From a bacterium (GTDB lineage Bacteria > Patescibacteriota > Saccharimonadia > Saccharimonadales > UBA4665), in the NCBI GenBank assembly GCA_021789195.1, contig JAJYJU010000002.1, positions 1 through 45,249 of the forward strand: a stretch of DNA of 45,249 nucleotides, written 5' to 3'. The position numbers and the translations under genes were made by a program. Below the pieces are notes generated by a model. It was not told the DNA's origin and did no database searches. It saw only the letters and a list, made by a program, of their open reading frames with translations. This document shows positions 1 to 45,249 of the stretch, piece by piece. Within the stretch, counting starts at the first letter, position 1, and every line of letters begins with the position of its first letter.

Positions 1-1030
1 GTGGCAATTTGAGCTTATGGGTTGCTAAGTACTGCCATGGATCAGATGGTCTAACAGCTAATCTTAACCTTTCGGTTAAAAATTCATTTAATCCAGGGAT
101 GTTGCTGCCCCCGCCAAGAGTTACAAGTTGTTTTATCGGTCTCTCAATGCCGTAATGCTCATCATAATATCTAATCAGGCGCCGGATTTCTTTAATAATT
201 TGCTCTAATACCGGCTCTAAGCCAGCGTGAACTTCTTTCTGGCGCTTACTAACACCTAAACCGTAACGCGTTTTAATAATATGTGCTTCTTGAGGAGAGA
301 CATTTAAAGCCGAGGCGATTGTCTTGGTAAAAATTTCGCCTCCGCCTTGGACGGTGCTACCGGTGAGCATATTGCCATCAAAGATACCGATGTCGGAAGA
401 AAGTGACCCAAAGTCAATAATCACTGTTGGCACATCACTCTGGTAGTCGTGCGAGAATAATCTTCCCGCTGCGCTCATAGTAGTTTCAATAAATACTGGC
501 TCCAGCCCCATGATACTAGCTAGTTCCATATATGAATCGACTATTTCTCTAGGAACAGCCGCTGACAGAATTTCGTTTCCCTCACTAAGTTTACGGATAG
601 GCTGATAGTCTAAATATAGTTTTTCTATTGGTACAGGAATATATTGTTCTGCTTCCATAATTACAGCATTGCTCATTTCCTTAGAAGACAAATCAGGAAG
701 ATTTATGGAACGAGTAAAGGTTCTATAGGCCGGTATTGTCATTGCTACACGTCTAGTCGTAATATCTCCTACTAAACGTTCTGCAAACAGCTTTTGAGCT
801 GCTTCAGCAATGATTTCCGGCTTAACTACAACCCCGTCTTTAATAGCGCTGGTATCAAAGTGACTACTGCCATAACCAATCAGCCGGCTTAAGCTTTTCG
901 CACTTTGAGCAACAGTGTCTCTATCGGGACCTGGTTCGGTCTGCATAACCTTCAATGAACCATTGCCGATATCTAAACCGAATAATGGTTTTGACTTAAA
1001 GAAATACGGAAGTTTTTGTCTGCTGCCCAT
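1..1030 (-). CDS. pilM: Type IV pilus assembly ATPase-like protein PilM, 3' end cut by window edge
   Basis: Manual reverse translation from ATG at 1030: MGSRQKLPYFFKSKPLFGLDIGNGSLKVMQTE...PTVIIDFGSLSSDIGIFDG...GGGSNIPGL. Actin-fold/PilM motifs. Not in the ORF track because it is open at the edge. Confidence 0.88.
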   Translation of the reverse strand, partial: MGSRQKLPYFFKSKPLFGLDIGNGSLKVMQTEPGPDRDTVAQSAKSLSRLIGYGSSHFDTSAIKDGVVVKPEIIAEAAQKLFAERLVGDITTRRVAMTIPAYRTFTRSINLPDLSSKEMSNAVIMEAEQYIPVPIEKLYLDYQPIRKLSEGNEILSAAVPREIVDSYMELASIMGLEPVFIETTMSAAGRLFSHDYQSDVPTVIIDFGSLSSDIGIFDGNMLTGSTVQGGGEIFTKTIASALNVSPQEAHIIKTRYGLGVSKRQKEVHAGLEPVLEQIIKEIRRLIRYYDEHYGIERPIKQLVTLGGGSNIPGLNEFLTERLRLAVRPSDPWQYLATHKLKLP

Positions 1031-1084
1031 CCACGCTTTACCTTAGGTATAAGTATAGAGTATTTTAGAATTTTTACCCATCGA

Positions 1085-1564
1085 TTAATCAAGTTGCCTT
1101 AGAGTGTATGTTCCGGCCCCAGCCTCTAGAGTAGCAGTTAATGTGTAGTTACTGCAGGTTGTATCGTCTTTCTCGCAACTAGTACCCCCGTTAGTCGGGT
1201 CGTATCCGTAACAGCCTAACTGTGATTTAGCTAGTAACTCAGGACTGCCATTAATTGTGCATACCTTATTGTTTGGCGTCCAAAGCGGATCCTTCAGCAT
1301 ATCTGGTGTTACCTTTTTAAGATTATCCGCAAGCCACTTGGGGTTATTCATATCTGCTAGGCTTGGATAGTAGGTGTTTTGTGAGTAGAAAATTTCAATA
1401 TAATCACGAATATTTTTAATTGCTGCCGTTCTGGTGTCATTTCTAGCTCTGGCCTTAGCACCAGAGTAATCAAATAATACGATCATAAACAATACACCTA
1501 CCAAAGCGAGCATAATAAGTATTTCAATGTAGGTAAAGCCGCTTGAGTCTTTGTTAATTTTCAT
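1085..1564 (-). CDS. Prepilin-like protein with N-terminal methylation motif
   Basis: N-terminus SSGFTYIEILIMLALVGVLFMIVLFDY: G|FTxxE class III signal and hydrophobic helix; located in the pil cluster. Confidence 0.85.
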   Translation of the reverse strand: MKINKDSSGFTYIEILIMLALVGVLFMIVLFDYSGAKARARNDTRTAAIKNIRDYIEIFYSQNTYYPSLADMNNPKWLADNLKKVTPDMLKDPLWTPNNKVCTINGSPELLAKSQLGCYGYDPTNGGTSCEKDDTTCSNYTLTATLEAGAGTYTLRQLD

Positions 1565-1574
1565 CTATATAAGT

Positions 1575-3020
1575 CTAATATAAATAATCCGGCACATAAC
1601 TTGTTATAGTCCAGATTTCCGTATCTGAAGCAAGCGCTGTTCCAAACACAACCGCCCCAGAACCTTGCAGGTTTACGGTTTGCCCGGTTGCAGCTCCCAT
1701 TATGCCACTACCACTAAGTGTAACCTCGCTGAAATATGCATCAAAAACCATACCAGGTATATCTATACCACCGCTAACTGTAATTGTGTTTAATTGCTGG
1801 GAGTAATAAAGATCATTGCCACTAAGAGTAGGGCAGTAGGTGGCTGAAGTTGTACCCGTAGTACAGTCATTTGTGCTATCAAATGAGATAAACTTTATGC
1901 CAGTACCGCTGCTATTGGTAATTAAGGATGATGAGCCGCTAACGGTAATTGTGCCATCTACCATAATGACCGGCTGAGTAGTTCCTAAACTATCCGCCAC
2001 TGTAATACTAGCCGAACCATCAATTTTCAAATTACCGGTAATATATACATTCCCAGTAACAACTAAACTGCAGTTATTATTTATTGTTACATTCCCAGTA
2101 AATTCTAAATTAGCCGGCCAGGTTCCGTTATATGGCGAAGTACTACATGCGTTACTTCCGCTAGTAGTTGTAGTTACCGCGCTAATCTGGGAAAGACGAT
2201 CATATGTAGGTGGTGAATTTACTGGAGCTGTGCAATTAGCTTCCAAACCAAGTCCGGTACTACCGCCTTGTATGTTGTTGTTCGGTCCAGTACTTGTTTG
2301 CCCGGTTGCGCAGACTGATCCATAAATGTAGGTATTGCTGGATAAGCTAATTGGCTGACTTCCGTTACTACAGACTTGAGGGTAAGTAGAACCAGGAGGA
2401 TTAGTGTTTGGACAGGCGTTATTAGCAACGTTTACACCCACTGGCTGGTTATATGTGCCAATTGAAGAATTGCCACTCATATTTATTGTTCCGGACACAT
2501 AAACGTCTGAGTTTGTTATAGCAGCGTTGCCCCCCAAAATTAACCCCCCGGGACCGGTTAGTACTGAATATCCGTTACCACCAGTGCCCACTACAACTAC
2601 CGTTATCTTTCGTTCGACGTATGGGTTGGTATCTGACGGGTTACGGTAAACGTCCCCGGTTGACACAAGGTTCATAGAAGTTACTTTTGTGGGATAATTA
2701 GGATTATCATAGTTATCCGTAATGGTAACTGTGTATGTTGCTTTTCCTTGTGTAGAGTTATTAAAGTAAACTTGTGCTCCTGACGGAGGAGATACCCCAG
2801 AGTTTAAATCATTGACTGTTTCTTCAATGCCGGCCTCAGCCGTTAGTTGAGCATTCTGAACATACGATTCTCTTGTGGTGTGTTGGTAATCAGCTGAAAC
2901 TAGCTGCGCTAAAGATAAAGCTATTAAGGTAATGAACATTACCATGATAAGAGTAGATATTAAGAACCACCCGTTTTCATCTCTAGAATCAATCTTTGAT
3001 ATCAAATTATGCCTAGACAT
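1575..3020 (-). CDS. PilX-like large pilus-locus protein, repetitive beta-rich C-terminus (possible minor pilin/tip adhesin)
   Basis: N-terminal DENGWFLISTLIMVMFITLIALSLAQL helix without Glu5, then a long Gly/Ser/Asn/Thr-rich region. Likely start ATG at 3020 (MSRHNLISK), overlapping the upstream ORF stop, rather than 3053. Confidence 0.75.
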   Translation of the reverse strand: MSRHNLISKIDSRDENGWFLISTLIMVMFITLIALSLAQLVSADYQHTTRESYVQNAQLTAEAGIEETVNDLNSGVSPPSGAQVYFNNSTQGKATYTVTITDNYDNPNYPTKVTSMNLVSTGDVYRNPSDTNPYVERKITVVVVGTGGNGYSVLTGPGGLILGGNAAITNSDVYVSGTINMSGNSSIGTYNQPVGVNVANNACPNTNPPGSTYPQVCSNGSQPISLSSNTYIYGSVCATGQTSTGPNNNIQGGSTGLGLEANCTAPVNSPPTYDRLSQISAVTTTTSGSNACSTSPYNGTWPANLEFTGNVTINNNCSLVVTGNVYITGNLKIDGSASITVADSLGTTQPVIMVDGTITVSGSSSLITNSSGTGIKFISFDSTNDCTTGTTSATYCPTLSGNDLYYSQQLNTITVSGGIDIPGMVFDAYFSEVTLSGSGIMGAATGQTVNLQGSGAVVFGTALASDTEIWTITSYVPDYLY

Positions 3021-3693
3021 TTCTAAATACCATCCTTGTAGTGTAGCTTGCATTTATCGTATGGCCATCATAAGTGCTGGTTAAAGTTAGTGATGGTTGG
3101 ATCGATCTCGCCTGAGCTGGCGTTACAGCAGAACCGTCTGTGTTGGTAGTTGAGTTGTCTCCGTTATAGTAGGCAGCTGTCCAATAAGTAACACCTGTGG
3201 CAATTGTTTTATCTGCTGGGCAGGTTGCCGTTGCAAGGGAAGGCGGGCAAGTAGTAACTGCAGTGTCTCCACTAACCCCTGAAGATATGATACGTCGATA
3301 AAGAGTGGTTCCGCTTAGATAATAGATATAGTCGTCTTTTACGGTTATGTATTTATAAATTGAATTTACGTAAATAGCATTACCTGAGCTATTAGTTGCT
3401 ATATGCGCCAAGATAAGGGTGGTTGGCCCGTACTGCCATCCACCTGATGGTGCATTCGGATCATTATTATGCGGTGAAGACTCAGCACTGCCAGACAGCT
3501 CGATATCTAATGTTATTTGATCAAGTGCGGTCTCAACATTGGTTTGTAAGGCGCTGCTTGCATTGGCCTGCCCAGATGCAATTAGCCATGTAGCAATAAA
3601 GTTAGACAAAGCAAGAGAAAGTATTGATACAACAAGTAGTACTATAAGCAGTTCTATAAGAGTAAAACCGGCTTGATCCTTTATTCTTCTCAT
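3013..3693 (-). CDS. Prepilin-like protein, PilW-type
   Basis: DQAGFTLIELLIVLLVVSILSLALSNFIATW prepilin signal; pil cluster. Confidence 0.85.
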   Translation of the reverse strand: MRRIKDQAGFTLIELLIVLLVVSILSLALSNFIATWLIASGQANASSALQTNVETALDQITLDIELSGSAESSPHNNDPNAPSGGWQYGPTTLILAHIATNSSGNAIYVNSIYKYITVKDDYIYYLSGTTLYRRIISSGVSGDTAVTTCPPSLATATCPADKTIATGVTYWTAAYYNGDNSTTNTDGSAVTPAQARSIQPSLTLTSTYDGHTINASYTTRMVFRNV

Positions 3694-4112
3694 TAATGCC
3701 CGATCCCCAGCCCAATAAATCCAATATCTGAACTTAGTTCAATTGTTGTGTTTGCGCCATATTCACTGTAGGCAATAGTTACATCAACACGTCTTAAACC
3801 AGTGGCTGGCTCGCTAATAGTTACTGTTCCACTCTTATTGCTTGGTAGCTGGTTAGGTAAAGAGGAGCTAAAATTTATTGTGCTCCCTGGAGTTAGTGTG
3901 GCGTAGCCGTAATTACGTAAATCTTCAATTTCGGAACGAGCAGCTCTAACTGCAAGGTCATAATGAGCGGTCTTAGTCTGTGTGACCTGCATTAAGTAGT
4001 ACAAGCCAGTCATGCTGGCAATGACTATCCCTAGAACCATGATAGTAAGAAGCAGTTCAATTAGCGTAAAGCCTGCTTCATTTTCTTCCACATTTGATGG
4101 TGCCCATGTCAT
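3693..4112 (-). CDS. Prepilin-like protein, PilV-type
   Basis: NEAGFTLIELLLTIMVLGIVIASMTGLYYLM; likely start is the internal ATG at 4112 (MTWAPSNVEENEAGF) rather than 4157. Confidence 0.8.
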   Translation of the reverse strand: MTWAPSNVEENEAGFTLIELLLTIMVLGIVIASMTGLYYLMQVTQTKTAHYDLAVRAARSEIEDLRNYGYATLTPGSTINFSSSLPNQLPSNKSGTVTISEPATGLRRVDVTIAYSEYGANTTIELSSDIGFIGLGIGH

Positions 4113-4131
4113 AGAATTAGCTAGCTTAATT

Positions 4132-4167
4132 ATAAAACCGCTTGAGCTTACACCCAAACGGTTTTAT
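4132..4167 (-). terminator. Candidate attenuator/terminator hairpin between the major pilin and minor pilins
   Basis: 9-bp perfect stem ataaaaccg...cggttttat flanking an 18-nt loop, immediately downstream of the pilin ORF ending at 4195. Confidence 0.45.
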
Positions 4168-4194
4168 CATTTGACCTTAGATTGTTAAACTCTG

Positions 4195-4662
4195 CTAGTT
4201 TTGGACTGTAATAGCACCGTCTGGAGCTACAGCTGTACCGGCAGTTAATGTAAAGCCAGTGCAAGCAGTTGTACCAGGGGTAACGTTTCCAGAAGAATCT
4301 ACAGCATCGCCACAACCAGTAGGTGTAACGGCGTATCCATAACCATTAGTGCTGGCTACGAACGTTGTAGCCATTGTGGTATTGTTGCCACCGGCGGCAC
4401 TTGCAATCCAGTTGTCTACATTACTGGTAGCAACAGTCGCACCGACTGCCGGGTAACTACTATAAGAAGCGTAGTACTCAGCCAGCTTATTTTTAATCTC
4501 AGATAGCTCAGATTGAGCAGCTGCCGTATGAGCTTTGTTAGTAGCACCGTTGTATGCCACGAAGGCAATAGCGGCCAAAATACCGATGATGATGATCACA
4601 ATCAACAGCTCGATAAGTGTAAAGCCTTGTGAATTTAATTTTTTACGCATAGAATTTCCCAC
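4195..4662 (-). CDS. Major type IV pilin-like protein (PilA/PilE-like)
   Basis: NSQGFTLIELLIVIIIIGILAAIAFVAYNGAT canonical pilin N-terminus; strong SD (AAAGGTGG) and own promoter upstream. Confidence 0.88.
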   Translation of the reverse strand: MGNSMRKKLNSQGFTLIELLIVIIIIGILAAIAFVAYNGATNKAHTAAAQSELSEIKNKLAEYYASYSSYPAVGATVATSNVDNWIASAAGGNNTTMATTFVASTNGYGYAVTPTGCGDAVDSSGNVTPGTTACTGFTLTAGTAVAPDGAITVQN

Positions 4663-4730
4663 CTTTCTATTTTCTTTGTGGCGAAGTTATATCTTATTAA
4701 TTATTTTTTATTACGACCTTAATGCCTAAT

Positions 4731-4759
4731 ATTATTTCTTATGCTTAAAATAAAGTCAA
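4731..4759 (-). promoter_or_regulatory. Candidate sigma70-type promoter of the major pilin gene
   Basis: Minus strand TTGACT (4759-4754), 17-nt spacer, AATAAT (4736-4731), upstream of 4662. Confidence 0.55.
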
Positions 4760-4785
4760 TAACCTCTATTCTAAGGTTAAAACCT

Positions 4786-6021
4786 CTATCCTGATACGCT
4801 AGTGGATAATTGGGTAATTGGACCAAAGACGCTTAGTGCAACAATACCCACCATACCACCTAGAACAATAATCATAACTGGTTCAATAATTGAGGAAATG
4901 GCTCCCACAGCAGCATCAACCTCTTCTTCGTAAAAGTCCGCCACCTTAAGGATTATTGTGTCAGTTTGTCCAGTCTCTTCACCTACGGCCAGCATCTGCA
5001 CTACTATAGGTGGAAAATGTTTACTCTTTCCCAGCTCGGTAGATAACTGACTGCCTGACTGAACCGCTTTTGAACTAGCAATTAGATCTCTCTCAATCAC
5101 CGCATTGCCGATTGCCTGAGCGGTTGTATTAATTGAATCCACGATTGAAACCCCGGCCCCCATTAGGGAAGCAAAAGTTCTAGCGAATCTGGCAATAGCA
5201 GTTTTGCTCATAATCCCGTTAACCGCCGGAACTTTTAACAAGAAAGAATGCCATACAAATCGACCATTTTTGGTTTTTATATATCTTCTAAATAAGATGA
5301 ATGCCACCGGCAAGCCAACAATGATAATAATTATAAAGAGCGGACTTTTCATAGTGTGACTAATAGATAACAGGATTCGGGTATAAATCGGCAGCTTGGC
5401 CTTACCGTTACTTAAAGAGGTCAAGATTGCGCCAATTTTAGGCACAATAAAGGTCATCAAGATAAAGAAGGCTACCATAGTTACCGAAAATATAACACCA
5501 GGGTAGATCATGGCTCCGCGGATTTTGCTACGTAACGCTGAGTCTTTTTCTTGCTGAAAAGCAAGTCTATCCAACACTTTGTCTAAAATTCCGCCGGCTT
5601 CACCTGCGCGCACCATATTGACATAAATCGGAACGAAAACCTTGGGGTGTTTTCCAAGCGCATCACTTAAACTTGTACCACTCTGAATGTCAGAGACCAC
5701 GCTGTCTAGGGCTTTCTTTAGAACTGGCGACTGTGTCTGGTCTCTGAGTAATGACAGTGAACGCAGTATTGGCACGCCGGCATTAACCATCGTAGAAAGC
5801 TGTCTGGTAAATATGACCAAGTCTTTAGACTTAACCTTGTTACCGCCGGGTAGCGATATGTTCATCTTTAGGCCCTTATTTTTACCAATCTCATTTATAA
5901 CGATAGGTAAAAGTTGGCGTTCACGCAGAGCAGATAATGCAGCATTTTTGTCTTTGGCTGTAATAGTCCCTTTTTGGACCTGACCATTTTTGGAGTGAGC
6001 GGTATATTCAAATTCAGCCAT
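4786..6021 (-). CDS. pilC: Type IV pilus inner membrane platform protein PilC
   Basis: GspF-family signatures: FTRQLSTMVNAGVPILRSL, FARTFASLMGAGVSIVDSI, GEETGQTD. Confidence 0.93.
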   Translation of the reverse strand: MAEFEYTAHSKNGQVQKGTITAKDKNAALSALRERQLLPIVINEIGKNKGLKMNISLPGGNKVKSKDLVIFTRQLSTMVNAGVPILRSLSLLRDQTQSPVLKKALDSVVSDIQSGTSLSDALGKHPKVFVPIYVNMVRAGEAGGILDKVLDRLAFQQEKDSALRSKIRGAMIYPGVIFSVTMVAFFILMTFIVPKIGAILTSLSNGKAKLPIYTRILLSISHTMKSPLFIIIIIVGLPVAFILFRRYIKTKNGRFVWHSFLLKVPAVNGIMSKTAIARFARTFASLMGAGVSIVDSINTTAQAIGNAVIERDLIASSKAVQSGSQLSTELGKSKHFPPIVVQMLAVGEETGQTDTIILKVADFYEEEVDAAVGAISSIIEPVMIIVLGGMVGIVALSVFGPITQLSTSVSG

Positions 6022-6024
6022 TTA

Positions 6025-7845
6025 TTAATCCTTGCTCGCCTCAGTTACACGCATAACCTCTTCTAGAGATGTTTGTCCACGCAAACTCTTAATTAGGCCA
6101 TCAAAATGCATGGTAATCATGCCATCACTTACGGCCTGATTTTCTAAGGCCTCACTGGTAGTGTTGCTAACAATAGACTTTTGTATTGATTGGCTGTTGT
6201 CCATCACCTCATATATACCAACTCTTCCCTTATACCCAGTATGGTTACAGCTAGCGCAACCGTCTTCGTGAGCATGCCAGAGTCTGACAATAGTCTTATC
6301 CGTACTGCTCAAATCATTTACTGAACCTTTGCCATCGCCAACTTTATCTATGCCGATCCCATCTTTAAGAGCTTGGATTTCAAGGGCGTTAATAGAAGCG
6401 AAATCATGAACGGACTGCAGAGCAAAGGTTTCTTTAATTCGTGTAATAATGCCTTCATCTGGCGTATATTGTTCCCGGCAATCAGGGCATAAACGACGTA
6501 CTAAGCGCTGACCGATTACGGCCCTAACTGTCGAAGCAATCAGAAAAGGCTCAACTCCCATATCCATTAGGCGAGGCAAGCATGTAGCTGCATTACTAGT
6601 GTGTAGCGTGGAAAAGACTAAGTGCCCGGTTAGTGCTGCTTGGATAGCTAAATCAGCCGTTTCAACATCACGAATCTCCCCAACCATAATTATGTTAGGG
6701 TCTTGTCTTAGAAGAGAGCGAAGCCCGTTAGCAAACGTCATACCAGCAATCGGGTTTACCTGGGTCTGGTTTACTCCTTGGATCCTGTATTCTACCGGGT
6801 CTTCAACGGTAGATATATTAACACTCGGCGTGTTGAGCTGAGACAGAACACTAAACAGAGTAGTAGACTTACCCGAACCAGTTGGTCCAGTAACTAAAAT
6901 CATGCCGTGAGGCTGAACAATGGCTTGCTGCAGTAGTCTTAAGGCATTTCCCCAGAAGCCAAGCTCCTCAAGAGTAGATGCTTTGACTGACTCGTTTAGA
7001 ATACGCATGACTACTTTTTCGCCATCAACAATCGGCAAAGTCGATACACGCAAGGCAAACACCTGGCTTCCCACCGCTATCTTAAAGCGTCCATCTTGAG
7101 GTGCCCGGTGCTCGTCAATCTTTAAGTTGGCTAATATTTTAATACGGCTGACAAGTGCATTAAGTACTCTGCGCGGTAACTTGTTGGCTTCACGTAGTAT
7201 GCCATCGATTCGGTAGCGCACTACCACGTATTTCTCACGAGGCTCAATGTGAATGTCACTGGCTCCGGCTTTAACACCGTATTCAATAATTAAGTTAACT
7301 GTTTGGGCAATTGGAGAATCTTCTTTTAAGTCGTTCTCATCAACCGTCTCTTCATCTTCATCATCACCCAGTTCATCGCTAGAAATTACCTTAGTCAGCT
7401 CTCCTTCAATATTACCCCTATATGTATCTAGCGCGGCTTGAATTTGGCTTTCCGAGGCTACGTAAACTTTTAAGTTGTTGCCTAATTGTTTACGTAAAAA
7501 GTTAACTGCTTGTATGTCATCCGGGTCAGCTAGAGCAATGTGGATAGTTCCGTCTTCATCCATATCGAAGACCACCGCGTTATATTGTCTAGCAATACGT
7601 TCCGGTAATTGTTTAAACAGCTCCCGTTTAATGTTCTTCGGGTTTAAATCAACGAAGGGAACATCTACTGCGTCAGCGTAAAGTTTGGTTAGTTCTTTAT
7701 CGGTTAGGATATTACCCGCTACAACCAAGTCTTGTAACGGTCGTTTTTCAGATTTTTCCTGTTCGCGGAGTTGGGTCAGCTGCTCAGCGCTAACTTTGCC
7801 GCTGTGCTTAAGGAAATCCTCGACGATTTTGTCGGCGATGCGCAT
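6025..7845 (-). CDS. pilB: Type IV pilus assembly ATPase PilB (GspE family)
   Basis: Walker A GPTGSGKSTTLFSVL, Asp/His boxes (ASDIHIEP, LRQDPNIIMVGEIRD, GHLVFSTLHT), CPDCREQ...CASCNHTGYKGR zinc motif. Confidence 0.95.
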   Translation of the reverse strand: MRIADKIVEDFLKHSGKVSAEQLTQLREQEKSEKRPLQDLVVAGNILTDKELTKLYADAVDVPFVDLNPKNIKRELFKQLPERIARQYNAVVFDMDEDGTIHIALADPDDIQAVNFLRKQLGNNLKVYVASESQIQAALDTYRGNIEGELTKVISSDELGDDEDEETVDENDLKEDSPIAQTVNLIIEYGVKAGASDIHIEPREKYVVVRYRIDGILREANKLPRRVLNALVSRIKILANLKIDEHRAPQDGRFKIAVGSQVFALRVSTLPIVDGEKVVMRILNESVKASTLEELGFWGNALRLLQQAIVQPHGMILVTGPTGSGKSTTLFSVLSQLNTPSVNISTVEDPVEYRIQGVNQTQVNPIAGMTFANGLRSLLRQDPNIIMVGEIRDVETADLAIQAALTGHLVFSTLHTSNAATCLPRLMDMGVEPFLIASTVRAVIGQRLVRRLCPDCREQYTPDEGIITRIKETFALQSVHDFASINALEIQALKDGIGIDKVGDGKGSVNDLSSTDKTIVRLWHAHEDGCASCNHTGYKGRVGIYEVMDNSQSIQKSIVSNTTSEALENQAVSDGMITMHFDGLIKSLRGQTSLEEVMRVTEASKD

Positions 7846-8041
7846 GATTGTTTATTTATGAGCCCACATTAACCTTTAGCGTTTAGTATACCAACCAGCG
7901 ACTAAAAAAGCTAAGGAAGAGAAGATTAATTTATTCTTAAAGACCAAACTGAAATGCTTTGTCTATTACCGTCAATAAAAGTATAGTAGAGTTTACGCAA
8001 TATGGTGGGTTTTTGAAGAAAGGAACATCAGGTAGATATAT

Positions 8042-9094
8042 ATGGCGCAAACCAAAACCAAATCAGCCGGCAAAACAAGCAGTGTTGCCAGTGATAGCAA
8101 TAAAGAAGGTAAGACCAAGGCCTTAGGTGCTGCCTTGGAGCAGATTGAAAAACAATTTGGCAAAGGCTCAATTATGAAGTTGGGCGAAAGCCACATAAGC
8201 GCAAACATGGAGTTTAGCTCCACCGGTTGCTTATCTTTAGATATTGCTTTAGGTGGTGGTTTACCAAAGGGGAGAGTCGTCGAGATTTACGGACCTGAAT
8301 CATCTGGTAAGACCACGCTAACCTTGCACGCCATAGCCGAGGTGCAAAAACTGGGCGGCACAGCCGCTTTTATTGACGCTGAACATGCACTTGACCCCAG
8401 CTATGCCAAACGTATAGGTGTTGATGTAGCTAATCTGCTTTTATCGCAGCCGGATAATGGTGAGCAGGCACTTGAAATTACCGAAACCTTGGTGCGCTCT
8501 AACGCGGTCGATTTAATTGTAATCGACTCGGTTGCAGCCTTAGTTCCAAGAGCGGAAATTGAAGGCGATATGGGTGAAAGCTTACCCGGTCTTCAGGCAA
8601 GGTTGATGAGCCAGGCGTTACGTAAACTGACTGGTGTTATTGCTAGGTCAAAAACCACAGTTATTTTCATCAATCAGATTCGTATGAAAATCGGGGTAAT
8701 GTTCGGCAACCCGGAAACTACTACAGGAGGCAACGCGCTTAAATTCTATTCAAGCGTACGCATGGACATTCGTCGTATCGGTCAGATTAAGCAAGGCGAT
8801 GAAGTTATTGGCAACCGCACAAGAGTCAAAGTAGTTAAAAACAAGGTTGCCCCACCGTTTAAAGAATCCGAGTTTGACATCATGTATAACGAAGGCATTT
8901 CAAAAACCGGCGATGTTATAGATTTGGCAGCTGAGCGGGGATTGGTTGAGAAAACTGGCGCATGGTACGCATATAAGGGTGAAAAGATTGCCCAAGGTAG
9001 AGAAGCAGCTAAAACCTATCTAAAGAATAATCCCAAGGCTTTAGAAGAACTTACTAAAGACATACTTGCTAGCGAAAAAACTGATCAAGACTAG
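8042..9094 (+). CDS. recA: Recombinase RecA
   Basis: [66 protein letters not shown]. Confidence 0.97.
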
Positions 9095-9107
9095 CAGCAG
9101 GTAAAGT

Positions 9108-9719
9108 ATGATAGTCACGGCGATTAAGCAAATGGCCCATAAGCCGGGTCTATTTAGAATATCCATAGATAATAAGCCGGTTGGTTTTATTTCGGCTCAA
9201 GATGTTGCTAACCTAGGGATAGTTAGTGGCTCTAAGATTGATTCTGGAGTCTATTCTGTTTTAGCTCAAAAGGTAAAGTTTACGACTTATTACCATAAAG
9301 CACTCTTGTTTGCCGACCGCAGACTACACTCAAAGGTTGAGGTCAAAAGATACTTAAAAAGCCATGGCTGCGACATTGAAACAACTGAGCAAATTATAGA
9401 CAAACTGGTTGAGATTGGTGTGATAGATGAAATGAAACTAGCTAATGCTTTTGTAAATGATGCTAAGAACTTAAAACCAATGAGCGCGAAACTGCTTAGG
9501 TATAAGCTAAAAGAAAAGCAAATTGACCCGGAAATAATTAACGAAACTATAACTGGCTCTAATTACGACAACGACCAGGCTCTGGATAAGTTGATTGCCA
9601 GCAAACAATCCCAGTATCTAAATGAGCAGCCACGTTTTTTCCGCTATCTACTGCGCCAGGGCTTTAGTTATTCAGACATTGCTAAACGGATTGGTTCGCC
9701 GGAGCGACCTAAGTTTTAG
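9108..9719 (+). CDS. recX: Regulatory protein RecX
   Basis: Immediately downstream of recA; RecX-like helical repeats (LHSKVEVKRYLKSHG, KLLRYKLKEKQID, FFRYLLRQGFSYSDI). Confidence 0.82.
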   Translation: MIVTAIKQMAHKPGLFRISIDNKPVGFISAQDVANLGIVSGSKIDSGVYSVLAQKVKFTTYYHKALLFADRRLHSKVEVKRYLKSHGCDIETTEQIIDKLVEIGVIDEMKLANAFVNDAKNLKPMSAKLLRYKLKEKQIDPEIINETITGSNYDNDQALDKLIASKQSQYLNEQPRFFRYLLRQGFSYSDIAKRIGSPERPKF

Positions 9720-10234
9720 GTAGCAGTTGCCGGAGCGGTTGCCGTGCTACTAGCCTCCAAATCATAAATAATTACTTTCGTATCGGTTACTTCCTGGACT
9801 TGGCTGCGGTCAATGCTTAAATTGCCCTGAGTGAAGCTTTTAAACACCGACTGGGATACGTACAACTTTTGTATAAACATAGACTCTGAATCAACCGCGT
9901 AATCACTAATCTTGCCAATTCTTTTCTTACTAACCGTTACCACCTGCTTGCCAATTAACGAGTAGTTAATGCCCATAACATCTTTAAGTCTTAATAAATC
10001 GGCCGGGTCACTCAGTGAATCATGGTCGTTTACTATAAAGCCCTTTGGAAGAAACTCGCGTATGTCCTGGTAAACCAAGACCATGGTTTTGTTGCTGAAG
10101 CGGTCTTTACAATATAAGCCTTCAACCTTTAGGTTATTTGGATTAATAATTGGCACAGTAGCTCTACCTATCTCATCGCTTGTGCGTAAAGACATGATTG
10201 GCTTATTGATTAATGTGGCACTTAATTGCAGCAT
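9716..10234 (-). CDS. PRC-barrel-like domain protein
   Basis: GRATVPIINPNNLKVEGLYC...LIGKQVVTVSKKRIGKISDYAVD resembles PRC-barrel repeats; probable start at 10234 (MLQLSATLINKPIMSL). Confidence 0.6.
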   Translation of the reverse strand: MLQLSATLINKPIMSLRTSDEIGRATVPIINPNNLKVEGLYCKDRFSNKTMVLVYQDIREFLPKGFIVNDHDSLSDPADLLRLKDVMGINYSLIGKQVVTVSKKRIGKISDYAVDSESMFIQKLYVSQSVFKSFTQGNLSIDRSQVQEVTDTKVIIYDLEASSTATAPATAT

Positions 10235-10326
10235 AATACTTAAGTTTAGTATAAGGCTAAAGCTAAGTCTTGCGCCAATAACCAAGACTGGAGTTTTAGC
10301 CAAATCCATCAGATAATAGGTTAGCT

Positions 10327-10788
10327 ATGCAAGAGACTAAACAGATTAAGCTTAAAGGAGCCAACGCAACTAAAGATTTTGCATCCGGTATTGGTGCAAG
10401 GTTAAGGGGAGGCGAAGTGTTTGAACTTATTGGTGACCTTGGGGCGGGCAAGACCACTTTCGTCATCGGCTTGGTCAAGGGAGCTAATATTGACGAACCG
10501 GTCAGTAGTCCGAGCTTCACTATTCGTAACGACTATGTGTCTAAAAAGCTGGCTATTGCTCACTACGATTTTTTTAGACTAAGCAAACCGGGTGAGCTAA
10601 GTGAACTCTTAAACGAATCAGTTAATGAATCTAGCACAGTCTCAGTTATAGAGTGGCCGGACACAATAAAGAACGTTTTACCAGATAAACATGTAAAGAT
10701 TGAATTTGTTCCGCAGGCAGATGATTCGCGTTTGCTTAAGCTTAGCTATGCAAAAAGATACGAATATTTATTCGCCACTAAGGCATAA
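10327..10788 (+). CDS. tsaE: tRNA threonylcarbamoyladenosine biosynthesis ATPase TsaE
   Basis: GDLGAGKTTFVIGLVKG Walker A, SSPSFTIRNDY, HYDFFRL, VIEWPD: TsaE/YjeE signatures. Confidence 0.93.
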   Translation: MQETKQIKLKGANATKDFASGIGARLRGGEVFELIGDLGAGKTTFVIGLVKGANIDEPVSSPSFTIRNDYVSKKLAIAHYDFFRLSKPGELSELLNESVNESSTVSVIEWPDTIKNVLPDKHVKIEFVPQADDSRLLKLSYAKRYEYLFATKA

Positions 10789-10795
10789 TACTAAG

Positions 10796-11188
10796 ATGCT
10801 TAATCTATTAATCAGGACCGACCAGCTAGTAGCTGAATTGTATCTGTTTAGCGATACTAAATGCCTGGCTGAGTATTCATGGAATGCAGAGCGAAGACTA
10901 GCTGAGACAATCAACATCGAGATTGATCGACTGCTAAGCAAAGCCGGCAAAAAGCTTGGAGATTTAAACGGCATCGGCGTATATAGCGGCCCGGGCAGTT
11001 TTACGTCACTTAGAATTGGTCTTAGTACGGCTAATGCACTTGCCCTGGGTTTAGGTATCCCGATTGTTCAATCCAATGATGAAGACTGGAAAGAGCAGGC
11101 TATAGATCTTTTAGAAAAGGGCCAGGACAAGCACATAGTTCTGCCTGAATACGGTGCGCCAGCTAGAATTACTTTGCCTAGGAAATAG
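10796..11188 (+). CDS. tsaB: TsaB-like tRNA t6A protein, compact form
   Basis: LNGIGVYSGPGSFTSLRIGLSTANALALGLGIPIV is the TsaB signature; start ATG at 10796 in the same frame as the longer track ORF; follows tsaE. Confidence 0.85.
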   Translation: MLNLLIRTDQLVAELYLFSDTKCLAEYSWNAERRLAETINIEIDRLLSKAGKKLGDLNGIGVYSGPGSFTSLRIGLSTANALALGLGIPIVQSNDEDWKEQAIDLLEKGQDKHIVLPEYGAPARITLPRK

Positions 11189-11437
11189 TCAAATATATCT
11201 CTTTTAAATTGACCATGTGTTGCTAAACAGCGTATATTTATTCTTAGAGCTTGATTCTAGAGAGACTTATCCTATTGTCAGGCCTCTGCAATAACCGTAT
11301 TTAATTAGTTTTGAGGTTAATTTTTTAGAGACAGGACCATATTCTGACTTTGTCGGACTAGTGAAGTGACAGCGATCGTTCGTAAACAATTTCAATAGAG
11401 TCCACTCTTTATACGACCTCCAATAGTAGAAAGGAAG

Positions 11438-12955
11438 ATGATGGCTATATTATCCATAGTATTAGCTGTGGTGGGCATTGGCGTTGGCTACGGAGCCAGC
11501 TTTTATGTAAGCAAACAAAAAACATCAGATATTGAAAGTAAACTCGAAAAAGAACGTAAAGAAGCTGAGAAAGAGATTGAGAAAATCACATCTCAAGCTA
11601 GAGAAGAGGCTGCTAAGCTTTCTGAAGAGGCCAGAAGAGATGAGCAGAACAGAAGGAAAGAACTTAAGGATTTAGAAAACAGGCTGGTCGTAAGAGAAGA
11701 GTCGCTGGACAAAAAACTTGATGAACTAGATAAGCGCAATCAGAAATTGCGTGCCAGCGAGGATGAAGTAGATAAGCTTAAAGATGAAATCCGAGATATT
11801 CGAGTTAAGCAGCAAGAAAAGCTAGAGAAAATTGCTAAGCTGACTAAAGCTGAGGCTGCAGATAAGCTAATGCAGATGACCGAACGGGATATTAAGAATG
11901 ATCTGATTGGATTGGTTGCTAAACTACAAAACGAAGCTAAGGAAAACGCCGAAGAATCAGCCGCTTTAATAATTACTACCGCAATGGAGCGAATGAGTAG
12001 TGAAGTAACGGCTGAACGCACCATAACTTCTATGAAGCTGGAAGACGAAGAAATGAAAGGCCGCATTATTGGTAAAGAAGGCCGTAACATTCAGGCTCTA
12101 CAGCGCGCGACCGGCGTAGACATAATGGTTGACGATACACCAGGATACATAGTTCTTAGCTCGTTTGACCCGGTTAGGCGAGAAGTTGCCCACCAGGCGC
12201 TTGAAATGCTCATGAAGGACGGAAGAATTCACCCAGGACGCATCGAGGAAGTGGTTGAAAAGGCTCAGAAAAACGTTGAGAAAGATGTTGTTAGAGCCGG
12301 AGAAGATGCGGCCAGAGAAGCTGGCATCATTGGTATTCCTAAAGAGATTCTTCACTTACTTGGGGAGCTTAAGTACCGTACCAGCTACGGCCAGAATGTT
12401 CTTAAACACTCAACCGAAATGGCTCATCTAGCCGGTATGATTGCCGAAGAAGTCGGCGCTAACATTAAGACAACCAAGTATGCCGCTCTAGTCCATGATT
12501 TAGGCAAGGCCTTAACTCATAAGATGGAAGGTAAACACCATCATATATCTGGCGAGATGCTACGCAAATACGGAGCTCCTGAAGAAGTAGCTCTGGCAGC
12601 TGAACAACACCACGACGACGTTGAAGCTACAAGCGTCGAAGCTTTAATTATACGGGTGGTTGATGCCATTAGTGCCAGTCGCCCAGGCGCCAGAAATATA
12701 AGTGCTGAAAACTTTACAGAGCGCATGAAAGAGCTTGAGAATATTGCTAACAGCTTTAGTGGCATAGACAAGAGTTATGCTATTAGTGCCGGTAGGGAAG
12801 TACGTGTATTTGTTCGTCCCCAGCAGATTGACGATCTAAGCGCTATTCGTTTAGCCCGAGATATTGCCACGAAGATTGAATCATCCATGCAATATCCAGG
12901 TACAATTAAGGTCAACGTGATTCGGGAGACCAGAGCAATTGAGTTTGCCAAGTAA
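11438..12955 (+). CDS. rny: Ribonuclease Y
   Basis: N-terminal TM plus coiled coil, KH domain GRIIGKEGRNIQALQRATGVDIMVDDTPG, HD domain ALVHDLGKALTHKMEGKHHHISGE. Confidence 0.96.
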   Translation: MMAILSIVLAVVGIGVGYGASFYVSKQKTSDIESKLEKERKEAEKEIEKITSQAREEAAKLSEEARRDEQNRRKELKDLENRLVVREESLDKKLDELDKRNQKLRASEDEVDKLKDEIRDIRVKQQEKLEKIAKLTKAEAADKLMQMTERDIKNDLIGLVAKLQNEAKENAEESAALIITTAMERMSSEVTAERTITSMKLEDEEMKGRIIGKEGRNIQALQRATGVDIMVDDTPGYIVLSSFDPVRREVAHQALEMLMKDGRIHPGRIEEVVEKAQKNVEKDVVRAGEDAAREAGIIGIPKEILHLLGELKYRTSYGQNVLKHSTEMAHLAGMIAEEVGANIKTTKYAALVHDLGKALTHKMEGKHHHISGEMLRKYGAPEEVALAAEQHHDDVEATSVEALIIRVVDAISASRPGARNISAENFTERMKELENIANSFSGIDKSYAISAGREVRVFVRPQQIDDLSAIRLARDIATKIESSMQYPGTIKVNVIRETRAIEFAK

Positions 12956-13757
12956 AGTCAGGTTCTTATATGTCGGTGACATTATGGGTAGCACCGGGCT
13001 TAATTTAATTGAGTCGGAACTTCCTAAAATAAAGACAGATAAACAGATAGACGTAGTCATTGCTCAGGCCGAGAATGTTAGCGGGGGTAAAGGTTGCATA
13101 AAAGAAGACTTTGAAAGACTTAAAAAGGCAGGAGTGGATTTTTGTACCGGCGGTAACTGGACTCTCTTTCAAAAATCCATTCATCCTGTTCTAGAAGATC
13201 CCAACGAACCTATCATTCGCCCGGCAAACTATCCAAGCGGGACACCTGGGCTGGGCTATAAGTATGCCAAGACAAAATACGGCAAAGTTCTTGTAATTAG
13301 CTTGCTCGGGCAGATAGTCGGCAAGGATAGAAAGCTTAGCTTGGATAGTCCGCTAAAAGTTATAGATGAAATATTAGAGCAGGAGCAACATGTCTCGCGC
13401 ATTGCAACGATAGTTAATTTCCATGGAGATTTCAGTAGTGAAAAAGTAGTTATTGGACACTACTTAAACGGTAGAGTAAGTGCCGTAATTGGCGATCATT
13501 GGCATGTGCCAACCGCCGATGCCAGAGTTTTAAACAAGGGAACGGCACATATTAGCGACGTAGGCATGGTGGGAGCTTTAAATGCCAGCTTGGGCGTAAA
13601 GGCAGACATAATTATTAAACGTTGGCGGGATAATGAAATAAACACCAACGAGATAGAAACAAGCAAACCATGGCAATTAAACGGTCTAATTTTTGATGTC
13701 AATCCAAAGATCGGCAGGGCGCTAAAAATCGAGCCAATTAATCTCACTTATGAATAG
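12939..13757 (+). CDS. ymdB: YmdB-family metallophosphoesterase
   Basis: FLYVGDIMGSTGLNLIESELPKIK, AENVSGGKG, GNWTLFQK, NFHGDFSSEKVVIGHYLNGRVSAVIGDHWHVPTADA; downstream of rny. Confidence 0.9.
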   Translation: MSLPSKVRFLYVGDIMGSTGLNLIESELPKIKTDKQIDVVIAQAENVSGGKGCIKEDFERLKKAGVDFCTGGNWTLFQKSIHPVLEDPNEPIIRPANYPSGTPGLGYKYAKTKYGKVLVISLLGQIVGKDRKLSLDSPLKVIDEILEQEQHVSRIATIVNFHGDFSSEKVVIGHYLNGRVSAVIGDHWHVPTADARVLNKGTAHISDVGMVGALNASLGVKADIIIKRWRDNEINTNEIETSKPWQLNGLIFDVNPKIGRALKIEPINLTYE

Positions 13758-13792
13758 AGCAGACTTTTTGCTATACTGCCCCTGATATATAT

Positions 13793-13869
13793 CGGGGATT
13801 GGCGCAGTTGGCTAGCGCGCCGCGTTTGGGACGCGGAGGCCGGAGGTTCGAGTCCTCTATCCCCGACCA
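13793..13869 (+). tRNA. tRNA-Pro(TGG)
   Basis: Full cloverleaf CGGGGAT...CCGCG TTTGGGA CGCGG...GGAGG TTCGAGT CCTCT ATCCCCG ACCA. Confidence 0.95.
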
Positions 13870-13888
13870 CATACCATCACAGACCAGT

Positions 13889-15670
13889 TTATTCCTCTAA
13901 GAAACCACCGGATTGATGAGACCAAAGCTTTGCATATATGCCGTTCTTATTACTGAGCAGTTCTTTGTGCGTGCCTTGCTCGGCAATTTTTCCTTGATCC
14001 AACACTACTATTCTATCCATCTTCTGAATCGTGCTTAGTCTATGAGCAATAACAATTGCGGTTCGTCCTTGCATTAGCTTCCAGAGCGACTCCTGTATTA
14101 GGGCTTCACTCTCACTATCTAGCGCACTTGTAGCCTCGTCCAACAGCAAGACAGGAGCATTTTTGAGCATTGCACGGGCTATTGCTATTCGTTGTCTCTG
14201 ACCACCACTGAGCTTTATGCCTCTTTCTCCGACTAAAGTGTCATATTTGTTTGGTAATAGATTTACAAACTCATGGGCGTGAGCCGCTTTTGATGCCGCT
14301 TCAATCTCGTTATCACTCGCACCTTCCTTGCCGTAGCCAATGTTCTCTTTAATTGTTCGGTGAAACATAATTGGCTCTTGAGGAACGTAGGCTATTTTGC
14401 TGCGCAAGTCATCTTGAGTTATTTTGGCAATGTTTTGCCCATCAATTAATATCTCGCCGGCGTCAATATCACTAAAACGCAGCACTAAACGTGTAAAGGT
14501 TGTTTTACCTGAGCCGGAGTGGCCAACCAAGCCTAATTTCTCACCTGGCTTAATCTCGATATTAAAATCACTGAACAGGGCATCGTTGGCACCGTCGTGT
14601 TTAAAATCGACGTGAGCGAAATTGATTTTGCCCTTACGAATCCTGACTTTCTCTGGACGCGCCGGGTCTTTAACCTCTGGCTCAATTTGCAGAATCGACA
14701 CCATGTCACTGGCATCGCCAAATGCCCGGTTGTAATTTCTAAGCGAACTATTGGCAAACATCCAAAGCAGTCCAACCAAGCTACTGGTGTAACTAAAGAT
14801 TAAGAATGCTGTTGCTACGTTTGCTTTGAATAACAAAACACCTAGGATAGCCATAATTAAGGCTGAGGAAGATAGAATTTTTGTTGAGAAGCTAAAGAAA
14901 CTGTTCTGCTTCTGACTGGCGCGCATGATAGCAAGAGTGCCTTCTCTGGTCGTGTTGGTTACTGAGTCAAACTGTTTTCGCTCATATGCACCTCCTGCAA
15001 AGCTTTTAATAGCTAAGACATTGGTTACGCTGTCTGCTAAGTATCCTGTCTGTTTGCTTTCCATGGACGCTTGCTCAGCGCTCAGCATGCGAACTTTCTT
15101 GGTTATAAAAATACTTCCCACTATGAATAGCAGGGCAAAAATAATAAGTATAATTACGAAAAGCAAAGCCCGACCACTAAGAATGATTACCGTAAATACC
15201 ATGCTTGATAGAAGTTGAAGCACTTGAAAGACAGTAGTATCTGAAAATCGGATAAAGCTACCCATTAATTTGTTGGTTTGCGATACTAAAGATCCGCCAA
15301 AACGGTTAGCATGAAAATTAGCGCTTAAATCAAGCAAATGCGAATATACTCTTCGGGCAATATCTCGTTCTACATTGGCTTCAAGCTTCCATTGGAACAA
15401 ATCTAAAATTCTCCACCCAACCCCACCTATTATTAATAGACCTATGTAAAGAAGAATTTCAGGACCAAAACTGCCTAAGATGTTATGCGAAGAATAATCT
15501 CCTTTCGCCAGACGGCCTAGAACTAAAGCTAAAACCAACGGGGGCAGATACTGTTCGAACAGAACAGATAAAGGCACGGCTATCAGTATAGCGATTACGT
15601 AAGCAGGGTAGCGCCAAACATGATGCCAGAAAAATTTAAGTGTTAATTTAGTTGTTGAGTTATCAGACAT
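13889..15670 (-). CDS. ABC transporter, fused permease/ATP-binding protein (exporter type)
   Basis: N-terminal TM domain plus [56 protein letters not shown]. Confidence 0.95.
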
Positions 15671-15686
15671 AGCGGAGCCTCCCGCT
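15671..15686 (-). promoter_or_regulatory. Hairpin that could sequester the Shine-Dalgarno of the ABC transporter gene
   Basis: Minus strand AGCGGG-AGGC-TCCGCT then ATG; GGGAGG lies inside the hairpin. Confidence 0.4.
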
Positions 15687-15977
15687 CACGCGTTTAGTTT
15701 GATTAGTATGTTTAAATGTATTAAAGAGTGTCTTAAAGTGGTAGTGACCTAGCACACCGATAGGGCGGCTGGATATTGTCCGCGTGTAATCATCTTTGAA
15801 ACCATATCTTAATGCGCCCTTTCCTTTAAGTTGATAAAGATAACGCTAATTCTAACACCTAAGCGACTCTTTAGGCAAAACTTTTAGGCCATACTTAATA
15901 ATTATCTAAGAAGAATTTAGACACTTAGCTACACGGACTTTAACCGGGTTTTTAATTTTAACTTCTGCACCTATTTG

Positions 15978-16571
15978 TTATTTTGATGACTGCACAGTTA
16001 AATTAGTGCCTGACGCATTTACATGAGCAACGGCGTTTGTTTTACCAAAAGGACTTCCGTTAGTGCCTACTAAAACTTCATCTCCAGCTCTAACGGCTGC
16101 CGAGATATCGTAGTAAGTAACTTGACCTTCTTTATTAACAGTAGCTGCATAAGTGTCGCTACTTGATACATCGACATTACCCGACTGCCCCTCGACAAGC
16201 GTAGCAAAGTAAAAAGTTTCTGGTGGACTACCTCGTTTTAAGGTTCCTTCTTCATTTCCGGCAGGGGTGCCGTCAGAATTTGTGATCACGTTATTATTTA
16301 GCCCCACAATGTCTGAATTAGTCGGCACCAAGGTTAAATTATTAAAGCCCTTAATCGTATTAGGACTACCATATTTATCACCTATTTTTGCTTGCAACTC
16401 ACTAATGGTGCCAGGTTTTACCTTGCCGTCTTTGCTAAGCGTATTATAAGCAGCAGCTACTGTAAGAGCAGATAATGCGACAAAGCCAAGCTTTCGTAAC
16501 GGTCCAGGCTTATATTTTTCTTGCCTAGCGTGTTTTGGTGAAGTTTTTTCTACTGTTTTATATTGATTCAT
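15978..16571 (-). CDS. Hypothetical protein with N-terminal basic segment and one TM helix
   Basis: RKLGFVALSALTVAAAYNTLS; coherent 197-aa ORF. Confidence 0.65.
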   Translation of the reverse strand: MNQYKTVEKTSPKHARQEKYKPGPLRKLGFVALSALTVAAAYNTLSKDGKVKPGTISELQAKIGDKYGSPNTIKGFNNLTLVPTNSDIVGLNNNVITNSDGTPAGNEEGTLKRGSPPETFYFATLVEGQSGNVDVSSSDTYAATVNKEGQVTYYDISAAVRAGDEVLVGTNGSPFGKTNAVAHVNASGTNLTVQSSK

Positions 16572-16699
16572 AAACTAAAGCATAACACTAATGCTTTATA
16601 AAAGCAAGTATATTTTATTATATTGTTATATTTTTCATTCATTTTTGTTAAAAACGGCATAAAGTAAATATATACACTGAAGCATAAGGAGCTAATCTG

Positions 16700-16993
16700 A
16701 TGCACCAAGTATTTACAGAAAGTAGCTTTAAGTTTGAATCCAGAGATCAAATTCCTGATCATATAGAGGCGGTACCTGATTCTTTCGCTCACCCTGCTAG
16801 GTATCATCTTGATGGAGTTGATCAATTATCACATACATTTCCGCTTGCCAGAGATATATCTGACCTTCCAACAGCTGAGATATTGCGAGATGCTCGTCTC
16901 AGGCTTATAGAACAAACAAAGAATGCTAGCACTTCCAGCAAGCTTGGAACCCAGGTTCTCGTGGTACTAATCTATCCAAGATCAATAACTTAA
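16700..16993 (+). CDS. Hypothetical protein
   Basis: 97-aa ORF with SD AAGGAG 10 nt upstream of ATG; opposing ORF 16568-16825 lacks such support. Confidence 0.55.
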
Positions 16994-17035
16994 GACAAAC
17001 AGATGCACTCGAGTGATATACTTGGAAAGTTAAAT

Positions 17036-17112
17036 CGGGGTGTAGCGCAGCTTGGTAGCGCGCAGCGTTCGGGACGCTGAGGTCGTCCGTTCAAATCGGA
17101 TCACCCCGACCA
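17036..17112 (+). tRNA. tRNA-Pro(CGG)
   Basis: CGGGGTG...CAGCG TTCGGGA CGCTG...GTCCG TTCAAAT CGGAT CACCCCG ACCA. Confidence 0.95.
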
Positions 17113-17183
17113 ATTTCCATCTTGCTACTGCTTGCTAAAAATAAAGAAATAAAACACTATTATAGCAAAGCAGGAGTGACAGA

Positions 17184-17753
17184 TTGGGTAGTCAAAATCC
17201 AGAAATAACTCAACAGCCTTCAATAGCGCATCAAGCCGTAAATATTTTAAGAGAAGCGTATCAAAAAATACAAATACTAGAGCACATGTACCCGTTTGAA
17301 TTAAGGGAAGAGCAAAGTACTGAGGCAATCGTTTTAAGCGAGGCTATGACAGCCTTTGTGGGAGCTAACCTCGATGACGTATTAGATATAAGTACTCTTC
17401 CAAGATCTGAAGACCTAAACGAAGCAATTAAAAACTGGTCAGAATCGAGAGTACAGCGAAGATTAGCAGAACTGGCGATTAGCGCTTTGACAGGTGATGC
17501 GCAGTTTAAGACCGCGGCTATTCTAAACGGAAAAACAATTCACGCAAAAAGCTACGTTCAAGGCTTTTCAGAAGCAGACAAATTTCATAAAAATATCAGC
17601 AAGGATAATCCTGCTGAGGTCACCGCACCTTTCTATACGTCTAACCCTAGGAACGGCGCAATTGTCTTAGGACAAGCTCTGCGCTTCTATGAAGTGCCTT
17701 TGTTTGACAGAAAAGCCCCACACAGCTCTATTTCAAGTATAGAAGTGCTGTAA
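17184..17753 (+). CDS. Hypothetical protein
   Basis: 189-aa ORF, TTG start preceded by AGGAG; soluble, non-repetitive. Confidence 0.6.
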   Translation: MGSQNPEITQQPSIAHQAVNILREAYQKIQILEHMYPFELREEQSTEAIVLSEAMTAFVGANLDDVLDISTLPRSEDLNEAIKNWSESRVQRRLAELAISALTGDAQFKTAAILNGKTIHAKSYVQGFSEADKFHKNISKDNPAEVTAPFYTSNPRNGAIVLGQALRFYEVPLFDRKAPHSSISSIEVL

Positions 17754-17765
17754 TGGTATATAAAT

Positions 17766-19616
17766 TTAGGTAAGCTGATTTACTTTTATGTTGTGTGCCC
17801 TTAGGGCGTTGAAAATAACAACTACGTCCACCACTTCTTGAAGAACCGCGCCATATATTGGGATAAACTTACCGGTTGCGAATATGAGCATCAACACCAG
17901 ACTTAAGCTGATGCCAATAACAATACTTTGCTTAGCTATAGAAAATGTTTTCTTGGCGATCTGTACAGCATCAGACACCTTGCTTAAATCATCAAGCAAT
18001 ATGACTATGTCAGCCGATTCGCTGGCGGCAGTTGAGCCTCTAGCACCTAAAGCTATACCTACATCTGACCCGGTTAAGACCGGAGCATCATTTACTCCGT
18101 CACCAACAAAGACAGCCGGCCTTTCTTTAATATCCTCTAAAGCATGCAGTTTCTCACCCGGAAGAGTTTCTGCGTAAACTGTTTTAATGCCAACCTGTCT
18201 AGCTATGCTATCGGCAGTGGCTTGATTATCCCCGGTAATCATAACCGTCTTCTTAATACCAAGCTTACCCAACTCCTCAATAGTTATCTTTGATTCTTTT
18301 CTTATCTGATCGCTTAAGAATAAAGCACCCGCCAATTTGGCATTAACGGCAACTAGTACCATGGTTTTGGCGTCACTCGCCTTAACCTTACTTACATCAA
18401 TACCGCGTTTAGAGAGAAAGTCTATCCGGCCAATTAGCAGCTGATCTGACTTATATGAAGCGACTAAGCCTTGGCCAGCAACTTCACTAACTCCCTTGAT
18501 CTTAGCTAGCTTAATCCCTTTGCCTTTTGCAGCTTTAACAATCGCCTCTGCAATAATATGATTTGAGTTTTGCTCACAGCTAGCTGCCATGGTTAGTATT
18601 TCGTCTTTGTTATATGGAGAATAGGCAGTAACGCTATCTAAAGCTAAGTGCCCGCTAGTAAGAGTACCGGTCTTATCGAAGATAACAGTCTTAGCTTCAG
18701 CTAACTTTTCAAGAGCTGAACCGGTCTTAACTATAACCCCGTTCTTATATGAGCGGCTCATGCCAGATATTAAGGCTATAGGGGCAGCCAACAAGAGCGG
18801 GCAAGGGGTAGCAACAATAATTACCTCTAAGAAACGAAGTGGGTGCCCGCTAATTATCCATACACTGACTGCAATAATGTAAGCGGCAATTGTAAAAGGT
18901 ATGCTATATCTGTCAGCTAAACGCACAAAAGGCGCTTTAGAAGCCTGGGCTGATTCAACAAGGTGGACTATTTGTTGGTACTGACTATCTTCAGCACTAT
19001 GAATAGCTTTGGCGGTAATTGAATGTTCACCGTTTAGCGAACCACTTAGTATCTGATCTCCCTCACCCTTTGAAACAGGCAAGCTTTCACCGGTTAAGCT
19101 AGCTTCATTAAAGCTACTAGACCCTTCTATAATAACGGCATCAACTGGTACAAGTTCCCCGGGCTTAATAATAACCCTGTCACTTACCCTTACTTCGCTG
19201 GCAGCTAGATCAACTACTTTCCTGCCTCTTAAAACATGGGCTTGCTGAGGCGACCCCTTAAGCAGGGAATCAAGTTCAGCATGCGAGCGTTTCTCGGCGT
19301 AGTCCTCAAGCGCTTCGCCACCAGTAAGCATAATAACGACTACTATGGCCGCAAAATCTTCTCTTAATATAACGGAGGATATGATGGCGGTAAGAGCCAG
19401 TATGTCTATGCCGTACGTACCAATGCGGATATCTTCCCACATCGATTTAATAAGGGGCAGGCTTTCTAAGATTGATACAGTGCCCATAATCCATAGGGCA
19501 ATCGTATGTTGACCGCTGAAATAGGTAGCTATGCCGGCTATAAGGGCAACAAAGGCGGCACTAAAAAGCCAGTAGTGTTTAAAAAATTTATATAAGTTAA
19601 TGATGGTTTTTTTCAA
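17766..19616 (-). CDS. P1B-type metal-transporting ATPase
   Basis: DKTGTLT, ATPCPLLLAAP in TM, GDGVNDAPVL; no N-terminal HMA domain. Confidence 0.93.
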   Translation of the reverse strand: MKKTIINLYKFFKHYWLFSAAFVALIAGIATYFSGQHTIALWIMGTVSILESLPLIKSMWEDIRIGTYGIDILALTAIISSVILREDFAAIVVVIMLTGGEALEDYAEKRSHAELDSLLKGSPQQAHVLRGRKVVDLAASEVRVSDRVIIKPGELVPVDAVIIEGSSSFNEASLTGESLPVSKGEGDQILSGSLNGEHSITAKAIHSAEDSQYQQIVHLVESAQASKAPFVRLADRYSIPFTIAAYIIAVSVWIISGHPLRFLEVIIVATPCPLLLAAPIALISGMSRSYKNGVIVKTGSALEKLAEAKTVIFDKTGTLTSGHLALDSVTAYSPYNKDEILTMAASCEQNSNHIIAEAIVKAAKGKGIKLAKIKGVSEVAGQGLVASYKSDQLLIGRIDFLSKRGIDVSKVKASDAKTMVLVAVNAKLAGALFLSDQIRKESKITIEELGKLGIKKTVMITGDNQATADSIARQVGIKTVYAETLPGEKLHALEDIKERPAVFVGDGVNDAPVLTGSDVGIALGARGSTAASESADIVILLDDLSKVSDAVQIAKKTFSIAKQSIVIGISLSLVLMLIFATGKFIPIYGAVLQEVVDVVVIFNALRAHNIKVNQLT

Positions 19617-19642
19617 AATTACCCTCGTGTTTGGTTATAAGA

Positions 19643-19720
19643 TGGGGCGAATGATGGGACTTGAACCCACGACCTCCGGGACCACAATCCAGCGCTCTAA
19701 CCAACTGAGCTACATTCGCC
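19643..19720 (-). tRNA. tRNA-His(GTG), with encoded G-1 and CCA
   Basis: G-1 + GCGAATG TA GCTC...TTGTGGT...GTGGG TTCAAGT CCCAT CATTCGC C CCA; G-1/C73 pair is diagnostic for tRNA-His. Confidence 0.93.
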
Positions 19721-19794
19721 ATGGATCACATGCTTCAACAACAGGGGTGATTATACGAGATTTTGAGGTGTTTTGGCAAGCAGAACGGTGTTAT

Positions 19795-20361
19795 CTATTC
19801 TTTTGGTATTGCCTCAAATACCGATTTAAGCAGAGGATATACCTTCTTGCCGGCACCACGGACGGATTGAACTGGCCTATTAACTAACTGCTGGAACTTC
19901 CCAGGATCAATCAAACCGTCTTCTCCCATACAATCTCTTCTTATAATAGTTTCACAGGTACTTACTAGTCTTGGTGCAAAACCATAATCTTCGCAAATCT
20001 TCCTAAAGCTATCTATTGATATAGAGACTTTTTCCGGTAGCCTGACTGGTTCTTCTTGATGGTCCTCAATAGATTGCTGTACCATGCCTGTTGCATGGCC
20101 TAAAAATACAGACAATTGCTTTCTATCGCCGGAGTTACTAACTATTACTTCTATAGCATAATTTCTAAGTGGTTCTAAATCAGCCGAAACAGCTTCAGCG
20201 GGAATTACCCCATATAAATCAAAGTTGCAGAGCTCAGAAAGCATGCTACACATAGCTCTAGCCTTGTCTGGATTAGGCAGAACTTCTTCAATTTTCGCAT
20301 AGAGGTTTTCAAAACCCTGCACACGAAAAGTCTCAGGCGTACTAACCTCTGAAGGGTCCAT
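19795..20361 (-). CDS. Hypothetical protein
   Basis: Coherent ORF; likely start MDPSEVSTPETF at 20361 with a -10-like TATTAT 6 nt upstream. Confidence 0.6.
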   Translation of the reverse strand: MDPSEVSTPETFRVQGFENLYAKIEEVLPNPDKARAMCSMLSELCNFDLYGVIPAEAVSADLEPLRNYAIEVIVSNSGDRKQLSVFLGHATGMVQQSIEDHQEEPVRLPEKVSISIDSFRKICEDYGFAPRLVSTCETIIRRDCMGEDGLIDPGKFQQLVNRPVQSVRGAGKKVYPLLKSVFEAIPKE

Positions 20362-20429
20362 AGCAATATAATACAACAAAAGCATTAGAAATACAAGAGT
20401 AAGAGAAGAGAAGACGGTATAAAAAACAA

Positions 20430-20449
20430 AAAGACCTATTGCTAGGTCT
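20430..20449 (-). terminator. Intrinsic terminator (minus orientation)
   Basis: AGACCTA-GCAA-TAGGTCT followed on the minus strand by TTTTGTTTTTT. Confidence 0.75.
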
Positions 20450-20555
20450 CTTTGTTGGCTAAGTCATTTCTGGCTTAGTCTGTCATCTTTCGATGGCAAC
20501 CACCTCAACGATGGTACTTATTAGTTTAGCAGTCCCGGGTTTTATTGCAAGCCCG
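20430..20555 (-). ncRNA. Candidate small RNA or leader/attenuator unit
   Basis: No ORF >60 aa. Minus-strand hairpins CATC-GAAA-GATG (GNRA loop) and CTAAG-CCAGAAATGA-CTTAG, ending in the intrinsic terminator. 5' end uncertain. Confidence 0.35.
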
Positions 20556-20567
20556 CGAAAAATAATC

Positions 20568-20676
20568 CGTGTATAACTATGTGGATAAGACATCTATATA
20601 ATCTGTTAAAGGACAAATAATTTTGTAATAAAAAATAGATTTACCGCTTATGCTTATCCACATATATTGTGGATAA
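20568..20676. promoter_or_regulatory. DnaA-box cluster with AT-rich core (candidate oriC or DnaA-titration/regulatory site)
   Basis: cgtgtataa 20568-20576 (near match), tgtggataa 20580-20588, ttatccaca 20654-20662, tgtggataa 20668-20676 (three perfect), flanking about 65 bp of very AT-rich DNA. Confidence 0.6.
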
Positions 20677-20679
20677 ATA

Positions 20680-20756
20680 TGGTGCCCCGGGATGGATTCG
20701 AACCAACGACCTTAGGCTTAGAAGTCCTCTGCTCTATCCAGCTGAGCTACCGGGGC
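20680..20756 (-). tRNA. tRNA-Arg(TCT)
   Basis: GCCCCGG TA GCTC...CTTCTAA anticodon loop...TTCGAAT...CCGGGGC ACCA; anticodon stem has mismatches. Confidence 0.88.
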
Positions 20757-20761
20757 GTAAG

Positions 20762-20836
20762 TGGTGCGGGTGGGGAGAGTCGAACTCCCGTCTCCAACTT
20801 GGAAGGTTGGAATAATGGCCGTTATACCACACCCGC
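20762..20836 (-). tRNA. tRNA-Gly(TCC)
   Basis: GCGGGTG...CCAAC CTTCCAA GTTGG...GGGAG TTCGACT CTCCC CACCCGC ACCA. Confidence 0.95.
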
Positions 20837-20893
20837 AACAGGGGCGATTATATCATCTTTTATCGGTTTGTGCGGTTTTCTTAGAGTTAAGTC

Positions 20894-22417
20894 TTATATA
20901 TCGTTAAGGATCGTTATGTGTGCACCAAGTGAATTCAAGCGACTAGCCAAGTCTTCATAGCCGCGGTTAATTGTATAAACGTTTCTAAGCATAGATGTGC
21001 CAGGCGCCGCAAGCATGCCAATTAGTAACATGACAGCTGGTCTGATGCCGCTGGGGCTGACTAGATCAGCCGGTTTAAATTTAGTCGGACCGTTTACAAA
21101 AACACGGTGCGGGTCGGCCAACTCTAAATCAACGCCAATTTTTTTCATCTCGGTGAACATTAAGGCTCTATCCTCATAAATCCAGTCGTGTATTAGAGTG
21201 CGGCCTTTAGCTACTGCTGCAATAGGCACAAAGTAGGGCAAATGGTCGATGTTAAGACCGGGAAATACGTTAGGGTGAATTTTTTCTTTCGGAGCAATCA
21301 AGCTACCGTTATGTTTATGTATATGCAGATCAACTAACTCTGTATAACCGTTATCTGCCTTAAAGGGCTTAGACATGTCGTACTTAAGTCCCATCTTCTC
21401 TAATTTAAGTAATTCCAGTTCCAAGAACTCTATAGGAGCACGTTTAATGGTTATTGCCGAATCAGTAGTGACAGCTGCTGCTATAAAAGTCATTGCTTCT
21501 ACCGGATCTTCACTGGGTGAGTAGGTAACGTTACGGTTAATTTCTTTTAAGCCGTGTACGACTAAGGTGGATGTGCCAATTCCTTCAACCTTTACGCCAA
21601 GCTTGATTAGATAAAGGCACAAGTCTTGAACCGCATAATTAGCGCTAGCCATTTTAATCACAGATACTCCAGGTGTTAGCGCTGCCGCCATTAGTACGTT
21701 CTCAGTTGTTGTATCTCCGGATTCGTAAAGCACTACGTTGCGAGAAGGTAATTTTAGCTTGGTGCGCACAATGTAGTGTTCGGTAACGGTCTTAACGTCC
21801 ACGCCGTACTCTTCAAGAGCATAAAGGTGAGGAAGTACTGTTCGCCTCCCTAGTTCGCAACCTCCGGCGTAGGGAATAACAAACTCTTTTGAACGGTGTA
21901 TCAAAGGCCCGATAAACATTAAGACACTCCTAGTTCGCTTAGCTGCCTCATGATCAATTGAGGCTAGATTTAAGCGATCAGGTACTTTTATCACCAGATC
22001 ATTAACATTTTGCCACTTAATATTGACACCAATGCTTAACAAAACTTCTACAATACGGTTCACTTCTTCGATGCGAGCGACATTCTTTAGTGTTGTAGTT
22101 CCCTTGTTAAGTAAACTTGCGCAAAGTAAGCTTACGGCTGCATTTTTGCTAGTCTTAAGAGCAATTTCACCCTTAAGCTCGTGCCCACCATCTATTTTTA
22201 AATTAACTGCACTGCCAGTGATGCTAATAATCTGCTTATTTAAAACCTCGCTTATACGACCAAGTGTTTCAAGACTAAGATTCTGTCTGCCGTGCTCCAT
22301 TCGATTAACGGCTGATTGGGATGTAGATAATTGCTTGGCAAACTCGCTTTGAGTCATTCCACGCTGTTGTCGGATTTGAGATATTAACTGGCCTATCTGT
22401 TGGTTAGTTGAAGGCAT
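20894..22417 (-). CDS. murA: XRE-family HTH domain fused to UDP-N-acetylglucosamine 1-carboxyvinyltransferase (MurA-like)
   Basis: N-term IGQLISQIRQQRGMTQSEFAKQLSTSQSAVNRMEHGRQNLSLETLGRIS (XRE HTH) then LKIDGGHELKGEIALKTSKNAAVSLLCASLL...YAGGCELGRRTVLPHL (MurA catalytic-Cys loop). Confidence 0.9.
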   Translation of the reverse strand: MPSTNQQIGQLISQIRQQRGMTQSEFAKQLSTSQSAVNRMEHGRQNLSLETLGRISEVLNKQIISITGSAVNLKIDGGHELKGEIALKTSKNAAVSLLCASLLNKGTTTLKNVARIEEVNRIVEVLLSIGVNIKWQNVNDLVIKVPDRLNLASIDHEAAKRTRSVLMFIGPLIHRSKEFVIPYAGGCELGRRTVLPHLYALEEYGVDVKTVTEHYIVRTKLKLPSRNVVLYESGDTTTENVLMAAALTPGVSVIKMASANYAVQDLCLYLIKLGVKVEGIGTSTLVVHGLKEINRNVTYSPSEDPVEAMTFIAAAVTTDSAITIKRAPIEFLELELLKLEKMGLKYDMSKPFKADNGYTELVDLHIHKHNGSLIAPKEKIHPNVFPGLNIDHLPYFVPIAAVAKGRTLIHDWIYEDRALMFTEMKKIGVDLELADPHRVFVNGPTKFKPADLVSPSGIRPAVMLLIGMLAAPGTSMLRNVYTINRGYEDLASRLNSLGAHITILNDI

Positions 22418-22540
22418 CAGATTGTTATACCATATATGATTTTAAAATAGCAATAGTGTTTTGTTTTTGAGTTGTAAAATGCATTTTATTCCTTTTGTTC
22501 AATTGCTACAATAGCCACTAAGATCTTAAGGGAATCATAT

Positions 22541-23812
22541 ATGCAAGATAAAGCCGTAGCTAAACTTATTGCTGCCGAAGAAAAGCGTCAGAGTGAGGGA
22601 CTAGAACTTATACCTAGCGAAAACTATGTCAGTAGTGAAGTTAGGCAAGCGATGGGCAGCATATTTACTAACAAGTACTCGGAAGGATTTCCCGGTAAAC
22701 GTTATTACGGTGGTCAGGTTAACACTGATGCGGTGGAGAAATTAGCTATTGACCGCGCTAAAACCTTATTTAAGGCAGATCACGCTAACGTACAACCTCA
22801 CTCCGGGGCTCCTGCTAACGAAGCGGTTTATCATGCCTGGATGGAACCGGGTGACACCATAATGGGCATGGAGTTAAGCCACGGTGGCCACCTTACTCAC
22901 GGTCGCCCCGGTACTATATCTGCCAAGTTGTTTAATTTTGTGCGTTACGGCATAGATGACATTGAAACCGGAAAAATAGACTATGCTCAGATGCGTGAAA
23001 CGGCTCTTAAGACCAAGCCTAAGATTATTCTAGCCGGCTTCTCATCCTATCCGAGAGAGCTAGATTATGCAAAATTTGCTGCTATTGGCGAAGAAGTCGG
23101 TGCGGTCCTAATGGCAGATATGTCACATATTGCCGGTCTTATTGCCGGCGGAGTGCTTAATAACCCTTTTGATTTCGGTTTTCATATAATGACCACTACG
23201 ACGCACAAGACGCTCAGAGGTCCAAGAGGCGCCATGATTTTATCGCGGGGCATTGTAAGCAATCCATTAAAACCAGTAGATAAGACCATAGATAACCTAC
23301 CTACTTTAATTGACAGATCTGTCTTTCCCGGTTTGCAAGGGGGTCCTCATATGCACATTATTGCCGCAAAAGCGGTCGCTTTTTATGAAGCAGCTCAGCC
23401 AGCCTACAAACTGTATTGTGAACAGGTATTAATAAACGCCAAGGTTCTAGGTGACGAACTTATGAAACTTGGCTTTAAGTTAGTTACCAACGGAACGGAT
23501 AACCACATGGTTCTAGCTGACATTCAGACCAGTTTCGGGTTTGATGGTGGTGTGGCCGAGAAGACGCTTGATCGAATCGGGCTGACCTTAAATAAGAACG
23601 TTGTACCGGATGACCCCTTACCTCCGTTTAGACCAAGCGGTGTTCGTCTTGGTACGCCAGCAATTACCACTAGAGGGCTAAAAGAAGAGCATATGATAAA
23701 AGTTGCTCAGTGGATGCACAAGGCACTAAAAAGTCACAATGATGAAACTGAGCTTAATAAGCTTGCCAAAGAAGTTAAGCAGTTTGCCAGTGAGTTCCCC
23801 TTGCCGGATTAG
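22541..23812 (+). CDS. glyA: Serine hydroxymethyltransferase
   Basis: LELIPSENYVSSEVRQAMGS, NKYSEGFPGKRYYGG, THKTLRGPRGAMIL (PLP lysine), FPGLQGGPH. Confidence 0.97.
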   Translation: MQDKAVAKLIAAEEKRQSEGLELIPSENYVSSEVRQAMGSIFTNKYSEGFPGKRYYGGQVNTDAVEKLAIDRAKTLFKADHANVQPHSGAPANEAVYHAWMEPGDTIMGMELSHGGHLTHGRPGTISAKLFNFVRYGIDDIETGKIDYAQMRETALKTKPKIILAGFSSYPRELDYAKFAAIGEEVGAVLMADMSHIAGLIAGGVLNNPFDFGFHIMTTTTHKTLRGPRGAMILSRGIVSNPLKPVDKTIDNLPTLIDRSVFPGLQGGPHMHIIAAKAVAFYEAAQPAYKLYCEQVLINAKVLGDELMKLGFKLVTNGTDNHMVLADIQTSFGFDGGVAEKTLDRIGLTLNKNVVPDDPLPPFRPSGVRLGTPAITTRGLKEEHMIKVAQWMHKALKSHNDETELNKLAKEVKQFASEFPLPD

Positions 23813-24840
23813 CTTGGTAAAATCTGGGGCTCCATTACTAAATCTATCGAGAACTGATGTTTGACCTTGGCTTTAATTTCATCCGCAAAAGCCAATAGTT
23901 TTGTGGTTGAGTCTCCCGAGCGGTTGACCAATATTAATGGTTGTATAGGCCAGGTAGCAACACCTGACTCCTGGTCAAAATAATCCTTAAAACCAGCCTG
24001 TTCGATGAGCCATGCGGCAGGAATCTTAACTTGGTTATTCTCTGCGGGCCAGTTAGGGACCGATGGGTAGCGATCCTCGAGCGCAAGTAGCAAAGAGTTG
24101 TCTACGATTGGGTTGGCGAAGAAAGAGCCACAATTTGGTGTAACTTTAGGGTCGGGCAGCTTCTCCTTTCTTATCGTCATGACTGCCTGTCGTAAGGTGT
24201 CCGCACTGGCATCGGTAATTTTATGTTGTTCCAGGTAATTAGCTACTGCTGAATAATATGGTGGCATTGGTTTATTTCGGCTAAGCATCAGAGTAATTGA
24301 AGTTATTAAATAACGTCCCTTAGACGATGATTTAAAAATACTGTCCCTATATGAGAAGTTGCAATCTGATGCCGGTATAGTAACCATATTTAACGATTCA
24401 AGATCAAAGGCTGTTACAGTAGCCAAGGTTTGCGATAGTTCCTGTCCGTATGCGCCAACATTTTGTACAGGAGTTGCTCCGGCAGTTCCCGGAATCATAC
24501 TTAAGCATTCAATACCGGACAAGCCTAGTTTGACACATCTCTCTACTACCGTATCCCAAACTTCACCCGAACCAACCGAGACATATGTACCAAACTCACT
24601 ATCGCTCACAACTTCAAAACCCTTAATCCTATTAACAATAACCAGTCCAGGAAACCCTTCATCACGCCATATAATGTTGCTACCATGACCAATGACTACG
24701 ATTGGTATATTGCTGGATTTAGCACTTTTGGCCGCTTCGATTAATTGTTCCTGGCTTTCAGCAATGGCAAGATATGAAGCTGGACCACCAAGTCGCATAG
24801 TCGAGTAATCTTTAAGCGATATGTTCTTTTGTATTTCCAT
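23809..24840 (-). CDS. murB: UDP-N-acetylmuramate dehydrogenase
   Basis: YSTMRLGGPASYL, VIGHGSNIIW, IPGTAGATPVQNVGAYGQEL, YRDSIFK, GSFFANPIV, AAWLIEQAG. Confidence 0.95.
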   Translation of the reverse strand: MEIQKNISLKDYSTMRLGGPASYLAIAESQEQLIEAAKSAKSSNIPIVVIGHGSNIIWRDEGFPGLVIVNRIKGFEVVSDSEFGTYVSVGSGEVWDTVVERCVKLGLSGIECLSMIPGTAGATPVQNVGAYGQELSQTLATVTAFDLESLNMVTIPASDCNFSYRDSIFKSSSKGRYLITSITLMLSRNKPMPPYYSAVANYLEQHKITDASADTLRQAVMTIRKEKLPDPKVTPNCGSFFANPIVDNSLLLALEDRYPSVPNWPAENNQVKIPAAWLIEQAGFKDYFDQESGVATWPIQPLILVNRSGDSTTKLLAFADEIKAKVKHQFSIDLVMEPQILPS

Positions 24841-24900
24841 ACCCCTTAACTATAGCAAAACGACTTGCATAAGATTTGCCTCTCGCTATAACATATTGGC

Positions 24901-25440
24901 ATGAATCAACCTTCATTTGGGCCACAACCTTTTATTAAGCTAGGGGAAAAACTAAAAGCCTTGCGCAAATCAAGCCAAGAGAGTCTGGCTGAAGTGTCTG
25001 GTGCCGTGGAGATTGAAGAGCATATTTTAGAGCGCTTTGAAACTGGCATGGATCGTCCTGACGAAGAAATCCTCAACTTGCTGATTAATCACTATCGCGT
25101 AAACGACCAGCGGGCTCTTCAGCTATGGGAACTGGCGGGCTATAGTGACAACGTTGATTTAGATATTGAAGAAGCAGTAACGGCAGCAAAGCAGCTAATA
25201 ATGGTCTTAGCAACTGATGGCCGTACCATATATACGGATAACGTGAACATTGACGTTAATAGTAAGGGTATGACCCTTAGCTTTTCTCAATCGTCTCCTA
25301 TAGGCAAGCCATTTACGGTGTCCCGTTTAGGTATGAGCTACGAAACAGCGCATGAAGTTCAAAAAGCTATAAACACTGCTCTTACGTATGCTAAATACGC
25401 TACTAAGCGCCCATTACTCCCGCCGGGAAAAAAAGCGTAA
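24901..25440 (+). CDS. XRE-family HTH protein with C-terminal DUF3467-like segment
   Basis: LGEKLKALRKSSQESLAEVSGAVEIEEHILERFETG HTH; C-term DNVNIDVNSKGMTLSFSQ...SRLGMSYETAHEVQKAINTAL resembles DUF3467 (from memory). Confidence 0.75.
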   Translation: MNQPSFGPQPFIKLGEKLKALRKSSQESLAEVSGAVEIEEHILERFETGMDRPDEEILNLLINHYRVNDQRALQLWELAGYSDNVDLDIEEAVTAAKQLIMVLATDGRTIYTDNVNIDVNSKGMTLSFSQSSPIGKPFTVSRLGMSYETAHEVQKAINTALTYAKYATKRPLLPPGKKA

Positions 25441-25525
25441 GAATTATTACAGATATGAGTATGTTACGGTTATATGCTTTTTATGGTGTTTAAAATCAAT
25501 AATTTTTATAAAGGCATATACATAA

Positions 25526-25609
25526 ATGACCATTGAACAGATGCTTGGCAATCTCAACCGCATAGCCCAAAAAACTGCTGCTACACCAGCAAAACCTAAA
25601 AAACTTTAA
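25526..25609 (+). CDS. Possible 27-aa small protein
   Basis: MTIEQMLGNLNRIAQKTAATPAKPKKL*; sits alone in an intergenic gap, weak SD. Confidence 0.3.
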   Translation: MTIEQMLGNLNRIAQKTAATPAKPKKL

Positions 25610-25619
25610 GTTATTGTAT

Positions 25620-26051
25620 CTATTTTGCAGTACCGATTGAATGTAATCGTTTTAAGACGTGTACTGCTAAAAGCAGACTCATTATAGCCATTGGTATTTC
25701 TCCTAATATGGCCATGGTGACGGCTTCGTTAAATCCTTTTGAACCAGCATGATAGCTTAATATGTCAAACCAGGCATCGGTAATAAACAGAGTGGCTGTT
25801 ATGGTAGATGTAATCACTACATATATGGACTTAAGTTTGGCTAAAATACCGGTTGTTAGAAGTGAACCGATTAAGGCCGCGTCCAAGCCAACCCAGGTAA
25901 TATCCCAGTTTCTAGACAGATGATGTGTCGGTAGAGCAAAACTTAAATAAACGGCCCAGGGAATTAGTAAAACAGAGATTATTACATAAAGTCTGGCCGA
26001 CCAAGCCGGAATACTGATTTTAACTTTACGAAAGTACCCACTTTTTGCCAT
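25620..26051 (-). CDS. Hypothetical integral membrane protein
   Basis: 143 aa, about 4 TM segments; cotranscribed-looking with the downstream-named ORF at 26067. Confidence 0.7.
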   Translation of the reverse strand: MAKSGYFRKVKISIPAWSARLYVIISVLLIPWAVYLSFALPTHHLSRNWDITWVGLDAALIGSLLTTGILAKLKSIYVVITSTITATLFITDAWFDILSYHAGSKGFNEAVTMAILGEIPMAIMSLLLAVHVLKRLHSIGTAK

Positions 26052-26066
26052 CTTATATCTTCCTTA

Positions 26067-27161
26067 TTAAGAACCGCCCGTGTAGCCGGCCACATAATGC
26101 ATTGTAAAATATCCCCACAAGATTGCCGATAGCACCAGCACCAACGAATAGGCAAGCGTAGAGCGCTTAAATTTGTTTAACAGCATTATTTGCAGGGGGA
26201 AATTAATAAGCATGTAACGCGGATATCCTGCAAAGTTTGTAGTTACAATTGGGAGTAAAACAAATAACAAACTATATAGGGCGAAGCTTTTGCGTCTTGA
26301 GTACCAATAAACGGTTGAGATTATGGCTAAAATAAATAAAACTAGCGCTATAGGAGACAGACTGTTAATCATGGGCTGAATAAAACTGCCGACAGCCCAT
26401 TTTAGGTGATGTTTTTGAGCGCTAATAAATGCAAACGGCTTATGTAACTTAATGCCTAAGTAGGTTACATATCCGATTAAGCCGACCATGCCACTGCCAG
26501 CAGCTACTAAAATCTGCCATAGCTTGGCCTTAGCTTCATACAAAACAGCGGCGACAAGTAAGATAATAAAAACCCCGTCTGGTCGCGTAGCGGTTGCCAA
26601 TCCGGTTAGTATGCCTGCTAGTATATAGCGGTTTTTAAGAGCAAAGTACAAAGCCCCTAAAGCTAGAAGAGTAAACAGACCTTCACTATACGTCGCAGCC
26701 AGAAACACTCCTGTTGGGAAAAACAAAAACAGTAACGCACCCATAACCGATGTAACCTTGTCATTATCAAAGTACTCTTTAAGTATTTTTAGGTAGAAGA
26801 TTAATGATCCAAATAGTGCCAGCCAACTTACCACAAGCCCGCTTATTAGAGGAGAGCTTACAAGAAACATTACTAATCTAATTGCTAACGGATAGAGAGG
26901 GAAAAACGCCACTAATGAATTATCAGTATAACCATGCTTTGCAATATGAAGGTAATGAATCCCATCCCACTCTGCCATAAAGTCAAGATGAGTGCCCGGC
27001 TCAGCATTATATCTGGCAGATGCAACATTACCTGGGATAGTTTGGTTAGAAATATGACCCAGCCCTAGGGTTAGTATTATGAAACCGGCAGCTAAAAAGG
27101 CAGCAACTAGTACTTGTCGCTTACTTATCCAATTAACTATCGTATTGATTTTATTTTCCAT
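26067..27161 (-). CDS. PIG-V-like mannosyltransferase / GT-C membrane glycosyltransferase
   Basis: MAEWDGIHYLHIAKHGYTDNSLVAFFPLYPLAIRL with multi-TM topology. Confidence 0.78.
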   Translation of the reverse strand: MENKINTIVNWISKRQVLVAAFLAAGFIILTLGLGHISNQTIPGNVASARYNAEPGTHLDFMAEWDGIHYLHIAKHGYTDNSLVAFFPLYPLAIRLVMFLVSSPLISGLVVSWLALFGSLIFYLKILKEYFDNDKVTSVMGALLFLFFPTGVFLAATYSEGLFTLLALGALYFALKNRYILAGILTGLATATRPDGVFIILLVAAVLYEAKAKLWQILVAAGSGMVGLIGYVTYLGIKLHKPFAFISAQKHHLKWAVGSFIQPMINSLSPIALVLFILAIISTVYWYSRRKSFALYSLLFVLLPIVTTNFAGYPRYMLINFPLQIMLLNKFKRSTLAYSLVLVLSAILWGYFTMHYVAGYTGGS

Positions 27162-27227
27162 AACCTAAAATCAATTATACGCATATAAGCCTGTCAAATA
27201 GATTAAGCAAAAGTATACTTAAACTTA

Positions 27228-27968
27228 ATGAATCTATTGCCAAAGCGTGTTTTAAAAAAAATTAATAGCCAGTTTGGTGAATTTAGTGTTGAAGAGCTTA
27301 CTTATAACGGACGCCCTTCAAGAGTACTGTTTAATGGTCCGCAACATTCTGCTCAATCCGGCATAGCATTAGACAATGACCCGAGAATGCTATTTGACTA
27401 CAACCAAAGCTTATTTGAACTAACTCAAGCCATGCAGCCAAAAAACATTTTAGTGCTAGGTGGTGGCGCCTTAACATTACCTTCTAAAATAGTCGAACAC
27501 CTAAGATCAAGCGAGATTGAAGTTATCGAGATTAATCCTGACCTAATTAAGTTGGCCACAGAGCATTTTGACTTTATCCCTAACCCCAGGTTAAAAGTTA
27601 TAGTTGACGATGCCTTTAAGGTTATAACTAAATTTCCTCCCAGTAGTTACGATTTAATCATTACTGATTTATTTAATGATCTTTCTACGCCAGATATCTT
27701 CTTAAGCTTAGACTTTGCAAAAGAGCTTAACCGAATTAAAAAAACCGAAGGAATCGTAGCGACAAATTGCATATCAGCACTTTCTGGGGATGAGTCTGAA
27801 CCAGCCCGTAAACTTTTAAGTGTATATAAAGAAGCAATTGGACCAGTTCGGATTGTTAAAGTTGAACGGCAATACCATATGAATCACACGCCACAAAACC
27901 TGCTTATTTTAGCTGGCCCTAACAGCAGCTCATTGCTGCCCGGTTTGGAAGAAGTTAACTTAGTTTAA
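27228..27968 (+). CDS. Spermidine synthase-like methyltransferase-fold protein
   Basis: NILVLGGGALTLPSKIVEHLRSSEIEVIEINPDLIKLA...YDLIITDLFND. Confidence 0.8.
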   Translation: MNLLPKRVLKKINSQFGEFSVEELTYNGRPSRVLFNGPQHSAQSGIALDNDPRMLFDYNQSLFELTQAMQPKNILVLGGGALTLPSKIVEHLRSSEIEVIEINPDLIKLATEHFDFIPNPRLKVIVDDAFKVITKFPPSSYDLIITDLFNDLSTPDIFLSLDFAKELNRIKKTEGIVATNCISALSGDESEPARKLLSVYKEAIGPVRIVKVERQYHMNHTPQNLLILAGPNSSSLLPGLEEVNLV

Positions 27969-28044
27969 GTTGTCTTAGCTAGAATGTATTGGCAAACTCC
28001 TTATGTTTAGATTATGATTATTGTTAAGATTACCCATAGAAACA

Positions 28045-29415
28045 ATGTCAAAAAACATAATTGAAAAGACAATTGAGGCTCCAGCAGAAGCACTTGAATA
28101 TGGTATTGAGAGTGGTCAGAAACTTGCCCATAACCTTTCTTCAGGTAGTTATGGACAACCAATTAAAAAGGCTAAGGATTATTGGTACCTACTTGGTCCG
28201 GGCTTAACTACAGGAGCTTCTGACGATGACCCATCTGGTATAGCAACCTATTCTCAAGCTGGTGCGCAGACCGGTTTTGGTTTCCTCTGGACCGCCCTGT
28301 TTACCTTTCCTCTAATGGCAGTCATTCAAGAGGCCTGTGCCAGAATTGGTCTAGTCACTGGACGCGGCCTAGCATCTAATATTCGCCTACATTTCGGTAA
28401 ACGAACTCTTTATTGGAGTACCATTTTGCTGTTTGCGGCCAATACATTTAACATTGGTGCAGATATTGGTGCGATGGCTAATGCCACCCAGCTGGTATTT
28501 AATCTAAACACCACGTTATTAGTTATCGGCACAACTCTTTTCATATTGTTGCTACAAATATTTACTCCCTACGTTCGCTATGCAAAATATCTTAAATGGC
28601 TGGCTTTGGTCCTAATTGCTTATATAGCTTCAGCCATTCTCGCTAAACCGCACTGGTCAAGCGTGATTAGCGGAACTTTTGTGCCCCATATTAGTTTTAC
28701 TAAAAGTAATTTGATCTTGTTATGCGCCGTACTCGGTACAACAATTACACCCTACTTGTTTTTTTGGCAGACATCTCAGGAAGTAGAAGAACAAATAGCT
28801 CAAGGTAAACTGACTATTGCTGAGCGTCGTGGCAGTAATAAAGAAGCAGTTAAAAAAATGCGCATAGATGTCTGGTCGGGCATGTTTTTTTCAAATCTAG
28901 TAATGTTTTTTATCATTGCCGCTTGCGCCAGCGTTTTATTCTCGCACGGCATTACTCACATAGATACGGCGGCTCAAGCAGCTAAAGCGCTCCGCCCATT
29001 TGCCGGATCAGCCAGCTACTACTTATTCGCTGCCGGCATAGTTGGGATGGGCTTGTTAGCCATTCCGGTTTTAGCCGGATCCAGTGCTTATGCAATTAGT
29101 GAAAGCCTTGGTAAGAGGCAGGGTCTAAATTCCAAGCTAAAGCAAGGTTACGCTTTTTACGGCGTAGTTATTATCTCAATGCTGGTCGGTTTAGGCATAA
29201 ACTTTCTAGGAATTAACCCTATTAAGGCGCTTATCTACTCAGCCGTAGCCAACGGTATCGTGGCACCAATCATCTTAGTTCAGATTATGCTTTTAGCCAG
29301 GAACCAAAAAGTTATGGGAGAGTGGAAAAACGGCAAGCTAAGTGGGGCATTTGGTTGGATACTGGTAGGACTAATGAGTTTTTCCGGTGTAGCGGCGATA
29401 TACAGCCTGTTTTAA
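28045..29415 (+). CDS. Nramp-superfamily divalent metal transporter (divergent/NRMT-like motifs)
   Basis: GPGLTTGASDDDPSGIATYSQAGAQTGFGFLW; TM6 region LGTTITPYLFFWQ; likely start ATG 28045. Confidence 0.85.
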   Translation: MSKNIIEKTIEAPAEALEYGIESGQKLAHNLSSGSYGQPIKKAKDYWYLLGPGLTTGASDDDPSGIATYSQAGAQTGFGFLWTALFTFPLMAVIQEACARIGLVTGRGLASNIRLHFGKRTLYWSTILLFAANTFNIGADIGAMANATQLVFNLNTTLLVIGTTLFILLLQIFTPYVRYAKYLKWLALVLIAYIASAILAKPHWSSVISGTFVPHISFTKSNLILLCAVLGTTITPYLFFWQTSQEVEEQIAQGKLTIAERRGSNKEAVKKMRIDVWSGMFFSNLVMFFIIAACASVLFSHGITHIDTAAQAAKALRPFAGSASYYLFAAGIVGMGLLAIPVLAGSSAYAISESLGKRQGLNSKLKQGYAFYGVVIISMLVGLGINFLGINPIKALIYSAVANGIVAPIILVQIMLLARNQKVMGEWKNGKLSGAFGWILVGLMSFSGVAAIYSLF

Positions 29416-29505
29416 ATATATTTAAGGTTTGACGTAAAACTGAGAAAATAGGATGTATTTTAGTGTGTTTTGGCATGACGCTTTTGCTATACTATTTTTT
29501 AGCAT

Positions 29506-31185
29506 ATGGAAGAACCAAAACAAGGACGCGACCGGGATGCTGCGTTGAACCGGAGGAACTTCTATATTGACGGCGTATCTAGACCTCCATCAAGAGATTC
29601 GCAGTATAGTCGTAGCAAGATACCAAGACCGCAGGTAAGACCAACCGCAAATATAAGTGACTTTAACTCCCCCAATCTAGCAAAACAGCAAGACATCAGC
29701 TTGCCTACCCAACCTCAACTCATGGATAGACCTTCGCAGAGTACGACACCTGACCAGTCACTGCTTAACATGTCTTTGCCTAAAGACATAGCGCGCCATA
29801 GGCATAAACCAGCCACTAAACGAAAGTCGCGTGGCAGGCGAATTGTAAAATATAGCCTACTAAGTTTGGCCGTTATTTTAATTGGCGGTGGCATATACTA
29901 CGGTTCGTCTATCATCAGCAATGTTAATAAGGTGTTTCATGGCAATGTATTCTCGGATGTTCATGCAATTTTTAGTGGTAGCAAACTAAAAGAGTCTAAC
30001 GGTAGAATTAATATCTTACTAGCCGGAGATTCAGTAGACGATCCGGGACATCAAGGAGCTATACTAACCGACTCAATCATGGTCATTAGTTTTAATCCGA
30101 CAACTAAAAGTGGTTTTATTCTAAGTATACCCAGAGATTTATGGGTAGACATTCCCAGCTGGGGTCATCAGAAGATAAATGCCGCAAACGCAGTTATTAA
30201 TTTTTCGCAACCAGGTTACCCAAGTGGCGGTATTGGCCAGCTCCAACAAATTGTTCAAACAGATTTGGGCATTCCAATAGATTATGAAGCAACCATTGAC
30301 TATACAGCCTTTAGAGATGCCGTTAATGCTGTCGGCGGCATAACAATAGATATTCAAAGTCCTGATCCGCGTGGCCTATATGACCCATACACGCATCTGA
30401 AACTACCAAATGGAGAAGTTACCTTAACTGGTCAGCAAGCGCTTGATCTCGCCAGATCTAGAGGCGACGGACCTGGTGCATACGGCTTTCCAACAGCCGA
30501 CTTTACCCGGACTCAACACCAGCGCCAAATGCTAGTTGCGCTATTTAAGAAATCTCTTTCAATTGGAGTTTTGTCTAACCCGGTTAAAGTTGCTAACTTA
30601 TTTAATAGCTTCGGTAATAACGTAACAACTAATTTAACCCTGGGCGATGTTACCTCTCTGATTCATGCAACCGGTGGTATAAGTCTAGCTAACCTACAAT
30701 CTGTCTCCTACGCCTATGGCGGGACGAATGCCTTACTTCAAAGTTACTTAGCACCTGACGGAGAAGATGCTTTAATACCAACCTTGGGCATAGACAATTT
30801 TACAAATATCCAGGCGTTTTATCAGCAACTGACATCATCGAACCCAATCACGCAGGAAGCGCCTACAGTCACAATTTTAAATGCCAGTGATGTTACTGGT
30901 TTAGCCTCCCGCGAAAAAACGGTCTTAGAGGCACAGGGTTTTAATGTTCTAGACGTTTCCGATGCCAGCACGGTATACCCTAAATCTTTAATAATAGATA
31001 ACTCTAGCGCTGCTAAACCAGCCTCGCTTACTAAACTGAAGAACGATATTAAAGGGCAGGTCACATCTTCTGTAAGTTCATCAAACGAAGCTAGTGAAGC
31101 AGCTAATTACAGTACTGACTTTGTAGTTGTTCTAGGCCAGGACTGGGATAATACACCTGCTACTGGTAATCCAATTCAAAACTAG
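29506..31185 (+). CDS. LytR-CpsA-Psr (LCP) family protein with C-terminal LytR_C-like domain
   Basis: NILLAGDSVDDPGHQGAILTDSIMVISFNP, SIPRDLWVDIP, INAANA, DLARSRGDGPGAYG; TM at N-term; C-term VTILNASDVTGLASREKTVLEAQGF. Confidence 0.9.
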   Translation: MEEPKQGRDRDAALNRRNFYIDGVSRPPSRDSQYSRSKIPRPQVRPTANISDFNSPNLAKQQDISLPTQPQLMDRPSQSTTPDQSLLNMSLPKDIARHRHKPATKRKSRGRRIVKYSLLSLAVILIGGGIYYGSSIISNVNKVFHGNVFSDVHAIFSGSKLKESNGRINILLAGDSVDDPGHQGAILTDSIMVISFNPTTKSGFILSIPRDLWVDIPSWGHQKINAANAVINFSQPGYPSGGIGQLQQIVQTDLGIPIDYEATIDYTAFRDAVNAVGGITIDIQSPDPRGLYDPYTHLKLPNGEVTLTGQQALDLARSRGDGPGAYGFPTADFTRTQHQRQMLVALFKKSLSIGVLSNPVKVANLFNSFGNNVTTNLTLGDVTSLIHATGGISLANLQSVSYAYGGTNALLQSYLAPDGEDALIPTLGIDNFTNIQAFYQQLTSSNPITQEAPTVTILNASDVTGLASREKTVLEAQGFNVLDVSDASTVYPKSLIIDNSSAAKPASLTKLKNDIKGQVTSSVSSSNEASEAANYSTDFVVVLGQDWDNTPATGNPIQN

Positions 31186-31252
31186 AACCATTAGCACTAT
31201 TGCCAACTTTCGCAAATAGCGTGATAATATAACCAAATTAAAGGAGATAAAA

Positions 31253-31567
31253 ATGGATTGGCAATTATATGTGTATAGCTTTTTAGCAGGCGTTATTGGC
31301 GCAAACGGACTTCCTAATTTTATTAAAGGAGTATTAGGCAAGAAACACCAGACACCATTTGGCCGCCCCTCATCAGCTATAGTCAATGTTATATGGGGTT
31401 GGCTTAACTTCGTCGTAGCAATAATACTTTTGTACTATGGACATGTCCATCAGCACTTACTTAGATCCTTCGCTCTAGTTGCAATTGGTGCACTGTTAAT
31501 GTCTATGCTACTTGCTTATGTGTCATCTAAGCATCCTGAACACAACCAAGATAGTAAAAATAGTTAA
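31253..31567 (+). CDS. Hypothetical membrane protein
   Basis: 104 aa, strong SD AAAGGAG. Confidence 0.7.
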   Translation: MDWQLYVYSFLAGVIGANGLPNFIKGVLGKKHQTPFGRPSSAIVNVIWGWLNFVVAIILLYYGHVHQHLLRSFALVAIGALLMSMLLAYVSSKHPEHNQDSKNS

Positions 31568-31568
31568 A

Positions 31569-31925
31569 CTAAAAGAAAAGCATCTTAATGCCAATACCAA
31601 TGGCTGCTGCTCCAAATATGCGAGCTAGCAAGGCCGATGGCAGAGTAGAGGCATATTTAGATAGAACAAAACTTCCTATCAAAAAACCAACGATTATATA
31701 CAGGGCAGCCTTTAAGTTAACTGCATCATGTTTCCAATAGGCATAGGCCGCAAATATTCCTAGTGGTGGCAAGAGTAGCACTAAAGAAGTTCCAATGGCT
31801 GTTTTGGTACTAAAATGAGCAAAGAATATAAGAGCTGGAATTATTACCAATCCGGCTCCGGTGCCAATTACAGCTGTAAGAGCTCCGGAAACCAAACCAA
31901 TCAATAAATATAAAATTATAGGCAC
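31569..31925 (-). CDS. Half-size TauE/SafE-like membrane protein
   Basis: LIGLVSGALTAVIGTGAGLVIIPALIFFAHFSTKTAIGTSL matches the TauE/SafE repeat; only 118 aa. Confidence 0.75.
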   Translation of the reverse strand: MPIILYLLIGLVSGALTAVIGTGAGLVIIPALIFFAHFSTKTAIGTSLVLLLPPLGIFAAYAYWKHDAVNLKAALYIIVGFLIGSFVLSKYASTLPSALLARIFGAAAIGIGIKMLFF

Positions 31926-32001
31926 AACTGTAAATTAGCATAAACATTTTAGAGCAGACTAGCAAGCCGTAAACTATTAACAGCTAATAGCTTAGCAAGG
32001 T

Positions 32002-32250
32002 CTAGTATATATCTCTAATAACGCTGCTTGGCCTCAAGTCTGGGAAGTGTCTAAGCAGGCATTTAAAATGATTTGCCGGTATAGAATAGGCAATATCGTC
32101 ATACTCCACACCTTCTTGGGAAAGAAGTGCTCTACCCATGAAAGTATCGACACAGTCATGCGGATCTAATCCAACTTGTGTACCTTCAATGAATACAGAA
32201 GCGGTGATTGAGCTATCTGGCCCAAGCTCTATTCTTTTAGATTCTCCCAT
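32002..32250 (-). CDS. Hypothetical protein
   Basis: 82 aa, SD-like AAAGGAC upstream of ATG. Confidence 0.5.
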   Translation of the reverse strand: MGESKRIELGPDSSITASVFIEGTQVGLDPHDCVDTFMGRALLSQEGVEYDDIAYSIPANHFKCLLRHFPDLRPSSVIRDIY

Positions 32251-32384
32251 TTTTATGTCCTTTGTTTAATAATGTTTTACGTTAGCACAGCCTTTTTAGG
32301 TAATCAACAATTAATTTGGCTTAATGACATATATGTTGTGCATAAACGATCAGGCCATATCTGAGCTGATATACTTTTTATTAA

Positions 32385-32954
32385 ATGTACAAAGCTGTAA
32401 TATTTGATTTCTTTGACGTGATACACACAGACGGCTACCGTTCCTGGCTCGATCTGCACGGATTTAAGCGGGAAGGAAATTTTAAACAGATTGTTGAACA
32501 AATGGACCATGGCATTATAAGTCTCGATGAATTTCTGCAAAAACTGGGAGATATTACAAATCAGTCACCCAAGGAAGTATTAGAAGAAATGGAAGGCGGT
32601 GTCATTATAGACTATAAAGTTATTGAAATTGTCGAAAACCTTAGAGCAAACTATAAAGTCGGATTACTCTCAAATGCTTCGTCAGATTTCATAAGAACAT
32701 TATTGAAAGAGCATGATTTAGAAAAGTACTTTGACGAAATAGTTATATCCAGCGAGGTAGGGCTCATAAAACCCAATGCGGAAATTTTTAACCTCATACT
32801 ATATAGATTAAATATCAAGGTCGATGAGGCTATTTTTATTGATGATAACGAGATAAATGTGCATGGATGCGAAGCGGTTGGCATAAAAGGAGTACTTTAT
32901 ACCAATGTCGCGAACTTAAACACTGAATTATCAGCCCTAGGAATTAAGTATTAA
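32385..32954 (+). CDS. HAD-superfamily hydrolase
   Basis: VIFDFFDVIHTDG, LLSNASSDF, GLIKPNAEIF, IFIDDNEINV. Confidence 0.88.
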   Translation: MYKAVIFDFFDVIHTDGYRSWLDLHGFKREGNFKQIVEQMDHGIISLDEFLQKLGDITNQSPKEVLEEMEGGVIIDYKVIEIVENLRANYKVGLLSNASSDFIRTLLKEHDLEKYFDEIVISSEVGLIKPNAEIFNLILYRLNIKVDEAIFIDDNEINVHGCEAVGIKGVLYTNVANLNTELSALGIKY

Positions 32955-33008
32955 GCTGGCTTTATAGTATTTATAGAAGAAGTTCTAAAAGCAATATAAT
33001 AATTAAAA

Positions 33009-33452
33009 CTATTTTTTGCTAAGTAGAAGTAGAGTTAAAGAATGATGCAGAATTGCTAGCTCGGAAGGATCTCTGCCTATTCTTTGTCTGGGAAAATGCA
33101 TCTCTTCTTGCCTAAAAGTATCTTTCAACGACATTGTTTGTGATCTCATTGATAACGGTGAAAGCGCTATTCTAGCTACAGAATTAGTGAGGTGCGATCC
33201 ATGAAATGAAGGATCGCCATTTTTCAAAGACTTGTCAGTTTCAATTACGTTATTCCGCCACGCTATTAAATGTTCAATGGCATCATCAGGCGCGGCATGC
33301 CCATACCCAGGATTATGAACTCCGTAGAGGAGCTGTTTAATCATTTGATCTGGAGTTACTAAAAACCTTCCTACATCTGATACATCGGGCAACCGTACAG
33401 TATCGTCGGTTGGGAGCAGTAGGTCATTAGGTATTTCAAGAACGTCTGACAT
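33009..33452 (-). CDS. Hypothetical protein
   Basis: Likely start MSDVLEIPNDLLLP at 33452. Confidence 0.5.
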   Translation of the reverse strand: MSDVLEIPNDLLLPTDDTVRLPDVSDVGRFLVTPDQMIKQLLYGVHNPGYGHAAPDDAIEHLIAWRNNVIETDKSLKNGDPSFHGSHLTNSVARIALSPLSMRSQTMSLKDTFRQEEMHFPRQRIGRDPSELAILHHSLTLLLLSKK

Positions 33453-33568
33453 AAATATATAAAAACATAACAACTCTAAAAAGTCAATTAATGTTTCAAG
33501 AGAGTCTAGTTAATTTTAATTACCCATGTTAAATTTTGTGCAAGGCTATTAAAGTAGTTAGACCGATA

Positions 33569-33892
33569 TTAGTCCTCCGTTAATAATGGATAGATATCTA
33601 TAGCTGGTTCTTCGTAGGGGTGATTATTGCGAATTACTTGAATTATGTTTTTGAGTTTCTTTTGTTCGCAGGTTATCTCAATTCTTTCTTCTATAACCTC
33701 TTCCAATTTACCGACTTCGCCAATTTTAGGATGCGCTCCTTCTTTTGGTAGGAATCTACCGATTCCTTTTACTGAAAAGCTGCAATGGCTGTAACTACCT
33801 ATGCGACCACCATTGGCATCACCAATGTTTTTACGTAACATTTCCGCGTCTTTTTCCGGCACAGTAACAACAACTTTTAATAGATGTCCCAT
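33569..33892 (-). CDS. Stand-alone NIF3/YqfO insertion-domain-like (CutA-like) protein
   Basis: GGRIGSYSHCSFSVKGIGRFLPKEGAHPKIGEVGKLEEVIEERIE resembles the insertion domain of NIF3/DUF34 proteins. Confidence 0.7.
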   Translation of the reverse strand: MGHLLKVVVTVPEKDAEMLRKNIGDANGGRIGSYSHCSFSVKGIGRFLPKEGAHPKIGEVGKLEEVIEERIEITCEQKKLKNIIQVIRNNHPYEEPAIDIYPLLTED

Positions 33893-34134
33893 GAAGAAAG
33901 TATATCAAGTTAAATGATTGTATTGGTACACCTTCCCGTTTCCGCTTGGAACCGCCTCAAGAGCGAATTACTGCGGTGGCAAGAGACATTTAAAGTATCA
34001 CCTCTGCCAAATCTAACGTAGTGACTACCAGGCTGAATTAGAACCAGTGTATACAGAGTGAGCATAGGATGCGAATGTAAAGCTATGGCTACTTAATAAA
34101 TTAGGGTTGGGCGCTGAGTAAAAAACAATAAAAG

Positions 34135-34515
34135 CTACTCAACAATAGTAACCGACAATGACGTATGACTATATTCTCGAAAATGCCTGTCAATGGTGAT
34201 TATTTCTTGGCAGTCGTTTTCCTCTGCACAAGCTGCCTGTAAGCAGTCTTCAAAATCTTTATTATCATAGCGCTTATTAGCAATTTTAATGGCTTGATCA
34301 CTTAAGGGTAAGACTGTAAGTACCGATAGCATATCGTTTATATGCTCTGGTGATAATTTGTACCTTTCAGCCATGTACCAGATAATATGGAGAGTCAATG
34401 CGCTAATTGCATACTCTTTTGCTGGGTCGCTCAGCAATTTCTGGCATGCATCTAAGAGCTTGCGGGCAAATAGAATTTCAAGTAAAACATTTGCATCTAC
34501 CAGTGTGCGATTCAT
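34135..34515 (-). CDS. PIN-domain toxin (VapC-like)
   Basis: TLVDANVLLEILFARKLLDACQKLL, KRYDNKDFEDCLQAACAEENDCQEIITID; overlaps antitoxin by 4 bp. Confidence 0.85.
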   Translation of the reverse strand: MNRTLVDANVLLEILFARKLLDACQKLLSDPAKEYAISALTLHIIWYMAERYKLSPEHINDMLSVLTVLPLSDQAIKIANKRYDNKDFEDCLQAACAEENDCQEIITIDRHFREYSHTSLSVTIVE

Positions 34516-34784
34516 TGCTGATACGACTCGTTCAAGGAGTGATGATACAGTTCATCGGTAGGTATTGATGCGTTTACTTTACCTTTATTGCTACTGAAAA
34601 AGTCTTTGTTTCGGTTAAACATTGCTGCCAAGGTAGAGCCATTATTGATACGTAAGTTTTGTGTAGGCTTGAGAACGCCAATAATTTCTGAGTGACGTAT
34701 GATGACAATTTCCTCCCCCCTTTGTAGTCTATCGAGGTATTCACTGAGATTGTCCCTTAATTTTTTAGCTGTAGTAGTTGTCAT
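34512..34784 (-). CDS. Phd/YefM-family antitoxin
   Basis: TTTTAKKLRDNLSEYLDRLQRGEEIVIIRHSEIIGVLKP. Confidence 0.85.
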   Translation of the reverse strand: MTTTTAKKLRDNLSEYLDRLQRGEEIVIIRHSEIIGVLKPTQNLRINNGSTLAAMFNRNKDFFSSNKGKVNASIPTDELYHHSLNESYQQ

Positions 34785-34802
34785 GGTATTGTCCTTAAAC
34801 TT

Positions 34803-34819
34803 ACACTTTTAGTGTACAC
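34803..34819. promoter_or_regulatory. Palindromic candidate operator of the Phd-PIN module
   Basis: ACACT-TTT-AGTGT followed by the overlapping palindrome GTGTACAC (34812-34819), just upstream of the antitoxin. Confidence 0.5.
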
Positions 34820-34996
34820 CAAAAGAGTAACATGTGTCAAATAGCCACGATTTTATGACCTTGGAGAGATTTGTTGTGAATTTTGGGAATTGTTCTTCCA
34901 GTAGTCGAACCAAATATAAGAAGTTACTCTCCTTCACTTACTAAATCTCAAAATATTTAGAACCTTAGAAACAGCGGTTGTCGCTGCAAAAGTCGA

Positions 34997-35073
34997 TGGT
35001 ACGCCCGAAGGGATTCGAACCCCCGACCTTTGGTACCGGAAACCAATGCTCTATCCAGCTGAGCTACGGGCGC
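34997..35073 (-). tRNA. tRNA-Arg(CCG)
   Basis: GCGCCCG...TTGGT TTCCGGT ACCAA...GGGGG TTCGAAT CCCTT CGGGCGT ACCA. Confidence 0.93.
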
Positions 35074-35113
35074 ATGCCTAGCTAGTAATTATCTTACAGT
35101 TTTATTTTAATGG

Positions 35114-35722
35114 CTATTGGATTTCAGGCGGTGGCGTTGTGCTATTGTCAGTAGGTGGAGTAGGGGCTTGATAGTTGGTTGGCGTAGTTGCGGTGGGTTG
35201 AACGGGAGAAGTCATTTGTGCTGGTTCACTACTTGGCATTGCGGGTACGGGTACTTCATTGTCCATCATGTCATTAAACGAGTCTTGTACGATCGCCACA
35301 CCTATAAAATGCAAGATCCACAAAAGTATAAAAGTTAGAGCGGTTGAAGATTTACCATTTGTATATTCGTTTACTGCTTTAGAAAACTTAAAGAACCAGT
35401 AGAAGGAAACAGCTAACAAGATAAGCCATACGACCACATAAAGTAGTATGCCAACAACGGCTCCACTGTTCACACTTGTACTAGAGGTGGCTAGGCTGCC
35501 ATTAGTAAATGTGGTTGATGAAGTCGGCTTACTGTTCATTGCCACAATAATCACAACGGGTATAAAAAGCAAAACCGGAGCAAATAATAGCCAAATTGAT
35601 GGAATTTTAATCCTTGTACTCTTATTTAATTCTTTCTTAGTAACTACCATCCAATAAATGTCATATATACCAAGCGTAATTAAACTAAGTCCAAAAACTG
35701 CAAATGGATTTCTTTTTTTCAT
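35114..35722 (-). CDS. Membrane protein, DUF4234-like, Pro/Thr-rich C-terminus
   Basis: KKRNPFAVFGLSLITLGIYDIYWMVVTKKELNKS is a typical DUF4234-type start. Confidence 0.7.
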   Translation of the reverse strand: MKKRNPFAVFGLSLITLGIYDIYWMVVTKKELNKSTRIKIPSIWLLFAPVLLFIPVVIIVAMNSKPTSSTTFTNGSLATSSTSVNSGAVVGILLYVVVWLILLAVSFYWFFKFSKAVNEYTNGKSSTALTFILLWILHFIGVAIVQDSFNDMMDNEVPVPAMPSSEPAQMTSPVQPTATTPTNYQAPTPPTDNSTTPPPEIQ

Positions 35723-36156
35723 TAGTTTTCCTTTTTGTTTGTTTAAAAACTATCTGCATTATAACATAAGCGTTATCCTAGGCTTTTATGCAAATCGACT
35801 CAGAGATATGCCCTATGCATTTATGCGTTTAGATTGTTCTATAACTTCTGGTCGGCTATAGCGTATAACAGTATTTAGAGGTAGACTCTCGGCAATTATC
35901 CATGGATAATCTCAAAAAAACACTACTTATTCCAGTCTCGCCATACTTTTTGATATGACCTAAATCGTCGTCAATTATGGTTGTAGCAAATAGCTCTAAA
36001 CATCCCCCTGGGGCTATTAAAGACATGTCGGATACCAATAATTGGTATCCCATACTTGATGTGTTACGACAGAAATATTACGGGGTTATCGCTAATATAG
36101 GAAAAGAAATAGAGTTCGCCAAACAGTATTTGGGTACTTCTCCCTATGTGCTGGTG

Positions 36157-36576
36157 TCAGGAGCCACTAGTTGATATAAACTTTTCGGGTGTAATTGCAG
36201 GTATCGCGCTTTGACTGAAATCTTTTACGTTACGAGTGATGATAACCGAAGCCCCGCAGTCTTGTGCGGCTTGCTCGACAACCGCATCTTCGTAGTCTTT
36301 TATATTACTTTTGAGCGAACTCTTTAGAATACCACTATCTGTAGCGACAATAGAAAAGCTTTGTAGTAGCCAATTAACATTGCGTTTTATCTCTTCCTTC
36401 GGCACTTTGGCATTCTCAAGTAAATAGGCGAACGTAGTAACTACATGTGCACTAACAAACACGGTGTAATCGATTGGTGATTGTATTTCTAAGACTGCTT
36501 GTGAAGCTTTATAACCCGGACGTTCTAACAAGACATCCAAGATGATGTTCAAATCAACTAGAATATTTTTGTGCAT
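36157..36576 (-). CDS. PIN-domain toxin (VapC-like)
   Basis: MHKNILVDLNIILDVLLERPGYKASQAVLE, DYEDAVVEQAAQDCGASVIITRNVKDF; internal start fits better than 36609. Confidence 0.85.
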   Translation of the reverse strand: MHKNILVDLNIILDVLLERPGYKASQAVLEIQSPIDYTVFVSAHVVTTFAYLLENAKVPKEEIKRNVNWLLQSFSIVATDSGILKSSLKSNIKDYEDAVVEQAAQDCGASVIITRNVKDFSQSAIPAITPEKFISTSGS

Positions 36577-36796
36577 AGAGACTTCGTATCGCTTGTTTTG
36601 AATCATCAATTGGATAGCGCTTCAATGCCCCAACCATACTAGCGATACTTGGACTAGCTGTTTTAATATAGTGGGCTCTACATAGCCGTAAATACTCAGA
36701 AAACATACCAGAAACAGAGCTTTTACTAATCTCAGCTTGTTTGTGAGCAAATTGCGCTAAATCTTTATCTATACTAAGAGTAAGTTTCGTTTTCAT
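36554..36796 (-). CDS. RHH-like antitoxin (DUF6364-like)
   Basis: MKTKLTLSIDKDLAQFAHKQAEISKSSVSGMFSEYL; start at 36796. Confidence 0.8.
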   Translation of the reverse strand: MKTKLTLSIDKDLAQFAHKQAEISKSSVSGMFSEYLRLCRAHYIKTASPSIASMVGALKRYPIDDSKQAIRSLYAQKYSS

Positions 36797-36822
36797 ACGT
36801 ACATTATAGTAAACCATACGTA
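36794..36822. promoter_or_regulatory. Candidate operator: two CATACGTA repeats 21 bp apart flanking a -10 element
   Basis: CATACGTA at 36794-36801 and 36815-36822; minus-strand TATAAT at 36808-36803 between them. Confidence 0.5.
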
Positions 36823-36920
36823 TATAAGTCAACCCTCATTTTCGTGTATTCTGGAATTTCTTACTACTAAAAGATTCGAACAGCTTAACTCTTTGACTTT
36901 CGACAGATATGACTTTCAAT

Positions 36921-36997
36921 TGGTACCCCCTGCAGGATTCGAACCTGCGACCTCCTGTTCCGAAGACAGGCGCTCTAATCCGCTGAGCTAAGAGGGC
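36921..36997 (-). tRNA. tRNA-Arg(TCG)
   Basis: GCCCTCT...CCTGT CTTCGGA ACAGG...GCAGG TTCGAAT CCTGC AGGGGGT ACCA. Confidence 0.93.
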
Positions 36998-37099
36998 GTA
37001 ACCTATGTATATCTTAACAAACTATATATTTTTAAGGTGTATTAATATAGGATAATTAAATCAGTGAAATCTCAAATACATTTGGTAAGATAGAAAGTT

Positions 37100-38251
37100 A
37101 TGAACTCTAGTAATTCAGAATCCAATCAACATCTAACTTTTTCCAGTCCTACTTTTGGTACCAAATTCGAAAAAGTCTCACCGCCAGAACACACCCCCAA
37201 ACCCGATAAGCCAACTAAGAAACCTAAGCGCTTAAGACGTGTCAAAAGAATTATATTATCTGTTATTGCATTAATATTTATAGTTGCAGTTATATTTGGC
37301 TGGCAACTATATAACTCTGCATCTAGATTAACTAATGAACACAATCCGTTTTCTCTTATAGCCTCTCTTTGGCCACGCGCGCCGGCAGAGTCAAACGGTA
37401 GAATAAATATTCTTTTAGCCGGGTATTCTGCTGATGACCCTAACCATCAAGGGGCTCAGTTAACGGATTCAATCATAATAATATCTATCAATCCTAAAAC
37501 TAAAGCCAGTAGTTTAATTAGCGTGCCTAGGGATTTGTGGGTATATATACCAGGTTATGGGCAGTCTAAAATTAATGCGGCCTATGAAAATGGTATCAAT
37601 TTTAATAAACCCGGCTATTTCCCAGGAGGCATGGGTCTATTAGAGCAGATAATCAGTCGGGACTTTGGAATCAAATTTGATTACTACGCTTTAATTGATT
37701 ACACAGCACTAAAAGATGCAGTTAATGCTGTCGGGGGCATAAATATTAATATTAGTGCTCAGGATACGCAAAATCCAAACGGTCTTTATGATCCGTATAC
37801 TCATCTTAAATTGCCTAATGGCAACGTTCACTTAGATGGACAGATGGCTTTAGACTTGGCACGCACTAGGGGAGATGGACCAGGCTCTTATGGTATTCCT
37901 CTGTCAGATTTTACACGTACTATGTATCAGCAAAAGGAGTTGGTAGCTTTAAAAGATAAGGTAGTTAATGCATCGACTTTGTTTAACCCGTTAACCATTG
38001 TGAAACTAGTCAATACAGTTGGTAACAATGTGGTTACAAACTTAAAAATAGGTCAAATGGAATGGTTGTACAAATACGTCAAAGGTATTTCTAACGGTAC
38101 CACTAATCAAGTAACCCTAAATGACTACAAAGGCCAGAATTTATTAACTAACTACTACATTGATAATCAAGACGCACTCGTACCTGCAGCGGGGGTCACC
38201 GACTTCAGTGCCATACAGGCGGCTGTTAACCAAATCATTAACGGCAATTAA
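37100..38251 (+). CDS. LCP-family protein (second paralogue, no LytR_C domain)
   Basis: ESNGRINILLAGYSADDPNHQGAQLTDSIIIISINP...SVPRDLWVYIPG...DLARTRGDGPGSYG. Confidence 0.9.
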   Translation: MNSSNSESNQHLTFSSPTFGTKFEKVSPPEHTPKPDKPTKKPKRLRRVKRIILSVIALIFIVAVIFGWQLYNSASRLTNEHNPFSLIASLWPRAPAESNGRINILLAGYSADDPNHQGAQLTDSIIIISINPKTKASSLISVPRDLWVYIPGYGQSKINAAYENGINFNKPGYFPGGMGLLEQIISRDFGIKFDYYALIDYTALKDAVNAVGGININISAQDTQNPNGLYDPYTHLKLPNGNVHLDGQMALDLARTRGDGPGSYGIPLSDFTRTMYQQKELVALKDKVVNASTLFNPLTIVKLVNTVGNNVVTNLKIGQMEWLYKYVKGISNGTTNQVTLNDYKGQNLLTNYYIDNQDALVPAAGVTDFSAIQAAVNQIINGN

Positions 38252-38253
38252 TA

Positions 38254-38874
38254 CTAGTTTGAATCAGTAACTTCAGCCCGTCGGCGAACATACCACCAAA
38301 CAATTAGTCCGACTATCACAAGTGCGAATAAGATGCTAATTGGTGTGAAATATCCAGATATATTATTCCAGTTTCCTGCTACGGCTCGACCGGTGTAGGC
38401 AAGGGCAAAAACCCAAGGCAAGCTACCAATTAGTGTAAACAAGCTAAACTTTGCAACCGGCATTTCGGCTATTCCGGCAGGAAAGCTAATGAAGGTACGC
38501 ACTACTGGCAGTATTCTACCAATCAGTACTGCAACTTCGCCAAACTTTGCGAAGAAGGCTTCTGCTTTATCTAAGTCTTTATGTCTAAGCAAAGCATAGC
38601 GTCCCCATTTTTCTACCAATACTCTTCCGCCTGTCTTGCCAACCCAATAAGCTATTAATGACCCGAGTAAATTGCCCAATACACCAAGTAGCCCAATGAC
38701 TAATATATTAAGATGCGAAGATACCCCAGCAATCGTTAATCCCGTGGTTAAGGCTCCGCCAAACAACATAACTACTTCACTTGGAACAGGAATACAAGCT
38801 GACTCCAAGGTCATCAGTAAAAATATTGCGAGGTAACCGTGCCGACTAATTTCCGAAACTATTAAGTGTTCCAT
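38254..38874 (-). CDS. DedA-family membrane protein
   Basis: SACIPVPSEVVMLFGGAL, GNLLGSLIAYWVGKTGGR, GRILPVVRTFISFPAGIAEMP. Confidence 0.9.
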   Translation of the reverse strand: MEHLIVSEISRHGYLAIFLLMTLESACIPVPSEVVMLFGGALTTGLTIAGVSSHLNILVIGLLGVLGNLLGSLIAYWVGKTGGRVLVEKWGRYALLRHKDLDKAEAFFAKFGEVAVLIGRILPVVRTFISFPAGIAEMPVAKFSLFTLIGSLPWVFALAYTGRAVAGNWNNISGYFTPISILFALVIVGLIVWWYVRRRAEVTDSN

Positions 38875-38946
38875 GCAGCCTTAATATCTACTTTAAATTT
38901 AACTTAAGCTCTACATAGAATAGACAAGATTAGACTTTTTTTAAAG

Positions 38947-39495
38947 TCAAAGCATCGATAGGTGAGCAAAGCCAAGAATTACCAAGACTATCACTAGCCC
39001 GGCTGCAACAAAGCAGACGATTGCTGCTATCTGAGCAATATGTCCAACGGTCCAGAAGGCATAAGCATCGCCCAGTAAAAGTCCGCGCAGGGTTTCTCCC
39101 TGGAATAGAGTTTGCTTTTGTGCTTGCAGTGTTGCATCTGTCGGGTTGGCCATAGCTTCGGTACTAACCTGGGCATACGTCTTGCCACCCGCGACTTCGG
39201 ATAAGTGTACGGCAATAAAATGATCAGCGTAAGCTTTAGCCTGAGGGCCGGTTAATAATTGCTGACCAGCATACTGGTTAAGAAATGGACCAATTTCCGG
39301 GCTGGCAAGGGCCGAACTTCCCTTAGGAGGGAAATATATCTTTTGAGATGCCAACTCGCTTTTTACGTTATTAGTAGTAAACGAATAGGCCCACCAGGCT
39401 ATTCCTCCTACAACCACTAGAACAGCAACCATTAGTATGCCTAGTGAAGTTAATAATTTGTCGATAGATCTTCTGTCCGTCTTTTTGTTTGCCAT
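38947..39495 (-). CDS. Hypothetical membrane protein (two TM helices, extracytoplasmic middle)
   Basis: N-terminal and C-terminal TM helices; coherent 182-aa ORF. Confidence 0.7.
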   Translation of the reverse strand: MANKKTDRRSIDKLLTSLGILMVAVLVVVGGIAWWAYSFTTNNVKSELASQKIYFPPKGSSALASPEIGPFLNQYAGQQLLTGPQAKAYADHFIAVHLSEVAGGKTYAQVSTEAMANPTDATLQAQKQTLFQGETLRGLLLGDAYAFWTVGHIAQIAAIVCFVAAGLVIVLVILGFAHLSML

Positions 39496-39569
39496 TTTAT
39501 TCTCTTCTTTAATTTACGGACACATCATAATCCTAAGCATAAGGATAATCAAGTAGTCCTGTTCATAAC

Positions 39570-39827
39570 TTAAAGATAGTTAGAATTTACGCGTTCTTCG
39601 TTTATGCCATTAATTAAGTTTGTGTAACCCATGCTTTTTAATGCACTTAAAGCAGCCGAAGAACGTCCACCGCTTCGGCAGTAAAGGATAACGAAGCTAT
39701 CTTTAGGAATGCTAACAAGCTTCTCGTGCGTATGGCTCAATTGGGATAGGGGTATATTTAAGGCACCTTCGACGTGGCTCTGCATATATTCATGCGGTTC
39801 GCGAACATCAATAATTATTTGATCCAT
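39570..39827 (-). CDS. Rhodanese-like domain protein
   Basis: IIIDVREPHEYMQSHVEGALNIPLSQL...VILYCRSGGRSSAALSALKSMGY. Confidence 0.9.
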   Translation of the reverse strand: MDQIIIDVREPHEYMQSHVEGALNIPLSQLSHTHEKLVSIPKDSFVILYCRSGGRSSAALSALKSMGYTNLINGINEERVNSNYL

Positions 39828-39865
39828 AATGTATTTTTTTACTCCTGATATAAAAATATATTAAC

Positions 39866-39878
39866 GTAAATGATTTAC
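39866..39878. promoter_or_regulatory. Candidate Fur/Zur-type operator
   Basis: GTAAA-TGA-TTTAC inverted repeat in the divergent rhodanese/fur-like promoter region. Confidence 0.4.
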
Positions 39879-39902
39879 ATTAGCAAATATTTTTAGTAAA
39901 AT

Positions 39903-40301
39903 GTGAAAGTGACTAATGCGAATACAGCCCAGGCCAGGCAGACCAAATATTGCAACGCTATAAAACAAGCGTTGATTAATTTAGGTCATGCCACTAACAA
40001 CGATTTACTATATGAGTTAAGGCAGACCTATCCGGATTTAAGTGCTACTACGGTTCATCGCGCTACCTCAAGATTAGCAAGCCGTGGCGAAATTAGCGTA
40101 GCTCCTGCCTCTCGGGACGGGTCCATGCGATACGACGCTAAGATAAAAGCCCATGATCATTTTCTATGTGATAACTGCGGTTCATTGATGGACATAGACG
40201 TAAAACATAAGTTGAGCGCTATGCTTAATGATTCAATCTGTGATTGTCAGATAACCGGGCGACTAGTCATCAGTGGTATATGTAAGAATTGCTTAATATA
40301 A
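39903..40301 (+). CDS. Fur-family transcriptional regulator
   Basis: LSATTVHRATSRLASRGEISV, AHDHFLCDNCGSLMDID, CxxC at the C-terminus. Confidence 0.88.
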   Translation: MKVTNANTAQARQTKYCNAIKQALINLGHATNNDLLYELRQTYPDLSATTVHRATSRLASRGEISVAPASRDGSMRYDAKIKAHDHFLCDNCGSLMDIDVKHKLSAMLNDSICDCQITGRLVISGICKNCLI

Positions 40302-40317
40302 GATAAGGAGATAATAA

Positions 40318-40569
40318 ATGAAAATAACTGTATATAGCACAAAGACCTGCGCATACTGTAGGATGCTAAAGAGCTGGCTAGACAGCAAGTCGATTAGCTA
40401 TACCAACTATAGCGTTGATGAAAATCCTTTTGCGGCCCAGATGATGGTTAGCCAAAGTGGCCAAATGGGCGTGCCGTTTAGTACTATTGAATACGACGAT
40501 GGCAGCATTGAGAAAATCCTAGGTTTTGATAGACCTCGTTTTGAAGCTGCCCTAAGAAGCGTTAGCTAG
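40318..40569 (+). CDS. Glutaredoxin/NrdH-like thioredoxin-fold protein
   Basis: ITVYSTKTCAYCRMLKSWLDSKSISYTNYSVDENP...GVPFSTIEYDDG; SD AAGGAG. Confidence 0.88.
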   Translation: MKITVYSTKTCAYCRMLKSWLDSKSISYTNYSVDENPFAAQMMVSQSGQMGVPFSTIEYDDGSIEKILGFDRPRFEAALRSVS

Positions 40570-40978
40570 ATCGATGAAGAGCCGGGTCAAAGACCTTAAT
40601 AAACTTCACTACGTTTGGAAACAACTCTAGTTTTAGAGCCTCTTCCTTATTAAAAAACTTTAACTCCTGGCATTCTTCGGATGGAGTAAAGTTTAAATCC
40701 TTAAGTTTAATTTCGTATATGACATTAGCGATGTATGTCGCTTTGTTAAGTCTTTTAGTAGTAACAAAATATATTGGCGTCTTAGACACCCAGCTAACTT
40801 CCAGACCCGTCTCCTCTTTAATTTCCCGTCTTAAGCCGGCTAGAGGTTCTTCGTCGTGATTTAGTCCTCCACCTAATAATTCCCATTTTCCGTTGTCTTC
40901 CCTACTGAGCAGGAATCTATCATCTTCATCAACTACAATGCCCTTTACGCTAATCCGGAAATAACTCTTATCATTCAT
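40562..40978 (-). CDS. NUDIX hydrolase
   Basis: GGGLNHDEEPLAGLRREIKEETGLEV Nudix box. Confidence 0.93.
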   Translation of the reverse strand: MNDKSYFRISVKGIVVDEDDRFLLSREDNGKWELLGGGLNHDEEPLAGLRREIKEETGLEVSWVSKTPIYFVTTKRLNKATYIANVIYEIKLKDLNFTPSEECQELKFFNKEEALKLELFPNVVKFIKVFDPALHRSS

Positions 40979-40997
40979 ATCTTAAGAAATATATAAC

Positions 40998-41174
40998 TTA
41001 TACTTTTTCATGAATTAAATTTTGGATAGCCACGACAATAACCCCTATACTTAAAATTCCAGTTAAGTACTGTGGGAGAGTAGTAATTTCGCCTGGCTTA
41101 AATATGTCATGGAAAAATAACAAATCAACAAATAGAAAACCGATTATTAAAACTACACTAAGTATCTTTTTCAT
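40998..41174 (-). CDS. 58-aa small membrane protein (missed by the ORF track)
   Basis: Manual translation: MKKILSVVLIIGFLFVDLLFFHDIFKPGEITTLPQYLTGILSIGVIVVAIQNLIHEKV*; two TM helices. Confidence 0.72.
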   Translation of the reverse strand: MKKILSVVLIIGFLFVDLLFFHDIFKPGEITTLPQYLTGILSIGVIVVAIQNLIHEKV

Positions 41175-41284
41175 ATCCTAATTATATACAGTTTTCCAAT
41201 CTAACCGTTAAGGATACATCAATAACCATCACGCAGCGGTAAATATTGCGCCCAAGACCATATAAAGCCTATTATATATACAAC

Positions 41285-41656
41285 ATGAATCCTGAATTTG
41301 ATTCCAGCGAGAAGGTAAATCTGGAAGAACTTGACAACAGTTCCATAATCGAGCGATATATTGATAGTGACGGAGAAGATGTAGACTGCGCTCGAGAATT
41401 GTCAGCAAGGCTTTTTAAAACTACAAAAGTTACCGAAAATCCTGAGACTATAGCCTTGATGGCACAAGACGGTAAAGTTGTAGAGATGGATGGCAAAAAA
41501 CTAAGTTTAATTAACTATATTGAATGGGCCGCATATGATCACCCTCGAGCCCTTAATATGATTTTTACATTTCTAGTGATGAGTCCTAATGACAAAGATT
41601 ATAAAGATATGTTTGACGCTGTAAGCCTTAGGGCCCAACAAATGCTTGGAATGTAA
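41285..41656 (+). CDS. Hypothetical protein
   Basis: Likely start MNPEFDSSEKVNLEELD at 41285. Confidence 0.6.
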   Translation: MNPEFDSSEKVNLEELDNSSIIERYIDSDGEDVDCARELSARLFKTTKVTENPETIALMAQDGKVVEMDGKKLSLINYIEWAAYDHPRALNMIFTFLVMSPNDKDYKDMFDAVSLRAQQMLGM

Positions 41657-41711
41657 GAGCGGATTCATAGTGCGGATAGTAGGTAGATATAAAAGCAAAA
41701 GGCATTGGTAA

Positions 41712-43280
41712 ATGAATTATCGAGCTGAAAATAGCTCTGCTCCTATTATTGATCAGGAGGCCACGATTACCAATGACCGCTTACTTGCTCAATTATCTGA
41801 AAATATATCTCTGGAAGATGAATTCAGTTCAATTAATAATATATTAGAGTCAGTACAACTTTCTGAAGAGGTTAAATCTTCGCACGATAATATAGATTTT
41901 GAAAAAATAACTTATGAAGGTGCTAAGAAGGTGTGCCGGTTCCTGGCTGAGCTAGCAGAAAAAAACCCCGAATTAGCCAACAGACTTTTTACTGAGTCTG
42001 TGTCAATATCTCATTTAAGCATCCAAAGAGAAGAACTACCTGTAACCAAAGAAGAGGCCACTAAACAAACTTTTGCGTCATTACGCAGTAATTTTAAAAA
42101 GAATAATCAGGACAAAGCAGCCACTAAAACTGAACAGATATCAAATAAAAGCGAGATAAATTTAAATACAGTATATGGCTCTCAAGAGCAGGTAAATCAG
42201 GAACATATAACACCTGAACCGTTACAGCTGGCTGAAACACCCGACCCTAAGAAACAATATGATGAGGAAATAAGCGTAGTTTTAACCCGGCAAATCTATG
42301 AGCAGAATATCTCTCAAACCCCTACTTTAAGCGAAGAAGTATCGATTGAATCATTACCCATGCCTGACTTAGACTTAGAGCAGTCCGAATCAAGCACGAA
42401 AGATAGGCACTTGATAGACAGAGACGATAAAGAAGGTACTTTTAAAAAATCACAAATAAGTGCTAAACCAGAAAACCGGGAAATAGTTTTGTCTTTAGAT
42501 AATTTTACTACTGAAGATGCCGACCCGATTGTTATAGCTGAAAATATATTTGCACAAAAGGATTCTTTTGAGGTGCAGGTAGTTGAAGTTAAAGACACCA
42601 CAATCTCAGAAGATAAAGAAACCATCTCATCATCAGATAAAGATCAATCAAATATTGTTGAGCTTATTTTAGAGATTGATACTGAGTCAGACGATTTGCT
42701 TGATGAATTCAACGAAAGTATGCAGATTTTTCTCGAGCAAGCTTTAGAAGAGCCAGTAATGGACGATAGTTCGGAATTTAGGTCAGACAATGAAAAAACA
42801 AGCAAACTTAATGTTGAGACCAAACCACCAATGGCTATAGTCTCAGAAATGATAGACAAGCTAAGTAATCTTGAGGAAGAAGAACGAAGAAACCTAAATT
42901 TAGTCATAGTTGATATTGTTAACACAGTTCGAATGGTAAAAGATTTATCTGAAACTGGTCATCAATCTGAAGTGATTGATGCGATGCAATCTAACCTAGA
43001 AGATTTGGCAACTGAGCTGTTTAGACAATTAGGAATTGAGTATGAACAAGAAAGCCTAGCTGGTTTTATAAAACTATTTATTAACCCACTAACTACACAA
43101 GAGCAATCAGGTTCAACTGAGTCGGCTGATTTAGAGAACGAAGGAACGCATGAAGCAAAGAATATTCTTACTCAACTATACTCATTAGTCAGTGACACTG
43201 ATCATCGGACCGAGAACTTTATAGGCAAGCTAATCCTATACATGCTTAAGATTAAACCAAAAGCTCAGTTGTTATACTAG
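41712..43280 (+). CDS. Hypothetical highly acidic, probably largely disordered protein with conserved-looking helical C-terminus
   Basis: 522 aa, Glu/Ser/Asp-rich middle; ordered N-terminal (FEKITYEGAKKVCRFLAELAEKNPELANRLF) and C-terminal segments. Confidence 0.7.
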   Translation: MNYRAENSSAPIIDQEATITNDRLLAQLSENISLEDEFSSINNILESVQLSEEVKSSHDNIDFEKITYEGAKKVCRFLAELAEKNPELANRLFTESVSISHLSIQREELPVTKEEATKQTFASLRSNFKKNNQDKAATKTEQISNKSEINLNTVYGSQEQVNQEHITPEPLQLAETPDPKKQYDEEISVVLTRQIYEQNISQTPTLSEEVSIESLPMPDLDLEQSESSTKDRHLIDRDDKEGTFKKSQISAKPENREIVLSLDNFTTEDADPIVIAENIFAQKDSFEVQVVEVKDTTISEDKETISSSDKDQSNIVELILEIDTESDDLLDEFNESMQIFLEQALEEPVMDDSSEFRSDNEKTSKLNVETKPPMAIVSEMIDKLSNLEEEERRNLNLVIVDIVNTVRMVKDLSETGHQSEVIDAMQSNLEDLATELFRQLGIEYEQESLAGFIKLFINPLTTQEQSGSTESADLENEGTHEAKNILTQLYSLVSDTDHRTENFIGKLILYMLKIKPKAQLLY

Positions 43281-43283
43281 CTT

Positions 43284-43793
43284 CTATTTAGCATGCGCTT
43301 TGTAGGGTGCTACGAATCTGTGATAGCCAAGATATAGAACAAGGGCTAGACCAACAGCAACGGCTCCAAACATGTATTGGTTATCCTGTGACGCAACACC
43401 ACGCCCTACGCTATAAAGAAGCGTTAAAAGACCGCCTACCATGACTCCGTCTGCTATAACTTTAATGTTCTTGTGCTCTAATAACATGCTAAGTGCTACT
43501 AAAATTATAGCCGTGGCTAAGGTAATAATAGACACGTTACGGTTATATGGATTCATCTTGTTTTTGTTAAAGTCTTGAACGGATATATCATATGAATTTT
43601 GCAGAGCTATTTGTTGTTCTGTTGGTTGCTTGTTTAGATTATTTAAACTATTTAATGTTTCTGGTGGCTGTGGCATATCCGGTTGCGGATAGAACGTGTT
43701 TATACCTATACCAATAAACAGGGCAATTGTGATGCCTAGGAAGAACGTATATATAAACTGAAGGAACTTATTCTCTTCATGCATAATAAACAC
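43284..43793 (-). CDS. Hypothetical membrane protein (about 4 TM)
   Basis: FLQFIYTFFLGITIALFIGIGINTFYPQP...; the start near 43784-43793 is uncertain. Confidence 0.7.
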   Translation of the reverse strand: MFIMHEENKFLQFIYTFFLGITIALFIGIGINTFYPQPDMPQPPETLNSLNNLNKQPTEQQIALQNSYDISVQDFNKNKMNPYNRNVSIITLATAIILVALSMLLEHKNIKVIADGVMVGGLLTLLYSVGRGVASQDNQYMFGAVAVGLALVLYLGYHRFVAPYKAHAK

Positions 43794-43915
43794 CTGACTT
43801 CTAAATATTATTATAGTCTTACCAAAACGCACTCTACAATTTGAGATTTAAGCATAAGCGGAATGGAGGGCCATAGTAGATGCAATCGCAACTGAGATTA
43901 GGTCGGATTTGAATA

Positions 43916-44182
43916 TCAATATAACTGACTGTGCGTACCAATTATAGCGAAAACTACAATCACATCACCTTTGACATAATAAAGGGCTCTCAAATCTCCT
44001 TCTACATCAATACTTCTGTAACCTTTATATTTTCCATTTAGAGCATGATCTCTCAGTACTCTATCTTGAGGATTTTTCTTAAAAAGCTCTAGTCGCTCAT
44101 AAAATCTTTCTTGCTGATTGTTACGAAGCTTCTTGAACTGTTTGGTAAAGCTCTTGGTGAACTCAATTTGGTGGTATAGCAT
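43916..44182 (-). CDS. RelE/YafQ-family mRNA interferase toxin
   Basis: FTKQFKKLRNNQQERFYERLELFKKNPQDRVLRDHALNGKYKGYRSIDVEGDLRALYYVKGDVIVVFAIIGTHSQLY. Confidence 0.88.
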   Translation of the reverse strand: MLYHQIEFTKSFTKQFKKLRNNQQERFYERLELFKKNPQDRVLRDHALNGKYKGYRSIDVEGDLRALYYVKGDVIVVFAIIGTHSQLY

Positions 44183-44458
44183 TTACAAACTCTTGAGATA
44201 GGCTATGGCTTCTTCGGCTGTATTGAATGGTCCACTTGTTTCTCCAGCTTCTATTTCCTTTTCAGCTTGCTCTATGAGTTTTTCCATTTTGGGAGTCATG
44301 ATCTCTACGGCGCTAAAGTGAATTTGTCCAGTAGTCGCTAACTCTGTCAAATAGGCGTTTACTAGAGTGCTCAATGGGATACCAAAAGAGCCAGCCACTA
44401 CTTGCGCCTGTTTTTTTACTTGTTCATCAACCTTAACGTTTAGTACAGCTGTCTTCAT
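44183..44458 (-). CDS. RelB/DinJ-family antitoxin
   Basis: MKTAVLNVKVDEQVKKQAQVVAGSFGIPLSTLVNAYLTELATTG. Confidence 0.87.
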   Translation of the reverse strand: MKTAVLNVKVDEQVKKQAQVVAGSFGIPLSTLVNAYLTELATTGQIHFSAVEIMTPKMEKLIEQAEKEIEAGETSGPFNTAEEAIAYLKSL

Positions 44459-44461
44459 ACT

Positions 44462-44479
44462 ACAAAGTATACACTTTGT
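44462..44479. promoter_or_regulatory. Perfect palindromic operator candidate of the RelB-RelE module
   Basis: ACAAAGT-ATAC-ACTTTGT overlapping a minus-strand TATACT -10 element. Confidence 0.6.
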
Positions 44480-44566
44480 TAAATTTGATTGTCAAGCGCA
44501 AGAACAAATACTAATCAATGCACACAAAAGATTAAGCACAAGTATTGTGGAGAGCCATCGTGCACG

Positions 44567-45061
44567 TTATTGCAACTGAAATACAAAGAGGTCAACTTCC
44601 CCAAGTGGCGTAGACTGCCGAGTTGCGTACATACCACCATGCGATCGGAATGTTCTTTTGACATGCTCATTGACGCTCCAGGTAGCGGTTACTGGATATG
44701 CGCTTGTTTCACGAATAGCCTTAATCCGGTGATGGAGTAGAGCTGTCCAAATACCCCGTCCCGAAAGTGCCGGTTCTACAAAGGCCGCACCCATTTCCAT
44801 TAGTGGGCCATCAGTATTCTGTAGGGCATGCCGCCACTCCTCTTCATGGTTCGGATTCGGTTCCTCTATCAGGGCGTGTCCGACAATGCGTCCGGCTTCT
44901 ACGGCTACGAAACGCTCAATTGCATGGCGCTGGTAAAGTTTTTGTCCTAGCTCAGAAGAAGGAACAAGCAGCGGGTTGGGCAAGCCGGTAGCAAGTTGAG
45001 ACCGCTCGTAGAGTGCAATTATTTCAGCTTGGTCGGCTAAATCGGCAACTCGTATTTCCAT
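44567..45061 (-). CDS. GNAT-family N-acetyltransferase
   Basis: EIRVADLADQAEIIALYERS...MGAAFVEPALSGRGIWTALLHHRIKAI. Confidence 0.88.
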   Translation of the reverse strand: MEIRVADLADQAEIIALYERSQLATGLPNPLLVPSSELGQKLYQRHAIERFVAVEAGRIVGHALIEEPNPNHEEEWRHALQNTDGPLMEMGAAFVEPALSGRGIWTALLHHRIKAIRETSAYPVTATWSVNEHVKRTFRSHGGMYATRQSTPLGEVDLFVFQLQ

Positions 45062-45085
45062 AAAAGTATCTTAACAAAATAAAAA

Positions 45086-45105
45086 ACTCCTCGTAGTAAA
45101 GGAGT
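45086..45105 (-). terminator. Intrinsic terminator of tRNA-Lys
   Basis: Stem ACTCCT/AGGAGT followed on the minus strand by TTTTTATTTTG, directly downstream of the tRNA. Confidence 0.75.
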
Positions 45106-45123
45106 CTTCATCGTGCTTGTGCT

Positions 45124-45200
45124 TGGAGGGCCAGGAGGGACTCGAACCCTCGACACCCTGCTTAAGAGGCAGGTGCTCTAACCAGCTGAGCTACTGGCCC
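45124..45200 (-). tRNA. tRNA-Lys(CTT)
   Basis: GGGCCAG...CCTGC CTCTTAA GCAGG...GAGGG TTCGAGT CCCTC CTGGCCC T CCA. Confidence 0.92.
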
Positions 45201-45249
45201 GTTCTTTCACACTCCAAAACTTTAGCAAATTTACCTCTGTATTGGCAAT

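Follow-up and report, generated by a model that had tools for sequence, protein, structure and literature searches.

A structured small RNA conserved across the Saccharibacteria carries a double DnaA box at its predicted promoter, suggesting control by the replication initiator

What purpose does a compact cluster of DnaA boxes serve in a Saccharibacteria genome when it lies between a pair of tRNA genes and a small RNA-like unit? Such a cluster occurs in the 45-kb stretch of DNA analysed here (hereafter the window), which is part of a draft assembly of 672 kb in 43 contigs with about 95% completeness. The initial annotation had placed in it three perfect boxes, TTATCCACA, and one near match, TTATACACG, and a sequence search confirmed all four positions (Table 1), with exactly three copies of TTATCCACA in the whole window. 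Its judgement that three perfect 9-mers so close together are improbable was likewise borne out: because the entire assembly holds only 8 copies of TTATCCACA, three of which belong to this cluster, their occurrence within 97 bp is far beyond chance. The exact inverted repeat at 20654-20676 and the AT-rich spacer of about 65 bp (25% G+C, against 41% for the window) were also as described.

Comparison with relatives, which had been proposed as a check, gave a divided answer: the boxes are conserved, and the fourth box, with the inverted repeat that it completes, and the sequence of the spacer are not. Among the 19 genus members searched, the perfect inverted repeat is present in this genome alone, and it was accordingly rejected as the key element of the locus. 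In the five nearest relatives the spacer has 26-35% G+C, its sequence varying between boxes that are retained. Another perfect inverted repeat of DnaA boxes, TTATCCACACAAATGTGGATAA, was noticed in a genome of another family (L069, G036:C38:1688-1709).

Read on the minus strand from the tRNA-Arg gene, the locus consists of the farther box or boxes, the AT-rich unconserved spacer, TTATCCACA-TAG-TTATACACG, 17 bp, TTGCAA, 16 bp, TAAACT, and the RNA. The boxes starting at 20580 and 20568 thus form a direct pair just upstream of a predicted promoter, an arrangement that had escaped the initial annotation. When the six nearest genomes were aligned, the boxes, the -35 and -10 elements and the RNA stood out as conserved blocks amid variable DNA. 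A scan for TTGACA-type promoters did not list the small-RNA promoter because its -35 element is TTGCAA. As to the surroundings, the window contains 8 tRNA genes, mostly scattered singletons. A MurA-type enolpyruvyl transferase with an N-terminal Cro/C1 helix-turn-helix domain is encoded at 20894-22417, with high-scoring full-length or near full-length matches across the relatives searched. A 196-aa open reading frame at 19795-20385, between the RNA and a tRNA-His gene, has no Pfam match, and its slot is occupied in relatives by different open reading frames or by none.

Table 1. Features of the box cluster and the small-RNA locus, in the order in which they are read on the minus strand.
Feature	Position	Strand	Remarks
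tRNA-Gly (TCC), upstream neighbour	20762..20836	-	
tRNA-Arg (TCT), upstream neighbour	20680..20756	-	
Fourth DnaA box	20668..20676	-	Inverted repeat with 20654-20662; within the genus, this genome only
Third DnaA box	20654..20662	+	Opposite orientation, adjoins tRNA-Arg; perfect in the five nearest relatives (G001, G002, G005, G010, G015)
DnaA box, first half of double box, TTATCCACA	20580..20588	-	3-bp gap to second half
DnaA box, second half of double box, TTATACACG	20568..20576	-	Ends 17 bp upstream of -35; position fixed in 15/15 RNA-bearing genus genomes
-35 element TTGCAA	20545..20550	-	TTGCAT in most relatives; 16-bp spacer to -10
-10 element TAAACT with upstream TG (TGCTAAACT)	20523..20528	-	Conserved in nearest relatives
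Small RNA, about 95 nt, four hairpins	20421..20515	-	Predicted 5' end ACCAUCGUUGAGG at about 20515; covarying structure
Intrinsic terminator of small RNA	20425..20456	-	14-bp stem, GCAA loop, T run; terminator scan

The RNA-like unit beside the boxes proved to be a conserved structured RNA. Its sequence starts with ACCATCGTTGAGGTGG and ends in the terminator hairpin and T run, its fold has a z-score of -6.07, and most of its hairpins are capped by GNRA-type loops, as read from the alignments. Covariation was assessed on 20 distinct sequences and 36 pairs, in which standard pairs make up 95.2% of the paired cells and compensatory change on both sides is seen in 30 of the 36 pairs; none of 500 shuffles reached this level of pairing, and no slid register came close. 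A search of Rfam 15 returned no family at the gathering score and no credible match below it, and the literature searched contained no report of this small RNA or of its link to the boxes. The small RNA is therefore a new, uncatalogued structured RNA family with its own terminator. Two other identities were considered and rejected: a small protein, as the genus alignment (inspected by eye) retains neither a start codon nor a reading frame throughout, and a cis-acting leader, as the downstream genes vary among genera and the next gene sometimes lies on the opposite strand. The same variation of neighbouring genes favours a stand-alone RNA, presumably transcribed from about 20515 over about 95 nt and probably acting in trans. 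As regards possible targets, the RNA showed no consistent pairing with the dnaA leader, the match in 6 of 7 genomes not exceeding that of shuffled sequences; the resemblance of a conserved GAGGUG in the RNA to a Shine-Dalgarno sequence is no more than a lead.

A covariance model recovered the small RNA in 15 of the 19 genus genomes, and a refined model extended its range to other genera and families within the class. Outside the genus, after chance matches had been removed by inspection, 31 copies in 26 genera keep the 5' hairpin motif, so that the RNA recurs in at least 26 other Saccharibacteria genera. Low-scoring matches in f35, f38 and some other genomes were set aside, being attributed to chance terminators or to tRNA-Leu arms; in L189 and L195 the model weakly matches tRNA-Leu arms (CUACCUUGAGGUGGUAG), hairpin 1 resembling an anticodon arm, which is probably coincidence. 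Sixteen public records matched the RNA, 15 of them titled as Candidatus Saccharibacteria or bacterium MAGs and one as Chlamydiae; this last record (L126, CAJCIR010000034.1) carries the Saccharibacteria small RNA and is probably mislabelled or a mixed bin.

Boxes and RNA are associated well beyond the genome under study. A box lies within 110 bp upstream of the RNA in all 15 genus copies and in 13 of the 26 other genera, 7 of which have a perfect TTATCCACA, whereas the adjacent 550 bp, taken as a control, have 0.027 box per 110 bp, corresponding to a chance of about 3%. For the other genera the enrichment over this control has a P of about 2e-14 with kinship ignored; the tests treat genomes as independent, and within the genus their probabilities thus make the association look stronger than it is. 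Dinucleotide shuffles of the same upstream segments yielded a mean of 0.9 of 46 segments with a box against 29 observed, and 0.06 with a perfect box against 15 observed. The geometry is also retained. In 15 of 15 genus copies the boxes of the best pair are 2 or 3 bp apart and the pair begins at position -74 or -75 relative to the hairpin motif, the first-half box being decayed in some members (G007, G009), and the same layout is found at -75/-76 in three other genera (G071, G056 and G037, the last from another family). The pair pattern TTWTCCACA-N2..5-TWWDNCACA has only 14 matches in 149 genomes: 10 directly upstream of the RNA, 1 at dnaA and 3 seemingly unrelated, two of which look like chance in coding DNA. 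About half of the other RNA-bearing genera have no recognisable box, and there DnaA control may be partial or replaced. Taken as a whole, the distribution suggests a conserved, class-wide small RNA under the control of the replication initiator DnaA.

Chromatin immunoprecipitation (ChIP-seq) in E. coli has shown that DnaA prefers in vivo pairs of boxes spaced by 2 or 3 bp, with one weak partner tolerated (PMC11317965). The pair at the small-RNA promoter has this arrangement, being in direct orientation with a 2- or 3-bp gap, and its position relative to the promoter is conserved. We consider it likely that the cluster serves the promoter of a new family of trans-acting small RNAs and that DnaA controls this promoter, probably by activating it. 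By this account, a DnaA dimer would bind the direct pair TTATCCACA-N3-TTATACACG (20588 to 20568), and the farther box or boxes adjoining the tRNA-Arg gene would assist it. Sitting 17 bp upstream of the -35 element, on boxes whose centres lie about 57 and 69 bp ahead of the predicted start, DnaA would most likely activate transcription. The level of the four-hairpin, self-terminated RNA would thereby be coupled to DnaA-ATP, and hence to the replication cycle, and the RNA would then act in trans on some target. The computed features of this scheme are the boxes with their conserved spacing and position, the covarying RNA structure and the terminator, whereas the identity of the bound protein as DnaA, the sign of its effect, transcription as such and action in trans are inferred and are put forward as probable.

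That sign could be the reverse. DnaA represses several promoters in other bacteria, and it might do so here; we hold this to be rather unlikely, since the pair lies wholly upstream of the -35 element at a near-constant gap of 17 bp, a layout typical of activators, and in this genome no box overlaps the -35 or the -10. The fixed distance and the lack of overlap suggest activation.

The cluster might instead matter for DnaA itself. Sites of the datA or DARS kind are recognised by an IHF/Fis-dependent change in the nucleotide state of DnaA, a biochemical property. Several boxes are concentrated at the present locus, and the DARS2 site of E. coli also has a double box with 3-bp spacing (PMC11317965), so that a titration or reactivation site could be envisaged that serves chiefly to hold or recharge DnaA, the RNA promoter being incidental. 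This appears improbable, because the distance from box to -35 is fixed across genera despite differing neighbouring genes, and because beyond the genus the RNA is retained in the company of one or two boxes, not of a larger cluster.

Given that the assignment to DnaA rests on the motif, another regulator with a DnaA-box-like motif might bind the boxes and regulate the RNA. Motif, spacing and variant spectrum nevertheless match DnaA usage, including that at the relatives' own dnaA loci, where the variants TTTTCCACA, TTATACACA and TTATGCACA present at the RNA locus also surround dnaA, making a different protein highly improbable. The DnaA of the relatives is an ordinary one, which aligns over its full length with solved DnaA and keeps the KDHTT motif of domain IV.

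In favour of the lead reading of the initial annotation, a chromosomal oriC unlinked from dnaA, stand the four DnaA boxes packed into 109 bp around an AT-rich spacer of 65 bp and the lack of dnaA in the assembly. The gene was not found in 11 of the 18 other genus members either. However, dnaN lacks its first 177 residues, being truncated at base 1 of contig C20 (G000:C20:1-558), and in G002 the gene is broken in the same way at base 1 of its contig; the 12 of 19 genomes without dnaA are, moreover, precisely those without yidC, which adjoins dnaA in relatives and is expected to be essential. The missing dnaA region is therefore an assembly gap, and a true loss of dnaA in the genus was rejected on the same grounds: the dnaA-dnaN locus exists in the genus and is merely missing from this assembly. 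The whole yidC-rnpA-dnaA-dnaN segment is missing from 12 of the 19 genus drafts, and assemblies seem to fail repeatedly at the origin. Where dnaA is present in the genus, boxes lie on both sides of it (for example TAATCCACA, TTATACACA and TTTTCCACA upstream and TTATNCACA downstream), and it is on a different contig from the RNA locus in every case. GC skew, which had been proposed as a check, was tested in the best-assembled sister genome (G013), where it stays below zero as far as dnaA (83 kb), is close to zero between about 80 and 110 kb and becomes clearly positive beyond; on the contig with the RNA locus it is positive along nearly all 91 kb, without a switch at the locus (33.6 kb). In the 45-kb window the skew is flat at the boxes, again with no switch. 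Boxes and an AT-rich spacer are present at the cluster, but the spacer sequence is not conserved; and although the dnaA-dnaN intergenic boxes of Saccharibacteria relatives include the same variants, those origins are linked to dnaA, dnaN, rnpA and yidC, and in G013 to the change in skew sign, whereas the RNA locus is not. That the cluster is an unlinked oriC is scarcely credible. The first interpretation of the locus was accordingly right in part: the origin falls, and its alternative of a DnaA-regulated promoter is strongly supported by the constant position of the boxes ahead of the RNA promoter.

DnaA-regulated promoters and cell-cycle non-coding RNAs (ncRNAs) are both kinds of element already known (PMC11317965, PMC5988900, PMC8959179). 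The double boxes of the E. coli DnaA regulon, such as those upstream of purH, polA and DARS2 (PMC11317965), resemble the pair described here: two 9-mers in direct orientation, of which one is perfect and the other degenerate, are separated by 2 or 3 bp and lie upstream of a promoter. The present pair differs in preceding a conserved small RNA instead of a protein gene, and, the dnaA locus apart, this genus has hardly any other such pair. Caulobacter has cell-cycle ncRNAs predicted or shown to be wired to DnaA, CtrA or GcrA (PMC5988900, PMC8959179), which share with the present case the idea of an ncRNA under a cell-cycle regulator; they belong to a different phylum, with no sequence or structural relation established to the Saccharibacteria RNA, whose linkage to the boxes is, by comparison, conserved over many genera. 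Neither the literature searched nor Rfam contained a class-spanning family of structured RNAs whose promoter bears a conserved double DnaA box.

In its role as a transcription factor, DnaA is known to regulate a small number of protein-coding genes. If our reading is correct, a structured small RNA with a double-DnaA-box promoter in many genera would represent a new kind of DnaA target. It is conceivable, though we advance this only tentatively, that this class-wide RNA is the main target of the DnaA regulon in Saccharibacteria, coupling the replication of these epibionts to post-transcriptional control. A DnaA-controlled RNA of this kind would also open a first way into studying the tie between replication and gene control in these reduced, host-dependent bacteria, in which few regulators are understood.
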